Shown here piece by piece: positions 1 to 61,594 of a stretch of DNA of 61,594 bases. The translations under genes were made by a program, and so were the position numbers. Origin of the DNA: an uncultured Lachnospiraceae bacterium (GTDB lineage Bacteria > Bacillota > Clostridia > Lachnospirales > Lachnospiraceae); assembly GCA_949893755.1 (NCBI GenBank), contig CATLCV010000008.1, positions 1 to 61,594 on the forward strand. The letters run 5' to 3'. The notes below the pieces were generated by a model. It searched no databases and was not told the origin of the DNA. It saw only the letters and a list, made by a program, of their open reading frames with translations. The first letter of the stretch is position 1; each line of letters opens with the position of its first letter.

Positions 1-11
1 ACCCGTAAGAG

Positions 12-692
12 ATGCCGGACCTGTTCGTCTGCAACTACGTGTATAACCATCTGGACGAGGGAACATCCAGGGAAATGAACTACCGGAATGTATTTCCGGC
101 AGATACGCTGTGTACCTGGAATGACATCAATCATTTTTCACCGTCCCAGTATCTGATCATGCACGCACTGGTCTACCGGACGGAGGTGCTGCACCAGTCC
201 GGGGTCCGGCTGCCGGAGCATACATTTTATGTAGATAATCTGTTCGCGTACCAGCCCCTTCCCTATGTGAAGAAGCTGTACTATATGGACATTGCCCTGT
301 ATCAATACTATCTGGGGCGGGAGGACCAGTCCGTCAACGAAAAGGTGCTGATGCGCCGGATCGATCAGCAGATCAGGGTGACGGAGCTGGTGGCACAGTG
401 CATGGATCTGGATGAGGTGGCAGAGCAGTATCCGAAGCTGGCGGTGTATATGCGGAGAAATATTTCTATTATGATGGCAATTTCTTCGATCCATCTGCTT
501 CTGATCAATTCCAAGGAAGCATATACAAAGAAAAAGAACCTGTGGAGCGGCATCAAATCCAATGACCGCAGATTGTATTACCGTCTGAAATTCGGGACTA
601 TCAGCGGGCTGACCGATCTGCCCGGAAAGCTGGGAGGGAAGCTGACCATCGGCGGATACCGCCTGGCGAAAAAAGTATATCAGTTCCAGTAG
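12..692 (+). CDS. C-terminal half of a family 2 glycosyltransferase, probably a broken gene
   Basis: The protein resembles the C-terminal half of GT-A fold family 2 glycosyltransferases that build surface polysaccharides: an LFVCNYVYNH strand, an acceptor-side segment with HTFYVDNLF, then a basic tail ending YRLAKKVYQFQ. The N-terminal nucleotide-sugar part (usual VSVIIPVYN start) is missing. A TAA at 6-8 lies in frame just upstream of the ATG, and there is no good ribosome site. The +2 frame at 2-16 reads PVRDA, which could join LFVCNY by a single-base shift. A frameshift near 12-16 or a nonsense mutation is therefore likely. The window edge hides the 5' half, so a short intact protein cannot be excluded. 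Confidence 0.6.
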   Translation: MPDLFVCNYVYNHLDEGTSREMNYRNVFPADTLCTWNDINHFSPSQYLIMHALVYRTEVLHQSGVRLPEHTFYVDNLFAYQPLPYVKKLYYMDIALYQYYLGREDQSVNEKVLMRRIDQQIRVTELVAQCMDLDEVAEQYPKLAVYMRRNISIMMAISSIHLLLINSKEAYTKKKNLWSGIKSNDRRLYYRLKFGTISGLTDLPGKLGGKLTIGGYRLAKKVYQFQ

Positions 693-820
693 AGCCTGGA
701 GCGTGATGGGCGAAGCAGATTTGGCGGAAGAAAGGATTGGGAAGCGGCGATGTTTCACAGACCGCACGTTCAGATTACAGGGTAGATAAGTGCATAAAAA
801 GACAGCGAGGGGGAAGGACA

Positions 821-1393
821 GTGGCGCGGATTTACATAGCATTGGTAGACACACCGGGGATTTTTGCGTATCTCATACGGCGTTTTTTAAAACAGAAATA
901 CATCCATGTGGTCATCTCCATGGATGCGGAGCTGGAGGAAGCGTACAGCTTCGGAAGGCGGAACCCGTTTATCCCGGTGATCGCGGGATTCGAAAAGGAA
1001 AATAAGAGAAAGATCCTGCGCGCCTTCCCAACCGCGGATTACATGATCTGTGAAATGGAATGCACAGGGCGGCAGAAGGAGCAGATCCGGCAGACGCTGG
1101 AACAGGATATGCGGGACCGATTCCATTATCACTACGCGGTGCTTGGACTGCCATTTATCCTGTGCGGCAGGCCCTTTTACCAGAAGAACCATTACACCTG
1201 TTCTTCCTATATTGCAAGATTATTATCGGAAAATGGGATCCAGGTTTCGGAAAAGCATTTCTCATTGGTGACGCCCAGAGACTTTTATGAATATCCGGAT
1301 AAACAGGTCCTCTTCGAAGGCGCTCTGGAGGAGATCGTACATCCGGAGGAATCCTGGAAGCTTCGGAAACCGGAGGCTGTATATGAATACTGA
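821..1393 (+). CDS. Permuted NlpC/P60 (YiiX/YycO-like) putative cysteine amidase or peptidase
   Basis: A small protein of about 190 residues with a histidine near the N-terminus (H29, in YIHVVISMD) and a cysteine late in the chain (C127, in YTCSSYIARLL). This His-before-Cys order is typical of circularly permuted NlpC/P60 papain-like folds, which cleave amide bonds in cell wall or lipid substrates. The GTG at 821 follows a clear AGGGGGAAGG site. An in-frame ATG at 737 exists, but the extra residues look non-coding. The next gene overlaps it by 11 bases, so the two are translationally coupled. There is no signal peptide, so it probably acts in the cytoplasm or at the membrane face. The substrate is unknown. 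Confidence 0.6.
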   Translation: MARIYIALVDTPGIFAYLIRRFLKQKYIHVVISMDAELEEAYSFGRRNPFIPVIAGFEKENKRKILRAFPTADYMICEMECTGRQKEQIRQTLEQDMRDRFHYHYAVLGLPFILCGRPFYQKNHYTCSSYIARLLSENGIQVSEKHFSLVTPRDFYEYPDKQVLFEGALEEIVHPEESWKLRKPEAVYEY

Positions 1394-2474
1394 CAGAAAG
1401 CAGAGAATCCGAAAAAATCTGATCAATTATACGATATTTCTCGTGATCATGGGATTGACTTTTTATACCGTGCTGCACGGACAGGACTGGAATCAGATCT
1501 GGGAGGCGCTCAAAGGGCTTTCCCTTCCCTGTCTGCTGCTGATCCTTGGGGCCGCATTGTTTTTTGTGTGCGCGGAAGGGAGCATGATCTGGTATCTCCT
1601 GCGGATGATCAACCCGGACAGCAGCGGGCTCGGCAAATGTATCTCCTATTCCTTTATCGGATTTTTTTATTCCGGTATCACACCCTCCTCAACGGGGGGA
1701 CAGCCGGTGCAGCTTTACTATATGAAGAAGGATGGAAATGCGCTTTCAGACAGCTCGGTCGTCCTGATGACGGTTGCGCTGCTCTACAAATTCGTGCTTG
1801 TGATCATCGGATGCGCCATGCTGGTTTTCTGGTATGACCCGCTGAGATCCTACCTTCGGAAATATTTCGGCCTGTATATCCTGGGACTTGTGCTGCATGT
1901 GGTCCTGGTGGCCGTGCTTCTGGCGGTCATGCTGGCGCCGGAAGCCATGAAGAGGCTGATCTTTCAGATCGAGCATTTCCTGACACGGATCCGGATCTTG
2001 AAGCCGTCAGCCGGAAGAGCGGAAAAGATCCGCCAGTTTATCGGCGGTTATCAGGACGCGGTCCGTTTTCTGGCAAAACAGAAGTACAGGATGCTGCTGG
2101 TCCTTGGGATCACATTTCTGCAGAGGTGCAGCCTGTTCCTCCTGACCGGGCTGGTGTATCTGGGATTTTCCCAGCAGGGGACCAGCCTTCTGACGGTGAT
2201 GCTTCTGCAGGCTTCTGTGTCCGTGGCGGTGGATATGCTTCCCCTTCCGGGGGCGCAGGGAATCACGGAGCTGATGTACTGCCGGGTGTTCAGCCAGGTG
2301 TTTTCACAGGCCTGCCTCATGCCGTCGCTGTATGTGGCGAGAGGGAGCAGCTTTTATTTTGTGCTGGTGGTCAGCCTTCTTGTGGTGCTGCTCAATGAAG
2401 CGGTCCGGCGCAGGGGAGAAACGGTGAAGGACAGGCAGTGCTTGAGAGCCGCAGGACACAGGTATCCCTTGTAA
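1383..2474 (+). CDS. Flippase-like integral membrane protein (LPG synthase TM / UPF0104 family)
   Basis: About 363 residues with multiple hydrophobic helices. It has the family signature around FIGFFYSGITPSSTGGQP near residue 98 and the late LPLPGAQGITE segment. The family includes the membrane domain of MprF and AglD-like lipid flippases, and stand-alone versions often sit in polysaccharide clusters. This fits the glycosyltransferase and NlpC/P60-like neighbours upstream. The start at ATG 1383 is supported by GGAGG at 1372-1376 and overlaps the upstream stop. Longer in-frame starts from 1287 would read through the coupled upstream gene. The transported lipid cannot be told from sequence. Confidence 0.75.
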   Translation: MNTDRKQRIRKNLINYTIFLVIMGLTFYTVLHGQDWNQIWEALKGLSLPCLLLILGAALFFVCAEGSMIWYLLRMINPDSSGLGKCISYSFIGFFYSGITPSSTGGQPVQLYYMKKDGNALSDSSVVLMTVALLYKFVLVIIGCAMLVFWYDPLRSYLRKYFGLYILGLVLHVVLVAVLLAVMLAPEAMKRLIFQIEHFLTRIRILKPSAGRAEKIRQFIGGYQDAVRFLAKQKYRMLLVLGITFLQRCSLFLLTGLVYLGFSQQGTSLLTVMLLQASVSVAVDMLPLPGAQGITELMYCRVFSQVFSQACLMPSLYVARGSSFYFVLVVSLLVVLLNEAVRRRGETVKDRQCLRAAGHRYPL

Positions 2475-2540
2475 AACGGCGGGATGGCCATAATGGGATG
2501 CCCTTGGGTATACCTGATGAAACGGCCGGATGGCCATAAC
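2465..2540 (+). repeat. Dispersed repeat, two tandem units around GGATGGCCATAA
   Basis: Two related units lie head to tail: CCCTTG..AACGGCGGGATGGCCATAA (from 2465) and CCCTTG..AACGGCCGGATGGCCATAAC (from 2502). The first overlaps the last codons and stop of the flippase-like gene. A third copy lies inverted at 37394-37426, at the 3' end of an ABC permease gene. The function is unknown. Confidence 0.6.
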
Positions 2541-2597
2541 AAAAAATATGTAAAGCAGGGAATCATACGGAGATTTCCTGCTTTACATATTTTTTTG
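2541..2597. terminator. Bidirectional terminator hairpin
   Basis: An A-run and TATGTAAAGCAGG, a roughly 15-nt loop, then CCTGCTTTACATA and a T-run. The symmetric A and T tracts let it stop the + strand flippase-like gene and the - strand rubredoxin gene, which converge here. Confidence 0.85.
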
Positions 2598-2600
2598 AAG

Positions 2601-2762
2601 CTATTCTTCTTCCACAAATTCGTCTTTCCCAAGTCCGCATACCGGGCATACCCAGTCATCCGGAAGATCTGCAAATTCGGTGCCGGGCTCGATTCCGTTG
2701 TCCGGATCACCCACTTCGGGATCATAGATATATCCGCAGGGTTCACATACATAGCGTTTCAT
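2601..2762 (-). CDS. Rubredoxin
   Basis: A 53-residue electron carrier with one Fe(Cys)4 site: C6-x2-C9 (CEPCGY) and C39-x2-C42 (CPVCG). It also has the family's [10 protein letters not shown] and DDWVCP segments, and an acidic EEE tail. It carries electrons in the cytoplasm to oxygen- or peroxide-reducing enzymes, and the flavodiiron fusion at 33331-35121 is a plausible partner class. The start at 2762 follows an AAGGAGG site. An upstream in-frame ATG would add nine residues that are not typical of the family. Convergent with the upstream cluster. Confidence 0.95.
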
Positions 2763-2829
2763 GATCAATACCTCCTTGCTTATTTTCATGTACTCTCAAA
2801 AGGGAAATTCCCTGATTCGATACAATAAC

Positions 2830-2859
2830 AGTATAACGCGCAGGCAGATGATTATGCAA
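2830..2859 (-). promoter_or_regulatory. Candidate rubredoxin promoter
   Basis: On the minus strand, TTGCAT (2859-2854), an 18-bp spacer and TATACT (2835-2830). It lies about 70 bases before the rubredoxin start. Motif match only. Confidence 0.4.
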
Positions 2860-2982
2860 GCATTCTTTCCTAAAGTTCCGCAGCTTTAAATATGAAATGC
2901 CGTAAGGCCATTGACAAATAAAGGAAATACGGTGAAAATATGATAAAAGGGAATATGAATTCATGTTATCAGGAGGCAGATT

Positions 2983-5472
2983 ATGACAAGAACATTGAAG
3001 AAGAGACCATTTTACGGAAGCCGGTCACAGGAGACTGCAGCCTATGAGGCACCCCACCGCGCAGCGGCGAGAAAAGCAGCAGCCGAAGGGATCGTACTGC
3101 TGAAAAATGAAAAGCAGACCCTTCCTCTTGCGAAGGGGAGCCGGATCGCACTCTACGGTCCGGGGGCGACCCACATGATCAAGGGCGGTACCGGGTCCGG
3201 GGATGTGAACGAGAGAGAGGTTGTGAACATTTACCAGGGACTGCGAAACGCCGGCTATACCGTGACGAGCAGGGACTGGATCGACGCCTATGACCGGATC
3301 TACACGGATGCAAGAAATGCATGGCGGGACGGGATCCTGGAACGGGCGAAGGAAGAAGAATTTTTTATCGCATACTCGACCAGTCCGTTTTTTGTGCCGG
3401 ACGGCCCGGATGTGGAAAAGACAGACGCGGACATCGCGGTTTACGTGCTGAGCCGTGTGGCCGGGGAAGGGGCGGACCGGTTCAACGAGAAGGGCGATTT
3501 TTATCTGACAGATCAGGAAGCAAAAAATATCCGGGATATCTGCGGCTTTTATGAAAAGGTGATCCTTGTAATCAACACAGGGGGGCTTGTGGATCTTTCC
3601 TTCACAGACCAGTATGAAAATATCGGCGCCATCCTGTACCTGGTTCAGCCGGGGATGGAGGGCGGCAATGCCCTTGCGGATGTGATCTCCGGGAAGGCAG
3701 TGCCAAGCGGAAAGATGACGGATACCTGGGCGGATAGATACGAGGATTATCCCAACGCCATGACATTTTCCCATATGAACGGAAATGTGGATCAGGAAAA
3801 ATATGAAGAAGGCATTTATGTAGGCTACCGCTATTTTGATTCGTTTCAGGTTCCGGTCAGATACAGCTTTGGATTCGGCCTGTCTTATACGGATTTTCAG
3901 ATTGAGACCATAAAGGTTACGGCAGGAGCGGAAGTGACGGCGGAGGTAAAGGTGACTAATACCGGGAAGCTGTACAGCGGGAAGGAAGTAGTGCAGGTCT
4001 ATGTATCGGCGCCTGTCGGGAAGCTGGAAAAGGAGAGCCGCCGTCTGTGCGGTTTTGCAAAGACCGGCCTGCTGGCTCCGGGAGAGAGCGAGACATTGAC
4101 GATCCGTTTTCCGGTTTACCGGATGGCATCCTATGATGAGTCCTCTGCGGAATGGTTGCTGGAACGCGGAACCTACGGCGTGTGGATCGGCAATTCCCTG
4201 GCTGACAGCAGGATGGAAGCGATGCTTGTGCTGGAAGAGGAGAAGGTACTGTCCAGAGTGAAGAATATCTGTCCGCTCCGGGAAGAACTGAATCTGCTCT
4301 CGATTCCGGAGGAAAAAAGAATTGCGCGCTATGAAGCAGATCTGGAATCCGGACGCAGGAACGGGGCTGCGGAGATCCCGCTGGATCTCTCCGGGGTGGA
4401 AACGGAAGTGATTGACTATGAAGCGGCTTATGAGCCGGAGGACGACGAGGCGGCGCAGATCGTAAAAGGTCTGGACACCGAGCAGCTCATCCGTCTGGCC
4501 ACAGGGGAGCCTGCCAGGGGACAGGGGAGCAACCTGGGTTCCGCAGGCGTCTCCGTACCGGGCTCTGCGGGAGAGACAAGCACTGCGGCTTATGAGCAGG
4601 GCGTGGCCAATATCGTGCTGGCGGACGGCCCCGCGGGCTTAAGGCTGATGCAGACCTATGGGGTGAAGGACGGTGTGATCCGGATGCCATCCTTCGAGGC
4701 CAGCTTTGAGCACGGCTTTTTCAGCCAGGGGTTCCAAGCAGAGGGAACGCCCTATTATCAGTATTGTACGGCGATTCCGGTAGGAACCATGCTGGCCCAG
4801 ACCTGGAATGAAAAGCTGATCGAAGAAACGGGCGCCATGATCGGAGAAGAGATGGAGCACTTTGGGGTGACGCTCTGGCTGGCGCCGGGGATGAACATCC
4901 ACAGGAATCCGCTGTGCGGAAGGAACTTCGAATACTATTCCGAGGATCCGCTGGTCAGCGGGAAGATCGCCGCGGCCATGACAAAGGGCGTGCAGAGTGT
5001 TCCGGGATGCGGCACCACCATCAAGCATTTTGCGTGCAACAATCAGGAGGATAACCGGATGGGCTCTGACAGCATCCTGTCTGAGCGGGCCCTGCGGGAG
5101 ATCTACCTGAAAGGCTTCGAGATCGCCATCCGGGAATCCCGCCCTATGTCCATCATGACCAGCTACAATCTGATCAACGGCATCCATGCCGCCAACTGCA
5201 GGGATACCTGTACGGCTGCCGCGAGACAGGAATGGGGATTTGACGGCGTGATCATGACCGACTGGACGACCACAGAGCACGGGGAGGACTGCACGGCGTC
5301 CGGCTGTATGCGTGCGGGAAATGACCTTGTCATGCCGGGACAGTTCTCAGACCATGACAATATGAGAAAGGAACTGGAGCAGGGGACTCTGAAAGAGGAA
5401 GATCTGAGGAGATGCATCACCAGGCTGGTGAGAGTTGTGCTGCGGTCCGGGCTGTATGAGACGACAGAATAA
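2983..5472 (+). CDS. Circularly permuted GH3 beta-glucosidase family glycosidase
   Basis: 829 residues, usual length for the permuted GH3 group. The alpha/beta sandwich that is C-terminal in ordinary GH3 enzymes comes first (EGIVLLKNEKQTLPL near residue 33, then GTGSGDVN). A fibronectin-III-like domain follows at about 300-410. The (beta/alpha)8 catalytic barrel comes last (NRNFEYYSEDP-like region and KHFACNNQE near 680). The predicted nucleophile is D760 in GVIMTDW. There is no signal peptide, so it is cytoplasmic and acts on imported oligo-beta-glucosides. The start is at an ATG after AGGAGG, and the gene is transcribed alone with a terminator right after it. The exact sugar specificity is not visible. 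Confidence 0.92.
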   Translation: MTRTLKKRPFYGSRSQETAAYEAPHRAAARKAAAEGIVLLKNEKQTLPLAKGSRIALYGPGATHMIKGGTGSGDVNEREVVNIYQGLRNAGYTVTSRDWIDAYDRIYTDARNAWRDGILERAKEEEFFIAYSTSPFFVPDGPDVEKTDADIAVYVLSRVAGEGADRFNEKGDFYLTDQEAKNIRDICGFYEKVILVINTGGLVDLSFTDQYENIGAILYLVQPGMEGGNALADVISGKAVPSGKMTDTWADRYEDYPNAMTFSHMNGNVDQEKYEEGIYVGYRYFDSFQVPVRYSFGFGLSYTDFQIETIKVTAGAEVTAEVKVTNTGKLYSGKEVVQVYVSAPVGKLEKESRRLCGFAKTGLLAPGESETLTIRFPVYRMASYDESSAEWLLERGTYGVWIGNSLADSRMEAMLVLEEEKVLSRVKNICPLREELNLLSIPEEKRIARYEADLESGRRNGAAEIPLDLSGVETEVIDYEAAYEPEDDEAAQIVKGLDTEQLIRLATGEPARGQGSNLGSAGVSVPGSAGETSTAAYEQGVANIVLADGPAGLRLMQTYGVKDGVIRMPSFEASFEHGFFSQGFQAEGTPYYQYCTAIPVGTMLAQTWNEKLIEETGAMIGEEMEHFGVTLWLAPGMNIHRNPLCGRNFEYYSEDPLVSGKIAAAMTKGVQSVPGCGTTIKHFACNNQEDNRMGSDSILSERALREIYLKGFEIAIRESRPMSIMTSYNLINGIHAANCRDTCTAAARQEWGFDGVIMTDWTTTEHGEDCTASGCMRAGNDLVMPGQFSDHDNMRKELEQGTLKEEDLRRCITRLVRVVLRSGLYETTE

Positions 5473-5492
5473 ACAGGAATAAATAGAATAAA

Positions 5493-5532
5493 GAATGCCT
5501 ATCCCGTTTGTCCGCAGGATAGGCATTTTTTA
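5493..5532 (+). terminator. Intrinsic terminator after the GH3 gene
   Basis: AATGCCTATCC, loop, GGATAGGCATT, then a T-run: an 11-bp perfect stem about 20 bases after the stop codon. Confidence 0.92.
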
Positions 5533-5621
5533 TACTAAATTTCCATAAAAGTTGTTTTTTTTCATGCATGGATTGTTATATATCATAGATGCATCACAAG
5601 AAGAGAGGAAGTGGATCACGC

Positions 5622-6131
5622 GTGTCTGCCGGCAATTTGCTGAACCACATTTTATACAAGGATGGATATCTGGAAAAATTAATCACAGACAACTATGAAT
5701 CCATTTACAAATACTGCTGTTATCATCTGAACCAGCGTCATGCAGCGGAGGATCTCACGCAGGAGGTGTTCCTGAAATTTCTGAACAATCTGGACCGTTA
5801 CCGGGATTATGGAAAAATAAAGAACTACCTCTATGTGATCGCCGGAAATCTGATTCGGAATTATTATAAGAAACCGAAGGAGGTCTGCATTGCGGATGCG
5901 GGAAACCAGGAGGAAACGGTTCCGGACCATGCAGGGGATATCCTGGACAGGCTGATGGTCATGGATGCGCTGTCCGCTCTGGATCAGACGGAAAAGGATA
6001 TTGTGATCTTAAGGTATTATCAGGATCAGAGAATCCGGGATATATCAAGGATACTGGGGATTCCGGCATCGACCGTGCGGTATAAGCTGAAAAACGCAGA
6101 AAAGCAGTTAAAGAGCACGCTGGAGCTGTGA
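5622..6131 (+). CDS. ECF-type RNA polymerase sigma factor
   Basis: A sigma-70 family protein with only regions 2 and 4. Region 2 has the Y-x-YCCYHL..AAEDLTQEVFLKF helix. Region 4 has ALDQTEKDIVILRYYQ, followed by an ISRILGIPASTVRYKLKNA helix-turn-helix. It redirects RNA polymerase to a small regulon, probably including its own operon. The GTG start at 5622 is preceded by GAGAGGAAG. An ATG at 5589 in the same frame lacks a ribosome site, so the start is uncertain by 11 residues. The next gene starts 17 bases after its stop. No recognisable zinc-finger anti-sigma factor follows, so control may run through the downstream membrane protein. Confidence 0.88.
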   Translation: MSAGNLLNHILYKDGYLEKLITDNYESIYKYCCYHLNQRHAAEDLTQEVFLKFLNNLDRYRDYGKIKNYLYVIAGNLIRNYYKKPKEVCIADAGNQEETVPDHAGDILDRLMVMDALSALDQTEKDIVILRYYQDQRIRDISRILGIPASTVRYKLKNAEKQLKSTLEL

Positions 6132-6148
6132 CAGAAAGGAGCGAGTCT

Positions 6149-6919
6149 ATGGAAAAACGAAAATTAAAAAAATATCTGGCATCCGTTCAGGTCCCGGAAT
6201 ACAGCTCCCAGGGCTTACAGGAAACCATTGCCAGAGCAAAGAAAATCCGTTTTCATCCGGAAAAGCAGAGGATGACCAATCTCCAATTTTTCCGAAACCA
6301 GCTTTATTTTATCCGGAAGGAGTTCTGGGGATTAAAATTGCTGTTTACCGGACTGTTCCTCTGCCTGATCTTATCCAAACCGGCAGAGCCGGACAGCTGG
6401 ATCTGGACCTTCTCGGCTATATCCGGTCCGATGCTGTGTCTGGCAAATGCAAAGATACTATGCGATATTTTTCAGCCCGGAATGCTGGAACTGCAGATGA
6501 CGGCGAGGCACTCCCTCCGGAAGATCCTGGCTTTCCGCCTGCTGCTGTCCGGGGTGCTGGATTTTCTGATCTTTGCCTGCTGCGCCGCTATTTTTACCCT
6601 GGGGCAGGACGTATATCTGCGGCAGACATTGCTGTATACGCTGGTTCCCTACAACCTGATGTGTCTTGGGTGCCTCGCGATCCTGAACCGAAGGAGCGAG
6701 GAAAACAGCATGCTCTACTGCATGACCTGGGGAGCTTTTCTGACCTTTGCGGCGTGGCTCTTAAAGGCGGGGGGATTCCCGATCTATACAATGGAGTATC
6801 GGGAAAGCTGGATGCTTTCCGGGGTTCTGTCAGCTCTGGGGGTGATGTGGGAGATCAAAAAGCTTTTAAAATTCGGAGGAGGAAACACGGATGAAATTAG
6901 AGTTGGAACGTTTGTCTAA
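6149..6919 (+). CDS. Membrane protein linked to an ECF sigma factor and an ABC exporter
   Basis: About 256 residues: a basic, soluble N-terminus of about 60 residues, then roughly six hydrophobic helices (FWGLKLLFTGLFLCLIL, ILAFRLLLSGVLDFLIF, LLYTLVPYNLMCLGCLAIL and others). The start at ATG 6149 follows AAAGGAG. The GTG at 6128 overlaps the sigma gene stop and is less likely. The 3' end overlaps the ATPase gene by 29 bases. I do not recognise the family. Its position suggests a transporter subunit or a membrane-bound anti-sigma factor holding the sigma protein through its soluble N-terminus. That role is inferred from context only. Confidence 0.75.
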   Translation: MEKRKLKKYLASVQVPEYSSQGLQETIARAKKIRFHPEKQRMTNLQFFRNQLYFIRKEFWGLKLLFTGLFLCLILSKPAEPDSWIWTFSAISGPMLCLANAKILCDIFQPGMLELQMTARHSLRKILAFRLLLSGVLDFLIFACCAAIFTLGQDVYLRQTLLYTLVPYNLMCLGCLAILNRRSEENSMLYCMTWGAFLTFAAWLLKAGGFPIYTMEYRESWMLSGVLSALGVMWEIKKLLKFGGGNTDEIRVGTFV

Positions 6920-7757
6920 ACATTTTAAAAACAAGATTGCCGTGGAGGAGGTGAACACGGTATTGACCGAAGGGATCTATGGATTTCTGGGAGCAAACGG
7001 TGCGGGAAAGACCACGCTGATCCAGATGATCTGCGGGATCATAAACCCTACGGCGGGAGAGGTGAAGCTGGACGGAAAAAATACGGCCGGCATGGGAGAG
7101 GACTACCGGGACCTTTTGGGATATCTGCCCCAGGAATTCGGCTATACCCCCGGATTCACGGCAAAGGACTTTCTGCTGTATATCGCTTCAATCAAAGGAC
7201 TGGAACCGCGGTTCGCGAAACGGAGGACAAAGGAGCTTCTGCAGCTTGTGAATCTGGAGGATGAGGCGGGCGCAAAGATCCGGACCTTTTCCGGGGGGAT
7301 GAAGCGGCGGTTGGGGATCGCCCAGGCGCTCCTCAATGATCCGAAGCTCCTGATCCTGGATGAACCTACGGCAGGGCTGGACCCCAAGGAACGGGTGTAT
7401 TTCCGGAATCTGATCTCGGGGATGTCAAGAGACAAGATCATCATCATTTCCACCCATATCGTATCGGATATCGAATACATTTCCGACAGGATCCTGGTCA
7501 TGAAAAAGGGCAGATTCATTCTGGACGGTCCGGCGGAAGAGCTGGTGAGAGAAGTAGACGGCATGGTCTGGGAATGCAGGGTGCCCCAGAAGGAATGGCC
7601 CGGGTTTGAGCAGGAGCACTGCATTGCCAATGCCCATAACCGGGAGAATATGGTAGAAGCCAGGGTTGTCTCCCCGAAAAGGCCGTATGAAGGGGCGGAG
7701 ACGGTGGAACCGACACTGGAAGACCTGTACCTGGAATGCTTCTGGGATGAATTATGA
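6891..7757 (+). CDS. ABC transporter ATP-binding protein
   Basis: 288 residues with Walker A GANGAGKTT, a Q-loop in YLPQEFGYTP, the signature FSGGMKRRLGIAQ, Walker B LLILDEPTAGLDP and the switch histidine in IIISTHIVSDIEYI. The C-terminal 70 residues are the extension common in CcmA/NatA-type exporters (antibiotic, lipid or Na+ efflux). The start follows GGAGGAGG. It powers the two membrane proteins encoded on either side. The reading is overlapped by the preceding gene, so the operon is tightly coupled. Confidence 0.93.
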   Translation: MKLELERLSKHFKNKIAVEEVNTVLTEGIYGFLGANGAGKTTLIQMICGIINPTAGEVKLDGKNTAGMGEDYRDLLGYLPQEFGYTPGFTAKDFLLYIASIKGLEPRFAKRRTKELLQLVNLEDEAGAKIRTFSGGMKRRLGIAQALLNDPKLLILDEPTAGLDPKERVYFRNLISGMSRDKIIIISTHIVSDIEYISDRILVMKKGRFILDGPAEELVREVDGMVWECRVPQKEWPGFEQEHCIANAHNRENMVEARVVSPKRPYEGAETVEPTLEDLYLECFWDEL

Positions 7758-7765
7758 AGAGGGAT

Positions 7766-7796
7766 CATAAGGAACTGTATGAAAATAACTTATGCA
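7766..7796 (+). repeat. Half copy of a dispersed repeat (TAAGGAACTGT family)
   Basis: About 25 of 29 positions match the left part of the inverted element at 61166-61240. It lies in the 144-bp gap between two operon genes (7758-7901), which otherwise shows no gene. A short CTAAGGAACTG recurs near 7871. Confidence 0.5.
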
Positions 7797-7901
7797 TTTT
7801 GGCTTGAAGCGTTGTGATCTGTAGATGTTCAGGCTGCTGAATGCAGACGCATCTGTGAAAAATAGAAGAGCTAAGGAACTGATAAATGGAGGAGAAATGC
7901 G

Positions 7902-9131
7902 ATGGGCGGAATGATTCGGTATGAATGGAAAAAAATATGGGCAAGCAGGCTGACCCAGCTTTCTGTGCTGGGATGTACGTTGCTTTTGCTGTTCAATACA
8001 TGGGCGGAATTAAGGCAAATCTACGCATGGGACAGCCAGGGAAATCAGCATTCCGGGACTGCGGCAAAGGAGATTTTAAAACAGACGCGGTCAAGACAGG
8101 AACTGAACCAGGAGACTGTGGAAGGAATCATGGAGGAATATCTGGAGAAGGCAGAGGAGATTGCGGAAGCGGAGGAAAATCCGGAGGTTGCCTCGGACGA
8201 AATCTGGCGGACGGTTTGGCTGCAGCAGGGGGAACTGTATGCTTTGATCGCGGATACTTGCAGGGAGTCGGGAAGCGACCTCCCCGCGGAGAATGTATTT
8301 CGGCAGAATATGGGAAGGGATTTTTACCAGGCGCGAATGGAAAGAGTTCAGAAATATACAGCACTTTTGAGGAGCAAAGGCATCATATCCGCGAAGGAGG
8401 CCGGATATTGGAATGACCGAAATACTCCGGTTTCGGAATATGTATACGGATATTGCAAGGGGTGGGAGCATGTCTTACAAAGTATGACGTGGATCATTCT
8501 GGTCATGATGATCATCTGTGTCGGGATCGCTCCGGTCTTTGCAGGGGAATACCAGTCAAAATGCGATTCCCTGTTCCTGTGCATGAAATACGGCAGGAGC
8601 AGGCTGCCGGCCGCGAAGATTGCTGCGGTCTGGCTGTTTACGAGTGTGGTTTATTTTGGACTTATGATCGTAAATTCTGCATGGATCTTGCTTTCGGCGG
8701 GAACAGAAGGGTGGGATACGTCTGTGCAGTTTTTGTATCAGACCACCCCGGTGAGCTATCCTGTGACGGTAGGTCAGGCCTGCCTTCTGATGTTCCTGCT
8801 GGGATATGTGCTGACACTGGGGATCATGGCCGTGACATTGTGGATGTCCTCGATCTTCAAGAATGCGTATGGAGTGATCGTAGTGGCATTCCTGCTGCTG
8901 ATCGTCCCGTCGTTTCTGCAGGCGGGGTTCGGCGGATATCTGCTGCAGCATATCCTGGCCCTGCTGCCGTCGAATATCATGAGCTTTGACTTTACGAATT
9001 ATACGGCGTATGCTGTCGGCGGAAAGATGATAAGCTGTCTGTCCATGGACCTGATCGTCAATGGGGCAGCGGCGGTGATCTTTTCCGCGGCGGGGTATGG
9101 GATGTTCCGGAAGCATCAGGTGAATCAGTAG
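7902..9131 (+). CDS. ABC-2 type transporter permease
   Basis: 409 residues. One N-terminal membrane helix (LSVLGCTLLLLFNTW, about residues 21-35) is followed by a charged extracytoplasmic region of about 150 residues. At least five helices follow from about residue 200 (MTWIILVMMIICVGIAPVF, VVYFGLMIVNSAWILL and others). This topology fits ABC-2 permeases of exporters paired with CcmA/NatA-like ATPases. The ATG follows GGAGGAG. It is the last gene of the sigma factor operon, and no clear T-rich terminator was seen after it. The substrate is unknown. Confidence 0.8.
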   Translation: MGGMIRYEWKKIWASRLTQLSVLGCTLLLLFNTWAELRQIYAWDSQGNQHSGTAAKEILKQTRSRQELNQETVEGIMEEYLEKAEEIAEAEENPEVASDEIWRTVWLQQGELYALIADTCRESGSDLPAENVFRQNMGRDFYQARMERVQKYTALLRSKGIISAKEAGYWNDRNTPVSEYVYGYCKGWEHVLQSMTWIILVMMIICVGIAPVFAGEYQSKCDSLFLCMKYGRSRLPAAKIAAVWLFTSVVYFGLMIVNSAWILLSAGTEGWDTSVQFLYQTTPVSYPVTVGQACLLMFLLGYVLTLGIMAVTLWMSSIFKNAYGVIVVAFLLLIVPSFLQAGFGGYLLQHILALLPSNIMSFDFTNYTAYAVGGKMISCLSMDLIVNGAAAVIFSAAGYGMFRKHQVNQ

Positions 9132-9192
9132 TCAGATTCCATAGACAAATTCTTAATATAATCTCGCTGTTAGAAAAAGGCACCAGCCTGCA

Positions 9193-10089
9193 TCATGTCC
9201 TGTTTTTTTCGTAGATTAACTTTGCCTGTTCCGCTACTGCTTCTTTCAGACGGGCAGGTGAAAGGATATCCACCCGGGTTCCGAAGGACAGCAGAAACCC
9301 GATCAGCCACGGATCCTCCGGCATGTTCGCGGAGACGATCAAATCCCCGTTCTCCTGCCGCTGGATCTGTGTCTTATCGAACTCATCATAGACGCGGTAT
9401 GACATTTCTTTCGGAAAACGAAGCGTGACCTTCGGATATTCCCCTTCGAAGGTCTCGATCGGCCCCGGAGGATTACGCTGCGAAAACCCTTCCTCTAACA
9501 CCTCCAGTTCTAAAATACGGTTTAATTTGAAGACGCGCCAGTCCTGCTTTTCCGTGCAAAATGCCTGCAGATACCATGCCTTTGCTTTGTAGACAAGCTT
9601 AGAGGGCTGTACGGTTCTTTCACGGATCTCCTCGCAAGAGCCTGCGTAACGGAGCTTCACATTCCTGCGGCGGATCACGGCTGATCTTAGAAGCTCAAAG
9701 GTCTCATTGTCATATCCGGGATTCCCCCATCTGGAAAAATCCACTTCAAGCCAATTCTCCGAATGGAGCTGAAACAATGCGGACAGCTTCTGTAAGGTCC
9801 GGCTGCCGTCCATGTTCCGGGTGATATGGATGCTCTGCAATGCTGCAAGGATTTCCTGCTTTTCAGCCTCGGACAGAACGGCCTTGTCCAGGACAAAATC
9901 ATTCAGTAAATGAATCCCGCCGTTTCTGCCTGCTTCCGTATAAACGGGGATGCCTGCTCCGCTCAGGGCGTCGATATCCCTGTAGATCGTTCGGACCGAT
10001 ACTTCGAATCTTTCCGCCAATTCCGGGGCGGTAGCCTGGCCCTTATCAAGTAAATGGTATAGGATCTTAAATAATCTGCTTTCCTGCAT
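9193..10089 (-). CDS. WYL-domain transcriptional regulator (YafY/DeoR-like HTH)
   Basis: 298 residues. The N-terminal winged helix (LAERFEVSVRTIYRDIDALSGAGIP trimmed: ELAERFEVSVRTIYRDI) is the HTH_11 type. The central WYL domain (about residues 135-215) contains KAWYLQAFC, and a WCX-like tail follows. WYL domains sense small ligands, often nucleotides, and many act as repressors. The start lies after AGAGGTAACACAG. It is convergent with the ABC permease gene, and no obvious target gene is adjacent apart from the divergent ATPase gene 350 bases away. Confidence 0.9.
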   Translation of the reverse strand: MQESRLFKILYHLLDKGQATAPELAERFEVSVRTIYRDIDALSGAGIPVYTEAGRNGGIHLLNDFVLDKAVLSEAEKQEILAALQSIHITRNMDGSRTLQKLSALFQLHSENWLEVDFSRWGNPGYDNETFELLRSAVIRRRNVKLRYAGSCEEIRERTVQPSKLVYKAKAWYLQAFCTEKQDWRVFKLNRILELEVLEEGFSQRNPPGPIETFEGEYPKVTLRFPKEMSYRVYDEFDKTQIQRQENGDLIVSANMPEDPWLIGFLLSFGTRVDILSPARLKEAVAEQAKLIYEKNRT

Positions 10090-10132
10090 CTGTGTTACCT
10101 CTTATTTTTTTCAGGGGAAGTTCTTCTGTATC

Positions 10133-10261
10133 ATGGAGACATCAAAAGAGCCGAAAATGAACGCTTTGCGGCGGGAATTGTCTGACGGCAAGAAAGCTGC
10201 CGCCGAGACTGATGTCAGGATAACAGAGTTTGGATGGAAATGCAAGAACATTTTTGAATGA
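10133..10261 (+). CDS. Possible 42-residue small ORF
   Basis: An open frame starts METSKEPKMNALRREL and ends FGWKCKNIFE. It lies in the 356-bp gap between the WYL regulator and the AAA ATPase. The composition is protein-like (Lys/Arg/Glu rich), but the ribosome site is weak and I recognise no family. It may be a gene remnant. The rest of the gap holds the repeated promoter region described separately. Confidence 0.2.
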   Translation: METSKEPKMNALRRELSDGKKAAAETDVRITEFGWKCKNIFE

Positions 10262-10354
10262 AGGAGTACAGGTGAGAAATGAAATACAGGTATGGAAAGT
10301 AATTCCCACTCTTAATCCATTTTTGTATAAAATCTGAAAATGTGTAAGTTGAGA

Positions 10355-10411
10355 CTTATAAAAATCTTGTTTTCGTGATATAATACACTTATAAAAATCT
10401 TGATTTCGTGA
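10355..10411 (+). promoter_or_regulatory. Two direct repeats around a promoter for the AAA_14 ATPase
   Basis: CTTATAAAAATCTTGTTTTCGTGA (given as CTTATAAAAATCTTG then TTTCGTGA) at 10355-10378 is repeated at 10388-10411 with one mismatch. The repeat distance is 33 bp, about three helical turns. TATAAT at 10379-10384 lies between them, with TTATAA 17 bp upstream as a possible -35. This looks like an operator that would block the promoter. Confidence 0.55.
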
Positions 10412-10445
10412 ATCGGTGCGGCATAAGGAAAGGACGGATGCTGTT

Positions 10446-11798
10446 ATGAAACGCAAAATATACGCGGAAATGCTGAAATGGAAGCAGGAGAGCGCCCGAA
10501 AAACCGCCCTTTTGATCGACGGCGCGCGCCGAGTCGGAAAAAGCTATATCGCGGAAGCATTTGCAAAGAATGAATACAGGTCATATCTTATGATTGACTT
10601 CAACAATGTCAGCAGCGATGTAAAGGATCTGTTTTACAATTATCTGAATGACCTGGATACATTTTTTATGTATTTGTCAGGATATTATAATGTGAAATTA
10701 TATCCCGGGGAGTCCCTGGTCATTTTTGATGAGGTACAGCAGCTCCCGAGGGCGCGGGCCGCCTTGAAATATCTGGTTGCCGACGGCAGGTTTGATTATA
10801 TGGAGACCGGATCTCTGATGTCCATCCGGAAAAATGTAACGGATATTGTAATTCCGTCGGAGGAGCGGCACATCAAAATGTACCCCATGGATTTTGAAGA
10901 ATTTCTGTGGGCGATGGGGAATGAAGTTTTGATGGATATGATCCGAACATGCTTTGATACCAGAAAGATGATGGGACAGCTCCTGCATAGAAAGGCGATG
11001 GATTATTTTCGTCAATATCTGATCGTCGGGGGAATGCCCCAGGCAGTCGGAGAGTACGTATCCTCCCGTGATTTTGACCGGGTGGATGCAGTGAAGCGGG
11101 ATATCCTGACGCTTTATCGGGCGGATATCGCAAAGCACGCGGAAGGATATGTGCAGAAGGTCAGCAGCATTTTTGATGAAATCCCGGCGCAATTGCAGAA
11201 GCATGAAAAAAAGTTCCGCCTCTCCGCTATCAAAAAGGACGCCCGTTTCAGGGACTATGAGGATGCACTTTTCTGGCTGGATGACGCGATGATCGTAAAC
11301 ACCTGCTTTTGCTCTGCAGAACCCAATATTGGATTGAAGCTGAATATGGACCGGCTGACATGGAAGTGCTATATGGCAGATACCGGGCTGCTGATCAGCC
11401 ATGCCTTTGATGAAAATGGTCTGGTATCCGGGGAAATATACAAAAAGCTGCTTTTTGATAAGCTGGAGGTCAATAAGGGCATGATCATGGAAAATATTGT
11501 TGCACAGATGCTCGCCGCATCCGGCCATAGGCTGTATTTTTATTCCAACCCCGACAGGAATGACGCAGATTCCAGGATGGAAATCGATTTTCTTCTTGCT
11601 AAGAGTAAGATCAGCAACAGGCACAATATATCGCCGATTGAGGTGAAGTCCGGAAAGAACTATACGCTGTCGTCGCTTCGGAAGTTTATGAAAAAATACC
11701 AGGAACAGCTCTATACTCCATATGTGATCCATACGCTGGATCTGAAGGAAGAGGAGGGCGTCGTATATCTGCCGGTTTACATGACACCGCTATTATAG
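10446..11798 (+). CDS. AAA_14/DUF4143 family ATPase
   Basis: About 450 residues. The N-terminal AAA_14 domain has a P-loop GARRVGKS at residues 26-33 and a Walker B SLVIFDEVQQ. An EERHIKMYPMDFEEFLWA segment follows, typical of this family. The C-terminal DUF4143 part has an HxxIxPIEVKSGKN-like nuclease-fold motif (IDFLLAKS, then SPIEVKSGKNYTLSSLR), as in restriction-endonuclease folds. The family is common and highly duplicated in gut anaerobes. Its role is not settled; a defence or self-regulating DNA-binding role is often suspected. The start is at the second in-frame ATG after AAAGGACGG. It is preceded by direct repeats that suggest autoregulation. Confidence 0.88.
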   Translation: MKRKIYAEMLKWKQESARKTALLIDGARRVGKSYIAEAFAKNEYRSYLMIDFNNVSSDVKDLFYNYLNDLDTFFMYLSGYYNVKLYPGESLVIFDEVQQLPRARAALKYLVADGRFDYMETGSLMSIRKNVTDIVIPSEERHIKMYPMDFEEFLWAMGNEVLMDMIRTCFDTRKMMGQLLHRKAMDYFRQYLIVGGMPQAVGEYVSSRDFDRVDAVKRDILTLYRADIAKHAEGYVQKVSSIFDEIPAQLQKHEKKFRLSAIKKDARFRDYEDALFWLDDAMIVNTCFCSAEPNIGLKLNMDRLTWKCYMADTGLLISHAFDENGLVSGEIYKKLLFDKLEVNKGMIMENIVAQMLAASGHRLYFYSNPDRNDADSRMEIDFLLAKSKISNRHNISPIEVKSGKNYTLSSLRKFMKKYQEQLYTPYVIHTLDLKEEEGVVYLPVYMTPLL

Positions 11799-11803
11799 TG
11801 AAC

Positions 11804-11880
11804 GACAAAATATAATGAATTGCGCCGAAGCGCAAGCAGGTCATCAATTTCCTGACGGAAATTGGTGACAAAATATAATA
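11804..11880 (+). repeat. Two-hairpin dispersed element, copy A
   Basis: Between flanking GACAAAATATAAT boxes lie two stem-loops: TTGCGC-CGAA-GCGCAA, and GTCATCAATTTCC / GGAAATTGGTGAC. It starts six bases after the ATPase stop and ends just before the ribosome site of the response regulator gene. Copies B and C are at 43591-43697. Confidence 0.8.
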
Positions 11881-11900
11881 GAAGCAGAGGTGAACATACC

Positions 11901-12566
11901 ATGCACATTTTGATCGTAGAAGATGAACCTGCCATCCGTCAGGAGCTGGAGCTCCTTCTTGAAAATGCCCTGTACCAGGTGACTGCCCTGGATGATTTTA
12001 CAGACGTGCCGGAACAGGTGCTGTCCTGCGGCCCGGACCTGGTGCTGCTGGATCTGAACCTGCCGGGAGAATCCGGATTTGACATCTGTACCAGAATCCG
12101 CGCTTCATCGGAGGTTCCGATCATCTTTGTGACCAGCAGGACCGATTCCATGGATGAACTGACCGGCCTGATGAAGGGCGGGGACGACTATATCACCAAG
12201 CCCTTCCAGGCGCCGATCCTGCTGGCGCATATCGCGGCGGTCTTGAAGCGCACCGCGCGGGAGGGTACAGAAGTGACAAAGCTTACCCACAAAGGGGCAG
12301 AGCTGGATATCGCGCGGGGCAGCCTTTCTTTCTGCGGGCAGGTGGTAGAATTGACAAAAAATGAATTAAAGATCATGCATTATCTGTTCCTGAACAAAGA
12401 AAAAATCGTTTCCCGGGCGAACCTGATCGAGTATCTCTGGGATAACCAGGTCTTTATTGATGATAATACCCTGAGCGTCAATATGACCCGGATCCGCGCA
12501 AAACTGGAGCAGGCCGGGATACATGATTTTATCAGGACCAAGAGAGGGATGGGGTATTCGATATGA
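11901..12566 (+). CDS. OmpR-family response regulator (BceR-like)
   Basis: 221 residues. The receiver domain has the acidic pocket VEDEP, the phosphoacceptor D51 in VLLDLNLPG, and the conserved K in DYITKPF. The C-terminal winged helix ends TKRGMGYSI. It is phosphorylated by the next gene's kinase (ATGA overlap) and probably activates the BceAB-like transporter operon downstream, beyond the Fic gene. The start at 11901 follows AGAGGTG; an in-frame ATG at 11862 falls inside the upstream repeat. Bce systems typically answer cell-wall antibiotics. Confidence 0.93.
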   Translation: MHILIVEDEPAIRQELELLLENALYQVTALDDFTDVPEQVLSCGPDLVLLDLNLPGESGFDICTRIRASSEVPIIFVTSRTDSMDELTGLMKGGDDYITKPFQAPILLAHIAAVLKRTAREGTEVTKLTHKGAELDIARGSLSFCGQVVELTKNELKIMHYLFLNKEKIVSRANLIEYLWDNQVFIDDNTLSVNMTRIRAKLEQAGIHDFIRTKRGMGYSI

Positions 12567-13672
12567 TCCGCGGGGCAATGAAAAAGGAACTGTATAGGGA
12601 AGAGGACTCCCTGTCTTTCGGCGCTTTCCTGAAGGATAGGCTCCTTCTTTTTCTTCTGCATATCACCTGCATGCTGGTGCTCACCGGCTACCTCCTTCTC
12701 ACAGGATACCCATGGGATTCCTGCGCCCTCATTCTGATCTGCTGGCTTCTGATCCTTACCGCCTGGATGCTGTATGATTATCATGACCGAAAAACATATT
12801 TCTTGCAGATAGAGCATGTACTGGACAAGGTGGACCAGAGATTCCTCCTGGGTGAACTGATGCCGAGATCTCCGCGTATCGAGGACAGGCTGTACCGGGA
12901 GATGATCCGCCGGTCCAACAAGTCCGTCATCGAACGGATCCGCCGGGTGGAGGATGAACAGCGGGAATACCGGGAGTACATCGAAAGCTGGGTTCACGAG
13001 ATCAAGGCCCCGATCACCAGCATATCCCTGTTGTGCGAGAACCGAAGAGCGGAACGGAGATATCCGGAGTCCCTCAGCGAAAAGGCTTTTGAAAATACGG
13101 CGATCCGGCAGATCGCGCTGGAAAATCAGAAGGTAGAGAATTATGTAGATATGGCGCTGTACTATGCCCGTTCGGACGAGGTATACAAGGACTATGTGAT
13201 TCGGGAGACCAATCTGCAGTCAACCGCAGAGGAGGCAGTGCTGAAAAATAAATATTACCTGATCCAGAACCGAATCCAGGTGGAGGTACAGTGCGGAGAG
13301 GAAAAGGTATATACAGACCGGAAATGGATCCTGTTTATCCTGAATCAGCTGATCCTGAACTGTACAAAATATAAAGCAAAGGAAAACGCCCGCATCCGGA
13401 TCACTGCGGAAGCCCTTCCGAATGGTGTTCATCTGCTTGTAGAGGATAACGGCGCAGGGATCAAAAAGGAAGAACTGCCGCGTATCTTTGAAAAAGGCTT
13501 TACTGGGACCAATGGGCGTAAGAATGACCGGGCCACGGGAATGGGACTGTACCTCTGCCGGAAGCTGTGCAGGAAATTAGGGATAGAGATTGACGCACGC
13601 TCAGAGTATGGAAGCGGCACATGCATTGTGCTGGAATTTCCTATCAGTACGTATGTCATAAACGAAGCATAG
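12563..13672 (+). CDS. Intramembrane-sensing histidine kinase (BceS-like)
   Basis: 369 residues. Two closely spaced N-terminal helices (about 24-42 and 48-67) have almost no loop between them, the hallmark of intramembrane-sensing kinases that detect flux through a BceAB partner. The DHp box is WVHEIKAPITS with H145. The HATPase domain has an N-box (LNQLILNCTKYK), VEDNGAGIKKEELPRIFEKGFTG (split: VEDNGAGI, PRIFEKGF) and GMGLYLCRKL. The start overlaps the regulator stop by four bases. A hairpin without a T-run (13684-13703) follows. Confidence 0.92.
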   Translation: MIRGAMKKELYREEDSLSFGAFLKDRLLLFLLHITCMLVLTGYLLLTGYPWDSCALILICWLLILTAWMLYDYHDRKTYFLQIEHVLDKVDQRFLLGELMPRSPRIEDRLYREMIRRSNKSVIERIRRVEDEQREYREYIESWVHEIKAPITSISLLCENRRAERRYPESLSEKAFENTAIRQIALENQKVENYVDMALYYARSDEVYKDYVIRETNLQSTAEEAVLKNKYYLIQNRIQVEVQCGEEKVYTDRKWILFILNQLILNCTKYKAKENARIRITAEALPNGVHLLVEDNGAGIKKEELPRIFEKGFTGTNGRKNDRATGMGLYLCRKLCRKLGIEIDARSEYGSGTCIVLEFPISTYVINEA

Positions 13673-13683
13673 AAGAAAAGAAC

Positions 13684-13703
13684 ATGCCGCATTGCTTCGG
13701 CAT
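13684..13703 (+). other. Short hairpin after the kinase gene
   Basis: ATGCCG, 8-nt loop, CGGCAT, 12 bases after the stop. No T-run follows, so it is a weak terminator candidate at best. Confidence 0.3.
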
Positions 13704-13792
13704 AACGGCACGAAATTTTCATAAACTTATTTGGCAGTGAGAATGGATATTTGACGATTGAATTATGAGTCTGTTTAGAAGGGATGATAACG

Positions 13793-14404
13793 ATGGCATT
13801 GGAAAATAAACTTGGGATCACAAATTCAGCAGAACTGGCACGGGAAGAGGAAAAAATCAGCAAGAAAAAAGCCCTGGAATTATTCGAATCAGGTATGCTT
13901 GACGAGCTTGATGCCGGAACCTTTGCGGCCCTCGCGGAGATTCACAGATACTTATTCGACGAGATTTACGATTTTGCAGGAAAAGTGAGATCTGTAAATC
14001 TTGCGAAAGGAAACTTCCGTTTTGCGCCCTTGATGTATCTGCATGCCGCATTGGAAAATATAGACAAAATGCCCCAGTCTACATTTGACGAGATCATCGA
14101 AAAATATGTGGAGATGAATATCGCGCATCCTTTCCGGGAAGGAAATGGCCGGAGCGCCAGGATCTGGCTGGACCAGATTTTGAAAAAAGAACTGCGCCAG
14201 GTGATCGACTGGAGCAGAGTGGACAAGGAGGACTACCTTCTCGCCATGGAACGGAGCCCGATCCGGGATATCGAGATCAAGCATGTATTGAAGGCCGCTC
14301 TGACATCAGAGATCCATGACAGGGATATCTATATGAAGGGGATCGATACCAGCTATTACTATGAAGGGTATACCACATTTAAGATGGAGGAATTGAAAGA
14401 CTGA
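13793..14404 (+). CDS. Class III Fic protein (AMP-transferase) with its own inhibitory helix
   Basis: 203 residues. The Fic motif HPFREGNGRSAR begins at H112 and is complete, so it should transfer AMP (or another nucleotide part) to a protein hydroxyl. The extreme C-terminus has S187-YYY-E191-GY, the S/T-x3-E-G/N inhibitory motif of class III Fic enzymes, whose glutamate blocks productive ATP binding. No separate antitoxin gene is needed or present. The start at ATG 13793 fits the AAGGG site; the ATG nine bases earlier is too close to it. It sits between the BceRS-like and BceAB-like genes. The target is unknown, but DNA gyrase is known for some bacterial Fic proteins. Confidence 0.9.
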   Translation: MALENKLGITNSAELAREEEKISKKKALELFESGMLDELDAGTFAALAEIHRYLFDEIYDFAGKVRSVNLAKGNFRFAPLMYLHAALENIDKMPQSTFDEIIEKYVEMNIAHPFREGNGRSARIWLDQILKKELRQVIDWSRVDKEDYLLAMERSPIRDIEIKHVLKAALTSEIHDRDIYMKGIDTSYYYEGYTTFKMEELKD

Positions 14405-14522
14405 CCGCCATGTCACAGAAAACTTCCCACCTGTACGGTTGGAAATCTTTCGAAAATGTAAGATAATTGTAAGCGAACCTGATACAATCCATCACCAGAA
14501 TCTGTTACGATCAAGTTATATT

Positions 14523-14650
14523 CACGGCCGATGAAATCTGCCGTGAGTATCGCACCAGCCGTAGCTGCAAAGCAGCATATTTCCTCATACGGCTGTGCGC
14601 ATCATATGATACTGAGCTGCAGATTTATCTGGCGCTCAGTATACCATATG
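14523..14650 (+). promoter_or_regulatory. Structured leader of the BceAB-like operon: three successive hairpins
   Basis: First, CACGGC (14523) / GCCGTG (14540). Second, CGCACCAGCCGTA (14551) / TACGGCTGTGCG (14588) with an inner GCTGC-AAA-GCAGC. Third, ACTGAGC (14611) / GCTCAGT (14634) with AGAT/ATCT inside and CATATG on both outer sides. None has a T-run. They lie within the 270-bp gap before the ATPase gene; the first part of the gap (14405-14520) holds only a TTTCCA-type palindrome near 14427-14448. Confidence 0.6.
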
Positions 14651-14674
14651 GTTTCGAAGGGAGAGTGACAGACA

Positions 14675-15442
14675 ATGAAAGACTACATCCGGATCTGTGA
14701 TGTGGAGAAGTATTATGGAAACGATGCAAATGTGACAAAGGCGGTGGACCGTGTCAGCTTTACGGTGGACAAAGGCGAATTTGTCGGCGTGATGGGGGCC
14801 TCCGGCAGCGGGAAAACCACCCTGCTCAACATGCTGTCCACCATTGACAGCGTAACCGCCGGGCATATCTACTACGGGGACACCGACATTACAGAACTCA
14901 AAGAGGATCAGCTGGCGGATTTCCGCAAGGAGAATCTGGGCTTCGTATTCCAGGACTACAACCTCCTGGATACGCTGACCATCGAGGAAAATATCATGCT
15001 GGCCATGACGCTCCAGCACAAAGGCCGCCGGGAGATCCAGGAAGAGTGTGAGAACATGCTGAACCTCCTGGGCATTGCGGACGTCCGCGGACAGTTCCCC
15101 TATCAGGTATCCGGCGGGCAGAAGCAGCGGTGCGCCTGCGCCAGGGCGCTGATCAACCATCCCAGGCTCCTGCTGGCGGATGAGCCCACCGGGGCCCTGG
15201 ATTCCAGGTCGTCCCAGACCCTTTTGGAGACCTTTACAAAGATGAACCGGACGCTTTCAGCCACCATTTTCATGGTGACTCACGACGCGTTTTCCGCCAG
15301 TTATTGTTCCCGAATCTTATTTTTGAAGGACGGACGCATTTTCCATGAGCTGGTCCGGGGGGAGCAGGACCGGCGCGGCTTCCTGAACCAGATCCTGGAT
15401 GTACTGTCCCTGACAGGAGGTGAAGTCTCCGATGCTCGCTAA
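14675..15442 (+). CDS. BceA-like ABC transporter ATPase
   Basis: 255 residues with Walker A GASGSGKTTLL, signature VSGGQKQRCACARAL, Walker B LLLADEPTGALDS and H-loop IFMVTHDAFSAS. This is the LolD/MacB/BceA type that works with FtsX-like permeases. Partner of the next gene, which it overlaps by 11 bases. Known BceAB pairs free lipid II-cycle intermediates from peptide antibiotics such as bacitracin and also signal to the BceS kinase. The ATG follows GGGAG. The specific antibiotic is not predictable. Confidence 0.93.
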   Translation: MKDYIRICDVEKYYGNDANVTKAVDRVSFTVDKGEFVGVMGASGSGKTTLLNMLSTIDSVTAGHIYYGDTDITELKEDQLADFRKENLGFVFQDYNLLDTLTIEENIMLAMTLQHKGRREIQEECENMLNLLGIADVRGQFPYQVSGGQKQRCACARALINHPRLLLADEPTGALDSRSSQTLLETFTKMNRTLSATIFMVTHDAFSASYCSRILFLKDGRIFHELVRGEQDRRGFLNQILDVLSLTGGEVSDAR

Positions 15443-17501
15443 GCTGGCCTTCCGCAATGTCAAACGTTCCGCCAGGGACTACCTGGTCTATTTTCTGACC
15501 ATGACCTTTGTGACCGCTCTGATGTTTGCCTTCAACACCGTCATTTTTTCCAAAGACCTGCAGGGCCGGGTCAGCGATGTGAATATGATGCAGGTGCTGA
15601 TCATCCTGGCAACTGTATTCGTGGTGATCATCATTGCCTGGCTGATCAACTATATGGTGCGGTTCATGCTCGGCAAAAGGAGCCGGGAGTTTGGAACCTA
15701 TCTGCTGCTGGGCATGCGCAAAAAAACGATCGCCCGCCTGTACATGCGGGAAAATGCGGCTCTCGGCATGGGGGCATTTTTCTGCGGCCTGGTGCTGGGG
15801 ATCCTTCTGCAGCAGATTTTATTGTCCATCCTGTACGGCATGCTCCAGGAAACGTATCACCTGCAGATCGTTCTGGATCTCCGGTGCCTCCTGATGACGG
15901 CATCCTGCTATGGGGGCTGCTATATCCTGGCATTGCTCCGCTGCTCCCGGAAATTCCGGAAAATGAACATCCGGGAGCTGATGTACGCGGGGCAGCAGAA
16001 TGAAGAGATCAGGGAATCCCATGAAGCGCTGAAAAAATGGCTGTTTCCGGCCTCCATCCTGCTGTTGCTTCTCCTGGGATACAAGCTGTTTTTCGGAGAA
16101 ACGTGGAGTACGGGGGATATTCTGCTGTTCCTGGTGTCCCTGGTTCTCGCGATCTACCTGTTTTATATGGGACTGTCCTCCTGGATCGTCTGCTATGTGA
16201 GAAAAAAAGGCAATGCCGTTTACAAAGGGGAAAACCTGTTTCTCCTGCGGCAGTTTTCCTCCAAGGTCAAGACCATGCAGTTTACGATGGGGACGCTGAC
16301 CGCGTTGTTTGCCATCGCGCTTCTCGGCTGTGCGTTTGCCATGATGTTTTCGGATTACCAGAACCAGATGCTGGAACAGAAATTCCCCTTTGATGTGCAG
16401 GTATTCAGTGAGAGGACGGATGAGGATTTTGCGAAGGAGCTGGAAGTGCTGGAGCAGGAAACCCGGATCCATGACGCATACCCATATCCGATCTACCAGA
16501 ACGGTACCATGGAGATGAATATATGGCTGAGTACGCATCTGCGTACCTTTGATGATTCCTTCCGCAAGGCGGACGGAACTCCGGACCTGAAAAAGATCAA
16601 GGAAGAGGCCGGCGGCTGTTACGGAACCTATGATACCTATATCAGCCTTTCGGCATACAACCATCTGCGCGGGATGCTGGGCTATCCTGCGGTCTCATTA
16701 AAAGAAGGGGAATACCTGATTCACCTCAAGGAACGGATTTATCAGGAGACTGGGGATTTTTCCGGGGAACTTTCTGTCAGAGGAAAGGATGGAGAGCTTT
16801 GCTGCGCCGGATACCGGACGGAACCATTTTCCCAGGACGGGCACAATGGGGCGGATTACCTGATCGTGGTTCCGGACAGCGAGACGGAGGCAATGGACGT
16901 ATTTTACAGGGAGCTTGCCGTGGATATTGAGGGGGAGGCTCCGAAGGATCTGGGAAAACGTCTGGATGATCTGGCAGAATTGTCGGAGGAAGAGATTCAG
17001 GACATGATGGGGCATGTGTACCTGGACGAAACAAGTATGGGATGCGGAACGGATACGATGGTGGTCTACTATACGAAATATCTGGTCCGCGACAATCTGA
17101 TCCCGGAGGTGAAGTATATGCTTTCCTCCATCATCTTCCCGCTGTTTTATATCGGCCTGGTGTTCCTGTGCGTGGCCCTGACCGTGCTGTCCGTACAGCA
17201 GCTCAGCGATTCCGCGAAATACCGGTTCCGGTACGGGGTGCTGCAGAAGATCGGGCTCAAGAAAAAGAAGCTTGCGGCCGTGGTGTGGAAGCAGCTGTTC
17301 ATGTATTTCCTGTGTCCGGCGCTGTTTGCTGCGGTGCTCAGCGGAGTCGTTATCATCTTTGCCAGTGCGATGTTTGTCGCTTCCACCGGGGTGCATACCT
17401 TTGTACTGCAGTATTTCATGACGGCATTTCTGCTGTTCTTCGGGATCTATGCGATCTACTTTACGGCGACCTATGTGGGATTTCTGAGGAATGTGGAATA
17501 A
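15432..17501 (+). CDS. BceB-like FtsX-family ABC permease
   Basis: 689 residues with about ten predicted membrane helices. A large extracytoplasmic domain (about residues 310-550) lies between helices 7 and 8, the layout of BceB permeases. The first helix region follows MLAKLAFRNVKRSARDYLVYF. The FtsX cores lie at about 60-290 and 555-680. The ATG at 15432 has AGGAGG 11 bases upstream; a GTG at 15420 overlaps that site and is unlikely. It acts in the membrane with the ATPase before it. A 29-bp palindrome follows the stop by seven bases. Confidence 0.92.
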   Translation: MLAKLAFRNVKRSARDYLVYFLTMTFVTALMFAFNTVIFSKDLQGRVSDVNMMQVLIILATVFVVIIIAWLINYMVRFMLGKRSREFGTYLLLGMRKKTIARLYMRENAALGMGAFFCGLVLGILLQQILLSILYGMLQETYHLQIVLDLRCLLMTASCYGGCYILALLRCSRKFRKMNIRELMYAGQQNEEIRESHEALKKWLFPASILLLLLLGYKLFFGETWSTGDILLFLVSLVLAIYLFYMGLSSWIVCYVRKKGNAVYKGENLFLLRQFSSKVKTMQFTMGTLTALFAIALLGCAFAMMFSDYQNQMLEQKFPFDVQVFSERTDEDFAKELEVLEQETRIHDAYPYPIYQNGTMEMNIWLSTHLRTFDDSFRKADGTPDLKKIKEEAGGCYGTYDTYISLSAYNHLRGMLGYPAVSLKEGEYLIHLKERIYQETGDFSGELSVRGKDGELCCAGYRTEPFSQDGHNGADYLIVVPDSETEAMDVFYRELAVDIEGEAPKDLGKRLDDLAELSEEEIQDMMGHVYLDETSMGCGTDTMVVYYTKYLVRDNLIPEVKYMLSSIIFPLFYIGLVFLCVALTVLSVQQLSDSAKYRFRYGVLQKIGLKKKKLAAVVWKQLFMYFLCPALFAAVLSGVVIIFASAMFVASTGVHTFVLQYFMTAFLLFFGIYAIYFTATYVGFLRNVE

Positions 17502-17508
17502 GGCTTAT

Positions 17509-17537
17509 ACTGAGCGCCAGATGAATCTGGCGCTTAG
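17509..17537 (+). repeat. Palindrome matching the one before the transporter operon
   Basis: CTGAGCGCCAGAT, 2-3 nt, ATCTGGCGCTTAG: a 13-bp stem. It shares most of its sequence with the third leader hairpin at 14611-14640. It may act as a terminator, but no T-run follows. Confidence 0.65.
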
Positions 17538-17564
17538 GAGTTGTAGAAAAATACCGCCTTCTGC

Positions 17565-18380
17565 TCAAAAGATATATCTCTCACCGGGAGCAAACATGTG
17601 GAAGGCCTGTCCGGGGCTGAACCGGTATACGCAGTCCACGAAGTAAGCCGGACTGAGTCCGTTGCCCGCATACAGGTCAAAATGCATGGGCACAAGCAGC
17701 CGTGCATGGATTTCCTGTGCCAGCAGTACGGCCTCTTCCGCGTTCATATTTCCGATAATATTATTTCGCAGCTTATAGTAGTCTCTTCCGTTGACCGGGA
17801 CCATCAGGATATCGACCCCGTCGATCTGCTCCGCAAGGCCGTCGTAGATGCAGCAGTCCCCGGAATGGAACAGGGTGGTGCTGCCGAAGGTCATCCGGTA
17901 ACCCAGTTCTTTATAATTTCCAGATTCATCGGTATGCAGCTCTTCGTGGGCCGCCGCGACAGGTGTGACACTGCAGGGGCCGAGAGACAGCTTCTGCCCG
18001 GCGGCAGCGCTCATGATACGGGAATCGTCTACCCCGTAGGAGCAGATATTTTCACGGATCGGCGCCGGAACAATGAATACTGCTTTGGTGTTGTGCGCGG
18101 CAAGAGCGCGCAGTGTATCCGGATCCGCGTGGTCCGTATGGTCATGGGTACAAAATACATAGTCTACAAAATCCAGCTCCTCCGGCAGGATGGGGATGTC
18201 ATACCTGCGCGTCCAATCCGCGTCCTGCATCCCGTGATGGCGGTCGATGGAATCCGACAGATAAGGGTCGATGAGATAAAAGTGGTCACGGTATCGGATC
18301 AAAAATCCTTCCTGCCCCAGATAAAACATTGCGATCTGCTCTTCTGTCAGGCGGGTGTTCAAAATCTGTTCTTTTGTCAT
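17565..18380 (-). CDS. UlaG-like metallo-beta-lactamase-fold hydrolase
   Basis: 271 residues. The metal-binding motif THDHTDH is at 78-84, with further ligands in AAAHEELH, HSGDCC and the late VPMHFD. This arrangement resembles UlaG (L-ascorbate-6-phosphate lactonase) and its MBL-fold relatives, which open lactone rings or cleave phosphodiesters. The start at 18380 follows AGGAGG; upstream in-frame sequence is not protein-like. It is divergent from the polyol dehydrogenase gene 97 bases away. A link to sugar metabolism is plausible but not shown. No other ascorbate genes are nearby. Confidence 0.82.
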   Translation of the reverse strand: MTKEQILNTRLTEEQIAMFYLGQEGFLIRYRDHFYLIDPYLSDSIDRHHGMQDADWTRRYDIPILPEELDFVDYVFCTHDHTDHADPDTLRALAAHNTKAVFIVPAPIRENICSYGVDDSRIMSAAAGQKLSLGPCSVTPVAAAHEELHTDESGNYKELGYRMTFGSTTLFHSGDCCIYDGLAEQIDGVDILMVPVNGRDYYKLRNNIIGNMNAEEAVLLAQEIHARLLVPMHFDLYAGNGLSPAYFVDCVYRFSPGQAFHMFAPGERYIF

Positions 18381-18477
18381 ATGGAAACCTCCTGAATGTA
18401 TCTTAAATTGTTTGTTGCTTATTATATTACAGCGTGATAAAATCGGCAATAAGTAAAAGAAAAAGGATGTGAAAAAG

Positions 18478-19494
18478 ATGAAAGCAATCGTGATCAGGGA
18501 ACCTGGATGTGTCGCTCTGGAGGAAAAAGCCATTCCCGAACCCCAGCCCGGATTTGTGCGGGTCCGGGTGAAGGCGGCGGCAATCTGTGCCACGGATCTG
18601 GAGGTGATCGACGGGAACATTCCCGCCAATTATCCCATTACGCCGGGACATGAGTGGAGCGGCATTGTGGATGCCGCCGGAAGCAGGGAGGATGAGCCCT
18701 GGATCGGAAAAAGAGTGGTGGGGAGCAACGACGTGGTCTGCCTGAAATGCGACGCCTGCAGAAGCGGCAACTGGCGGTACTGCAGTGAATTTGAGGAGAT
18801 CGGCTTCCGCCGGGACGGGGCCTATGCGGAATACGTGATCGTTCCGGCCTATGGTCTCTGCGAACTGCCGGAGCAGGTTTCTTTTGTCCACGGGGCGCTG
18901 TGCGAACCCCTGGGAGTTGCCCTGGGTACTCTGGAAAAGGCGGGAGCCAGGCTGGGGGATACGCTTACGATCATCGGGGCCGGCTCCATCGGCCTGTGCA
19001 TCCTTGCGGCCGCGAAGGCTATGGGGATGCGGGAGATCGTTGTTGCGGCCTCTACCCGGAGACGGCTTGCCATTGCGGAGCAGATGGGGGCGGCATACAC
19101 GGTCGCGACAGCGGAACAGAATCTGCTGGAGGAGATGAAAAAGCTGCGGCCTGCCGGAACCGATGTGGTGATCGACGCCACCGGGATGGAAAGCTGCATC
19201 CAGCAGAGCTTAAAGCTGGCGAGAAAAGGCGGAACGGTGGCGCTTGCAGGTTATGGCAGGGGAAAGGTCATGAGCATCCGCATGGATGACATTCACATCA
19301 ACAACCTGCGCCTGATCGGAGCCGGCAACAACTGGAATCAGCATGGAAAAGCAGTCGCCATGATGGCCGGCGGACTGGTGGATATCGAGCATTTTGCGAC
19401 TGACCGGATCCGGCTGGAGGAGTTCGCCCACGGTCTGGAGCTGGCAAGAAAGCGCCCGGAAGGCTTTTTGAAGGCGGTGTTTGTAGATGAATAG
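18478..19494 (+). CDS. Zinc-dependent MDR polyol/alcohol dehydrogenase
   Basis: 338 residues, medium-chain dehydrogenase. Catalytic zinc ligands: C37 (ICATD) and H58-E59 (PGHEW). The structural zinc lobe has C87-x2-C90-x2-C93-x7-C101, complete. The NAD-binding fold is marked by IIGAGSIGL. It oxidises a secondary alcohol, probably a polyol. First gene of a four-gene operon with a kinase and two MtlD-like enzymes. The start at ATG 18478 follows AAAGGA; a GTG nine bases upstream is the alternative. The substrate could be sorbitol, xylitol, arabitol or a similar polyol. Confidence 0.9.
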   Translation: MKAIVIREPGCVALEEKAIPEPQPGFVRVRVKAAAICATDLEVIDGNIPANYPITPGHEWSGIVDAAGSREDEPWIGKRVVGSNDVVCLKCDACRSGNWRYCSEFEEIGFRRDGAYAEYVIVPAYGLCELPEQVSFVHGALCEPLGVALGTLEKAGARLGDTLTIIGAGSIGLCILAAAKAMGMREIVVAASTRRRLAIAEQMGAAYTVATAEQNLLEEMKKLRPAGTDVVIDATGMESCIQQSLKLARKGGTVALAGYGRGKVMSIRMDDIHINNLRLIGAGNNWNQHGKAVAMMAGGLVDIEHFATDRIRLEEFAHGLELARKRPEGFLKAVFVDE

Positions 19495-20902
19495 GGAGGG
19501 CGGCATCCAAAGAGAGAGCGGCATCCAAAGAGGGGGCGGTATCCTGGGAATCGATCTGGGAACCTCCTCCGTGAAAATGCTCCTGAAATCCCGCAGCGGA
19601 GGAACCGTCAAGGTGAAGGAGACGTATCGGGAGCCGGCCCCCTCCGGCTGGTGGAACGCGGTCAAAAAGGCACTGTCACGCCTGGATCTTCGGGGACTGG
19701 CGGCGATCGGCCTGTCCTCCCAGGTGGGGACCTATCTGGTGAACGGGGAGGTGGTCATCCCATGGAGCGGCAGGGAAGGTGCGGAGGAGCTTGCGGAGAT
19801 CAGAGAAACCTTCGGCAGAGAGCTGTTTTTCCGTGAGATCGATATGCCTCACCCCAACATCATTTCCTATCCGGTTCCCCGCCTGCTGTATATCAAAAGG
19901 CACTATCCGCAGGTGGAAAGCGTTTGCCAGCCCAAGGATTTTCTCTGTGAAATGCTGACAGGGAGACGGCTTACAGATCCTTACTCCTGGCGTGGGCTGG
20001 CAAAGCTTTCGGAAGGCCGGTACAGCCAGGCTTTTTTAGACCGGATCGGGTTTCCCGTGCAAAAGCTGCCGGGGATGATTCCCGTGACCGGCAGGGCAGG
20101 AGAGACACGGGAGATTTCTCTGGAAGGAAATCTGCTCCCGGCGGGAGTTCCGGTTTTTATCGGTATGAATGATTTTTACGCGTCCCTTTTGGGGATGGGC
20201 GTATATGGAATCGGGGATTTTTTTGACATTACAGGGACCAGCGAGCATCTGGGTGTAGTGGAATCTGATCCGGATCCGGATACGGAGCTGGTCAGCAGCC
20301 CGTATTTCTGCGGAAATGTGCATTATGGCGTGACTGCCTCGGCCGGAGCCTCCCTGGACTATGGGATGCGCCTGTTTGGATTCGGGGATGTGGAGCCGAT
20401 GGAGAGCCTGAGCAGAAAACCACCGGTGTTTCTTCCTTATCTCAATGGGGAACGCGCGCCGATCTGGGACGCCGACGCGCGGGGGATGTTCTTCGGCATT
20501 GACGGGGCCTGTGAGAAAAGGGATATGGCCTACGCGGTGATGGAAGGCGTGGTATTCAGCTTATATCACATCTATGAATACATGGGAAGGCCCCGGGGAA
20601 CGGTAATGCGGGTGTCCGGCGGCGCGGCGGCGAACCGGGTGCTCTGCGGGATGAAGGCGGAGCTTTTCGGTGTCCCGGTGATCGTGCCGGAGGAAACCGA
20701 CACCTCGGCCCTGGGCGCTTATATGACCGCAGCGGTGGGTGCGGGCCGGTATGCGGATTTTGAGGAAGCGATAGAACACAACTGCAGGAGCAGAGAGTGC
20801 ATCAGGCCCGGGGGCCTGTACCAGGAGCGTTTGAAGCAGCGCTTTTCCATTTATAAGGAGCTCTATCCTGCCATAAAACATATAAGGAGGGACAGCTTAT
20901 GA
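19487..20902 (+). CDS. FGGY-family carbohydrate kinase (xylulokinase-like)
   Basis: 471 residues. The N-terminal ATPase motif is GIDLGTSSVKMLL. The second domain carries the FDITGTSEHLG region and the VSGGAAANRVLCGMKAELFG segment (MRVSGGAAANRV). Phosphorylates a ketose or polyol. The ATG at 19487 follows AAGGCGGTG with good spacing and overlaps the upstream stop by eight bases. An unusual N-terminal extension has three 6-residue repeats (EGGIQR, ESGIQR, GGGILG) made by an 18-bp tandem repeat, just before the first beta strand. The operon context suggests it makes the polyol or ketose phosphate used by the next two enzymes. Confidence 0.9.
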   Translation: MNREGGIQRESGIQRGGGILGIDLGTSSVKMLLKSRSGGTVKVKETYREPAPSGWWNAVKKALSRLDLRGLAAIGLSSQVGTYLVNGEVVIPWSGREGAEELAEIRETFGRELFFREIDMPHPNIISYPVPRLLYIKRHYPQVESVCQPKDFLCEMLTGRRLTDPYSWRGLAKLSEGRYSQAFLDRIGFPVQKLPGMIPVTGRAGETREISLEGNLLPAGVPVFIGMNDFYASLLGMGVYGIGDFFDITGTSEHLGVVESDPDPDTELVSSPYFCGNVHYGVTASAGASLDYGMRLFGFGDVEPMESLSRKPPVFLPYLNGERAPIWDADARGMFFGIDGACEKRDMAYAVMEGVVFSLYHIYEYMGRPRGTVMRVSGGAAANRVLCGMKAELFGVPVIVPEETDTSALGAYMTAAVGAGRYADFEEAIEHNCRSRECIRPGGLYQERLKQRFSIYKELYPAIKHIRRDSL

Positions 20903-22071
20903 GCTGTGTAATATTCGGCGCCGGAAAGATCGCCAGAGGATTTATCGGACATTTACTGTATCTGAGCGGGATTCCGTTTACCTTTATTGAACGGGAAAAA
21001 CCTCTTGCAGACCTGCTCAACACACGCGGGCGCTATACAGTCAACATTCTGGGGCACAGTGAAAAAAACTGCCAGGTCACAGGCATCCATGCGTGGAGTT
21101 TTGAGGAAGAAGAACAGGCGGCAGAAGCCATTTCCCAGGCGGACACCGTGTTTACCGCGGTAGGGGGAAAGAATCTTCCGTCATTAATTCCCATTTTGTT
21201 AAAAGGGATTGAAAAGAAGTCAAAAACGGGCGGGAATCTGAATATCGTGACCTGTGAGAACTGGAAGCTCCCGGCGTCTGTCTTAAAAAGCGGGATCGAG
21301 GAGCAGCTTGGAGAAGAAACAAAAGCCTATTTCCAAGCGCATGTGGGTATCACGGAGGCAGTCATCATGCGCTCCGCCATTGAGCCGGATGCGGAGCTGC
21401 TCAGGAAAGATCCGCTGATCGTCAATGTGCAGGATTTCTGGGAGCTTCCGGTGGATGCGTCCCGGATCGTGGGAAGCCTTCCGGATATCCGGGGTTTGAA
21501 ATTGATTCCGGAATTTACCGGATTTTTGGAAAGGAAATTTTATACCTACAATGCCGCCAACGGGACCGTCTCCTATCTGGGCGCTCTCCTGGGATATGAA
21601 AAGCTGGCGGACGCCGCCCACGATGAGCGGATTATCCGGATTCTGGAAGGGGTGTACCAGGAGACGGCAGAGGCCCTGTCGAAAAAGCATCATTTTCCGC
21701 TGGATGAGCAGCTTGCATTTACCCGGACCTCGAAACGGAAGCTGCAGGATTATACGATCGTGGATTTCATTGAAAGAAACGCCAGGGACCCTCTGCGGAA
21801 GCTGGGAAAGGACGACCGGCTGGTGGGATCGGCCCGTCTTGCGGAGGAATACGGAATAGAACCTCACAATCTCTGCATCGCCGCCGCGGCAGCCATTTAT
21901 TATGAAAATGAGGACGATGAATCCGCTGTGAGACTGCGCCGCATGCGGGAAGAAGAGGGCATTGATGCCGTGCTGGAACAGGTCTGCGGACTGGACCCGG
22001 CGGGACGGCTGGCGGGACTGATCAGGAGCAAGATTGATTTATTAAAGGAATGGGGATGGATCCATGAGTAA
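20899..22071 (+). CDS. Mannitol-1-phosphate dehydrogenase-like enzyme A
   Basis: 390 residues of the polyol-specific long-chain dehydrogenase family. The N-terminal Rossmann motif is IFGAGKIARGFIG. The predicted catalytic lysine is K213 in RKFYTYN. A C-terminal ARDPLRKLGKDDRLVGSA segment is present. In true MtlD the lysine is followed by an NTGHA-type motif; here it reads NAANG, so the substrate is probably another polyol phosphate. It overlaps the kinase stop by four bases and the paralogue by eight. It oxidises a sugar-alcohol phosphate with NAD+ in the cytoplasm. Confidence 0.85.
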   Translation: MSCVIFGAGKIARGFIGHLLYLSGIPFTFIEREKPLADLLNTRGRYTVNILGHSEKNCQVTGIHAWSFEEEEQAAEAISQADTVFTAVGGKNLPSLIPILLKGIEKKSKTGGNLNIVTCENWKLPASVLKSGIEEQLGEETKAYFQAHVGITEAVIMRSAIEPDAELLRKDPLIVNVQDFWELPVDASRIVGSLPDIRGLKLIPEFTGFLERKFYTYNAANGTVSYLGALLGYEKLADAAHDERIIRILEGVYQETAEALSKKHHFPLDEQLAFTRTSKRKLQDYTIVDFIERNARDPLRKLGKDDRLVGSARLAEEYGIEPHNLCIAAAAAIYYENEDDESAVRLRRMREEEGIDAVLEQVCGLDPAGRLAGLIRSKIDLLKEWGWIHE

Positions 22072-23173
22072 GATTGTCATAGTGGGCGCCGGAAAAACAG
22101 GGCGCGGGTTTATCGGAAGGCTTCTTAGGGAAGCGGATCAGGAAATGATACTGATTGACAGGGATGAAGATCTGGTCCGGGCGCTCAATGAAGCAGGAGC
22201 ATTTTCCGTGCATTTTTTTGGAAAGGAAAGAGAATCTCTGGTGATCGATCGTTTTCAGGCGTACACCTGGAAAGATGCTGATCTTCAGGATGCGGAGCTG
22301 ATCCTGGTCTCCGTGGGAGGGCAGAATCTGCAGGAAGCGGGGCGCTGCCTGTCAGAATGCCTGGAGGAAAACCGGCATTATGCTGTCATCACCTGCGAAA
22401 ATGCCTCCCACCCTTCCGAAACCCTGAGAAAAGCCATCGGAAAGAAGAATGTTTCCGTGAGCGAAGCAACCGTATTCTGTACAACCATCGAAGGGGAGGG
22501 GCTGGATATCCGTTCGGAAAATTATCCGTATCTGCAGTGCGACGCGGACCTGCTGGAAGGCTATGAGCCGGGAATCCCGCAGATAAGGCCGTTGAAGCAC
22601 TTTTCAAATTTCTTGACGAGAAAGCTCTATACCTACAATGCGGCCAGCTGTGTCATTGCCTATCTGGGATGGACGAAAGGCTATGAAAATTACGGAGATG
22701 CGGCAAATGATGAGGAGATCCTGGCGCTTTTGGACCGGAATTATGAGGCCACGAACCGGGTGCTCTGCCGGGAATACGGCTATGACGAAAAGGATCAGGA
22801 AGAATTTGCCCTGCTGTCCAGAAAAAAATTCTGCGACCGCACGATCGAGGATACGGTTTCCAGAAATGCCAGAGATCCCCAGAGGAAGCTTGCGGCAGGC
22901 GAACGGATCATAGGACCCATCCGGCTGCTCCATCAATATGGGGAGGATGCTTCCGTGCTGGAAAAAACCGCCGCGGCCGCAATCCTTTACACCGCACCGC
23001 CGGAGGACCCATGGACGAAGCAGCAGGCAGAAGAAAGCAGCGGGCAGATCCTGGAAGAAATCTGCGGGATCCGCCCGGATGAAAAACTCTACTCGAATAT
23101 CATGAATGAAATTTATTTCTTACTGTCCTGCGGATTCCCTTCGGAGACATCCGGGTGCAGGAAGCTGTATTGA
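22064..23173 (+). CDS. Mannitol-1-phosphate dehydrogenase-like enzyme B
   Basis: 369 residues, a diverged tandem paralogue of the preceding gene. It shares the VGAGKTGRGFIG start, a lysine K187 in RKLYTYN and NARDPQRKLAAGERIIG. The motif after the lysine is NAASC, again not NTGHA. The two genes may give a heteromeric enzyme or act on different stereoisomers. The 3' end overlaps the convergent lipoprotein gene by 61 bases. The final 15 residues are therefore doubly coding. Confidence 0.82.
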   Translation: MSKIVIVGAGKTGRGFIGRLLREADQEMILIDRDEDLVRALNEAGAFSVHFFGKERESLVIDRFQAYTWKDADLQDAELILVSVGGQNLQEAGRCLSECLEENRHYAVITCENASHPSETLRKAIGKKNVSVSEATVFCTTIEGEGLDIRSENYPYLQCDADLLEGYEPGIPQIRPLKHFSNFLTRKLYTYNAASCVIAYLGWTKGYENYGDAANDEEILALLDRNYEATNRVLCREYGYDEKDQEEFALLSRKKFCDRTIEDTVSRNARDPQRKLAAGERIIGPIRLLHQYGEDASVLEKTAAAAILYTAPPEDPWTKQQAEESSGQILEEICGIRPDEKLYSNIMNEIYFLLSCGFPSETSGCRKLY

Positions 23174-23655
23174 AGAATTTTGATATCCTCGGCGTCAACG
23201 GTATTTAAGATCACATTGCCGGTCTTCAGATACCAGACGTCGCCGGGGGATGCCAGATCGGAAAATCGGTCCGAATTGTACTTGAACCCGCTTTTGCCAA
23301 GCATATCCTCCGCCTCCTTGTGGATCTGATCATAAACCTCCAGGAGATCGTCGGAATCGTCGGTCTCGTACATCCAGGCCATATTGACAAGCCTGTCATT
23401 TTCATCAAAAGAATACTTGACCGTTCCCTTCAAACCATCATATTCCTTCGGATAAGAATAAACCGGGCCGCCGTATACGGTGGAATCATAGGTCTCACCG
23501 TCACTGCCCTCCAATTCCTGAATATCCTTCAGCGTATGCTCCCATGTGATCGTTGTGAACGGACACTCCGCCGCCTTCTTTCCGCATCCCCAAGTAAATA
23601 AAATGCAAAAAACCAAAGCGAAAAGCAGAGTGAAAAGTTTGCGCAGCTTTTTCAT
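23113..23655 (-). CDS. Lipoprotein of unknown function
   Basis: 180 residues. A hydrophobic signal ends in a lipobox at C24 (FTWGC), so it should be lipid-anchored on the outer face of the membrane. The mature part has YSFDENDRLVNMAWMYE, like small lipoproteins of Clostridia with a repeated beta-sheet fold, but I cannot name the family. The ATG is at 23655; no strong ribosome site is visible before it. Its 3' end overlaps the dehydrogenase B gene from the other strand. Confidence 0.72.
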   Translation of the reverse strand: MKKLRKLFTLLFALVFCILFTWGCGKKAAECPFTTITWEHTLKDIQELEGSDGETYDSTVYGGPVYSYPKEYDGLKGTVKYSFDENDRLVNMAWMYETDDSDDLLEVYDQIHKEAEDMLGKSGFKYNSDRFSDLASPGDVWYLKTGNVILNTVDAEDIKILQYSFLHPDVSEGNPQDSKK

Positions 23656-23900
23656 AGTGAAATAGAACCTCCATAATCGTTTCGTTTCGAAAAAAACTGA
23701 TGACGTACTTACGCATCAGCGCAATTCCTATTCCTATTATACAACAGATGAAATATAAATAAAATGTTGAATTTTCCGTCAAAATATAGGAATTATTAGA
23801 AAATTTGGGATTTTCTATTGACTTGACCGAGAAAAATGTGCTTTACTAGAAAAAGTATTGTAACTAAGCGGTTCGTTTGACAGAAAGGAAGGTGAGAGTC

Positions 23901-24920
23901 GTGCCGGCAACAATGCGCGATGTCAAAAACAGGACAGGTTTATCAATGGCGACGATTTCCAAGTACTTGAATGGAGGAAACGTACTGCCGGAGAATAAGA
24001 TTTTGATCGAAGAGGCAATCCATGAGCTGCACTATGAGGTCAATGAGATTGCAAGAGGACTTGTGAAAAATAAGACAAAGATCGTAGGCGTCATGGTCCA
24101 TGATATTGCATGCTATTTTTCGGGGATGCTGTTGCATTACATAGGACAGGAGCTGAGAAAGCGGGGCTATGGGATGATGAGCTGCGACTCCTGCAATGAT
24201 GAAGAGATTGAGGCGCAGAATCTGAAGTTCCTGGTCAGCAGGAAGGTGGACGGGATCATTGCGCTTCCTGTCAGCATGAGAGGAACCTTTTTGAAGCCTG
24301 CGAAGCAGAATAAGATCCCCATCGTTCTGGTGGACCGGGCGTTTCAGGACGAAGAGTTCGACTGTGTGGGGATCGATAATAAAATTGCGGCCTACCGGGC
24401 GGTGGACCTGCTGCTGAAGCATAATCATAAAAAGATCGCAGTGATCGCTTCTGATGTGGAGTATACCGGGATCGAACGGATCAAGGGCTATGAAGACGCC
24501 ATGCGCCAGGCGGGGCTGGAGATCCGGGAGGAGTATATCAAGCGGGGGCGCCATTCTATGGAGGTCGGTTATGAGAAGATGAAGGAGCTGCTGGCGGAAC
24601 CGGATCGCCCGACAGCGGTCCTGATGGGGAATTATGATACGATGCTGGGCGGAGTGCTGGCAGTCAACCAGTCTGAATTTTCCTGCCCGGAGGACATCTC
24701 CCTGATCGGGTTTGACAACCTGATGCTTTCCGGACTGATCAATCCAAGCTGGTACATGGTGGAGCAGCCGATGGAAAGGATGTGCATGAAAGCAGTAGAA
24801 CTGCTGTGGAACCGGATGGAAAAAAAGGAAGAGGAAGATGCGCCTGTAAAAATCTGCCTGGGAACAAAGATACAGAAAGGAGAATCCATCCGCAGACTGG
24901 AGGAAGACATTCCGTCCTGA
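23901..24920 (+). CDS. LacI-family transcriptional regulator
   Basis: 339 residues. The N-terminal helix-turn-helix is MRDVKNRTGLSMATISKYL, followed by the hinge helix. The periplasmic-binding-protein-like sensor domain has IVGVMVHDIACYFSG and KKIAVIASDVEYTGIERI. It should bind a sugar or polyol effector and control the neighbouring ABC importer and polyol operon. GTG 23901 follows AAGGAAGGTG; ATG 23913 is the alternative. A central-CG dyad GCGAAGC/GTTTCGC at 24999-25012, downstream of this gene, could be its operator. Confidence 0.9.
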   Translation: MPATMRDVKNRTGLSMATISKYLNGGNVLPENKILIEEAIHELHYEVNEIARGLVKNKTKIVGVMVHDIACYFSGMLLHYIGQELRKRGYGMMSCDSCNDEEIEAQNLKFLVSRKVDGIIALPVSMRGTFLKPAKQNKIPIVLVDRAFQDEEFDCVGIDNKIAAYRAVDLLLKHNHKKIAVIASDVEYTGIERIKGYEDAMRQAGLEIREEYIKRGRHSMEVGYEKMKELLAEPDRPTAVLMGNYDTMLGGVLAVNQSEFSCPEDISLIGFDNLMLSGLINPSWYMVEQPMERMCMKAVELLWNRMEKKEEEDAPVKICLGTKIQKGESIRRLEEDIPS

Positions 24921-24998
24921 ACGAGGGCGTATGGATTTGTGCGGCAGTATATGAAGGGACGCGGAAACACTGCAGGGGAAAGCGTGCGGACATGAGAA

Positions 24999-25029
24999 GC
25001 GAAGCGTTTCGCTTTCGATAAAACGCTTC
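24999..25029 (+). promoter_or_regulatory. Dyad and hairpin, possible LacI-type operator
   Basis: GCGAAGCGTTTCGC (24999-25012) has the central CG dyad of LacI-type operators. GAAGCGTTT (25001-25009) also pairs with AAACGCTTC (25021-25029). It lies about 70 bases before the promoter at 25085, in the 193-bp gap after the regulator gene. Confidence 0.35.
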
Positions 25030-25084
25030 GGGAAGAGAGAAAGTTGAAACGGGATTCTGTTTGTAAAAATAATATAAAAACTTG

Positions 25085-25113
25085 TTGACTTAAAGGAGGA
25101 TAGATAGTATAAT
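25085..25113 (+). promoter_or_regulatory. Consensus promoter of the ABC importer operon
   Basis: TTGACT (25085-25090), 17-bp spacer, TATAAT (25108-25113). The spacer itself contains AAAGGAGG, and an ATG follows the -10 box directly at 25114. Confidence 0.8.
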
Positions 25114-25296
25114 ATGCCCTATAGAAACGAGAAAACGTCGCGGGGTATCATGAAATATGTTCAAAACATTTCAAAAGCGTTTGGGGTGAATGAGAGCGAA
25201 GCGTTACGCGTGGCGAGCTGGATGCGTTCGCGAGAGCGGTATGTTGTGCGGAAAAACGGACGCATTCCGGAGGAATCATTCATGGAGGAGGAATGA
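25114..25296 (+). CDS. Small protein of 48-60 residues before the ABC importer
   Basis: The frame ends FMEEE and overlaps the permease start. The part KYVQNISKAFGVNESEALRVASW looks like a helical, possibly DNA-binding, segment. The family is not recognised. The ATG at 25114 touches the -10 box of a consensus promoter, so it could not be on a transcript from that promoter; ATG 25150 (48 residues) would be, but its ribosome site is weak. The AAAGGAGG in the spacer is 14 bases before 25114. It may be a real small regulator or a leader peptide. Confidence 0.45.
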   Translation: MPYRNEKTSRGIMKYVQNISKAFGVNESEALRVASWMRSRERYVVRKNGRIPEESFMEEE

Positions 25297-26273
25297 AAGT
25301 GGAAAAAATCAAACAAAATGCATTTGTAAAGAAGGTGGGGTTTAACAGAATTGTCCTGATCTTTGTACTGCTTTTAATGTACCTGGCATTCGGGGCATTG
25401 ACCGGCGGAAGCTTTTTCGGCTTTTCGCGTATCATGAACACCCTGAACTACGTTTACTTTCTGGGATTTCTTTCGCTGGGGGTAACATTCGTGATCGCAA
25501 CAGGAGGAATTGATTTCTCCATCGGGCCGGTGATGTTCTGCTGTTCACTGGTGTCAGGGTATTGCCTGACTACCTACGGTGTGCCCATGGCGCCCAGCCT
25601 GATCATGAGTATCCTGATTGGTGTTCTGTTCGGCGTTTTCAATGGATATCTGGTAGCATACTGGAAGGTGCCTCCGTTTATCGTGTCTATGGCAAGCATG
25701 AACATTGCAAAAGGAATCGCGGCTGTATTTACAAAGACTCAGTCCGTAAGCTGGCCGCAGTCATCGACAGATGACGGATGGTACAGGAATTTTATCAATA
25801 TGAACGGCATTCCGGTCGGCCTGTTTATCTTCTTGGGGATTTCAGTCATCTGCGCGATCGTATTGAATAAGACAAAATGGGGACGTTACATACTCTGTCT
25901 TGGAAGCAATGAAGAGGCTGTCAGACTTTCAGGCGTGAATGTGAAAAAGTGGAAAATGCTGGCTTACATCATCTGCGGAACTCTGGTCGGCGTGGCATCG
26001 ATCTTCTTCGTAGCTGCATACACGACCGTACAGCCCGGATATGGAGACCAGTATAACAATGAAGCGATCGCAGGATGCGTGATGGGCGGTACATCCATGG
26101 CCGGCGGGCTTGCATCCATCAGTGGTACTGTAATTGGTGTATTTATCATTTCTCTTTTACAGCAAGGTATTCTTGCACTGGGATTTACAAAAGAATATCA
26201 GTATATTATCACCGGTTTGATCGTTATTGCGGCAGTTTACTCGGACGTTTCCGCAAGACGCAGAAGGAATTAG
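25293..26273 (+). CDS. Sugar ABC transporter permease (RbsC-like), first copy
   Basis: About 326 residues with eight or more membrane helices and the family motif VTFVIATGGIDFSIGPVM and NEEAVRLSGVNVKKWK. It forms the membrane channel of a ribose/xylose-type importer. Start: GGAGGAGG at 25284-25291 lies very close to ATG 25293; GTG 25299 gives better spacing and only two residues fewer. It overlaps the small upstream frame. The second permease at 27816 is related but clearly different, so the channel is probably a heterodimer. Confidence 0.92.
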   Translation: MKVEKIKQNAFVKKVGFNRIVLIFVLLLMYLAFGALTGGSFFGFSRIMNTLNYVYFLGFLSLGVTFVIATGGIDFSIGPVMFCCSLVSGYCLTTYGVPMAPSLIMSILIGVLFGVFNGYLVAYWKVPPFIVSMASMNIAKGIAAVFTKTQSVSWPQSSTDDGWYRNFINMNGIPVGLFIFLGISVICAIVLNKTKWGRYILCLGSNEEAVRLSGVNVKKWKMLAYIICGTLVGVASIFFVAAYTTVQPGYGDQYNNEAIAGCVMGGTSMAGGLASISGTVIGVFIISLLQQGILALGFTKEYQYIITGLIVIAAVYSDVSARRRRN

Positions 26274-26304
26274 TGATAGTATAAAAGAAAGGAGAGGTGA
26301 GAAA

Positions 26305-27801
26305 ATGGGCGAAATTATTTTGACAATGAAGGATATTGACAAGTCTTTTCCTGGTGTTCATGCACTGGATCATGTTGATTTAGAGGTGAGAAAGGGAGAA
26401 GTCCTCGCACTCATGGGTGAAAATGGTGCGGGAAAGTCAACTCTGATGAAGGTATTGACGGGAATCTATAAAAAGGATTCCGGTACGATTACATATGAAG
26501 GAAAAGAAGTCGAATTTAAAAATACAAGAGAAGCTCAGGACGCAGGTATCGTAATCGTGCATCAGGAGCTGAACATGCTCGGCCATCTGACCGTTGCGCA
26601 GAACCTGTTCATCGGCAGAGAGTTCAAAAAAGGGATTCGGATCGACGACAAGAAGATGAATGAAGAAGCGGCGAAGCTTTTTGAAAGACTGAACGTGCAT
26701 ATCGATCCGACAGAGACCATGTCCAACCTGACGGTAGGAAAACAGCAGATGTGCGAGATCGCCAAGGCCGTTTCCTTTGACGCCAAGGTCATCATCTTTG
26801 ATGAGCCGTCCGCGGCCCTCACGGAGTCTGAGATCGAAGAGATGTTCAAGATCATCCGTGACCTGAAGAAAAAAGACATTGCCATGGTCTATATCTCCCA
26901 CCGTATGGATGAGATCAAGGTGATCACGGACCGCGTTACAGTCATGCGTGACGGTACTTATGTAGGAACCCTGATCACAGAAAAGTGTACGAAGGAAGAT
27001 ATCATCAACATGATGGTGGGCCGTGTCATTTATGAGGATCCGAAGACCGAAAGCGCGGTTCCGAAGGATGCACCGGTTGTATTAAAGGTTGAACACCTGA
27101 ATGCGGGCAGGATGGTACAGGATGTCAGCTTTGAACTGCGCAAGGGTGAGATCCTTGGATTTTCAGGCTTGATGGGCGCGGGACGTACCGAGACGGCGAG
27201 AGCCCTGTTCGGAGCGGATCCGAAGGAAAGCGGAGATATCTACATCAACGGACAGAAGGTCACCATCAACAATCCTCAGGATGCGGTTAACTGCGGGATC
27301 GGATATCTGTCCGAGGACAGAAAGCGGTATGGTATCGTTGTACAGAAGACCATTGCGGAAAATACAACGATGGCTTCCATGAAGGATTTCATGAATGGGA
27401 TCTTTATAGACAAGAAGAAAGAGACCGATGTTGCCAACCAGTATGTAGAAGCGCTTGCAACCAAGACTCCGGGTGTGGACGAACTGGTTGTAAACCTCTC
27501 CGGCGGTAACCAGCAGAAGGTCGTTATCGCAAAATGGCTGACACGAAACAGTGACATCCTCATTTTCGACGAGCCTACAAGAGGTATCGACGTCGGAGCG
27601 AAGAACGAGATCTACAAGCTGATGAACAGGCTGGTAGCAGAAGGCAAATCCATTATCATGATCTCCTCGGAAATGACAGAGATCCTGCGTATGAGTGACC
27701 GGATCGTGGTAATGTGCGAAGGAAAGAAGACCGGCGAGCTGGATATTTCCGAAGCAAAACAGGAAACAATTATGAATCTTGCAACAAGAGAGATTGAATA
27801 G
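26305..27801 (+). CDS. Sugar ABC transporter ATPase (RbsA/MglA-like)
   Basis: 498 residues with two fused nucleotide-binding domains. The first has Walker A GENGAGKST, signature LTVGKQQMCEIAKA and Walker B VIIFDEPSAALT. The second has the degenerate P-loop GLMGAGRTE, usual for this family, then LSGGNQQKVVIAKWL and ILIFDEPTRGID. It powers both permeases. The start at ATG 26305 follows AAAGGAGAGGTG. The gene sits between the two permease genes, an order often seen in carbohydrate importers of Clostridia. Confidence 0.95.
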   Translation: MGEIILTMKDIDKSFPGVHALDHVDLEVRKGEVLALMGENGAGKSTLMKVLTGIYKKDSGTITYEGKEVEFKNTREAQDAGIVIVHQELNMLGHLTVAQNLFIGREFKKGIRIDDKKMNEEAAKLFERLNVHIDPTETMSNLTVGKQQMCEIAKAVSFDAKVIIFDEPSAALTESEIEEMFKIIRDLKKKDIAMVYISHRMDEIKVITDRVTVMRDGTYVGTLITEKCTKEDIINMMVGRVIYEDPKTESAVPKDAPVVLKVEHLNAGRMVQDVSFELRKGEILGFSGLMGAGRTETARALFGADPKESGDIYINGQKVTINNPQDAVNCGIGYLSEDRKRYGIVVQKTIAENTTMASMKDFMNGIFIDKKKETDVANQYVEALATKTPGVDELVVNLSGGNQQKVVIAKWLTRNSDILIFDEPTRGIDVGAKNEIYKLMNRLVAEGKSIIMISSEMTEILRMSDRIVVMCEGKKTGELDISEAKQETIMNLATREIE

Positions 27802-27815
27802 AGGAGGGCGGGAGA

Positions 27816-28790
27816 ATGGCAAACAAGAAAGCTTTGGGTAAATTAAAAGGGCGAGAGGCCATGGTATTGGCAATCATCGTTGCGATGATCGTCCTGTTCA
27901 GTATTCTCAGCCCCACGTTCAGAACCTATCCGACTCTGGTGAGTGTTTTGGACAATTCCTATTATATCACGCTGATGGCACTGGGAGTTACGTTCCCTCT
28001 GATCACAGGCGGTGTAGACCTTTCCATAGGTACAGGACTGGTTTCTTACGCGCTGATCGGCGGATTCCTGATCTTCCAGAAGGGAATGCCGGTTGGGGTT
28101 GCGATTGCGGTATGTATCGGCTTTGGAGTATTGATCGGTGTATTTAACGGTGTACTGGTTGCGATCATGGACCTGCCGCCGTTCCTGGCGACACTGTGTA
28201 CCTGCATGATCACGCGTGGACTCGGACCTGCGCTCTGCGGCGGTTTCGGCGTATCCTGGCCGTCATCCATATCAGCAGACGGAGGCTTCCGGAAGATCTT
28301 CAAGTTCGTGACTGCGGAGGGAACGGTCATACCGATCGGAATCGTGTTTATGATCATCCTGGTAGCGATCATGTCCTTTGTATTAGATCATACCAGGGTA
28401 GGGCGTTATACGATCGCCATTGGAAGTAATAAAGAGGCAACAAGACTTGCAGGTGTAAACATCAAGTTCTATCATGTACTGGCATATGTGATCTCCGGAT
28501 TATTTGCAGGTATGGCAGGGGTTGCATACGCTGCGACTTATGCAACGATCTATCCGGGCGCCGGCGCAGGATTTGAGCTGGATGCCATCGGCGGAGCGAT
28601 CGTAGGCGGCGTATCTGCATCCGGCGGTGTAGGAACGATCTTGGGTTCCTTCCTCGGAGTTATCGTCATCTGTCTGATGAAGGTCGGACTTCCGTTTATC
28701 GGCCTGCAGGCAAACTGGCAGCAGATCTTTACCGGTATCGTGCTGATCGCGGCAGTATTGGTAGATGTATTGAAGAAGAAAAAAGACTGA
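27816..28790 (+). CDS. Sugar ABC transporter permease (RbsC-like), second copy
   Basis: 324 residues, multi-helix, with VTFPLITGGVDLSIGTGLV and GSNKEATRLAGVNIKFYH, the same family motifs as the first permease. Starts 14 bases after the ATPase stop, behind GAGGAGGGCGGG. Likely forms a heterodimeric channel with the first permease. The following 127 bases to the binding-protein gene hold no gene. Confidence 0.93.
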   Translation: MANKKALGKLKGREAMVLAIIVAMIVLFSILSPTFRTYPTLVSVLDNSYYITLMALGVTFPLITGGVDLSIGTGLVSYALIGGFLIFQKGMPVGVAIAVCIGFGVLIGVFNGVLVAIMDLPPFLATLCTCMITRGLGPALCGGFGVSWPSSISADGGFRKIFKFVTAEGTVIPIGIVFMIILVAIMSFVLDHTRVGRYTIAIGSNKEATRLAGVNIKFYHVLAYVISGLFAGMAGVAYAATYATIYPGAGAGFELDAIGGAIVGGVSASGGVGTILGSFLGVIVICLMKVGLPFIGLQANWQQIFTGIVLIAAVLVDVLKKKKD

Positions 28791-28917
28791 GAAGAAACCA
28801 AAACTTTAGTTTATAAGAAGCGGTAAACGAAAAAGAATCTGTTTTAAAACAGCAAGAATATGTTGTTCGAGCAAGAACTTCATATATAAAAAAATCTCAT
28901 TAAAAGGAGGAAAAAAA

Positions 28918-30096
28918 ATGAAAAAGAAGGTTTTAGCTATTTTACTCAGCGCAGCAATGGTGATCTCCATGGCGGCATGCGGCAGCGGCGGAAATGACAG
29001 CGGCGACAGCGGAAGCGCGGACAGCGGTGCAGCTACGGAAGATACCGGGGATGCTGGTGACGCGGCAGATGACGCAGGAAGTTCCGAAGGCGGAAGCAAA
29101 GGATATTCTTTCCAGATGATCGTTAAGAGCTTCCAGTCTACATACTGGCAGGCAGCAATCCAGGGCGTTGAGCAGGCTAAAGAAGAACTGGGTGTGAAAG
29201 TAGAAGCAAACGGACCGGCGAATGAGTCCGATATCGCTGACCAGGTTCAGATGCTGGACAGCGCAATTGAGAAGAAACCTGACGGAATCGCTTTGGCAGC
29301 ATGTGATACAAAGTCTGTAGTGGATTCGCTTGCAAAGGCTCTGGAAGCAGGAATCCCGGTTGTATGTTTTGATACCGGCGTTGATGAGGCCCCGGAAGGT
29401 TCCGTATACGCAACGGTAGCAACCGACAACGCAGCAGCAGGCGCTGTAGCAGCAGAGAATATCTTCCCGGTGATCGAGGAAAAGATCAAGGCTGCAACAA
29501 CCGACGCGAAGGTTCGTATCGGTGAAGTAAACCAGGATGCAACCGCACTGAATATCCAGCAGCGTGGACAGGGCTTCATCGACAAGATGATCGAGCTTTG
29601 CAACGGCGCTGACAAGAAGGTTGCAGTAGTTGGTAACGAATTCTATGTAAACGCAACAGAAGGTGCGGTTGCAGAGGCAGAGGCTGAAGTAATCATCGAA
29701 GTTGGCGTTCCGGCACAGACAACTGTAGATCTGGCTTCCACAGAGGCTCAGAAGATCATGTCCAAGGACGACACGATCGCAATCTTCGGCTCCAATCAGA
29801 CAACAGCTGAGGGTGTTGTAACAGCCAACCAGACACTGAACAAGCTGTCAACAGATCCGGAAAAGGGTATTATCGGCGCTGGATTTGACGCTGGTACACC
29901 GCAGAAGGAAGCAATCCTGAACGATCAGCTTATCGGTTCCGTAACACAGTCTCCGTTGATGATGGGTTATGAAGCTGTTGTGACTCTGACCAAGATCTGT
30001 GACGGCGAAGAAGTATCCGACATCCCGATGGATGGTTACTGGTACAGCAAGGACAACATGGAAGACGATAACATTGCTCCTAACCTTTACGACTAA
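28918..30096 (+). CDS. Sugar-binding lipoprotein of the ABC importer (RbsB-like)
   Basis: 392 residues. Signal peptide with lipobox at C21 (SMAAC), then a Gly/Ser/Asp/Ala-rich linker to about residue 60. A type I periplasmic-binding fold follows (YSFQMIVKSFQSTYWQAA near 61, then VVCFDTGVDEAP, and IGAGFDAGTPQ). It is anchored outside the cell and captures the sugar or polyol for the two permeases. The linker is low-complexity, typical of Lachnospiraceae binding lipoproteins. Ribosome site AAAAGGAGG. The strong terminator after it ends the operon. Confidence 0.94.
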   Translation: MKKKVLAILLSAAMVISMAACGSGGNDSGDSGSADSGAATEDTGDAGDAADDAGSSEGGSKGYSFQMIVKSFQSTYWQAAIQGVEQAKEELGVKVEANGPANESDIADQVQMLDSAIEKKPDGIALAACDTKSVVDSLAKALEAGIPVVCFDTGVDEAPEGSVYATVATDNAAAGAVAAENIFPVIEEKIKAATTDAKVRIGEVNQDATALNIQQRGQGFIDKMIELCNGADKKVAVVGNEFYVNATEGAVAEAEAEVIIEVGVPAQTTVDLASTEAQKIMSKDDTIAIFGSNQTTAEGVVTANQTLNKLSTDPEKGIIGAGFDAGTPQKEAILNDQLIGSVTQSPLMMGYEAVVTLTKICDGEEVSDIPMDGYWYSKDNMEDDNIAPNLYD

Positions 30097-30120
30097 TTGT
30101 GATTCGAATGAGGCAGATAG

Positions 30121-30156
30121 AAAAGGAACCGGACTAGCTCCGGTTCCTTTTTTTTA
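30121..30156 (+). terminator. Terminator of the ABC importer operon
   Basis: AAAGGAACCGGA, 5-nt loop, TCCGGTTCCTTT and an 8-base T-run. Confidence 0.95.
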
Positions 30157-30334
30157 AAGAAAGCTTGTCAGCGGCAGGCTTTTTGTTGTATAGTTATATG
30201 GAACGCCGGAACATATCGGCTGTGAGAAAAAAATAAAAAGACTGGCTGCGCCGAGAAGCTTACGTATGCTGCGGGCTATCTGTGGATCTGCAGTTGCGGC
30301 AGCTTTTCAGGATGAGAGCAGTGGGAGGGATCAT

Positions 30335-30778
30335 ATGCTTGATAAAGCGGAAACAATGTTTGATAATATGGATCTGATGTTGAAAAAATTAAAGAAAAAA
30401 TCGTATGAAGAGAATATGCGTCAATTCCTTGGAAAGAACCAGCATTATTTTCGGGAAATGACGGAACATATGGATGCCGCGCAGGATAAAGAAAAGGCAG
30501 CCGATGAGATTGCGGCGGTATTGGCGGATTGTGTGGAAGGCCGGTTTGCAAAGGGAGAAAAGAAGAAGATTTCTTCAAGGATGCAGGCGGATATCAATTT
30601 TTTCATGATCTACTATATCTTCCCGGCAATTCTTAAGACAGAGCATGCAGACTGCCGGCTGCTCGCAGACCGGATCTGCGCTGAATGGAAGAGCAGGTTT
30701 AAGGACAGCGCGATCGGATATACGGATTATGATTCGCTGTATGAATCATTCCGGGAGAAAATATTCGGGATTTTTTAA
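30335..30778 (+). CDS. Hypothetical helical protein
   Basis: 147 residues, rich in charged helices (MLKKLKKKSYEENMRQFLG, DEIAAVLADCVEG, then a hydrophobic INFFMIYYIFPAIL stretch near 90). No membrane signal, no known motif. ATG 30335 follows GGGAGGGATC; an in-frame ATG at 30266 exists without a ribosome site. Family not recognised. It stands alone between the binding-protein terminator and the riboflavin region. Confidence 0.65.
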   Translation: MLDKAETMFDNMDLMLKKLKKKSYEENMRQFLGKNQHYFREMTEHMDAAQDKEKAADEIAAVLADCVEGRFAKGEKKKISSRMQADINFFMIYYIFPAILKTEHADCRLLADRICAEWKSRFKDSAIGYTDYDSLYESFREKIFGIF

Positions 30779-30789
30779 GTGAATAGGTC

Positions 30790-30818
30790 TTGAAATCAAT
30801 CTCCCAATGCGTTATAAT
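30790..30818 (+). promoter_or_regulatory. Promoter of the FMN riboswitch and ribU
   Basis: TTGAAA (30790-30795), 17-bp spacer, TATAAT (30813-30818), about 25 bases before the riboswitch. Confidence 0.8.
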
Positions 30819-30839
30819 ATTTTCTGTAAAAAGAATGAA

Positions 30840-30964
30840 TTCTTCGGGGTCGGGTGTAATTCCCAACCGGCGGTATAGTCCGCGACCCGCTTAGGCGGCT
30901 GAACTGGTGACTCTTATCAACAGAGAATTCCAGTACCGACAGTAAAGTCTGGATGAGAGAAGAA
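30840..30964 (+). ncRNA. FMN riboswitch (RFN element)
   Basis: The outer stem TTCTTC / GAAGAA encloses the conserved GGGGTCGGGTG, AACCGGCGGT, AGTCCGCGACCCGC and GGATGAGAGAAG blocks of the FMN aptamer. Ligand binding should favour the terminator hairpin that follows and switch off the riboflavin transporter. Confidence 0.96.
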
Positions 30965-30995
30965 ATTTATGCCATAAAAGTGTGGATAGAATCAG

Positions 30996-31021
30996 ACCCC
31001 GGATTGTTTTCCGGGGTTTTT
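30996..31021 (+). terminator. Riboswitch-controlled terminator
   Basis: ACCCCGG, 8-nt loop, CCGGGGT, then TTTTT. It ends about 57 bases past the aptamer and 125 bases before ribU, so it can act as the attenuator. Confidence 0.88.
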
Positions 31022-31146
31022 ATATGCCGCAAAACATGACAGGATTTCCGTGAAGAGGTTCTTTCTTTTTAAAATATCGCGGCAATCGGTACGGCAGGCC
31101 GGCCGAATGACCGCAGACTATCATTATTTTAAAGGAGAGAAGTAAC

Positions 31147-31773
31147 ATGAGTACACAGACAAACGTAGCAGTAAGAAAAGAATCAAAGACAGATATCCGT
31201 ATGATTGTGCAGATCGGTATGCTTTCCGCAATTGCGATCGTATTGATGCTCTTTGAGATTCCGCTCCCATTCGCCCCCTCATTTTATGAGATTGATTTCA
31301 GCGAAGTGCCGGTCATGGTCGGATGCTTTGTGATGGGACCGCTGGCGGGGGCTGTGATCGAGCTTGTCAAGATCCTGCTGAACCTGGTCATCAACGGAAC
31401 TGCAACTGCAGGAGTCGGCGAGGCGGCTAACTTTGTGATCGGATGTGCGCTGTGCGTTCCGGCAGGGATCATCTATAAGAGGAACCATACAAGAAAGGGC
31501 GCTCTGATCGGAATGATCACGGGAACGATCATCATGACAGTGGCAGGCTGCTTTATCAATGCATTCATCCTGCTTCCGGCTTACGGCGCGGCATTCGGAA
31601 TGCCGATCGATGCCCTGGTCGGGATGGGAACGGCTGTAAACCCCAACATCACCAGTCTGACAACATTCGTGATATTTGCGGTTGCTCCGTTTAACCTGCT
31701 GAAAGGGGCACTGGTATCCTTGATCGTATTTATTATTTATAAGAAGATCCGTCCGATCTTCAAGATGAGATAA
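31147..31773 (+). CDS. ribU: Riboflavin ECF transporter S-component
   Basis: 208 residues, six hydrophobic helices. The RibU-type pattern includes AIAIVLMLFEIPLPF, DFSEVPVMVGCFVMGPLAGA and an E-x-N region VGEAANFVIG. It binds riboflavin in the membrane and uses the shared EcfAA'T energy unit encoded elsewhere. The FMN riboswitch just upstream strongly supports the call. A stop is followed at once by a terminator. Confidence 0.95.
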   Translation: MSTQTNVAVRKESKTDIRMIVQIGMLSAIAIVLMLFEIPLPFAPSFYEIDFSEVPVMVGCFVMGPLAGAVIELVKILLNLVINGTATAGVGEAANFVIGCALCVPAGIIYKRNHTRKGALIGMITGTIIMTVAGCFINAFILLPAYGAAFGMPIDALVGMGTAVNPNITSLTTFVIFAVAPFNLLKGALVSLIVFIIYKKIRPIFKMR

Positions 31774-31780
31774 AAACTGG

Positions 31781-31818
31781 AAAAGACCTCTGCCCGATTA
31801 TGGACGGAGGTCTTTTTT
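31781..31818 (+). terminator. Terminator after ribU
   Basis: AAAAGACCTC, loop, GAGGTCTTTTTT: a strong stem with T-run about eight bases after the stop. Confidence 0.93.
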
Positions 31819-31877
31819 GCGGAGCCGGATATCCATGGAGGCAGGGCTGCCCGGCTCGCTGCTTCGCGGTAATAGTG

Positions 31878-33230
31878 CTATCCGATCAGGATTTTTTTCT
31901 TACGGTACAGATAATAAAGAATAAATAATATGGAGGTGGTCAGCCAGGTCACCGGATAACTGAGGATGATCGCATTCACTGTCGGCCGGATCCGAAGCGC
32001 GCCGAACAGCCACAGGATTCGGAAAAGGCAGACCCCGCCCAGCGTGATCAGTGTAGGAATCAGCACATCGCCGATCCCGCGCAGCGCACCGGACAGCACT
32101 TCAATACAAATGAAGAACATATAGCAGGGCGTGATCAATGCCATCATTTCACATCCGATCCGGATGACGTCGGCGTCATTTGTAAAGATCCGGAACAGCG
32201 GATTGCGCAGCAGCAAAAAGAAGATCACTAAAACACCTGATATCAGAGCATCGATCCCCAGGCAGACCCGGACGCTTTTCTTCACCCGGCCATATTTGCG
32301 GGCGCCGAAGTTCTGCCCGACAAATGTGGTGATGGAGATCCCGATCGCGCCGCTGATCATCCAGAACACCGCGTCCAGTTTACCATATACAGACCAGGCG
32401 GCGACGGTATCCGTTCCGAAACTGTTCAATGCGGATTGGATGATGACGTTGGAAAGGCTGTACATGATGGACTGGAATCCGGCAGGCATCCCGATGCGCA
32501 GCAGCGATCTCAGTACATTTGCATGAAAACGGAGCTTTTTCAGGGATAATTTCAAGAGCCCTCCGGATACCATCAGCTTTCTCGTCACCAGCGCCGCGCT
32601 GGCCGCCTGTGAAAAAAATGTGGCGACGGCAGCACCTGCAACCCCCATATCAAGCCAGACGACACACAGGATATCCAGGATGATATTCAGCAGACAGCAG
32701 ACCATCAGGTAATACAGCGGATGCTTGGAGTCACCGATGGCACGCAGGATACTCGATCCGACGTTAAAAATAAAGACAAACAGGATTCCTGCAAAATAGA
32801 TCCGCAGATACAAAGCCGAATCCTGGACCAATTCAGCCGGCGTGTTCATCCATCTCAGCAGATGGGGAGCCAGCAGGATGCCGGGAATTGAGATGGCAAT
32901 GCTTCCTAAAATGGAAAATGCATAGGCCGTGTGCAGGCTTTCCTGCACCGAGCGTTCATCCCGGGCGCCGTAAAACTGTGCAATGATGACGGAAGCACCG
33001 GAGGAAAGCCCGGTAAAAAATCCAACTACCAGATTCACGATCTGAGTAGAAGAGCCGCCCACGCTGGCGAGTGCGCTCTTTCCGATAAAATGACCTACTA
33101 TGATCGTATCGATCGTATTGTATAATTGCTGAAAGAAAGTACCGAATACGATCGGAAAGAAAAAGATCAGAAGCTGTTTCCAGATGATCCCCTCCGTAAT
33201 CTGATTCGCAAGTTGCGTTTCTCTTTTCAT
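31878..33230 (-). CDS. MATE-family efflux transporter
   Basis: 450 residues with about twelve membrane helices in two halves. Family marks include LFFPIVFGTFFQQLYNTID and IDTIIVGHFIGKSALASVG near the N-terminus, and GMPAGFQSIMYSLSNVII at about 245. It exports drugs or metabolites with Na+ or H+. The ATG is at 33230. It runs in the same direction as the flavodiiron gene upstream, but a hairpin at 33261-33298 separates them, so it probably has its own promoter. Confidence 0.93.
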   Translation of the reverse strand: MKRETQLANQITEGIIWKQLLIFFFPIVFGTFFQQLYNTIDTIIVGHFIGKSALASVGGSSTQIVNLVVGFFTGLSSGASVIIAQFYGARDERSVQESLHTAYAFSILGSIAISIPGILLAPHLLRWMNTPAELVQDSALYLRIYFAGILFVFIFNVGSSILRAIGDSKHPLYYLMVCCLLNIILDILCVVWLDMGVAGAAVATFFSQAASAALVTRKLMVSGGLLKLSLKKLRFHANVLRSLLRIGMPAGFQSIMYSLSNVIIQSALNSFGTDTVAAWSVYGKLDAVFWMISGAIGISITTFVGQNFGARKYGRVKKSVRVCLGIDALISGVLVIFFLLLRNPLFRIFTNDADVIRIGCEMMALITPCYMFFICIEVLSGALRGIGDVLIPTLITLGGVCLFRILWLFGALRIRPTVNAIILSYPVTWLTTSILFILYYLYRKKKILIG

Positions 33231-33260
33231 GGGTATACCTCAAACCGCAGGATAAAATGA

Positions 33261-33298
33261 GGGCAGGAATCTGCTCAAAAAATGCAAAGTTCCTGCCC
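33261..33298 (-). terminator. Terminator after the flavodiiron gene
   Basis: On the minus strand, GGGCAGGAA, a 20-nt loop and TTCCTGCCC, followed by CATTTTATC. It lies between the flavodiiron gene and the MATE gene. Confidence 0.7.
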
Positions 33299-33330
33299 TA
33301 TTTAAAATTCAATGCTTTCACACAACAGCA

Positions 33331-35121
33331 TTATTCAATAGGTTCAAAATCCGCAGCTCCATGCTTGCAGAGCGGGCATACGAAATCCTCAGGCAACTCG
33401 TCGCCTTCGTAGATGTAACCGCATACAACGCACACAAAGCCTTTCTTGCCTTCGGTCTGCGGCTTTGGCTTCACATTATTCTGATAATAGGTATAAGTCA
33501 TCGTATCAACATTTGAAATCACGCGTGCCTCTGTAATGGTGCAGATGAACATTCCGTGTGTATCCAGATCCACATACTGTTCGACCTTCAGCGACATGAA
33601 GGAGTTGATGTATCTCGGCAGGAATGCAAGTCCATTGTCGGAGTGCAGCGGTTTCAGGTCCGCGAATTTATCCGCGGTTCTTCCGCTCTGGAATCCAAAG
33701 GTCTCAAACACCTTGAACGGCGCGTCCGTAGACAGGCAGTTCAGGTTCATGATGCCGGTCTGCTTGATCACATGGTGGGAATAGTTATCCTTATTGATCG
33801 TCACAGCAACCCGGTTCGGTGTGTTGGTCACCTGGGAAACCGTATTCACGATCAGGCCGTTATCCTTCTTGCCGTCGTTGGAGGTGACTACGTATAAGCC
33901 ATATCCGATCTTGAACAGAGCGGTCAGGTCGTTCTTATCCGCAGTCTCGTCCTGCTGTGCCAGATAGTCCTGGCAAAGCTCCTCTGCCAGAGCTTCCAGC
34001 TGTGCATTGCTGTCGTCATTCAATGCAGACTTGATCTGTACGGTTGTTTTAGTAAAGGTCAGCTTTTTGCAGCCTTCCAGCATGGACTTCATGGTCTTTG
34101 CAGCCAGCGGAGCCCAGGAACCATTCTCGATCAGTCCGACGATCCGGTTCTGGAAATTCCGTTCGGTCAGATGATTGATAAATTCACGCATGAATGGGAA
34201 GATTCCTGCGTTGTAAGTTGTAGTAGCGAGCACCAGCTTGCCGTAACGGAACGCGTCCTCTACAGCCTCAGCCATGTCTTCCCGGGCAAGATCAGTAACG
34301 ACCACCTTCGGACAGCCTTTTGCGGTGAGCTTTGCAGCCAGAGCTTCTACAGCCTTCTTTGTATTTCCATAAATGGAAGTATAGGCGATCATGATGCCTT
34401 CGGTCTCCGCGGAATAGGAGGACCAGGTCTGGTACAGTCCCAGATAATAGCCCAGGTTTTCCTTCAGGACGGGGCCGTGCAGCGGACAGATGGTCTGAAT
34501 ATCCAGTCCGGATGCCTTTTTCAGCAGATTCTGCACCTGTGCGCCGTATTTTCCGACGATTCCGATGTAGTAACGGCGTGCTTCGCATGCCCAGTCTTCT
34601 TCCACATCCAGGGCGCCGAACTTACCGAATCCGTCTGCTGAGAACAGTACCTTGTCATAGCTGTCGTAGGTCACGATCACCTCCGGCCAGTGTACCATGG
34701 GAGCGGCAACAAAAGAAAGCTCATGCTTTCCGAGGGAGAGGGTATCTCCTTCCTTTACAACGATCTGCCTGTCCTCAAAATCGGTACCGAAAAACTGCTT
34801 CATCATGACAAAGGCTTTTGCGGAGGAAACGATCTTGGTGTCCTTATATACCTGCATAAAATTGGCAATATTTGCAGAGTGGTCCGGTTCCATATGCTGG
34901 ATGATCAGGTAATCCGGCTTGCGGGAGCCCAGAGCCGCCCCGACGTTGTCCAGCCATTCGTGGGTGAAACGGGCATCCACGGTGTCCATGACCGCTGTCT
35001 TCTCATCCAGGATCACATAAGAATTATAAGCCATGCCGTTTTCCACGACATACTGGCCCTCAAACAGATCCACCTCATGGTCATTGACACCTACATATCT
35101 GATATCGTTCGTAATATCCAT
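33331..35121 (-). CDS. Flavodiiron protein fused to flavin reductase and rubredoxin
   Basis: 596 residues, four modules. The MBL-like diiron domain (about 1-248) has the H-x-E-x-D-H ligand set in HMEPDHSAN, a further VHWPE and LHGP. The flavodoxin domain (about 252-395) starts MIAYTSIYGNTKKAVE. A flavin reductase-like domain spans about 405-540. The C-terminal rubredoxin domain has CVVCGYIY and CPLCKHG. It reduces O2 to water, or NO, with its own electron chain, protecting the anaerobic cytoplasm. Start: ATG 35121, after AAAGGAG; a TTG two codons earlier is less likely. The fusion removes the need for some separate electron carriers. Confidence 0.94.
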   Translation of the reverse strand: MDITNDIRYVGVNDHEVDLFEGQYVVENGMAYNSYVILDEKTAVMDTVDARFTHEWLDNVGAALGSRKPDYLIIQHMEPDHSANIANFMQVYKDTKIVSSAKAFVMMKQFFGTDFEDRQIVVKEGDTLSLGKHELSFVAAPMVHWPEVIVTYDSYDKVLFSADGFGKFGALDVEEDWACEARRYYIGIVGKYGAQVQNLLKKASGLDIQTICPLHGPVLKENLGYYLGLYQTWSSYSAETEGIMIAYTSIYGNTKKAVEALAAKLTAKGCPKVVVTDLAREDMAEAVEDAFRYGKLVLATTTYNAGIFPFMREFINHLTERNFQNRIVGLIENGSWAPLAAKTMKSMLEGCKKLTFTKTTVQIKSALNDDSNAQLEALAEELCQDYLAQQDETADKNDLTALFKIGYGLYVVTSNDGKKDNGLIVNTVSQVTNTPNRVAVTINKDNYSHHVIKQTGIMNLNCLSTDAPFKVFETFGFQSGRTADKFADLKPLHSDNGLAFLPRYINSFMSLKVEQYVDLDTHGMFICTITEARVISNVDTMTYTYYQNNVKPKPQTEGKKGFVCVVCGYIYEGDELPEDFVCPLCKHGAADFEPIE

Positions 35122-35251
35122 TTGCAATACACTCCTTTTCTCTTTAAATGCAATTCATTATAACATAAGTTAGCGATTTTTGCAGGAAAATCGAAAAGAT
35201 TTTATAATATATTTTTTGACCTGTGATGAACGCCCGGAGGCCAGCTTTTCC

Positions 35252-35280
35252 TTGTGTAATTTTCGGCTGCGTGCTATAGT
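35252..35280 (+). promoter_or_regulatory. Promoter of the two-component operon
   Basis: TTGTGT (35252-35257), 17-bp spacer, TATAGT (35275-35280), 22 bases before the response regulator ATG. Confidence 0.6.
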
Positions 35281-35301
35281 GAAAGTCAGGAGGAGAAGCA
35301 G

Positions 35302-35976
35302 ATGGCAAAAATATTATTGGTAGAGGATGACGATACGATCTCATTCGGGATCCGTGTCTCCTTGGAGAAGAAAGGATATGAGATCACGGCCTGTACCTGT
35401 CTTGCAGATGCAAAAAAATTGTTTTCAGATGCATTTGCACTGGTGCTTCTGGACCTGAATCTGCCGGATGGAACGGGATATGAATTGTGTACCTGGGTAA
35501 AAGCCAGATGTGATACGCCCATTATCTTTCTGACCGTGCGCGACGAAGTGAGCGACATTACGAGAGGACTGGATATGGGGGCTGATGATTATGTGACAAA
35601 GCCCTTCCACATTGCGGTCCTGGAGTCCCGGATCGCGGCAGTGCTCCGGAGGGTGCCGGAAGAGCCGGACGGATCTGCAGCCTGCGGAAATATCCGCCTG
35701 AACAAAGAAAAAATGCAGGTTCTTCTGGATGGCCGGGAGATCACGCTTACTGCACTGGAATACCGCATGCTGCTGATCCTGATGGAAAATAAAGGACGCA
35801 CCCTGCCCCGCAGCCTGATCCTGGAAAAGCTGTGGGACTCGGAAGGAAATTTTGTCAATGACAACACGCTGACCGTGACGGTCAAGCGGCTTCGGGAAAA
35901 GCTGGATCATACCCGCTGCATCACAACAGTCCGCGGGATCGGCTACCGGATGGAGGAGGCGGGAGATGGGATATGA
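35302..35976 (+). CDS. OmpR-family response regulator
   Basis: 224 residues: receiver with VEDDD, phosphoacceptor D51 (LLDLNLPDG), K in DDYVTKPFH, and a winged-helix DNA-binding tail ending TTVRGIGYRM. Translated with the kinase (11-base overlap). The convergent ABC transporter at 37417-40862 is a likely target by its position. The start follows AGGAGGAG. Confidence 0.93.
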   Translation: MAKILLVEDDDTISFGIRVSLEKKGYEITACTCLADAKKLFSDAFALVLLDLNLPDGTGYELCTWVKARCDTPIIFLTVRDEVSDITRGLDMGADDYVTKPFHIAVLESRIAAVLRRVPEEPDGSAACGNIRLNKEKMQVLLDGREITLTALEYRMLLILMENKGRTLPRSLILEKLWDSEGNFVNDNTLTVTVKRLREKLDHTRCITTVRGIGYRMEEAGDGI

Positions 35977-37318
35977 TGACAGAGAAAGCGATTCCCTTAA
36001 GGCGGCGGACCAAAATCCGGAATATTCAGGCGTGACGGCTGACGCAGGGGACGGACAGCATGCGGCTGCCGGCGGAATATGGGGACACAGGACATGGATA
36101 TGCTGGCTTCTGCCCGGACTGGCAGCCGGTTTTTTCATTGCGCTGGCTGTGACATATCAGGAGTACCATTGCTTTGCGGAATTTACAGGCGCGGTTCTGG
36201 ACCAGGATGTGAGCGTATGGGAACAGGCAGACCAGGGGGACCGGGACGCGGAGATATCTTCGCAGGAAAAACAGGAGGGAGACGCTCAGAAACGTACAGT
36301 GAAAAAAATCCTTGCGGCTGCAGCAAAGAGCCATAGCCGCGGGAACAGGGAATCCGGAGAAGCATTTCTTCATGAATACGGTTATCATACATGGGGGCGG
36401 CTGGGGACACATCTTCCCTTTACGGTGGGGATCTGTGTCCTGCTGTCAGAGATTGCTGGCTGGTGTGTATACCGAAAAGAGGAACGGGAGCGGAAAAAGC
36501 AGGAGCAGCGTATGGAAGAGCTGACCCGTTATCTCCTGGCGGCAGAACGCGGCGAAGCTGCGGTACTGCTGCGCAGGGAGGATGCCTTCTCCCATCTGGA
36601 GGATGCGGTCTACAAAGCGGTCATGGAGCTGAAAGGCACAAAGGAAGAGGCAGTACGCAGCCATGAGGTCCTTTCTCAGAGGATTGCGGATGTAGCCCAT
36701 CAGCTCAAGACTCCCATCACTTCCATGTCTCTGATGACAGAGCTTCTGGGGGAGCAGGAGACGGAGGAGGGGAAAGAATGCCTGCGGCGTCTGACTCTGC
36801 AGATCCACCGTCTGCAGAATCTGGTTCATGCCCTGCTGTCCCTGGCAAAGCTGGAATCCCATACGATCCGGTACGAAAGGGAAAACCTGGATCTGGAGGA
36901 TCTGATAGAGAGTGCGGCAGAGCCTCTTCGGGAACTGCTGGAGAATCGGCAGATCCGGTTGATATATTCCGGAGATCCGGTGTCAGTCAGGGCGGACAGG
37001 CAGTGGACGGAGGAAGCCATACTCAATGTGATCAAAAACTGTGCGGAGCATACGCCGGAGGGCGGGCAGATTCAGATCAGGTGGGAGAAAAATCCCCTTT
37101 ACACGGAAATCCGTTTCACAGACAGCGGAAAGGGATTCAGCAAAAAAGACCTGCCCCATCTTTTTGAACGCTTCTACCGGGGAGAAAACGCTCAAAAGGA
37201 CAGTGCAGGAATCGGGCTTGCCCTGGCAAAGCTGGTGGCGGAACAGCAGGAGGGACATATCTATGCGGAAAATACAAGGGATGGACATGCCTGCTTTATC
37301 CTGCGCTTCTACCGGTAA
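35966..37318 (+). CDS. Sensor histidine kinase
   Basis: 450 residues. An N-terminal polar stretch of about 40 residues precedes the first helix (WICWLLPGLAAGFFIALAV). An extracytoplasmic loop of about 85 residues and a second helix (FTVGICVLLSEIAGW, about 151-165) follow. The DHp box IADVAHQLKTPITSM has H245. The ATPase domain has NVIKNCAEHTPEGG, DSGKGFSKKDLPHLFERFYRG (split: DSGKGF, LPHLFERFYRG) and GIGLALAKLVAEQQEG. It senses an unknown outside or envelope signal. A strong hairpin lies ten bases after the stop. Confidence 0.92.
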   Translation: MGYDDRESDSLKAADQNPEYSGVTADAGDGQHAAAGGIWGHRTWICWLLPGLAAGFFIALAVTYQEYHCFAEFTGAVLDQDVSVWEQADQGDRDAEISSQEKQEGDAQKRTVKKILAAAAKSHSRGNRESGEAFLHEYGYHTWGRLGTHLPFTVGICVLLSEIAGWCVYRKEERERKKQEQRMEELTRYLLAAERGEAAVLLRREDAFSHLEDAVYKAVMELKGTKEEAVRSHEVLSQRIADVAHQLKTPITSMSLMTELLGEQETEEGKECLRRLTLQIHRLQNLVHALLSLAKLESHTIRYERENLDLEDLIESAAEPLRELLENRQIRLIYSGDPVSVRADRQWTEEAILNVIKNCAEHTPEGGQIQIRWEKNPLYTEIRFTDSGKGFSKKDLPHLFERFYRGENAQKDSAGIGLALAKLVAEQQEGHIYAENTRDGHACFILRFYR

Positions 37319-37328
37319 TGATGACAGG

Positions 37329-37387
37329 AAACAGAAGGAATCCGGACGCTGCGGTAAAAAACGCAGACGCCCGGATTCCTTCTGTTT
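37329..37387. terminator. Bidirectional terminator
   Basis: AACAGAAGGAATCCGG with CTGCG, loop, CGCAG, then CCGGATTCCTTCTGTTTT. A near-perfect long stem with A and T tracts on both sides separates the kinase gene from the convergent permease gene. Confidence 0.92.
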
Positions 37388-37393
37388 TCTATG

Positions 37394-37426
37394 CCCGTTA
37401 TGGCCATGCGGCCGTTTCATAAGGTA
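37394..37426 (-). repeat. Third copy of the GGATGGCCATAA repeat
   Basis: On the minus strand it reads ATACC..ATGAAACGGCCG, then ATGGCCATAAC, matching 2510-2540 closely. It covers the stop codon of the permease gene. Confidence 0.6.
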
Positions 37427-40182
37427 TCATTTTTGATGGCAGTGATGATATTTTCTTTCTGAATTCTCCGTCCGCCGACCAGATATGCCCCAAGGACCGC
37501 CAGAAGGATCAGCGCCGTATACCCCAGGATGATGCCCAGCGGCGCGAAAGGCAGGTATTCCGGCAGAGTCACTTCGCTGAGCCGCAGGAATACGGCCACG
37601 AATACGATCTGGAAGGGGAGGCTTAACAGCAGCGGCTTGAGTCCCAGTGTGACCCCTTCCAGGAAGAGCATACTCTTAAGCTGCCGGCTGGACAGCCCGA
37701 CGGATTTCAGCATGGCGAACTCCCGGCTGCGCTGCCTCAGATTTCCGGAAATGGCCGCCCACACGTTGGACAGGCCGATCACCGCCAGAAACGCCGTCAG
37801 GAAGGCAATGATCAGATTCCAGGATTCCTTCATATCCGCAGTCATTTTTTTGTATTCGATCAGATCTGTAAACACATAATCTCCGCTTCCATAATAATAG
37901 GAAACAATCTCTTTCATCTGCCGGGAGACCTTCTCAATCCGGGAATCCGACAGGCCGCCCTCACTGCTGACCAGAAATCTTCCATTGAGATTCTGCGCGC
38001 TGTTATGCCGCCTCTCACTGCAGTGCGTGCTGAGCTCCAGGACATGCCGCATGGGCATAACGGCAGTCAGCGTAAAATGAGATTTGTCATAAAGGCCTGC
38101 ACAGGGAAGGGTATCCACCAGCTCCCCGGCCCGCAGGGAAAATGTATAATCCCCGGTATCTTCGTCGTAGGCATGCTCTGTAAATTCCAGCGTCTGCCCC
38201 TGCTTTAGATCCAAAAGTCCGCAGTCCACCGGATGCCTCCGTGTGCTTGCGTCCGGATCCCGGGCGAAATTGTAGATCAGCGCCTGGCCCGGATCTTCAA
38301 AATAGGGCTCCGGGTCAATGCCAAGCCTCTCGCAGTATTCCCGAAAGCAGTGTTCTTCCAGACCGATCAGTTCGGTCCGCATCCGGTAGCGTCCGTCCCG
38401 CTCAATGAGGGAATATTTATTTCGGCTGACCACTCCGTCAAAGCCGCCGAAACGCTCCTGGATATCCGGGGAGTCATCCTCGGCCGAAACCCAGACCGCG
38501 CAGGTCAGAGTGTTATAGACAGCGGCCTGACCGAGATCCGGGACCTGCACCAGCGCTTCCAGAAATTCCGGATCCGGTTCCCGGCCGTCGCTGACGGACA
38601 GCTGGATGTGCTCCTCCTGCATGGACTGGTCCCGCAGCATGGCACTGGAAGCGTCATTGATGGAAAAACCATACAGGAAGGTGGTCAGCAAAAGGAAGGA
38701 CAGGCAGAGGGAAATGACAGCAGTCCGGTAGGAGCGTTTTCTCTGGGCCAGAGAATTTGCCGACAGTTCCCCGATGATCCCTCCAAACGGCGATGCGGAT
38801 GGGATACGCAAAGGCTTGGGACCCGTTGCTTTCGGACGGTTAAAAAACCTCCGGGAGCGGGATATGTTCATAGCTTCCCCTTTATGCTTCCGTCCCTTTT
38901 TCTTCCTGGAGCTTCGAATCCCGTCCTCCTGCTTTATGATCTCGATGGGCAGCGCCCTGGCAAGCTTCTTTGCCGGAATCCGTGCCGACAGGCAGGCTGT
39001 GAGCAGGGAGAGCAGGAGGGCAGGAAGGACGGCGGGCAGTCCGAATACCGGTATGATATCCGGCGCGGCCCGTCCGATGTCATTGTGGGCATTGATATTC
39101 GCAAACAGCTGGATATTGACAAACCACCCTGCGGCCAGGCCGAAGGGCAGGACCGGGATCACCAGGATCAGAGCCTCCGAGACGGCGGCCGCCAGAATTT
39201 GCTTAGGCGACGCGCCGACACAGGCCAGGGTGCCGAACTGGGCCGTTTTTTCATTCAGCGACAGGGCAAAAGCATTGTGGATGATCAGGACAAATACGCC
39301 CACGATCAGCAGCGCAAATACCAGAAACATCAGCGGAACCGCCAGCATTTCCGGGGAAAAGGCCTGGTCTGGCGGCAGGATCATATAGCCGGCCAGCAGC
39401 TTACTATTGTACCGCAGAAGATAATTTCCGTATTCATCCTTTTTATATCCCACGGATTCGGCCAGCGCGGGAAGCTCCCGGTAAGTGCTCCGCATCGGAT
39501 CAAACCGCAGATAGACGGTGATGGAATCCTCCGGAGCGATGGATTCCCGGCTCATATAGCTCATGCCGGTATAAGCCGGAACCGCGGAGGAGGTGGTGAC
39601 ATCCATGATCCCCACCAGCGTATAGGTTTTGGTGCCGGTCTGACGAAAGGCTTCCCCTTCCCGCCAGATATCCGTTTCCATACAGACCTCCCCGTTATAA
39701 ATGCGCTCCCCCACAGGAAGCGTCAGCGTGTCCCCGACCCTGACATCGGGATGATCTTCAAAATATTGTTTGGACAGAACCAGCTCCGAATCCTTTTCTG
39801 GCAGCCGGCCTTCCAGGATGGTGTGCTTCTCCGGCATGGAATCCCAGTATTCCCTTGTGGCAGGCCGCTGGATGATATACCTGCGCCGTCCGCTGTCGCT
39901 GATCTTTGCCACCTCCCAGGAGCCCTTGATCATAACGGCGGAAACCGAAGCGTAGTTTTCAATTTTTTCCAGATCCTTTCCAGAGCTGTTGTCAAACAGC
40001 TCTCCGTGCCAGTTCCCTTCATACCATTGATTCAGAAAGACATTGTCCGCCCACATCGTATAGACCATGCCGCAGAAGCAGGACATCAGGGTGGTCATCA
40101 AAAACAGAGCAACCAGGATGGCGGCGCTGGTGTATTTATTTCTGCGGAGACTTCCGAATACATATTCACGTATCACCTGCAT
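37417..40182 (-). CDS. FtsX/MacB-type ABC transporter permease
   Basis: 921 residues. An N-terminal helix (ILVALFLMTTLMSCFCGMVY) is followed by an outside domain (about 40-270), three helices with an FtsX core (PLMFLVFALLIVGVFVLI to about 425), a further helix near 490 and a second outside domain. The last FtsX core lies at about 785-910. This duplicated FtsX layout is found in exporters for peptides or lipids. Coupled to the ATPase by a one-base stop/start overlap. Likely controlled by the convergent two-component system. Confidence 0.9.
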   Translation of the reverse strand: MQVIREYVFGSLRRNKYTSAAILVALFLMTTLMSCFCGMVYTMWADNVFLNQWYEGNWHGELFDNSSGKDLEKIENYASVSAVMIKGSWEVAKISDSGRRRYIIQRPATREYWDSMPEKHTILEGRLPEKDSELVLSKQYFEDHPDVRVGDTLTLPVGERIYNGEVCMETDIWREGEAFRQTGTKTYTLVGIMDVTTSSAVPAYTGMSYMSRESIAPEDSITVYLRFDPMRSTYRELPALAESVGYKKDEYGNYLLRYNSKLLAGYMILPPDQAFSPEMLAVPLMFLVFALLIVGVFVLIIHNAFALSLNEKTAQFGTLACVGASPKQILAAAVSEALILVIPVLPFGLAAGWFVNIQLFANINAHNDIGRAAPDIIPVFGLPAVLPALLLSLLTACLSARIPAKKLARALPIEIIKQEDGIRSSRKKKGRKHKGEAMNISRSRRFFNRPKATGPKPLRIPSASPFGGIIGELSANSLAQRKRSYRTAVISLCLSFLLLTTFLYGFSINDASSAMLRDQSMQEEHIQLSVSDGREPDPEFLEALVQVPDLGQAAVYNTLTCAVWVSAEDDSPDIQERFGGFDGVVSRNKYSLIERDGRYRMRTELIGLEEHCFREYCERLGIDPEPYFEDPGQALIYNFARDPDASTRRHPVDCGLLDLKQGQTLEFTEHAYDEDTGDYTFSLRAGELVDTLPCAGLYDKSHFTLTAVMPMRHVLELSTHCSERRHNSAQNLNGRFLVSSEGGLSDSRIEKVSRQMKEIVSYYYGSGDYVFTDLIEYKKMTADMKESWNLIIAFLTAFLAVIGLSNVWAAISGNLRQRSREFAMLKSVGLSSRQLKSMLFLEGVTLGLKPLLLSLPFQIVFVAVFLRLSEVTLPEYLPFAPLGIILGYTALILLAVLGAYLVGGRRIQKENIITAIKNDTL

Positions 40183-40862
40183 CAGGACATCACCTCATCT
40201 CTGACAATTTTCCCGTCCTCCAGGGTCAGGATCCGTTCCGCCATAAGCGCCGTCTTTTCGTCATGAGTGATCAGGAGCACGGTCTGGCCGTATCTCTGGT
40301 TGGACAGCTTCAAAAGCTCGATGGTCTCCTCGGAATTGCGGCGGTCCAGATTGCCCGTGGGCTCGTCGGCCAGCAGGATGGCAGGCTGGTAAATGAGGCT
40401 GCGGGCAATGGCCACCCTCTGCTGCTGACCGCCGGAGAGCTCCCTTGGAAGATGGGACAGGCGGTCCGAGAGCCCTAAGGTGTTTACAATCTGTTCAAAA
40501 CGGGCCTCGTCCGGCTTCCGGCCGTCCAGGAGTATGGGAAGAAGGATATTTTTCCGGACATTCAGGGTGGGGATCAGGTTGTAGAACTGGTACACCAGAC
40601 CCACCTTGCGCCGGCGGAAGACCGCCAGCTCTTCCATATTCAGCGTGGAGATATCGGTATCCTCGATATAAATATTTCCGCTGGTGGGACGGTCCACCCC
40701 GCCCAGCAGGTGCAGCAGCGTGGATTTCCCGGAGCCGGACGCGCCGATAATGGCGGTAAAGCTCCCCTTTTCCAGCGCCAGGTCTACATTGTCCAATGCG
40801 ATGACCTGATTCGAACCGGTTTTGTATGTCTTTGTTAAATGGCTGCAGCGCAGTATTTCCAT
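40182..40862 (-). CDS. LolD/MacB-type ABC transporter ATPase
   Basis: 226 residues with Walker A GASGSGKST, signature LSGGQQQRVAIARSL, Walker B AILLADEPTGNLD and an H-loop LLITHDEK. This is the type that works with FtsX-like permeases. ATG at 40862 follows GAAAGGAGAG. First gene of the minus-strand operon; the permease starts at its stop codon. The preceding region to 41019 is a promoter region with no gene visible. Confidence 0.95.
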   Translation of the reverse strand: MEILRCSHLTKTYKTGSNQVIALDNVDLALEKGSFTAIIGASGSGKSTLLHLLGGVDRPTSGNIYIEDTDISTLNMEELAVFRRRKVGLVYQFYNLIPTLNVRKNILLPILLDGRKPDEARFEQIVNTLGLSDRLSHLPRELSGGQQQRVAIARSLIYQPAILLADEPTGNLDRRNSEETIELLKLSNQRYGQTVLLITHDEKTALMAERILTLEDGKIVRDEVMS

Positions 40863-41019
40863 AAAAAGTAACTCTCCTTTCTGTAAGAGGATGTGACCTC
40901 TGACTACGGTTATAGTAACAAATGAAAGTGACAGGAAGGTGACAAAATAAAATTATTTATTCAACCTATTACATTTCACTGTTCACCCGTTTTTCAGAAA
41001 GGTGAAAATTGGGTAAAAG

Positions 41020-41259
41020 TTCACTCTAAGGATTGACAAAATCCATTTTGTAGCTTATAAAGAAACCGGTGAATATCATACGGAATATCTGATGAACCTT
41101 CCAGAAACACAGGAAGATATAACGCTTGCGCTGTTCGTACATGGATATGCCAGTCTTATAGCCAACAATTCATTTGAATATGATGAAAAGCTCATAGCAA
41201 AACATTTGGAACGAGTATACACAGGTGCGATATTAGCGATACAGGAGGAAATGAAATGA
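41020..41259 (+). pseudogene. C-terminal remnant of a TetR/AcrR-type regulator
   Basis: The frame reads EDITLALFVHGYASLIANN and continues with EYDEKLIAKHLERVYTGAI, like the ligand-binding C-terminus of TetR-family regulators. The whole DNA-binding half is missing, and a TAA at 41014 closes the frame upstream. It ends with an ATGA overlap to the CPBP protease gene, so the two were once co-translated. The deletion left the minus-strand promoter of the ABC operon directly next to the remnant. Confidence 0.6.
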
Positions 41260-42002
41260 AAAAATTATATGAAAAAAACGAGCAGGCTTTTGCGATTGTA
41301 TGGATAGTGGTTTATTGTGTTCTGCAATCGTTCGCAAATCCAGTCAATAAAAAAATAGGGATTGAATACTCTGCAAGTGCCGTTTTTTGCATCTTGCAGA
41401 CCATGATCCTTTTTACCTTTATCCGAAAAAATCATTTACAGAAACGGTATGGTCTTTGTAAATCATCGGTTCCTGCCTGCCGGTTCCTTTATTATGTGCC
41501 GCTTTTTATCTTAGCAACAGGAAACCTTTGGAACGGTGCTGCTGTCAATTATTCACTGGCGGAAACGGTTTGCCGTATTGTGTGCATGCTTTGCGTTGGT
41601 TTTTTAGAGGAAGTGATTTTCAGAGGTTTCCTGTTTGTATCAATCGCAAAAGATAATGTAAAATCTGCAATTATTATCTCAAGTGTGACCTTTGGTGTCG
41701 GGCATTTGATAAATTTATTTAATGGCAGCGGTATGGACCTGGTAAACAATTTGTGCCAGATCTGCTTTGCGATTGCGGTAGGCTTCCTGCTTGTAACGAT
41801 TTTTTATCGTGGCGGAAGCCTGTTCCCCTGCATGATTGTCCATTCTGCTATCAATACGTTTAGTACTTTTGCAAATGAAGCAGGTATTACCGTGGAAAAG
41901 CACCTTATTCATCTATTGATCCTGATATTTATAACGGTTGCCTATAACTTAATCCTTATAAGAACGCTTCCGAAAAATCAATGGGGAATTATAAAAAAAT
42001 AG
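41256..42002 (+). CDS. CPBP-family intramembrane metalloprotease
   Basis: 248 residues, about seven or eight helices. Motif 1 is EEVIFRGF (E-E-x3-R), motif 2 FGVGHLIN and a late VHSAINTF histidine, as in Rce1/CAAX-type proteases. Such bacterial members process or protect against peptides, or give bacteriocin self-immunity. Start ATG 41256 after GGAGGAA. Formerly coupled to the TetR gene, now a remnant. The lower GC compared with its neighbours suggests acquisition. Confidence 0.9.
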   Translation: MKKLYEKNEQAFAIVWIVVYCVLQSFANPVNKKIGIEYSASAVFCILQTMILFTFIRKNHLQKRYGLCKSSVPACRFLYYVPLFILATGNLWNGAAVNYSLAETVCRIVCMLCVGFLEEVIFRGFLFVSIAKDNVKSAIIISSVTFGVGHLINLFNGSGMDLVNNLCQICFAIAVGFLLVTIFYRGGSLFPCMIVHSAINTFSTFANEAGITVEKHLIHLLILIFITVAYNLILIRTLPKNQWGIIKK

Positions 42003-42027
42003 TTTTTGTGGGAAAGGAATCTGTATT

Positions 42028-43005
42028 ATGAAAATAGAGTATAAGATCCGGGACAATTTTGCGGAGATCATCCGCTGCCGGGGGACGGTCTCAAAGATCA
42101 TACTGCCGGAGCAGATCGCCGGATATCCCGTAAAAAAGATCGCTGCCTATGCATTTTCCGCAAAAAAGGGGGAGGAGGACCCGGACGTATTTGTCTATGA
42201 GAGTCCGGAGGATGTTCTGTTTGAAGAAAATGAAAACCTTTTAGCGGGGGATGCGGTTGAGGAGGTGGTTTTTCCTGACACGGCAGAAGAGATTGGAAAC
42301 TACATTTTTTACAACTGCAAAATGCTCAAAAAGCTGGAATTTACGGATTCTCTGGTACGTCTTGGGAGCGGCGCGTTTACCGGATGCGGGAATCTTGACA
42401 CCTTGAAGGTTCATTTGAAGCAAGGAAGGAAATCCTGCGTGAAGGAGATCCTGGGCGATTTGTGGCAGCGGATGGATGTGCTTTTTTTTCACGAAGACGA
42501 CAATACGCAGGAAGAAGTGCAGGCGATAAGGCTGGTTTTTCCCGAGCATTATGAGGAGGCTGTGGAAAATACGCCTGCCCGGATCTTATTTACCCAGCAT
42601 CATGGGACCGGAAACAACTATCGCCAGTGTTTTTACAGCCGGGAGATGGATTTCCGGAAATATGACAGCTTATTTCCGCTGGCAGCAGCCCAGGAGAAGC
42701 CAGAGGTGCTGGCGGACATGGTGTTCTCACGTTTGACAGGTCCATGCGGGCTGACGGCGGAGCATCGGGCGATATACGAAGCCTATGTGCAGGATCATCC
42801 CAGGGATGCGGCGCGATATCTGGTAAGCCGGGAAAATCCGAAATATTTTCAATGCATGTCCGAGCGGGGGCTTTGGAGCCGGGAAGGGCTGGAGGAAGCG
42901 ATCCGGGAGGCCGCGGAAAAAGGAAGAGCGGAAGTGCTCAGCCTCCTGATGAATGAGAAGCATCAGCGTTTTCCGGAAAAAAGGAAAAAGCGGTTTGAAC
43001 TGTAG
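42028..43005 (+). CDS. Leucine-rich repeat (BspA/LRR_5-like) protein with ankyrin-like tail
   Basis: 325 residues. The N-terminus has LRR_5-type units such as IAAYAFSA, VVFPDTAEEIGNYIFYNC and LEFTDSLVRLGSGAFTGC. The middle (about 180-270) is helical. The C-terminal LEEAIREAAEKGRAEVLSLL looks like an ankyrin-type repeat pair. No signal peptide, so it is cytoplasmic, and unlike surface BspA proteins it probably mediates protein contacts. RBS AAAGGAA. In the same region as the MoxR (43724) and VWA (50030) genes, with which it may act. Confidence 0.78.
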   Translation: MKIEYKIRDNFAEIIRCRGTVSKIILPEQIAGYPVKKIAAYAFSAKKGEEDPDVFVYESPEDVLFEENENLLAGDAVEEVVFPDTAEEIGNYIFYNCKMLKKLEFTDSLVRLGSGAFTGCGNLDTLKVHLKQGRKSCVKEILGDLWQRMDVLFFHEDDNTQEEVQAIRLVFPEHYEEAVENTPARILFTQHHGTGNNYRQCFYSREMDFRKYDSLFPLAAAQEKPEVLADMVFSRLTGPCGLTAEHRAIYEAYVQDHPRDAARYLVSRENPKYFQCMSERGLWSREGLEEAIREAAEKGRAEVLSLLMNEKHQRFPEKRKKRFEL

Positions 43006-43025
43006 ACGGTCCAGGCTGGAAGGGA

Positions 43026-43475
43026 CTATCCCTCCAGCCGTTCCTTGATCGTCCGATATTCTTCCGGAATCTCCTCCATTGTGAGTGTATCGTGTACGGA
43101 GCAGGTGCCGGCATCCCGGGCGGTCTCATAATACCATTTTTTATAATTCAGTGTATCCAGTGTCTCCTGAACCTGCTCCATCTGCAGGAGCACCGCGTCT
43201 CTCTGGCGTTCGATCAGCTCCAGCCGCTGTTCAATGGTCGAATCTCCTTCCATACACCAGCCGATGAAGGTCCGGATATCCTTGATTGACATGCCTGTTT
43301 TTTTCAGGCATTCGATGATGGACAGCCATTCAAAATCATTTTCACTGAACATGCGGATGCCGCTCTTGGAACGCTCCACAAAGGGGAGAAGCCCCTCCTT
43401 GTCATAATAGCGCAGCTTGGAAGGCGCTGCATGCAGCTTTTTCGCCATTTCTCCGATCGTATAATACATAGACAA
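43026..43475 (-). CDS. MerR-family transcriptional regulator
   Basis: 149 residues. The N-terminal winged helix YTIGEMAKKLHAAPSKLRYY is followed by DKEGLLPFVERSKSGIRMF. A coiled-coil dimer helix lies around 75-120 (ERQRDAVLLQMEQVQETLD). The effector end is short, like regulators of organic-compound stress. The candidate dyad operator TTAAAG-GTA-CTTTAA at 43502-43516 lies just upstream, so autoregulation is likely. No adjacent target gene except the divergent MoxR gene. Confidence 0.92.
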   Translation of the reverse strand: MSMYYTIGEMAKKLHAAPSKLRYYDKEGLLPFVERSKSGIRMFSENDFEWLSIIECLKKTGMSIKDIRTFIGWCMEGDSTIEQRLELIERQRDAVLLQMEQVQETLDTLNYKKWYYETARDAGTCSVHDTLTMEEIPEEYRTIKERLEG

Positions 43476-43501
43476 AACCTCTTTAAAGTTAATACAAGTT
43501 T

Positions 43502-43516
43502 TTAAAGGTACTTTAA
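43502..43516 (-). promoter_or_regulatory. Dyad, likely MerR operator
   Basis: TTAAAG, 3-nt centre, CTTTAA: perfect six-base arms, 27 bases before the regulator start, in the usual place for a MerR operator. Confidence 0.5.
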
Positions 43517-43590
43517 CTTTTGCTATTATAGCAGGAAATGAAAGACGGAGTCAATCATTTTGGCGTATTTGCTATTTTTTGAAGAATCGA

Positions 43591-43697
43591 ATATAATAGG
43601 AATTGCGCTGAAGCGCAAGCAGGTCATCAATTTTCAGAAGAAAATTGGTGACAAATTATAATAGGAATTGCGCTGAAGCGCAAGCAGGTTATCACTA
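43591..43697 (+). repeat. Two-hairpin dispersed element, copies B and C (C truncated)
   Basis: Copy B has TTGCGC-TGAA-GCGCAA and GTCATCAATTTTC / GAAAATTGGTGAC, flanked by TATAATAG boxes. Copy C begins inside the end of B and stops after its first hairpin and GGTTATCAC. Copy B is closely related to copy A at 11804, with stem changes that keep pairing. C leads straight into the ribosome site of the MoxR gene. Confidence 0.8.
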
Positions 43698-43723
43698 CTG
43701 AGAGGATAAAGGAGCTGAGACAG

Positions 43724-45373
43724 ATGGATATAAAAAGGGCAAAGCAGGAGATCAAGGATTCCATAGAGGCGTATCTGGCTAAGGATGAATTCGGCGCATA
43801 TCGGATCCCGGCCATCCGTCAGAGGCCGATCCTTCTGATGGGACCGCCAGGAATCGGTAAAACGCAGATCATGGACCAGATCGCGAAGGAATGCCGCATC
43901 GGCCTGGTGGCATATACGATCACCCACCATACCAGACAGAGCGCGGTGGGGCTTCCGTTTATCCGGGAAAAAAATTACGGAGGAAAGACATGTTCCATTA
44001 CAGAATATACGATGAGCGAGATCATAGCCTCCGTGTATGACAAGATCGAGCAGACCGGCATCCGGGAGGGGATTTTGTTTATTGACGAGATCAACTGTGT
44101 GTCGGAAACGCTGGCACCCACCATGCTGCAGTTCCTCCAGGGAAAAACCTTCGGCAATCAGCAGGTGCCGGAGGGCTGGATCATCGTTGCTGCGGGAAAT
44201 CCTCCGGAATACAACAGGTCCGTGCGGGACTTTGACGTAGTGACGCTGGACAGGCTGAAAAAGATTGATGTGGAGGAGAACTTCGGCGTGTGGAAGGAAT
44301 ACGCATACAAGCAGGGGATCCACCCGGCGGTCATTTCTTACCTGGAGCTGCGGAAGCAGAATTTTTATAAGATGGAGACGACGGTAGATGGAAAATGCTT
44401 CGCCACGGCCAGAGGGTGGGAGGATCTGTCCCAGTTCATCCAGGTCTATGAAAGCCTGGGAAAAAAGGTGGACCGGGAGGTCGTATCCCAGTATATCCAG
44501 CATCCGAAGATTGCCAGAGACTTTGCAAATTATCTGGAGCTTTACCATAAATATAAAGCAGATTACGGGGTGGAGGAGATCCTGCATGGAAAGTGGAATA
44601 CGGCGGTCCTGCAGAAGGTGAAGGCAGCAGCGTTTGACGAGCATTTGAAGATCGTCAGCCTGTTCAACGGGAAACTGAGCGAGTTCTTTACGGAATGCTT
44701 CCTGTCCGATGCCTACGTAACCAGGCTGTATGAATATCTGCTCCATTACCGGGAGGGGCAGGAGAAAAGAGCCGGAGACAGGCAGGCGGCGGAAGAGATT
44801 GACAAAAGCCGGATTGCGGAAACAGAAAGAATCGCAGGGGAGCAGGCAGCGGAAGGAAACGTGAATGGGCAGCGTACCGAAGTGAGCGAAAATATCCGGA
44901 TTCCGGTATCAATCGGAGACGAGCTTCATCGTGCGGAGAGGGACCTGGAAGAGCTGGAACAAAAGGAACTGCTGACCCGACAGGAGGAGATCATCCTGAA
45001 AAGGGTGATTGCCGCATTGGAACGATTTACAATAAGCGTCAAGGGGACACTGGCTGCGGAAAATACAGAATTTGAAGCTGTCAAGGCATTGTTCCAAAAA
45101 GAAGTGGATGCCCGGGAGGAATCGATTACACGGACTTCGGAAACGCTGACTCATGTATTTGACTTTATGGAGGATGCGTTCGGGGAGAGCCAGGAAATGG
45201 TGGCTCTGATCACGGAGCTGAATGCCAATTATTACAGTGTATGGTTTATCAACGAATACGGATGCGACCAGTATTACCGCTATAACAAGGGGCTTCTCTT
45301 CCAGGAACGCCATCAGTCGATCGTGCGGGAGATGGATGATGTGGAAGAACTGCTCAATACAGGATTGAAATAA
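43724..45373 (+). CDS. MoxR-type AAA ATPase
   Basis: 549 residues. AAA+ core with Walker A GPPGIGKT at 40-47, Walker B ILFIDEIN with D121, a sensor 1 in IIVAAGNPPEYN and an arginine-rich VVTLDRLKK. The C-terminal 230 residues are charged coiled coil and a helical domain, with no known fold seen. MoxR ATPases act as chaperones, usually with a VWA protein. The VWA gene at 50030 is the expected partner, now 4.7 kb away. RBS AAAGGAG. The gene is preceded by two copies of the hairpin element. Confidence 0.9.
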   Translation: MDIKRAKQEIKDSIEAYLAKDEFGAYRIPAIRQRPILLMGPPGIGKTQIMDQIAKECRIGLVAYTITHHTRQSAVGLPFIREKNYGGKTCSITEYTMSEIIASVYDKIEQTGIREGILFIDEINCVSETLAPTMLQFLQGKTFGNQQVPEGWIIVAAGNPPEYNRSVRDFDVVTLDRLKKIDVEENFGVWKEYAYKQGIHPAVISYLELRKQNFYKMETTVDGKCFATARGWEDLSQFIQVYESLGKKVDREVVSQYIQHPKIARDFANYLELYHKYKADYGVEEILHGKWNTAVLQKVKAAAFDEHLKIVSLFNGKLSEFFTECFLSDAYVTRLYEYLLHYREGQEKRAGDRQAAEEIDKSRIAETERIAGEQAAEGNVNGQRTEVSENIRIPVSIGDELHRAERDLEELEQKELLTRQEEIILKRVIAALERFTISVKGTLAAENTEFEAVKALFQKEVDAREESITRTSETLTHVFDFMEDAFGESQEMVALITELNANYYSVWFINEYGCDQYYRYNKGLLFQERHQSIVREMDDVEELLNTGLK

Positions 45374-45461
45374 AGAAATTTTGTGAAATCAGAGAAAAGT
45401 ATTGAAGAAATGCATAGGTTTGCTATAATTTAAGTATTAAAAACAGAAGGAAGGAAAACAC

Positions 45462-46094
45462 ATGAAAAGTCCAAATGTAAATATTTATAAAGTTCAAATG
45501 GCTTATTTTTTTAAAGAAAAGAGTGAAATTCGAGCATTTGGACTTATTAGTAGTTTATACAATCAATTAAAAGATGTTTTTAAAACAGAGCCACAGTCAA
45601 TACCTATTCCCGATGACGCACCGGGAGATGTGCCGCGTTGCGTATGGAATGATGTTAATACGTCGTTGACTTTTAGTAAAATCAGATTAGATTTTACCTT
45701 CAATATTCCATCCAAATTTAATTGGCAAGAATTATTTGTTACATTTAATGAAAAGATTATGTTTGCGATTGATGAATGTGACATTGTGATTGATAGAGTG
45801 GGATTAGCTGCAGAAATTATGTCTTCTGACAACCTTCATGATTTATTAAAAGAGCATATTTCTATAGAGAAATTTAATAATGCGAAAGAAGTTAATATAT
45901 CATGGGTTGAAAATTCTGAGTTGTATAATATATGGACATATTTTTTAATTAATGAATCAAAGGACGAGAATAAGATAGTCTTTGATATAAATAGTTTACC
46001 TGAATGTAAATTGAGTGAGCAAGGGATATCAGGAAGAGAATCAATGAATAAGTGTGCAGAAAAATTGAAAGGGAAGATGTTGAATGTATTTTAA
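45462..46094 (+). CDS. Unknown protein, first gene of an AT-rich three-gene module
   Basis: 210 residues, clearly lower GC than the neighbours. The segment IDRVGLAAEIM and the general pattern resemble the TIGR04255 group, but this is a tentative reading. No membrane helix or catalytic motif is visible. RBS AAGGAAGG. It overlaps the next gene by 11 bases, so the three genes are one operon. Codon use (many TTA, AAT, ATA) marks it as imported. Possible role: toxin, antitoxin or defence component. Confidence 0.6.
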   Translation: MKSPNVNIYKVQMAYFFKEKSEIRAFGLISSLYNQLKDVFKTEPQSIPIPDDAPGDVPRCVWNDVNTSLTFSKIRLDFTFNIPSKFNWQELFVTFNEKIMFAIDECDIVIDRVGLAAEIMSSDNLHDLLKEHISIEKFNNAKEVNISWVENSELYNIWTYFLINESKDENKIVFDINSLPECKLSEQGISGRESMNKCAEKLKGKMLNVF

Positions 46095-46656
46095 ATCTAA
46101 TAATACGGTATTGAATCAATCAATGTTATGGAATATTGATGCATACAAAATAAAAAGTGTAGTTACATACGTTATGAATGGTCTGTTGGAAAAAATAGAA
46201 AATCCTTTTTGGATGGAAAAAAGAATAGAAAATAATGTTTTTGGATATAATAGTAAAAAATATGAACAATTGGAAAAGTTATATTCAATGGCATATACTA
46301 GTCTAAATTCATTGGAAAAAAATTATATAGTAGCGAGTGCTGCATTGGACGAAATAGCAGAGTTAGATGATAATTGGAATAATAATGGTGCATGTTCTTT
46401 TTCTGCGAAGTTAATTGAAAAATGTAGAGGAATTCTGATGCAGTTAGTAGCTGAACCATTTATATGTCCTACAGCTTGCGGTTCTATTCAGTTTGAGTAT
46501 GAAAAAGAAAATGGAGAGTATCTTGAATTCGAAGTATATGAAGATAGAATCGAAGTTTTTTTAGATACGCTGTCCAATGGAGAACAAGAGTTTTGCTTAA
46601 AGGGGATTTCAGCAACTGATAAAATGAAACAAATGGTGGTAGATTTTTATGGTTGA
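46084..46656 (+). CDS. Unknown protein, second gene of the AT-rich module
   Basis: 190 residues. Contains ELDDNWNNNGACSFS and later PFICPTACGSIQFEYEKENG, a recurrent motif pair (DDNW..GA, then P..G.I..E) of an unnamed family often found in small accessory operons. It overlaps the genes before and after it (11 and 8 bases). No signal or membrane helix. AT-rich like the rest of the module. The function is not known; a regulatory or immunity role is only a guess. Confidence 0.6.
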   Translation: MYFKSNNTVLNQSMLWNIDAYKIKSVVTYVMNGLLEKIENPFWMEKRIENNVFGYNSKKYEQLEKLYSMAYTSLNSLEKNYIVASAALDEIAELDDNWNNNGACSFSAKLIEKCRGILMQLVAEPFICPTACGSIQFEYEKENGEYLEFEVYEDRIEVFLDTLSNGEQEFCLKGISATDKMKQMVVDFYG

Positions 46657-47062
46657 AAGGGATTGGAAACAAATATATCGTAGAGTAAAAAGTAAACCTA
46701 TTTTTATGAAAGATGGCAGACCATCATCAGCTTTATTTAAGGATAGCAAAGGGGTATCTGTTGATAGAGATGCTGGAAGAACAATTGACGATATCATATC
46801 TGATGAAGAGCGTTTACATTCATTGTATAATGCTGAATTAACAGATGAGGAGATAAAAGAAAAGGGAGAAGAATTAAAAGCGATAATTGGTTTGACAGAT
46901 GAACAGTGTGATTCAGTTGGAGTTTGTGTAATTCCGGATCCAATATATGGAGAAAATGAATATCATGCGTTGCTCCAAAAGTCAGAAACAGAGATTCAAT
47001 TATCAAAAAGTCAGGCTAAATCGTTAGCGAAGGTAGCAAGTGTGATAAAAAGCTATGCCTGA
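46649..47062 (+). CDS. Unknown protein, third gene of the AT-rich module
   Basis: 137 residues. Key segments are GRPSSALFKDSKGVSVDRD and VCVIPDPIYGENEYHALL, which recur in an unnamed family (PSS..FKDS.G.SVDRD, then P.P..NEYHA). The conserved Arg/Asp/His residues suggest an active site or a nucleic acid contact, but this is inference. It overlaps the second gene by eight bases. After its stop a short TACAGGTGGAAAT repeat (47185) and a terminator hairpin (47217-47240) follow. Confidence 0.6.
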   Translation: MVERDWKQIYRRVKSKPIFMKDGRPSSALFKDSKGVSVDRDAGRTIDDIISDEERLHSLYNAELTDEEIKEKGEELKAIIGLTDEQCDSVGVCVIPDPIYGENEYHALLQKSETEIQLSKSQAKSLAKVASVIKSYA

Positions 47063-47216
47063 ACTTATTTGTGAAAGAGTGGAAAAATTAGATTCTCTAC
47101 TCTATTTTTACATACTGCTGGTTGCGCTGATTGATGAAATCAGGCCGTCCGTGGCTTTCCTCTTATCCTCAAAACTGATACCGTACAGGTGGAAATAATT
47201 CCTAAGTACACATAGA

Positions 47217-47240
47217 AAGAAGCTCCGTCAGGAGCTTCTT
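47217..47240 (+). terminator. Terminator-like hairpin after the AT-rich module
   Basis: AAGAAGCTCC-GTCA-GGAGCTTCTT, a perfect 10-bp stem, followed only by CCG. The TATAGTTATCT start of the RNA element follows within three bases. Confidence 0.7.
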
Positions 47241-47243
47241 CCG

Positions 47244-47420
47244 TATAGTTATCTAAAAAGGAATGAGAGTAAAAGTGCGGAATCCGGGGTTACCGCCCCG
47301 GATGTCCAAAACTTTATGAGGGGGGAGATAGTTGTTTTTCAACTATCTGTCATTTAGTATAATAGAAAAATGTGTCCAAAGTGTTTTCATTTCATTAAAG
47401 AACTCGAAAAATTATAAACA
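47244..47420 (+). ncRNA. Structured RNA-like element, copy 1
   Basis: Starts TATAGTTATCTAAAAAGG, then an outer AAAGT/ACTTT pairing around a hairpin ATCCGGGG/CCCCGGAT. The conserved TTTATGAGGGGGGAG follows, then the hairpin AGATAGTTG-loop-CAACTATCT, and the shared TGTGTCCAAAGTGTTTTCA. Copy 2 (49711-49885) has the same parts, and its inner hairpin differs in sequence yet still pairs. It explains most of the 400-bp gap 47063-47462. No protein frame fits. Confidence 0.65.
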
Positions 47421-47462
47421 AATCAAAAAGGAAATCAAAAGACTTCATAGAGTCTCGTCTTT

Positions 47463-48734
47463 TCACTCTGCGGAATCTGCATATACGATCCGGCCATTGC
47501 ACAGGGTATATTTCACCTTTCCATATAATTTCCTGCCTGTAAACGGAGAATTGGAGGACATGGAATGATAGCTGTCCGGAATCCATGGCTCCTCCGGATC
47601 AAAAATTACTAGGTCCGCCGGGCTGTCCTGCTTTATGTTTCCATAAGGCAGGTGGTAGAGCCGGGCCGGATTTATGGTCATTTTTCCTAATAGCTGCATC
47701 AGTGTGAGATGGCCGGGTCGGACAAGCGACGTGATCCCAAGAGCAAGGGCTGTCTCCAGTCCGATGATGCCGCTGGGGGCATCCGGGAACGGCTTCGCTT
47801 TTTCCGCGGCGCTGTGGGGGGCATGATCCGTTGCAATGATGTCGATGGTGCCGTCGGACAGTCCCCGGATGATGGCCTGCCGGTCTTTTTCTGTGCGCAG
47901 AGGAGGGTTCATTTTTGCCAGAGTGCCATGGGTAAGTACAGCATCCTCCGTCAGGGTAAAATGATGCGGAGTCGCCTCAGCATGGAGCTTCGCGCCCATC
48001 GCCCGGAAGGACCGTACCAGCTCTACGGAATATCCGGAGCTGATATGCTGAATGACCACATGGGCACCGGAGCGCAGCGCCAGCATACAATCCCTTGCCA
48101 CAAGAGACTCCTCGGCAATGGACGGGGAACCATAGAGCCCCATCTGCCGGGAAATCTCCCCGTGATTGATCCCGTTATTCCGGATAAAGGCAGGATCCTC
48201 TTCATGAAGGCTGATGGGAACGCCAAGCTCTCCGGCCGCCTTCATGGCCTCATAGCAGAACGAGGCATTGGTGATGGGAATCCCGTCATCCGTAAAACCG
48301 CAGGCACCCGCTTCTTTTAGTGCCGGCATGTCTGTCATGACCTGGCCTTTCAGCCCCTGAGATACGGTTCCGGCCTGGAAGATCCGGATATCTTCCTGCT
48401 TTGCCCGTTCCAGGATATCCCGCAGTACGGGAACCGAATCCACCGCAGGGGACGTATTTGCCATGCAGATCACGGACGTGAATCCGCCCCTTGCCGCCGC
48501 AAGCGCGCCGGTGTGAAACGTCTCCTTGTGGGTAAAGCCGGGATCCCGGAAATGTGTATGGGTGTCGATCAGCCCCGGGGCAATGACGAAGCCTTCCGCG
48601 TCCAGGCATTCCTCCCCGGGGGAGGCAGTCAGGTCCGGGCCGATCCTGGCAATGATGCCGTCTCGGATGCGGAGATCAGCTTTGTACGATGCGTTGGTAT
48701 TTGGATCCATGATCAAGCCGTTTTTTAGTATCAT
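47463..48734 (-). CDS. pyrC: Dihydroorotase
   Basis: 423 residues, class I amidohydrolase. The metal motif is DTHTHFRDPG near residue 60, with further ligands in the EDPAFI, QHISSG and ATDHAPHS segments. It closes carbamoyl-aspartate to dihydroorotate in pyrimidine synthesis, in the cytoplasm. The start at 48734 follows GGAAAGGA; a longer frame to 48842 is not supported by homology. It stands alone on the minus strand between two copies of the RNA element, away from other pyr genes. Confidence 0.93.
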   Translation of the reverse strand: MILKNGLIMDPNTNASYKADLRIRDGIIARIGPDLTASPGEECLDAEGFVIAPGLIDTHTHFRDPGFTHKETFHTGALAAARGGFTSVICMANTSPAVDSVPVLRDILERAKQEDIRIFQAGTVSQGLKGQVMTDMPALKEAGACGFTDDGIPITNASFCYEAMKAAGELGVPISLHEEDPAFIRNNGINHGEISRQMGLYGSPSIAEESLVARDCMLALRSGAHVVIQHISSGYSVELVRSFRAMGAKLHAEATPHHFTLTEDAVLTHGTLAKMNPPLRTEKDRQAIIRGLSDGTIDIIATDHAPHSAAEKAKPFPDAPSGIIGLETALALGITSLVRPGHLTLMQLLGKMTINPARLYHLPYGNIKQDSPADLVIFDPEEPWIPDSYHSMSSNSPFTGRKLYGKVKYTLCNGRIVYADSAE

Positions 48735-48763
48735 AGTGTGGTTCCTTTCCGATTTTATAGAAT

Positions 48764-48788
48764 GTTTCCAACTGTACAGGTGGAAATG
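48764..48788. repeat. TTTCCA palindrome, pyrC leader copy
   Basis: TTTCCA-ACTGTACAGG-TGGAAA, nearly symmetrical. Related TACAGGTGGAAAT copies occur at about 47185 and 60099, and a mirror copy near 14427-14448. The remaining gap to 49030 is AT-rich with short dyads and no convincing gene. Confidence 0.5.
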
Positions 48789-49033
48789 TTTTGGGTTAGA
48801 AGTTGCAGCAAAAAATGATATAGACAAGTCAAGATGTGCCACATATTTTATTACAACTCTTTACGGTTTATGCAACCGTGCAATAAGACACGGTATTATG
48901 TAACCTATTTTTACATAACTTATGGAATTTGGCAATACAATTTACCGGCGGTTAGAATAAAAATCAAATTGTATTATTAAAAATCTAAATTTTCCAATAC
49001 AAAGTCGGAATCTTCAAAAGGCACAATCAGTTC

Positions 49034-49062
49034 TTGACATTCACCTCTGAATGTGGTATTTT
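49034..49062 (+). promoter_or_regulatory. Promoter with inverted repeat for the DUF3796/XRE pair
   Basis: TTGACA (49034-49039), 17-bp spacer, TATTTT (49057-49062). ACATTC-ACCTCT-GAATGT (49037-49054) sits across the spacer, a probable operator of the XRE-type regulator. Confidence 0.65.
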
Positions 49063-49109
49063 TATAACATAAAGAGTGAAATAAACCACATATAGAAGGA
49101 GGAATATGA

Positions 49110-49463
49110 ATGAAAAAGATCAATTATCTGGGATTTTTATCCCTGCTCTCCCTGATCTCCATATTGGGATGGAAGAGCGGCAACACAGGATTGTATGGAT
49201 TTTTTGGATTTATCTATTTTATCCGCTATTTTTGGGTGAGTCCGGATGAACTGTTTCTTTCGAATGTGCAGAAATCCGCAACCACTGCATTTATGCTGAG
49301 CATGGTCTCCCTTGTTCCGTTTATGTTTTCCTGCTCCGTATTCTACAATATCTCTGCCGCAATCCCTATGGCCTTTGCGCTGAGCTTTGTGGTATCGACC
49401 GTTGCATTTACATTCGTGCTGATGGGACTGGAGTTGAGAGAGCGAAGGGGAGCGGAGGAATGA
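49110..49463 (+). CDS. DUF3796-like small membrane protein
   Basis: 117 residues with about four hydrophobic helices ([66 protein letters not shown]). It pairs with a small XRE regulator by an ATGA overlap, a typical arrangement of this family in Clostridia. Molecular function unknown. RBS AGAAGGAGG. Confidence 0.78.
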
Positions 49464-49657
49464 TCAAAAACAGGATAAAGGAATACCGGGCCAGATATGA
49501 TATGAAGCAGGAAGACCTGGCAAAGCTGGTCGGTGTGCGGAGGGAAACGATCGGGAATCTGGAAAAAGGAAAATACAATCCTTCGCTGGTTCTGGCATGG
49601 AATATCGCAAAGGTATTTCATGTGACGATCGAGGAAGTTTTTACGGTAGAATCATAA
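49460..49657 (+). CDS. Small XRE-family (Cro/CI-like) regulator
   Basis: 65 residues that are almost entirely an HTH_3 domain: [20 protein letters not shown], then [17 protein letters not shown]. It overlaps the membrane protein stop by four bases. Likely represses its own operon through the dyad at 49037-49054. Homologues usually regulate the partner membrane protein gene. Confidence 0.92.
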
Positions 49658-49677
49658 AAATATAAAAAGACAAAGAA

Positions 49678-49703
49678 ATCCGCTAACCTCACGGTTAGCG
49701 GAT
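49678..49703 (+). terminator. Terminator after the XRE gene
   Basis: ATCCGCTAACC-TCAC-GGTTAGCGGAT, an 11-bp perfect stem, followed by CTCTTGTTAT. RNA element copy 2 begins within eight bases. Confidence 0.85.
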
Positions 49704-49710
49704 CTCTTGT

Positions 49711-49885
49711 TATAGTTATCTAAAAAGGAATGAGAGTAAAGTGTGACATCCAGGAATCTCTCCCCGGATGTCTTAACTTTATGAGGGGGGAGATAGTTGT
49801 TTTATCAACTATCTGATATTTAGTATAAAAGAAAAATGTGTCCAAAGTGTTTTCAATTTATAAAAGAAGTAGAAAAATTATAAAG
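49711..49885 (+). ncRNA. Structured RNA-like element, copy 2
   Basis: Parts match copy 1: TATAGTTATCTAAAAAGG, GAGAGTAAAGT, an inner hairpin GACATCC / GGATGTC that differs in bases but pairs, TTTATGAGGGGGGAG, hairpin GATAGTTG / CAACTATC, and TGTGTCCAAAGTGTTTTCA. The 5' AGTTATC could also pair with GATAGTT of the last hairpin, so two folds are possible. It fills half of the 372-bp gap 49658-50029. Confidence 0.65.
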
Positions 49886-50029
49886 AAAAAGTTTAGAATG
49901 TAGAAAACTGTCATAATTTGCGGCAAAAGTATGATAAGATAGACGTATTCAGAATAGGAAGTCACAGTTTTGATTAAAGTAAATGGATAGATAAAAACGG
50001 CGGATTGGCAGGAAGCGGGGAAGCATAGT

Positions 50030-51367
50030 ATGGAAAACAGAGAAGCGTCCGGGCGTCTGGAACTGCTCGGAGAAAAAATATGGAATGCATCCAGGGATGA
50101 ATTGTATCTTGGAATGCGTTTTCTGGATGTTGCACTGAACAGCTTTGTGTATCAGATGGATACCAAAGTCAGCCCATTCGGAACCGACGGGGCCGTGCTG
50201 TACTTTCATCCTCAGCAGCTTGGCGGATTGTACCGGCAGAATCGGATCCTGGTGAACCGGGGGTATCTGCATATGGTGTATCACTGTATTTTCCGGCACA
50301 TATGGAAGGAATATCCGGCAGGATCAAAGGAGGATATTCCAGAAGGAAAGCGCCAGGAGACAGATCCCGGCGCCAGGCTGTGGAATCTGAGCTGCGACAT
50401 TGCCGCGGAACATCTGATCGATGGAAGCTATCACCGTTCGGTCCGATATTCCAGAAGCCTTCTTAGAAGGGAAACTTATCGGAAACTGGAACAGGAAGGG
50501 AAAACACTGCATGCCGAACGGATTTTTAAGCTGCTGCCGGACTGGAATCTGGATGAAAAAGGGCTGGCAAAGCTGGAACAGGAATTTTACGTGGACGACC
50601 ATCAATACTGGCCTGATCATCAGCCGGACAGGAAGCCTGACCCGGATTCCTGTTTGCAGAAGAAGTGGCAGGACATTGACGAGCAGATAGAAACGGATCT
50701 GGAAACCTTTTCCAAAGAGGCTTCCGAGCAGAATGGTGACCTGCTGGGCCAGATGAAGATTGAGAACAGGGAGAGACACGATTACCGCTCCTTCCTGAAA
50801 AAGTTTTCCGTGCTGAGGGAAGAGATCGAGGTGGATATAGATTCCTTTGACTATACATTTTACAGCTATGGGCTGTCCCTGTACGGAAATATGCCGCTGA
50901 TCGAGCCGCAGGAGACAAAGGAAGTCAAAAAAGTGGAAGAATTTGCAGTGGTGGTGGACACCTCCATGTCATGCTCCGGGGAGCTGGTGCGCAGATTCCT
51001 GGAAGAAACCTATGATGTATTGAGCCAAAACGAAAGCTTTTTCCGCAAGATCAATGTGCATATCATTCAGTGTGATGAGGATGTGAGGTCTGATGTGAAG
51101 ATCAGCAGCGAGAAGGAGCTGAAAGCGTATATGGACAATCTGACCTTGTACGGGGAGGGAGGGACAGACTTCCGCCCGGCGTTTGAATATGTGGATGAGA
51201 AGATCCGGCAGGGGGAGTTTACGGAGCTTCGGGGGCTGATCTATTTCACAGACGGATACGGGATCTATCCCGGGAAGGCACCGGGGTATCAGACGGCATT
51301 CGTATTCATGCAGGAGGATTACAGGGATGCGGATGTGCCGGGATGGGCGATGAAGCTGGTGATATAG
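50030..51367 (+). CDS. VWA protein of the DUF2201 type (MoxR partner class)
   Basis: 445 residues. The N-terminal DUF2201-like part has VYHCIFRHIWKEY and CDIAAEHLID, like a metallopeptidase-type helix with paired histidines. The C-terminal VWA domain has a MIDAS motif DTSMS at 310-314, with TDF in GEGGTDFRPAFEY and DG in IYFTDGYG. Such proteins are partners of MoxR ATPases in protein maturation or conflict systems. The MoxR gene lies at 43724 with a 4.7-kb insertion between. The RBS GGAAGCGGGGAAG is weak. Confidence 0.85.
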   Translation: MENREASGRLELLGEKIWNASRDELYLGMRFLDVALNSFVYQMDTKVSPFGTDGAVLYFHPQQLGGLYRQNRILVNRGYLHMVYHCIFRHIWKEYPAGSKEDIPEGKRQETDPGARLWNLSCDIAAEHLIDGSYHRSVRYSRSLLRRETYRKLEQEGKTLHAERIFKLLPDWNLDEKGLAKLEQEFYVDDHQYWPDHQPDRKPDPDSCLQKKWQDIDEQIETDLETFSKEASEQNGDLLGQMKIENRERHDYRSFLKKFSVLREEIEVDIDSFDYTFYSYGLSLYGNMPLIEPQETKEVKKVEEFAVVVDTSMSCSGELVRRFLEETYDVLSQNESFFRKINVHIIQCDEDVRSDVKISSEKELKAYMDNLTLYGEGGTDFRPAFEYVDEKIRQGEFTELRGLIYFTDGYGIYPGKAPGYQTAFVFMQEDYRDADVPGWAMKLVI

Positions 51368-51587
51368 AGTTTGACCGGTGTGTAAAGATTTGTTTGCAGT
51401 TGACTTTCCGGACGGCAAATGCAATCAAATTGCTTCAAAATGAATATATTTTGCAAATTTTTGTTGCTTTATTTTGGATATATGTGTAAAATTGGTTGTA
51501 AAAATGATACGAACACTTACATATCGGGATCAAGGGCATAAATATAAGGTTTCGTAAGTGCAATATCCTATGAAAGAAGGAAAACAT

Positions 51588-51944
51588 ATGCATCGTGAAG
51601 AAATAGAGCAGTTTGCTTTTTTATATTTATGCGGACCCAGGGACCGTAGACTGCTGTCAGGAAGGGAGAAAATGACATTTTCTGATTTTGAAAGGCTGGT
51701 TTACATGACCGGCTTTTTAGGGCTGGTTCACTTTAATCTGAAAATGTGGAATCAATATTCGGTACAGTTCCGGAAGCAGCTGGAACGCCTCGAGCGATCC
51801 CGTGAAATGAGAACTGCGCCGCTGCATTCGTCAGAGTATGAGGAAGAAATATGCCGTCAGGAGCAGTGGGTTGCAGAATTCTGCAGCAATGCTCCGGACC
51901 GAAGCGCCCGGGAGTACCTGAGAAAAGTAGTGGACAGGGTGTGA
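51588..51944 (+). CDS. Hypothetical protein
   Basis: 118 residues, helical and charged (REEIEQFAFLYLCG, then LERLERSREMRT). No motif recognised. ATG 51588 follows AAAGAAGG; an upstream ATG at 51558 is less likely. Between the VWA and flavoprotein genes. The 220 bases before it hold no gene; they contain a TTGACT-type box but no clear promoter pair. Confidence 0.6.
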   Translation: MHREEIEQFAFLYLCGPRDRRLLSGREKMTFSDFERLVYMTGFLGLVHFNLKMWNQYSVQFRKQLERLERSREMRTAPLHSSEYEEEICRQEQWVAEFCSNAPDRSAREYLRKVVDRV

Positions 51945-52054
51945 CACGTAATTGCCGTATACCTGAAATCGTGGTATGATTCTGTTATAGAAAATAATCG
52001 TATCTGTGAGTTTTTACTAGGCAGATACAAATAACCACTGATGGAGGTAGAAGG

Positions 52055-52672
52055 ATGAAGGTATTATTGATCAACGGAAGCCCGCATGCAAAGGGAAGTA
52101 CCTATACTGCTCTGCATGAGATGGAGCAGGTTTTTGCCGGGGAAGGCATGGAGACGGAGATTCTGCACATCGGCAATCAGGACATCAGAGGCTGTGTTGC
52201 CTGCGGATTCTGCGGAGGGCACGGCAGATGCGCCTTTAACGATGTAGTAAATGAAGCCGCGCAAAAGTTTGAAGCCTGCGACGGACTGGTAGTCGGAAGC
52301 CCGGTCTACTATGCGTCTGCCAATGCCACATTGGTTGCGTTTCTGGACCGTCTGTTTTACAGCACGCACTTTGACAAAACGATGAAGGTGGGAGCGGCCG
52401 TGGCATCTGCCAGGAGAGGCGGGCTGTCCGCGACCTTTGATGAATTGAATAAGTATTTTACGATCTGCGGAATGCCGGTGGCATCCGGCCAGTATTGGAA
52501 CAGCATTCATGGAAATAACGCGGACGAGGCCGCGCAGGACGCGGAGGGTCTGCAGATCATGCGGACGCTGGCAGTGAATATGGCATTTCTGATGAAGAGC
52601 ATCGCCCTTGGAAAAGAACGGTACGGCCTGCCGGAGAAGGAACCGGTCTGCAGGACTAATTTTATCCGATAA
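52055..52672 (+). CDS. Iron-sulfur flavoprotein / NADPH-dependent FMN reductase family protein
   Basis: 205 residues. The flavodoxin-like FMN fold starts MKVLLINGSPHAKGSTYTAL. A compact cysteine motif C47-x2-C50-x2-C53-x5-C59 (GCVACGFCGG) follows, as in Isf-type proteins that bind a [4Fe-4S] cluster. A VGSPVYYASANATLVAFLD segment lies near 90. It moves electrons between ferredoxin-like donors and an unknown acceptor. RBS GGAGGTAGAAGG. The following gene starts about 80 bases later. Confidence 0.88.
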   Translation: MKVLLINGSPHAKGSTYTALHEMEQVFAGEGMETEILHIGNQDIRGCVACGFCGGHGRCAFNDVVNEAAQKFEACDGLVVGSPVYYASANATLVAFLDRLFYSTHFDKTMKVGAAVASARRGGLSATFDELNKYFTICGMPVASGQYWNSIHGNNADEAAQDAEGLQIMRTLAVNMAFLMKSIALGKERYGLPEKEPVCRTNFIR

Positions 52673-52754
52673 AAAATGATATCTGCCGTCTTTTGCAGAT
52701 GAAGGACAGGCAATCAGTCGGCAGAACAGGCTGATTATACGAGGAGGAACGATC

Positions 52755-54368
52755 ATGAAACTGACTTTGAACGGTATAAAAGACAGACAGGATTGGGAAC
52801 AGGCCGGAATCGGGCTGCCGTCCTATGACGCCGGGGCACTTGCGGACAGAACCAGAACAGCCCCGGTATGGGTACATTTCGGTGTGGGAAATATTTTCCG
52901 GATCTTCATCGGCGGGATCGCGGACCAGCTGATCTCGGAAGGATTGATGGATCGGGGGATCATCGGTGCGGAGACCTTTGATTATGATGTGGTGGAGCAG
53001 ATATACAGGCCCTTTGATAACCTGATCCTGTCCATTACGCTTCACGGAGACGGCACAACGGACCGAAAGGTGCTGGGATCTGTGACAGAAGCGGTGAAAG
53101 CACAGTATTCCGATGCAGAACAGTGGAATCGGTTAAAAGAAATTTTCCGCGCTCCGGGACTGCAGATGATCTCATTTACGATCACGGAAAAGGGATATGC
53201 GCTGACCAGAGCGGACGGAACCTATTTTGACTTTATAAAAGCAGACATTGAAAACGGGCCGGAGAAAGCATCAAGCGCCATGGCTGTTGTAACGGCCATG
53301 CTGCTGGAGCGTTACCGCGGCGGCAAGTTCCCGCTTGCCCTGGTATCCATGGACAACTGCTCCCAGAACGGACAGAAATTCCGAAATTCCGTATTGGAAA
53401 TCGCAGAAGAATGGAAGAAACTCGGTTTTGTGGAGGAAGGATTTCTTCAATATATTCAGGATGAAAACCAGGTTTCTTTCCCGTGGACAATGATCGACAA
53501 GATCACGCCCCGGCCCAGCGAGAAGATCGCGAAGGAGCTGGAAGAGGCCGGAGTGGAAGCTATGCAGCCGGTGATCACATCCGGAAAAACCTATATCGCG
53601 CCCTTTGTCAATGCGGAGGGACCCCAGTATCTGGTGGTGGAGGACAGCTTTCCAAACGGCCGTCCGGCATTGGAGAAGGCAGGGGTATATATGACAGACC
53701 GGGATACGGTCAACAAGTCCGAGAAAATGAAGGTGACGGCCTGCCTCAATCCCATCCATACCGCATTGGGGCCTTATGGATGCGTGCTGGGCTATGAACT
53801 GTTTTCCGATGAAATGAAAGATCCCGACATGCTGGAGCTGGCGCGGCGGGTCGGGTACGTGGAAGGCATGGAGGTGGTTCCGGATCCGGGCATCCTCTCC
53901 CCGAAGGCATTTCTGGACGAAGTGATCAACGAACGGTTTCCCAATCCTTACCTGGGCGATACCACCCAGAGACTTTCGGTGGATGTGTCTCAGGGAATCG
54001 GGATCCGCTTCGGAGAGACGATCAAATCCTATATGGCGAAGTATGGGGACGCAGCACGCCTGAACGGTATTCCTGTTGCGATTGCCGGGTGGTTCCGTTA
54101 TCTTCTTGCCATTGACGAAGAAGGCAGGCCATTTGAGCTGGCGCCGGATCCCATGGTGCCGGAATTGCAGGAGCAGATGGCGGGGATCGTATTCGGAGAG
54201 CCTGACAGTCTGACGGACCAGCTGCGGGCAATCCTGTCCAATGAAAATATCTTTGCCGTGGATCTGTATAAGGCCGGAATCGGGGAGAAGATCGAGGAAA
54301 TCTTCCGGGAAGAGATCGCCGGACCGGGAGCGGTCAGAAGAACTGTAAAGAAATACCTGGGGTGCTGA
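52755..54368 (+). CDS. Mannitol dehydrogenase family (UxuB/MtlK-like) polyol or uronate oxidoreductase
   Basis: 537 residues of the polyol-specific long-chain dehydrogenase group. The N-terminal VHFGVGNIFRIFIGG is the family's nucleotide-binding start, and the K-rich EKMKVTACLNPIHTALGPYG holds the Lys/Asn/His active-site region. The spacing Lys-x5-Asn-x2-His differs by one from the classic pattern. It may reduce a keto-uronate such as fructuronate, or oxidise a polyol. It is not linked to the polyol operon at 18.5-30 kb. RBS GAGGAGG. Terminator just after. Confidence 0.82.
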   Translation: MKLTLNGIKDRQDWEQAGIGLPSYDAGALADRTRTAPVWVHFGVGNIFRIFIGGIADQLISEGLMDRGIIGAETFDYDVVEQIYRPFDNLILSITLHGDGTTDRKVLGSVTEAVKAQYSDAEQWNRLKEIFRAPGLQMISFTITEKGYALTRADGTYFDFIKADIENGPEKASSAMAVVTAMLLERYRGGKFPLALVSMDNCSQNGQKFRNSVLEIAEEWKKLGFVEEGFLQYIQDENQVSFPWTMIDKITPRPSEKIAKELEEAGVEAMQPVITSGKTYIAPFVNAEGPQYLVVEDSFPNGRPALEKAGVYMTDRDTVNKSEKMKVTACLNPIHTALGPYGCVLGYELFSDEMKDPDMLELARRVGYVEGMEVVPDPGILSPKAFLDEVINERFPNPYLGDTTQRLSVDVSQGIGIRFGETIKSYMAKYGDAARLNGIPVAIAGWFRYLLAIDEEGRPFELAPDPMVPELQEQMAGIVFGEPDSLTDQLRAILSNENIFAVDLYKAGIGEKIEEIFREEIAGPGAVRRTVKKYLGC

Positions 54369-54386
54369 AAACATCTCCATAAAAGA

Positions 54387-54419
54387 GGCTGTCGGTTCTG
54401 CTGTTTCCGACAGCCTTTT
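54387..54419 (+). terminator. Terminator after the mannitol dehydrogenase family gene
   Basis: GGCTGTCGG, loop, CCGACAGCC then TTTT, with A-rich sequence before it (54381 on). Confidence 0.9.
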
Positions 54420-54443
54420 GATGACGGATCAGACATCAATGTA

Positions 54444-55073
54444 TCAGCGGACAGTAGATAGAATCGGCAGCAGGTCGCCGGGCTTTTTCAAATAATAATC
54501 CGCCCGGATCTTCTGGCTGCTGCTGCCCCACACCGCAAGGGCAAAATCAACCCCGGCATGCTCTGCGCACATACTGTCATATTTGCTGTCACCGATATAA
54601 AGGAGCTGCCGTCTGCAGGCCCCGGACAATTCCATATATTTCAAAAGCGGGTCCGCATTTGGCTTATGCGCTTCCGTATCGTCAGCGCAAATGATCGTAT
54701 GGAAATAATGACTGATGCCATAGGGATAAAAATCCTGTTCGTATTCCTCCTTTGTTTTGGACGTGACGATGCCCATATCATAATCCTGTCTCAGCAGATC
54801 TTTTAGCAATTCCGGGATTCCGTCAAAAACAGTTACAGTATCCGCATATCGGCATATCTGATGATTCCAGAGATCAAGTGTTGGGGGAATATCATGTATT
54901 CCCAGGAGCCTCAGGGCATCTTCCCCGGTAATCCCCAGCGCAAACATCAATTCATCAAGCGATTTTTCTTTCCCTGTCAAACTCAATATGGTGTCCTGCA
55001 GAGAATGCAGTACCGCATATTCCGTATCGATCAGAGTACCGTCAATGTCAAAAACGATATGTTTGTATTTCAT
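54444..55073 (-). CDS. HAD-family phosphatase (phosphoglycolate phosphatase-like)
   Basis: 209 residues. Motif I IVFDIDGTLIDTE (nucleophile Asp near residue 9), motif II IVTSKTK, motif III with K in AHKPNADPLL, and motif IV YIGDSKYD. The helical cap domain lies at about 15-85. It removes phosphate from a small metabolite. The start at 55073 follows GGAAGGCGGC; a longer frame upstream is not protein-like. Divergent from the SNF2 gene. Confidence 0.9.
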   Translation of the reverse strand: MKYKHIVFDIDGTLIDTEYAVLHSLQDTILSLTGKEKSLDELMFALGITGEDALRLLGIHDIPPTLDLWNHQICRYADTVTVFDGIPELLKDLLRQDYDMGIVTSKTKEEYEQDFYPYGISHYFHTIICADDTEAHKPNADPLLKYMELSGACRRQLLYIGDSKYDSMCAEHAGVDFALAVWGSSSQKIRADYYLKKPGDLLPILSTVR

Positions 55074-55277
55074 ATTGCCGCCTTCCTGTGAGCGCTCCAA
55101 GACAGCATGCGCACATATATGGCTGCCGTTGGAGGATTGCTTTTTACAGGTATCGTTATAGTGCGTTATGGGGGGAAAAAATATCCGATTTCTGCCGCTA
55201 TATATCACGATCCTGCCAGTTTGGAGTGTACAGCAATGAAATCCTGTATCTGACCAGCAAAAAAACAGAATTTGAAG

Positions 55278-55306
55278 TTGAATTATCAACCGATCCAGAA
55301 TATAAT
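55278..55306 (+). promoter_or_regulatory. Promoter of the SNF2 gene
   Basis: TTGAAT (55278-55283), 17-bp spacer, TATAAT (55301-55306), 58 bases before the start. It lies in the 291-bp gap after the HAD gene, which contains no supported gene. Confidence 0.7.
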
Positions 55307-55364
55307 AATTCCTGTGAAAAATCATGGAATGATACAAAATATAAAGAAAAAGTAGGAAACTACA

Positions 55365-58300
55365 ATGGAGAATCGGAAGAAAAAATTTGATCAGGATACT
55401 TTAGACAGAGGAAAACGCCGGAAGGACGAAGCGGAAAAGCAGAAAGCCGAAGAAGCCCGCCGCCAGCAGCAGGAACGGAGAAAGGCGGAATTTTCGCTTC
55501 TCGGGGATTCCTGGGAGGAGGAATCCGAAAGCGCGGAGGCAGAGCAGGACAATAAAAATATTGAAAGACTGGAACGTTATAAATATTTTAAGGGAACCCG
55601 GATCAAGCGTTCTATAAAGATCCCGCCGGAGGTCATGGAAAAGGGCGAAAAGCTGTATGCACAGGGGGATATCGAGATGAAAGAGATCCTGACCGGTTTT
55701 GACCAGTACAGCGAGGAAATCCGGGGACAGATCGACGCGGTGGGAAGATCCGGCAATATGGAATTTCCTGTCAGGATCATTTTTTCACGTACCGCTGTGA
55801 CCTACACGGAGTGCCGATGCCCGCAGTGCATACGGGAGTTTTATTCCTCCTGGGATATAGAGAAGACAAAATGCCCCTACAAGGCGGGGACGCTGAGGCT
55901 CCTGGAGGATTACCTGGATACCCACAGCTTTGGGGATGCCACGGACAGCTATGGAAAGGCGCTGCTGAAGCTTTATCAGGAAAAGCGGTCAAATCTTGCG
56001 GCCGCGGATACGGAGGAGAAAAAGGAAAGCCTTCGGTTAGTTCCCCGGCTGACCCGGAAGGAGGGAAAGCTGTCCGTAGCGTTTAAGATTGGCGAAAAGA
56101 AGCTGTTTATTGTAAAAAAGCTGGATGATTTCTGTGAAAATGTAAAAAATTCGGCAACCGCTACCTATGGGTCAAATACCCAGATCAATCATAATCTTGA
56201 GTATTTTACGGAATCCGGAAAGGGCTGGATCCGCTTCATCAACCGGATCGTGCGGGAGGAAGAGGAATTTCTGCAGCGCCTTCAGGAGTCCAGCAGGTAC
56301 GATTATTACGGCAGCCGGAAAACCACGGTAGGAGGGGCGCTGAACCTGTTCGGATGGAGGCTGGATGAATTCTATAATCAGATGGCGGAGGAAGCCGTCG
56401 AATTTGAAGATAAAGACGGATGGGAGAAAAGGAAGGAGATTCTGACCCGTGCGGAACGCAATCCCAGTGTTTTCATGCATATTTCCGAGGAAAAGGTGGG
56501 AAGCGGCAGGGTATTTCACGGAATCCGGGTGGACGGCAGCCTGCCGGAGCTGTATATGGGAACCGATACGGGATATTATATCGGCGACGGAGAGCTCTGC
56601 CGGGTGGAAAAGGATTTCCAGGAAAAGATCGAACCTCTGTCCCGCCTTGCGAGTGATGAAGGATTTTCTTTTCATGTGGGAAGGAACCATATGGCGGAAT
56701 TTTACTACAGGATCCTGCCCCAGCTGGAGGAAATTGTGAATATCGAGGAGACGGAACCAGAAAAATTCCGCTCCTATCTTCCGCCGGAGGTGCGGTTTGT
56801 CTTTTATCTGGATGCCGCGGATCAGAATGTGACCTGTCAGGTCAGCGCAAAATACGGCGGCAGGGAATTTTCGGCGCTGGATGTTCTGAGCAGGCAGGAT
56901 CACGGCGGGATCGAGGCGCTCCGGGACGCTTCCAGGGAGGAGGAGATCCTGTTTCATGTCATGCAGTGGTTTCCGCGGATTGATTGGGAGCAGGAAGCGC
57001 TGCACTGCGGCGGCGACGAGGAGCTGATCTATCAGGTCATGGAGAGCGGCACGGAGAAGCTGATGGAACTGGGCGAGGTGCGTTGCACCAAGAGCTTCCT
57101 GAATAATCATGTGGTGCGTCGTATGAAGGTATCCGTGGGAGTTTCCGTATCATCCGGACTTTTGGACCTGAACATTACGACCGACGATATCCCCCAGGCC
57201 GAGCTGCTGGATATTCTGGCAAGCTACCGGGCAAAGAAAAAATATTACCGTCTCAAGGACGGCTCCTTCATGAATCTGGACGATTCCTCCCTGCAGATGC
57301 TGACGGAGATGATGGACGCCATGCACCTCAAGCCGAAGGAATTTGTGAAGGGAAAAATGCATCTGCCCATGTACCGCACCCTTTATCTGGATAAGATGCT
57401 GGAGGAAAACGACAGCGTGTACAGCAAGAGGGACAGCCATTTCCGAAAGGTGGTCAAGGGCTTTAAGACGGTGAAGGACGCGGATTTTGAAGAACCGGAA
57501 AGCCTGTCCAGGATCATGCGTAATTACCAGAAAAACGGCTTCAAATGGCTTCGGACACTGGAAGCATGGCAGTTCGGCGGGATCCTGGCAGACGATATGG
57601 GGCTGGGCAAGACGCTGCAGGTGATCGCGGTGCTGCTTGCGGCAAAGCAGGAGGGAACAGAAGGCACCTCCCTGGTGGTGGCGCCGGCCTCTCTGATCTT
57701 CAATTGGGGAGAGGAATTTGAGCGGTTCGCTCCGGAATTGAAGGTTTCCCTGATCACGGGAAATCAGGAGGAACGCCAGAATATCATTGCTTCCTGGCAG
57801 GAGGCGGATGTGCTCGTCACATCCTACGACCTTTTGAAACGGGATATCCTGTTCTATGAGGATAAGCAGTTCCTGTACCAGATCATAGACGAGGCACAGT
57901 ATATCAAGAATCATACCACAGCCGCGGCAAAGGCTGTGAAGGTGATCCGCAGTCAGATACGCTATGCACTGACCGGAACCCCGATCGAGAACCGTCTGAG
58001 CGAATTGTGGAGCATTTTTGACTATCTGATGCCTGGCTTCTTGTATGGCTATGATGTATTTAAGCGGGAGTTGGAAAGCCCGATCGTGAAGAGCAGCGAC
58101 GAGTCCGCCATGGCCCGGCTGCAGAAAATGGTTGGGCCCTTCATCCTGCGGAGGCTGAAAGGGGACGTCCTGAAGGACCTGCCGGAGAAGCTGGAGGAGC
58201 ACCGGTACGTCCGGTTCGGAAGTACGCAGCAGAAGCTCTATGACGGCCAGGTGCTTCATATGAAGGAAACACTGGCACAGCAGAATGAGGCGGAGTTCAA

Positions 58301-58904
58301 TAAGAACAAGCTGCTGATCCTGGCGGAGCTGACAAGACTGCGGCAGATCTGCTGCGATCCGTCCCTGTGCTTTGAAAACTACAAGGGCGAGGCGGCCAAG
58401 CTGGAGGCCTGTCTGCAGCTCATCCAGAGCGCCATCGACGGCGGACACCGGATGCTGGTATTTTCCCAGTTTACGTCCATGCTGGAGATCCTGCAGGAAA
58501 AGCTGTCCGGGCTGGGGATTGCCTACTATACGATCACGGGAAGCACCTCCAAGGAAAAGCGGCTCCAGATGGTCAAGGAATTTAACGAGGGGGAGGTTCC
58601 GGTATTTTTGATCTCCTTAAAGGCCGGAGGCGTGGGACTGAATCTGACCGGGGCGGATGTGGTCATTCATTATGATCCCTGGTGGAACCTGGCAGTGCAG
58701 AACCAGGCGACGGACCGTGCCCACCGGATTGGACAGACCAAAAAGGTGACGGTCTACAAGCTGATCGCGAAGGGCACCATCGAGGAAAAGATCCAGAAGC
58801 TCCAGGAGAAGAAGAAAGACCTGGCAGAGCAGGTGATCGGCGGCGAAGCGGCACAGCTCGGCAGCCTGAGCAGAGAAGAGATCATGGAACTGCTGGGCAT
58901 ATGA
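55365..58904 (+). CDS. SNF2-family helicase with an N-terminal SWIM-like zinc motif
   Basis: 1179 residues. The first 90 residues are charged coiled coil. A SWIM-like Cys set follows: C150-x-C152-x2-C155-x14-C170 (CRCPQC, KCPYK); the usual final His is Tyr. A long middle region of unknown fold (about 200-690) precedes the Snf2 ATPase: motif I DDMGLGKT at 743-750, motif II DEAQ at 842-845, and motif VI QATDRAHRIGQ. It should move along or remodel DNA, or displace DNA-bound proteins, using ATP. RBS AGGAA. A possible fourth member of a MoxR/VWA/LRR group. Confidence 0.93.
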   Translation: MENRKKKFDQDTLDRGKRRKDEAEKQKAEEARRQQQERRKAEFSLLGDSWEEESESAEAEQDNKNIERLERYKYFKGTRIKRSIKIPPEVMEKGEKLYAQGDIEMKEILTGFDQYSEEIRGQIDAVGRSGNMEFPVRIIFSRTAVTYTECRCPQCIREFYSSWDIEKTKCPYKAGTLRLLEDYLDTHSFGDATDSYGKALLKLYQEKRSNLAAADTEEKKESLRLVPRLTRKEGKLSVAFKIGEKKLFIVKKLDDFCENVKNSATATYGSNTQINHNLEYFTESGKGWIRFINRIVREEEEFLQRLQESSRYDYYGSRKTTVGGALNLFGWRLDEFYNQMAEEAVEFEDKDGWEKRKEILTRAERNPSVFMHISEEKVGSGRVFHGIRVDGSLPELYMGTDTGYYIGDGELCRVEKDFQEKIEPLSRLASDEGFSFHVGRNHMAEFYYRILPQLEEIVNIEETEPEKFRSYLPPEVRFVFYLDAADQNVTCQVSAKYGGREFSALDVLSRQDHGGIEALRDASREEEILFHVMQWFPRIDWEQEALHCGGDEELIYQVMESGTEKLMELGEVRCTKSFLNNHVVRRMKVSVGVSVSSGLLDLNITTDDIPQAELLDILASYRAKKKYYRLKDGSFMNLDDSSLQMLTEMMDAMHLKPKEFVKGKMHLPMYRTLYLDKMLEENDSVYSKRDSHFRKVVKGFKTVKDADFEEPESLSRIMRNYQKNGFKWLRTLEAWQFGGILADDMGLGKTLQVIAVLLAAKQEGTEGTSLVVAPASLIFNWGEEFERFAPELKVSLITGNQEERQNIIASWQEADVLVTSYDLLKRDILFYEDKQFLYQIIDEAQYIKNHTTAAAKAVKVIRSQIRYALTGTPIENRLSELWSIFDYLMPGFLYGYDVFKRELESPIVKSSDESAMARLQKMVGPFILRRLKGDVLKDLPEKLEEHRYVRFGSTQQKLYDGQVLHMKETLAQQNEAEFNKNKLLILAELTRLRQICCDPSLCFENYKGEAAKLEACLQLIQSAIDGGHRMLVFSQFTSMLEILQEKLSGLGIAYYTITGSTSKEKRLQMVKEFNEGEVPVFLISLKAGGVGLNLTGADVVIHYDPWWNLAVQNQATDRAHRIGQTKKVTVYKLIAKGTIEEKIQKLQEKKKDLAEQVIGGEAAQLGSLSREEIMELLGI

Positions 58905-58950
58905 TACAGGCTGGCCTGTTATCCGGCCAGCCGTGATGTGATCGTATCAT

Positions 58951-60006
58951 TTATATTTTTTTCGCAAGCATCTCAGGATTGGAAGCATAGGCCAGCGCAG
59001 TGTCCCTGCTGATCGTTCCGTTTTTGCACAGCTTCTGCAGGCTGCTGTCCATGGAGATCATGTCGTCCTTTGCGGAGGAGTAAATGATCCCGTCAATCTG
59101 ATGCACCTTGTTATCCCGGATCATATTCCGGATCGCAGGCGTCACGGTCATGATCTCAAACGCGGGAACGACTTGTCCGTCCACAGTGGGGACAAGCTGC
59201 TGGGAGACAACGGCGTTGAGCACGGTAGAGAGCTGAATGGCGATCTGCCGCTGCTGATTTGCCGGAAATACGTCGATGATCCGGTCGATGGTGTTGGCCG
59301 CTCCGATGGTATGCAGGGTGGACAAAAGCAGGTGCCCGGTCTCGGCTGCGGTCATGGCCACATTGATGGTCTCATAATCGCGCATCTCCCCCAGCAGGAT
59401 CACATCCGGACTCTGCCGGAGCGCCGCGCGCAGGGCAACCACATAATTTTCCGTATCTACATTGATCTCCCGCTGGCTGACGATGCTCCGCCCGTGACGG
59501 TGCAGGTATTCCAGGGGATCCTCCAGGGTAATGATGTGGGCATCCCGGTTTCGGTTGATGCTGTCGATGATGCAGGCAAGGGTCGTGGACTTTCCGCTTC
59601 CCGCAGGGCCGGTGACCAGGACCATGCCGCTTCCGCTGTTGCCATATTGGATGATGTTCTCCGGGATCCCAAGCTCATCCGGATCGGGCAGCTGGAATGT
59701 GATGATCCGGATCACTGCGGACAGCGCGCCCCTCTGCTTATAGGCGCAGACCCGGAAACGGGAGACGCCTGTGAGGGCAAACGCAAAATCATCATCTCCA
59801 TTTTTTTCAAAGACATGGATATCCCGATGGTCGGCAAGCTCATAGATCTCTTTCAGGAGAATTTCCGTATCCGAGGGCAGAAGCTTCTCCTCATTGACCT
59901 GGTGGATCACTCCGTTTTTACGAACCGAAACAGGCAGTCCGGCCACAATAAATACATCGGATGCATGTTCGGATACGGCCTGCTCCAGGATTGTCTGAAT
60001 GTTCAT
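58951..60006 (-). CDS. PilT-type twitching motility ATPase
   Basis: 351 residues. Walker A GPAGSGKSTT, Asp box ITLEDPLEYLH, Walker B LLGEMRD and the His box ETGHLLLSTLHTIGAAN. The N-terminal domain (about 1-100) is typical PilT. It drives pilus retraction by removing pilin subunits at the membrane base. Start 60006 follows TGGAGG. It belongs with the pilin-like genes upstream on the same strand. Confidence 0.93.
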   Translation of the reverse strand: MNIQTILEQAVSEHASDVFIVAGLPVSVRKNGVIHQVNEEKLLPSDTEILLKEIYELADHRDIHVFEKNGDDDFAFALTGVSRFRVCAYKQRGALSAVIRIITFQLPDPDELGIPENIIQYGNSGSGMVLVTGPAGSGKSTTLACIIDSINRNRDAHIITLEDPLEYLHRHGRSIVSQREINVDTENYVVALRAALRQSPDVILLGEMRDYETINVAMTAAETGHLLLSTLHTIGAANTIDRIIDVFPANQQRQIAIQLSTVLNAVVSQQLVPTVDGQVVPAFEIMTVTPAIRNMIRDNKVHQIDGIIYSSAKDDMISMDSSLQKLCKNGTISRDTALAYASNPEMLAKKI

Positions 60007-60094
60007 CTTATTTTGATTCCTCCAAATTTATAACCTTATTATTTCATGTCACATCTTAACCAGGTGTGACATGTACCGTCTTAGAAATTATTGC

Positions 60095-60120
60095 AACCAT
60101 ACAGGTGGAAATTATTCGGG
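60095..60120. repeat. TACAGGTGGAAAT repeat copy
   Basis: CCATACAGGTGGAAATTATTC, ending just at the stop of the minus-strand pilin-like gene. Same 13-bp core as at 47185 and 48773. Confidence 0.45.
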
Positions 60121-60621
60121 CATGGGCATGAGCTGCAGCGGCTGGCTGTCTTCCCGGGTTCCCGTATTGACGAGCTGCCATTTTTCAATTTCGTAATACC
60201 CTTCGTCTCTGTCCGGAGTGAATACAAGTCCGACTTCCAGAGCCTGCTTTTCATTGACTGGGATCTGATAGGAGAGAGTGGCATCCTCAGGATCATACAC
60301 GATCTCCAGTCCGACCGCGTCAAATTCCGCTCCGTCGATCTGGGTAAAGTCCAGATTCTTCGTCCAATTCCCGGAGCCGTCCGAGCTGCCTGCCGCTTTC
60401 ACCAGGATGGCATCGATCTGTGCCAGCGCATCCTCGGCCACGTTGCATGCCTGGTAATAGTCTGTTCTGCGCTGGGCCGCACGGCTGCTGAAGGAATAAT
60501 CGCTCCGCGCGCTGGACAGGGACAAGGTAGCAAATGTGACGAGACAAAGCACAAGGAAAATGACCAGCAGCAGGGAAGAACCGATATTCACAAAAGGAGC
60601 CTGTTTTTTATCTCTTTGCAT
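60112..60621 (-). CDS. Pilus-associated membrane protein (PilX-like)
   Basis: 169 residues. One N-terminal helix (SLLLVIFLVLCLVTFATLSL) after a short basic stretch, then a soluble domain with YYQACNVAEDALAQIDAIL. It resembles pilus assembly proteins of the PilX/minor pilin type that sit in the membrane with the pilus machinery. It overlaps the preceding gene by 14 bases. No clear processing site with a leading Glu is present, so it may not be cleaved. Confidence 0.7.
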   Translation of the reverse strand: MQRDKKQAPFVNIGSSLLLVIFLVLCLVTFATLSLSSARSDYSFSSRAAQRRTDYYQACNVAEDALAQIDAILVKAAGSSDGSGNWTKNLDFTQIDGAEFDAVGLEIVYDPEDATLSYQIPVNEKQALEVGLVFTPDRDEGYYEIEKWQLVNTGTREDSQPLQLMPMPE

Positions 60622-61096
60622 GGTCAGCCCTCCTCTGCAGATAATGCTTTACAGTCAGCTCATAGATCGGATCCTCTTTTTCTGCCTCACCGATCGTCAT
60701 TCCGGCAGTCAGCATATCTCCCTGCTCCCACAATACCGCCTGGAGTACATAGGCTTTGTCCTTTTCCGCGCAGGGGATAAAATCTTCATCATAAAAAATC
60801 AGTGCAGATACCGAAGGCACATCCCCGTTTTCTTCGGAGTCCGTAAGAGAAGCATCCGGATAGATCCCGGTGATCACCTCTACGGCGTCCGCCATCCCGC
60901 CGGAAGTATTTACGATCTCCGCCATTCCGGAGCACTCGTTGACTGCATGGTTCAGCCGCTGGGCATCCCGGCTCAGGATATGTGATTTCACAAAAAACTG
61001 CACGCAGACAGCGCTTGCAAGTGAGAAAAATAAAATGGCAAGGATCAGCTCCAAGAGAAATAAACTGGATGATTTTGCCCGATTTCTGTGCTTCAT
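60608..61096 (-). CDS. Minor pilin-like protein
   Basis: 162 residues. The basic start MKHRNRAKSSSLFLLELI is followed by a hydrophobic helix ILAILFFSLASAVCVQFFV, the type IV pilin pattern with a Glu five residues into it. The globular part is short. It is expected to be a minor pilin or pseudopilin in the inner membrane. RBS GAGGGAG. The 140-bp gap upstream to 61236 holds a 71-bp inverted-repeat element, not a gene. Confidence 0.72.
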   Translation of the reverse strand: MKHRNRAKSSSLFLLELILAILFFSLASAVCVQFFVKSHILSRDAQRLNHAVNECSGMAEIVNTSGGMADAVEVITGIYPDASLTDSEENGDVPSVSALIFYDEDFIPCAEKDKAYVLQAVLWEQGDMLTAGMTIGEAEKEDPIYELTVKHYLQRRADHAKR

Positions 61097-61165
61097 GTCA
61101 TAACTCCCTCTGTGATTTAGTGCACTGGAAGCATCCCTGCGCTGAGAATGCTTTTAAATTGTCCG

Positions 61166-61240
61166 GGAACTGTCTGGAAATGTACACTCGAAAAAATATC
61201 CTGCGCAGTCTGCACAAGTTATTTTCCAACAGTTCCTTAG
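61166..61240 (-). repeat. Inverted-repeat element in the pilus operon (TAAGGAACTGT family)
   Basis: The ends are GGAACTGT-C-TGGAAA (61166) and TTTCCA-ACAGTTCC (ends 61236), mirror images of each other. The minus-strand left part matches 7766-7796 (about 25 of 29). It fills the gap between two pilus genes and looks like a small non-coding mobile element. Confidence 0.65.
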
Positions 61241-61594
61241 CGGCTCCGTACCCCTGCGGTCATGCTGTCCCGGTTCCCGTCCGCATCCGTACAGGTAAAG
61301 CGGAATAAGCCGTCCCTCACAGCCTCCATGGAAAAATCATCCACGGCAAGGATGGTTTTTCCGCTTTTTGCAGGGGCTTCCACTCCATCCTTGATAAATA
61401 ACTCTTTCAGTTCATTTTCGTATACATAGATGTAGGTCTGATATGTATCCTCCCCCCGGGTCTGTCTCAGGACCAGCGCGTCGCATCCGTCAAAGGTGCC
61501 GAGAGCCCCATCGCCGCCGGCATCATTTTGATGGATCTTCTCGCAGATATAGGCCAGGGAGGTCCGGGCCGTATAATTGAGAGAGGAATGCTCG
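61237..61594 (-). CDS. DUF4860-like protein, partial (5' end beyond the window)
   Basis: 118 residues to the stop at 61237. Contains SLAYICEKIHQND, DALVLRQTRGEDTYQTYIYVY and TCTDADGNRDSM, in line with DUF4860 proteins that sit in type IV-like pilus operons of Lachnospiraceae. The N-terminus and probable membrane helix lie outside the window. Its last bases touch the inverted-repeat element. Confidence 0.65.
   Translation of the reverse strand, partial: EHSSLNYTARTSLAYICEKIHQNDAGGDGALGTFDGCDALVLRQTRGEDTYQTYIYVYENELKELFIKDGVEAPAKSGKTILAVDDFSMEAVRDGLFRFTCTDADGNRDSMTAGVRSR

Follow-up and report, generated by a model that had tools for sequence, protein, structure and literature searches.

Closest described systems

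Multicopy, CU-rich small RNAs (sRNAs) controlled by response regulators are a known kind of RNA, represented by the csRNAs of Streptococcus and LhrC of Listeria. RsaE/FsrA-type sRNAs of low-GC Gram-positive bacteria carry C-rich single-stranded seeds that are thought to hit SD sequences; they are single-copy, stand under other regulators and, like LhrC, are found in Rfam as families. The csRNAs form part of the CiaRH regulon and, according to PMC3091779, have a CiaR box (NTTAAG-N5-TTTAAG) ten nucleotides before the -10 and a conserved nonamer, [A/C]UCCUAAA[A/C]. PMC4132741 describes LhrC1-5 as a LisRK-linked multicopy sRNA and also names the C-rich sRNAs of the RsaE/FsrA type.

The RNA described here occurs twice in a window of 61,594 nt (the whole stretch of DNA analysed, from an uncultured Lachnospiraceae bacterium), and in our view represents a new family within this known kind, in which near-identical copies each have their own promoter and terminator. 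Compared with the csRNAs as described in PMC3091779, both RNAs are multicopy with similar copies, have direct repeats of 11-bp period near the -10, and consist of a hairpin, an unpaired region with CAU, anti-SD and anti-AUG character, and a terminator hairpin; response-regulator control, reported for the csRNAs, is inferred here. However, Streptococcus belongs to another bacterial family, and the operator near the -10 is CAYAnTTTnnACAYATTT here, whereas that of the csRNAs is TTTAAG-N5-TTTAAG, so that the CiaR box is not matched. The csRNA nonamer core UCCUAAA (TCCTAAA) occurs in none of 65 copies, and the long form here has an extra covarying hairpin and a second linker.

With LhrC, as portrayed in PMC4132741, the RNA shares multiple copies, C-rich or UCCC motifs in unpaired segments, two-component control (again inferred here) and conserved sequence upstream of the promoter; it differs in sequence and layout and matches no Rfam family. 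The C-rich single-stranded segments also recall RsaE/FsrA-type sRNAs, to which the Rfam search gave no sequence relation. The original prediction could place the elements in no known riboswitch class, and Rfam 15 likewise gave no family match, either on the window elements or for 14 loci that included short variants; the six matches returned (E 0.47-9) all fell below the gathering scores of their families. No paper on this RNA was found, and a survey of 3161 candidate human-microbiome RNAs (PMC8040213) could list it in its supplements. These small RNAs seem to form a family that has not been described before.

Two elements in the window

The two elements are present where the original prediction located them, approximately 88% identical over ~175 nt, with the block order, the AAAGT/ACTTT pairing and the GATAGTTG/CAACTATC hairpin that it described. 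They are the only copies that BLASTN detected in the genome, the next matches being 20-mers with E 0.16 or worse. Read 5' to 3' on the minus strand, each copy comprises an operator of 11-bp repeats, TATACT, an invariant 5' hairpin, a C-rich linker, a covarying middle hairpin, a second CU-rich linker and its own terminator (Table 1). An ORF resembling the one directly upstream of copy 1 adjoins a copy at L059, L066 and L070.

Comparison of the copies establishes, at sequence level, the predicted gene boundaries (operator, -10 and terminator), a three-hairpin covarying fold and the minus strand. We estimate a probability of about 70% that each copy is an independent minus-strand gene for a trans-acting regulatory small RNA of ~140-150 nt, with the regulator and seed model given below included.

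Table 1. Positions of the predicted features of both copies in the window
Feature	Position	Strand	Remark
Small RNA gene, copy 1	47207..47348	-	~134 nt + tail; predicted start ~47348
-10 hexamer TATACT, copy 1	47356..47361	-
Operator/upstream block with 11-bp-spaced repeats, copy 1	47362..47436	-
5' hairpin, copy 1	47326..47348	-	AGATAGTTG-AAAAA-CAACTATCT
Linker 1, copy 1	47316..47325	-	CCCCCCTCAT, unpaired in predicted fold
Covarying middle hairpin, copy 1	47272..47315	-
Linker 2, copy 1	47244..47271	-	TACTCTCATTCCTTTTTAGATAACTATA
Terminator hairpin, copy 1	47215..47242	-	convergent ORF 46649-47062 reads towards hairpin
Small RNA gene, copy 2	49665..49814	-	~142 nt + tail; predicted start ~49814
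-10 hexamer TATACT, copy 2	49822..49827	-
Operator/upstream block, copy 2	49828..49902	-
5' hairpin, copy 2	49791..49814	-
Linker 1, copy 2	49782..49790	-	CCCCCCTCA
Covarying middle hairpin, copy 2	49737..49781	-
Linker 2, copy 2	49709..49736	-	CTCTCATTCCTTTTTAGATAACTATAAC
Terminator hairpin, copy 2	49673..49708	-	convergent ORF 49460-49657 reads towards hairpin
ORF, presumably dihydroorotase-like (pyrC), directly upstream of copy 1	47463..48842	-	context only

Fold, covariation and strand

After removal of one duplicate, 71 copies gave 70 distinct ones, 65 of which form alignment A2; L030, L056, L037 and L027:1022 were left out (contig edge, misassigned or odd terminator), as was L059:7299, which nearly duplicates the second element of the window. 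The structure was set by hand, since MAFFT had misaligned the middle stem and an initial covariance model (R1) did not recover it. Across the 65 copies, 25 of 40 pairs show changes on both sides, and double-sided change cells number 276, against 78 +- 10 in shuffled and 51-108 in slid controls, a comparison that favours the structure somewhat because it was drawn from rows of the same alignment. The original prediction, which had noted that the inner hairpins differ between the copies yet pair in both, and from this had argued for a conserved RNA fold, is borne out in this respect. None of 200 dinucleotide shuffles folds as well as the minus strand (z -6.93 for copy 1 and -8.18 for copy 2). 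Despite differing length and sequence, the middle region folds into a hairpin in 69 of 70 copies, the 70th having been dropped from the count by text matching; the predicted fold lacks the outer AAAGT stem in four.

The original prediction had read the elements as plus-strand RNA, but promoter, terminator, G-U excess and a short variant place the transcript on the minus strand. Among 65 distinct middle hairpins in the minus reading there are 36 G-U against 15 A-C pairs (p 0.005), and the excess is weak in the terminator hairpin (69 vs 51, p 0.12); as the genomes are related, neither these counts nor those of copies and genomes are independent. The shorter variant consists of one linker and a terminator: such an RNA follows 17 of the 21 variant promoters, with exact CTCCCCCCTCAT in 14 of the 17 and a simple hairpin right after it in 16.

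From this strand, several features take on another meaning. The terminator hairpin that had been noted 3-8 bases ahead of each copy belongs to the RNA itself, as its terminator seen from the other side, and GGGGGGAG, taken for a mimic of a ribosome site, is the complement of the C-rich linker and reads CUCCCCCC in the RNA, because the transcript is minus-strand. It is very improbable that the elements are a plus-strand riboswitch-like or attenuator RNA in which 5' AGTTATC competes for the last hairpin. The plus strand also outfolds all 200 dinucleotide shuffles (z -5.8 and -5.6), as any palindromic stem must, and some plus-strand ORFs lie downstream; however, the orientation of operator, -10 and terminator is minus throughout, G-U asymmetry and the short variant favour the same strand, and in 48 of 65 cases the neighbour that mechanical calling places beyond the promoter is on the minus RNA's own strand. 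Only 44 of 65 copies retain AACTAT, the 3' segment that would compete, and the start of the 5' hairpin is invariant in all. A riboswitch or switching leader was likewise rejected on the segment's patchy retention and on the terminator, which directly follows the RNA and thus makes a cis-regulated gene unlikely.

Promoter and operator

For 65 of the 70 distinct copies the best-matching -10 is an exact TATACT, and the distance from the -10 to AGATAG is 12-13 nt in 69. The block above it is strictly spaced in the same 70 copies, and autocorrelation peaks at a repeat lag of 11 both for the 70 long-form promoters and for the 21 of the variant. Repeats directly ahead of the -10 are of CAYAnTTT types and a TTAA-type pair lies further upstream; exact TTAAG-N6-TTAAG, far upstream by consensus, is found in 13 of 70 copies. 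Terminator U runs of the long form are short (3-5 T within the next 9 nt in 56/70).

In 20 genomes, the operator pattern gave 47 matches and its reversed form none. Forty of the 47 belong to this RNA, as expected because the pattern was built from its promoters, and the other seven precede short, non-coding-looking transcripts (150-175 nt downstream inspected); no match of operator plus -10 among the 47 stands directly ahead of a protein gene. In the own genome, the pattern occurs at both RNA promoters and at one place with three mismatches, which is taken for chance (reversed control, 1). In appearance the operator is PhoB-like. A phosphate regulon was considered and rejected, as no PstS-type protein was found in the own genome, which has the pattern at those places only.

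Candidate regulator

The candidate regulator is a VanR-like response regulator paired with a large membrane histidine kinase. In 10 of the 22 genomes that carry copies, its orthologue lies no more than 2.5 kb from one; without the two genomes whose neighbourhoods had suggested it this holds for 8 of 20, and the corresponding figure for paralogous regulators is 1 of 40 (taken from the first 43; the three omitted by mistake lie on contigs without a known copy). A matrix of the distal box scores 24.1 at the regulator promoter of the own genome (sRNA mean 23.7; 0 of 1200 shuffles), where regulator and RNAs are on separate contigs. The distal box is present at p < 0.05 at 18 of 24 regulator promoters and absent from six, and scores 11.0 at one of six paralogue promoters. 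Judged from genomes, the RNA family is linked to one response-regulator/histidine-kinase pair, and it probably answers to that pair.

A different regulator, either a ~48% identical paralogue or one of phosphate type, would make the VanR-like linkage an inherited neighbourhood. We regard this as rather unlikely, if a serious competitor. In 5 of 40 control cases the distance between the paralogue and a copy is 1.8-18 kb, and the proximal operator box is not convincing at the promoters of the VanR-like regulator (2/24 with p < 0.04 and a third at 0.048). Furthermore, the RNA was not detected in three of the 25 genomes searched, of which G261 and G207 nevertheless have the regulator, at 80% and 69% identity. 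Against this, the VanR-like orthologue is the more tightly linked and has the distal box in common with the RNA, and a phosphate-type regulator is disfavoured by the missing PstS family match in the own genome.

With the VanR-like pair as the preferred regulator, the large membrane kinase would sense a signal and pass it to the response regulator, which may bind the 11-bp repeats and, at promoters that have no good -35 hexamer, activate both the RNA genes and the gene that encodes it. More speculatively, and with considerable doubt, this could be a two-component system with small RNAs rather than proteins as its main output, in which the VanR-like regulator and its very large kinase drive a number of two-seed RNAs that are nearly identical, perhaps along with another small RNA class unrelated to them, and the RNA genes double as landing sites for integrative elements.

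Distribution among genomes

By BLASTN, 119 of the 397 genomes from the bacterial family have a match, and 55 of the 119 have two or more; this counts all matches, and inspection covered the fetched ones. The cultured species Schaedlerella arabinosiphila and Faecalicatena faecalis are among those with loci. A strict pattern was found in 62 of the 397 (reversed control, 0) and, at class level, only in the own genome among 291. With stricter filters, the R2 search detected 11 out of 295 genomes at order level, ten of them in the family including the own and the eleventh weak (E 6e-4), and four of 291 in the class, namely the own genome and three weak ones (E 1e-4 to 6e-4). At the set threshold, none of these weak loci beyond the family, four in all (L089, L093-L095), has an operator with -10 and GATAG. 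By these searches the RNA is a multicopy family with no confirmed member beyond one bacterial family.

Several copies per genome, some tandem, together with phage-type integrases adjoining two copies and a borderline one adjoining a third, might suggest a non-autonomous, MITE-like mobile repeat carrying a promoter and hairpins. This is hardly probable, since BLASTN gave only one to four copies per genome, the ends share no long inverted repeat (best 10/14 letters in the outer 40 nt) and the promoter-to-terminator anatomy is strictly kept; in the two genomes followed up the RNA gene is instead the target site, its 3' end being copied at the element's far end.

Linkers and candidate targets

The linkers are unpaired in the predicted fold and conserved: linker 1 contains exact CTCCCCCCTCAT in 51 of 65 copies, and linker 2 exact ACTCTCATTCCTTT in 64. 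Against 432 predicted translation starts they pair no better than shuffles (linker 1, mean -10.54 vs -10.66 +- 0.75; linker 2, -10.47 vs -10.01 +- 1.1), so that the target mechanism rests on analogy.

The same result would suit an RNA that acts mainly by binding protein, as a sponge or cofactor, with the 5' hairpin and linkers as the protein site. The constancy of that hairpin also exceeds the needs of pairing, its first eight letters being identical in 65 of 65 copies and 7 of 8 inner pairs never varying. We consider this improbable, however, as the two separate CU-rich linkers, unpaired and with CAU, are similar to the anti-initiation regions that PMC3091779 gives for csRNAs, and also to the UCCC motif of LhrC (PMC4132741).

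An RNA with translation-blocking seeds is preferred, less firmly than the fold and strand. The linkers CUCCCCCCUCAU and ACUCUCAUUCCUUU might pair with G-rich ribosome-binding regions of mRNAs and so block translation of the targets. Several near-identical copies would raise the RNA dose, and the middle hairpin and terminator may merely hold and end the RNA.

Mobile elements and significance

Mobile elements sit in the 3' half of the RNA in two genomes. RNA genes thus serve as integration sites.

To our knowledge, regulatory RNAs have been little studied in this major gut-bacterial family, 30% of whose sampled genomes have matches to the RNA. A candidate regulator, a defined operator and a pair of conserved candidate seeds would make its expression, regulation and targets testable in culturable species, and the RNA offers a further case for comparison with csRNA and LhrC.

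Gene structure and strand

Both copies claimed in the original prediction were found (87-88% identity over ~175 nt), but the strand proposed for them, the plus strand, was wrong, as operator, -10 hexamer and terminator all read on the minus strand, where a complete gene is readable in each copy (see table). Seventy distinct copies were gathered and aligned. The best -10 match is an exact TATACT in 65 of the 70, and the hexamer lies 12 or 13 nt before AGATAG in 69. It is preceded by a block of ~60-70 bp with strict spacing that aligns without gaps: TTaAg...tTtctTaAtAattTTTCt.tTTCTTTTAta.att.aaCAtAcTTTgGaCAcATTTt.c.tt-TATACT. This block resembles itself most strongly when shifted by 11 bp, in long-form promoters and in 21 promoters of partial relatives alike, and no good -35 hexamer was found in the RNA promoters. 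OmpR/PhoB-type response regulators usually bind 11-bp direct repeats.

At the 3' end of the RNA stands a G+C-rich hairpin, after which the sequence is U-rich (56/70 copies have 3-5 T among the 9 nt that follow). The terminator previously placed just upstream of the element is this hairpin, the RNA's own. It may work in both directions, since an A run flanks its other side in many copies and an automatically called ORF of ≥100 aa is convergent to it in 44 of 63 cases.

Base pairing and a shorter form of the RNA independently support the minus strand. Across 65 distinct middle hairpins, scored symmetrically, G-U pairs outnumbered A-C oppositions on that strand (36 vs. 15; p 0.005, pairs treated as independent), and the terminator hairpin had a weak G-U excess (69 vs. 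51; p 0.12). Many BLAST matches are limited to the promoter, 5' hairpin and C-rich linker. The 21 promoters read in loci fetched for such partial matches precede a long form in 4 cases and a shorter RNA (~74-97 nt; 16 measured) in 17. The shorter RNA has an exact CTCCCCCCTCAT in 14/17 cases; in 16/17 the linker is directly followed by a simple hairpin, which mostly carries a T run, and in the other by a more complex one. Because partial relatives share promoter, 5' hairpin and linker, the shared part starts at the operator and runs along the minus strand.

Conserved fold

Folding of the window copies predicts three hairpins, joined by two linkers that are mostly unpaired (z -6.9 and -8.2). Covariation was tested on 65 copies, using a structure drawn up by hand on rows of the same alignment, and bore out the proposed conserved fold with a compensated inner hairpin: 25 of 40 pairs had double-sided changes, with 276 such cells against 78 ± 10 in shuffles. 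Over these copies 91.4% of cells pair, falling to 35-45% when partners are slid by 1-3 columns. Double-sided variation affects 11/11 middle-stem pairs and 13/14 terminator pairs; in the 5' hairpin, 7 of 8 inner pairs never vary, so its sequence itself is constrained. Linker 1 is exactly CTCCCCCCTCAT in 51/65 copies, and linker 2 contains an exact ACTCTCATTCCTTT in 64/65. A switch with alternative pairing had also been suggested; the AACTAT of linker 2 occurs in only 44/65 copies while its partner is invariant, so this pairing is not kept.

Distribution

The window copies are the only ones found in the 5.9 Mb draft of their own genome. BLASTN with the second copy (E ≤ 0.001) matched 119 of 397 Lachnospiraceae genomes, 55 of which had at least two matches (counted from the listing), in some genomes 240-250 bp apart. 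The strict pattern TATAMT-N5-9-GATAGT-N5-20-ACTATC-N-CCCCC occurred in 62/397 family genomes, none of which matched the reversed control pattern, and in 1/291 genomes of the class, the own genome. A second covariance model (R2) with stricter filters matched 11/295 genomes of the order, 10 of these in the family, and 4/291 of the class, 3 of them weakly; at the threshold chosen, no operator was found at the weak R2 loci outside the family. An exact 25-mer recovered 24 stretches in public contigs labelled Lachnospiraceae, Mediterraneibacter, Faecalicatena, Schaedlerella, Coprococcus or merely Eubacteriales, and an exact 23-mer recovered one stretch in a viral-contig collection.

Relation to known RNAs and possible mode of action

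No Rfam family matched at its gathering threshold, permissive matches lying below it, in agreement with the earlier failure to match the element to a known riboswitch class. The literature searched yielded no paper describing the RNA; the large candidate list of PMC8040213 may contain it in its supplements. The RNA is a new family of a known kind. In the csRNAs of Streptococcus and LhrC of Listeria, ribosome-binding regions are targeted by unpaired segments, either anti-initiation or CU-rich (PMC3091779 and PMC4132741). By this analogy, linkers 1 and 2 would be the best candidates for target pairing. A pairing test did not support this: against 432 predicted translation starts they paired no better than same-letter shuffled linkers. 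The test is weak, because the starts were guessed by a rule requiring an SD-like motif and were drawn from many genomes, but its result is negative. A protein partner is conceivable, given the invariant 5' hairpin.

Genomic neighbours

Coordinates of RNA genes and associated features
Feature	Location	Strand	Remark
Small-RNA gene	window 47207 to ~47348	-	
Small-RNA gene	window 49665 to ~49814	-	
FMN riboswitch	window 30836-30968	+	101.7 bits
Integrative element in RNA gene (L204)	G138:C1:1365984-1371826		
Integrative element in RNA gene (L205)	G308:C1:42864-50332		
Protein directly upstream of RNA	L050:1696-2046	as RNA	Spo0A C-terminal domain

In two genomes the RNA gene holds an integrative element whose integrase adjoins the RNA 3' end, and CTCATTCCTTTAGATAACT with the terminator recurs at a distance of 5.8 kb in G138 and 7.4 kb in G308. 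The same integration pattern is found at tRNA genes. The G138 element also carries a rolling-circle replication initiator. In a locus from the viral-contig collection (L075), an integrase-like gene (27.0 bits, just below the Pfam cut-off) lies 152 nt from the RNA on its promoter side. A protein of 114-132 aa is encoded directly upstream on the same strand in L050 and eight other loci (L025, L028, L036, L037, L039, L045, L047, L048); its Spo0A domain was tested in L050 and assigned elsewhere by look-alike sequence. The own genome (90% complete) had no PstS-type phosphate-binding protein (PF12849), which was present in 13 of 14 control genomes.

Candidate regulator

In 20 genomes selected because they carry the RNA, an operator-plus-minus-10 pattern built from these RNA promoters matched 47 sites and its reverse matched none; 40 of the 47 were the main RNA. 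The other seven precede another kind of short RNA (L151, L153, L145, L155, L144 and L148/L158, in G085, G057, G104, G390, G118 and G323), which ends in a closing hairpin; of the 6 distinct loci, 5 contain TTTTTCATAA and 3 have a GTTC..GAAC hairpin at the 5' end. The terminator loop of L151 and L153 carries CACCTCCC or CACACCTCCC, complementary to GGGAGGTG, the ribosome site of the regulator gene itself. Shared control with the main family is uncertain because the upstream sequence differs.

Two RNA copies adjoin a gene for an OmpR-type response regulator. Among 25 genomes searched, its orthologue was present in all 22 carrying the RNA: 21 matched at 78-100% identity over nearly the whole gene, and the remaining one at 80% over a portion of it. 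No RNA was detected in the other three genomes, two of which had matches of 80% and 69% identity. The regulator lies within 2.5 kb of an RNA copy in 10/22 genomes (8/20 excluding the two that suggested it) and within 20 kb in 12/22, while 1 and 5 of 40 paralogous regulators do so. In G232, G145, G323, G035 and G085, a second OmpR-type regulator (~48% identity) is separated from a copy by 1.8-18 kb.

Gene order in G104 is kinase-regulator, a divergent GH25-LysM lysozyme-like gene, two RNA genes on that gene's strand and a convergent hydrolase; G322 has the same order but one RNA and a different convergent gene. The own genome keeps the lysozyme-regulator-kinase group on a different contig (L190) from the RNAs, which sit, as in L059, L066 and L070, around an ORF that we take to be pyrC (dihydroorotase-like). 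VanR models fit the regulator best, but it scores below their cut-offs. Kinase length is 820-923 aa in six genomes; the two kinases tested matched VanS in the catalytic part only, and their long N-terminal region gave no Pfam domain.

A matrix built on the distal operator segments of the 70 RNA copies gave the own-genome regulator promoter a score of 24.1 (RNA mean 23.7), above all 1200 two-letter-block shuffles. The distal box reached p < 0.05 in 18 of 24 regulator promoters, the remaining 6 falling short, and one of six paralogue promoters scored 11.0; a proximal box was not convincingly found at the regulator promoters. On all these observations, the VanR-like regulator and its kinase are likely to control the RNAs.
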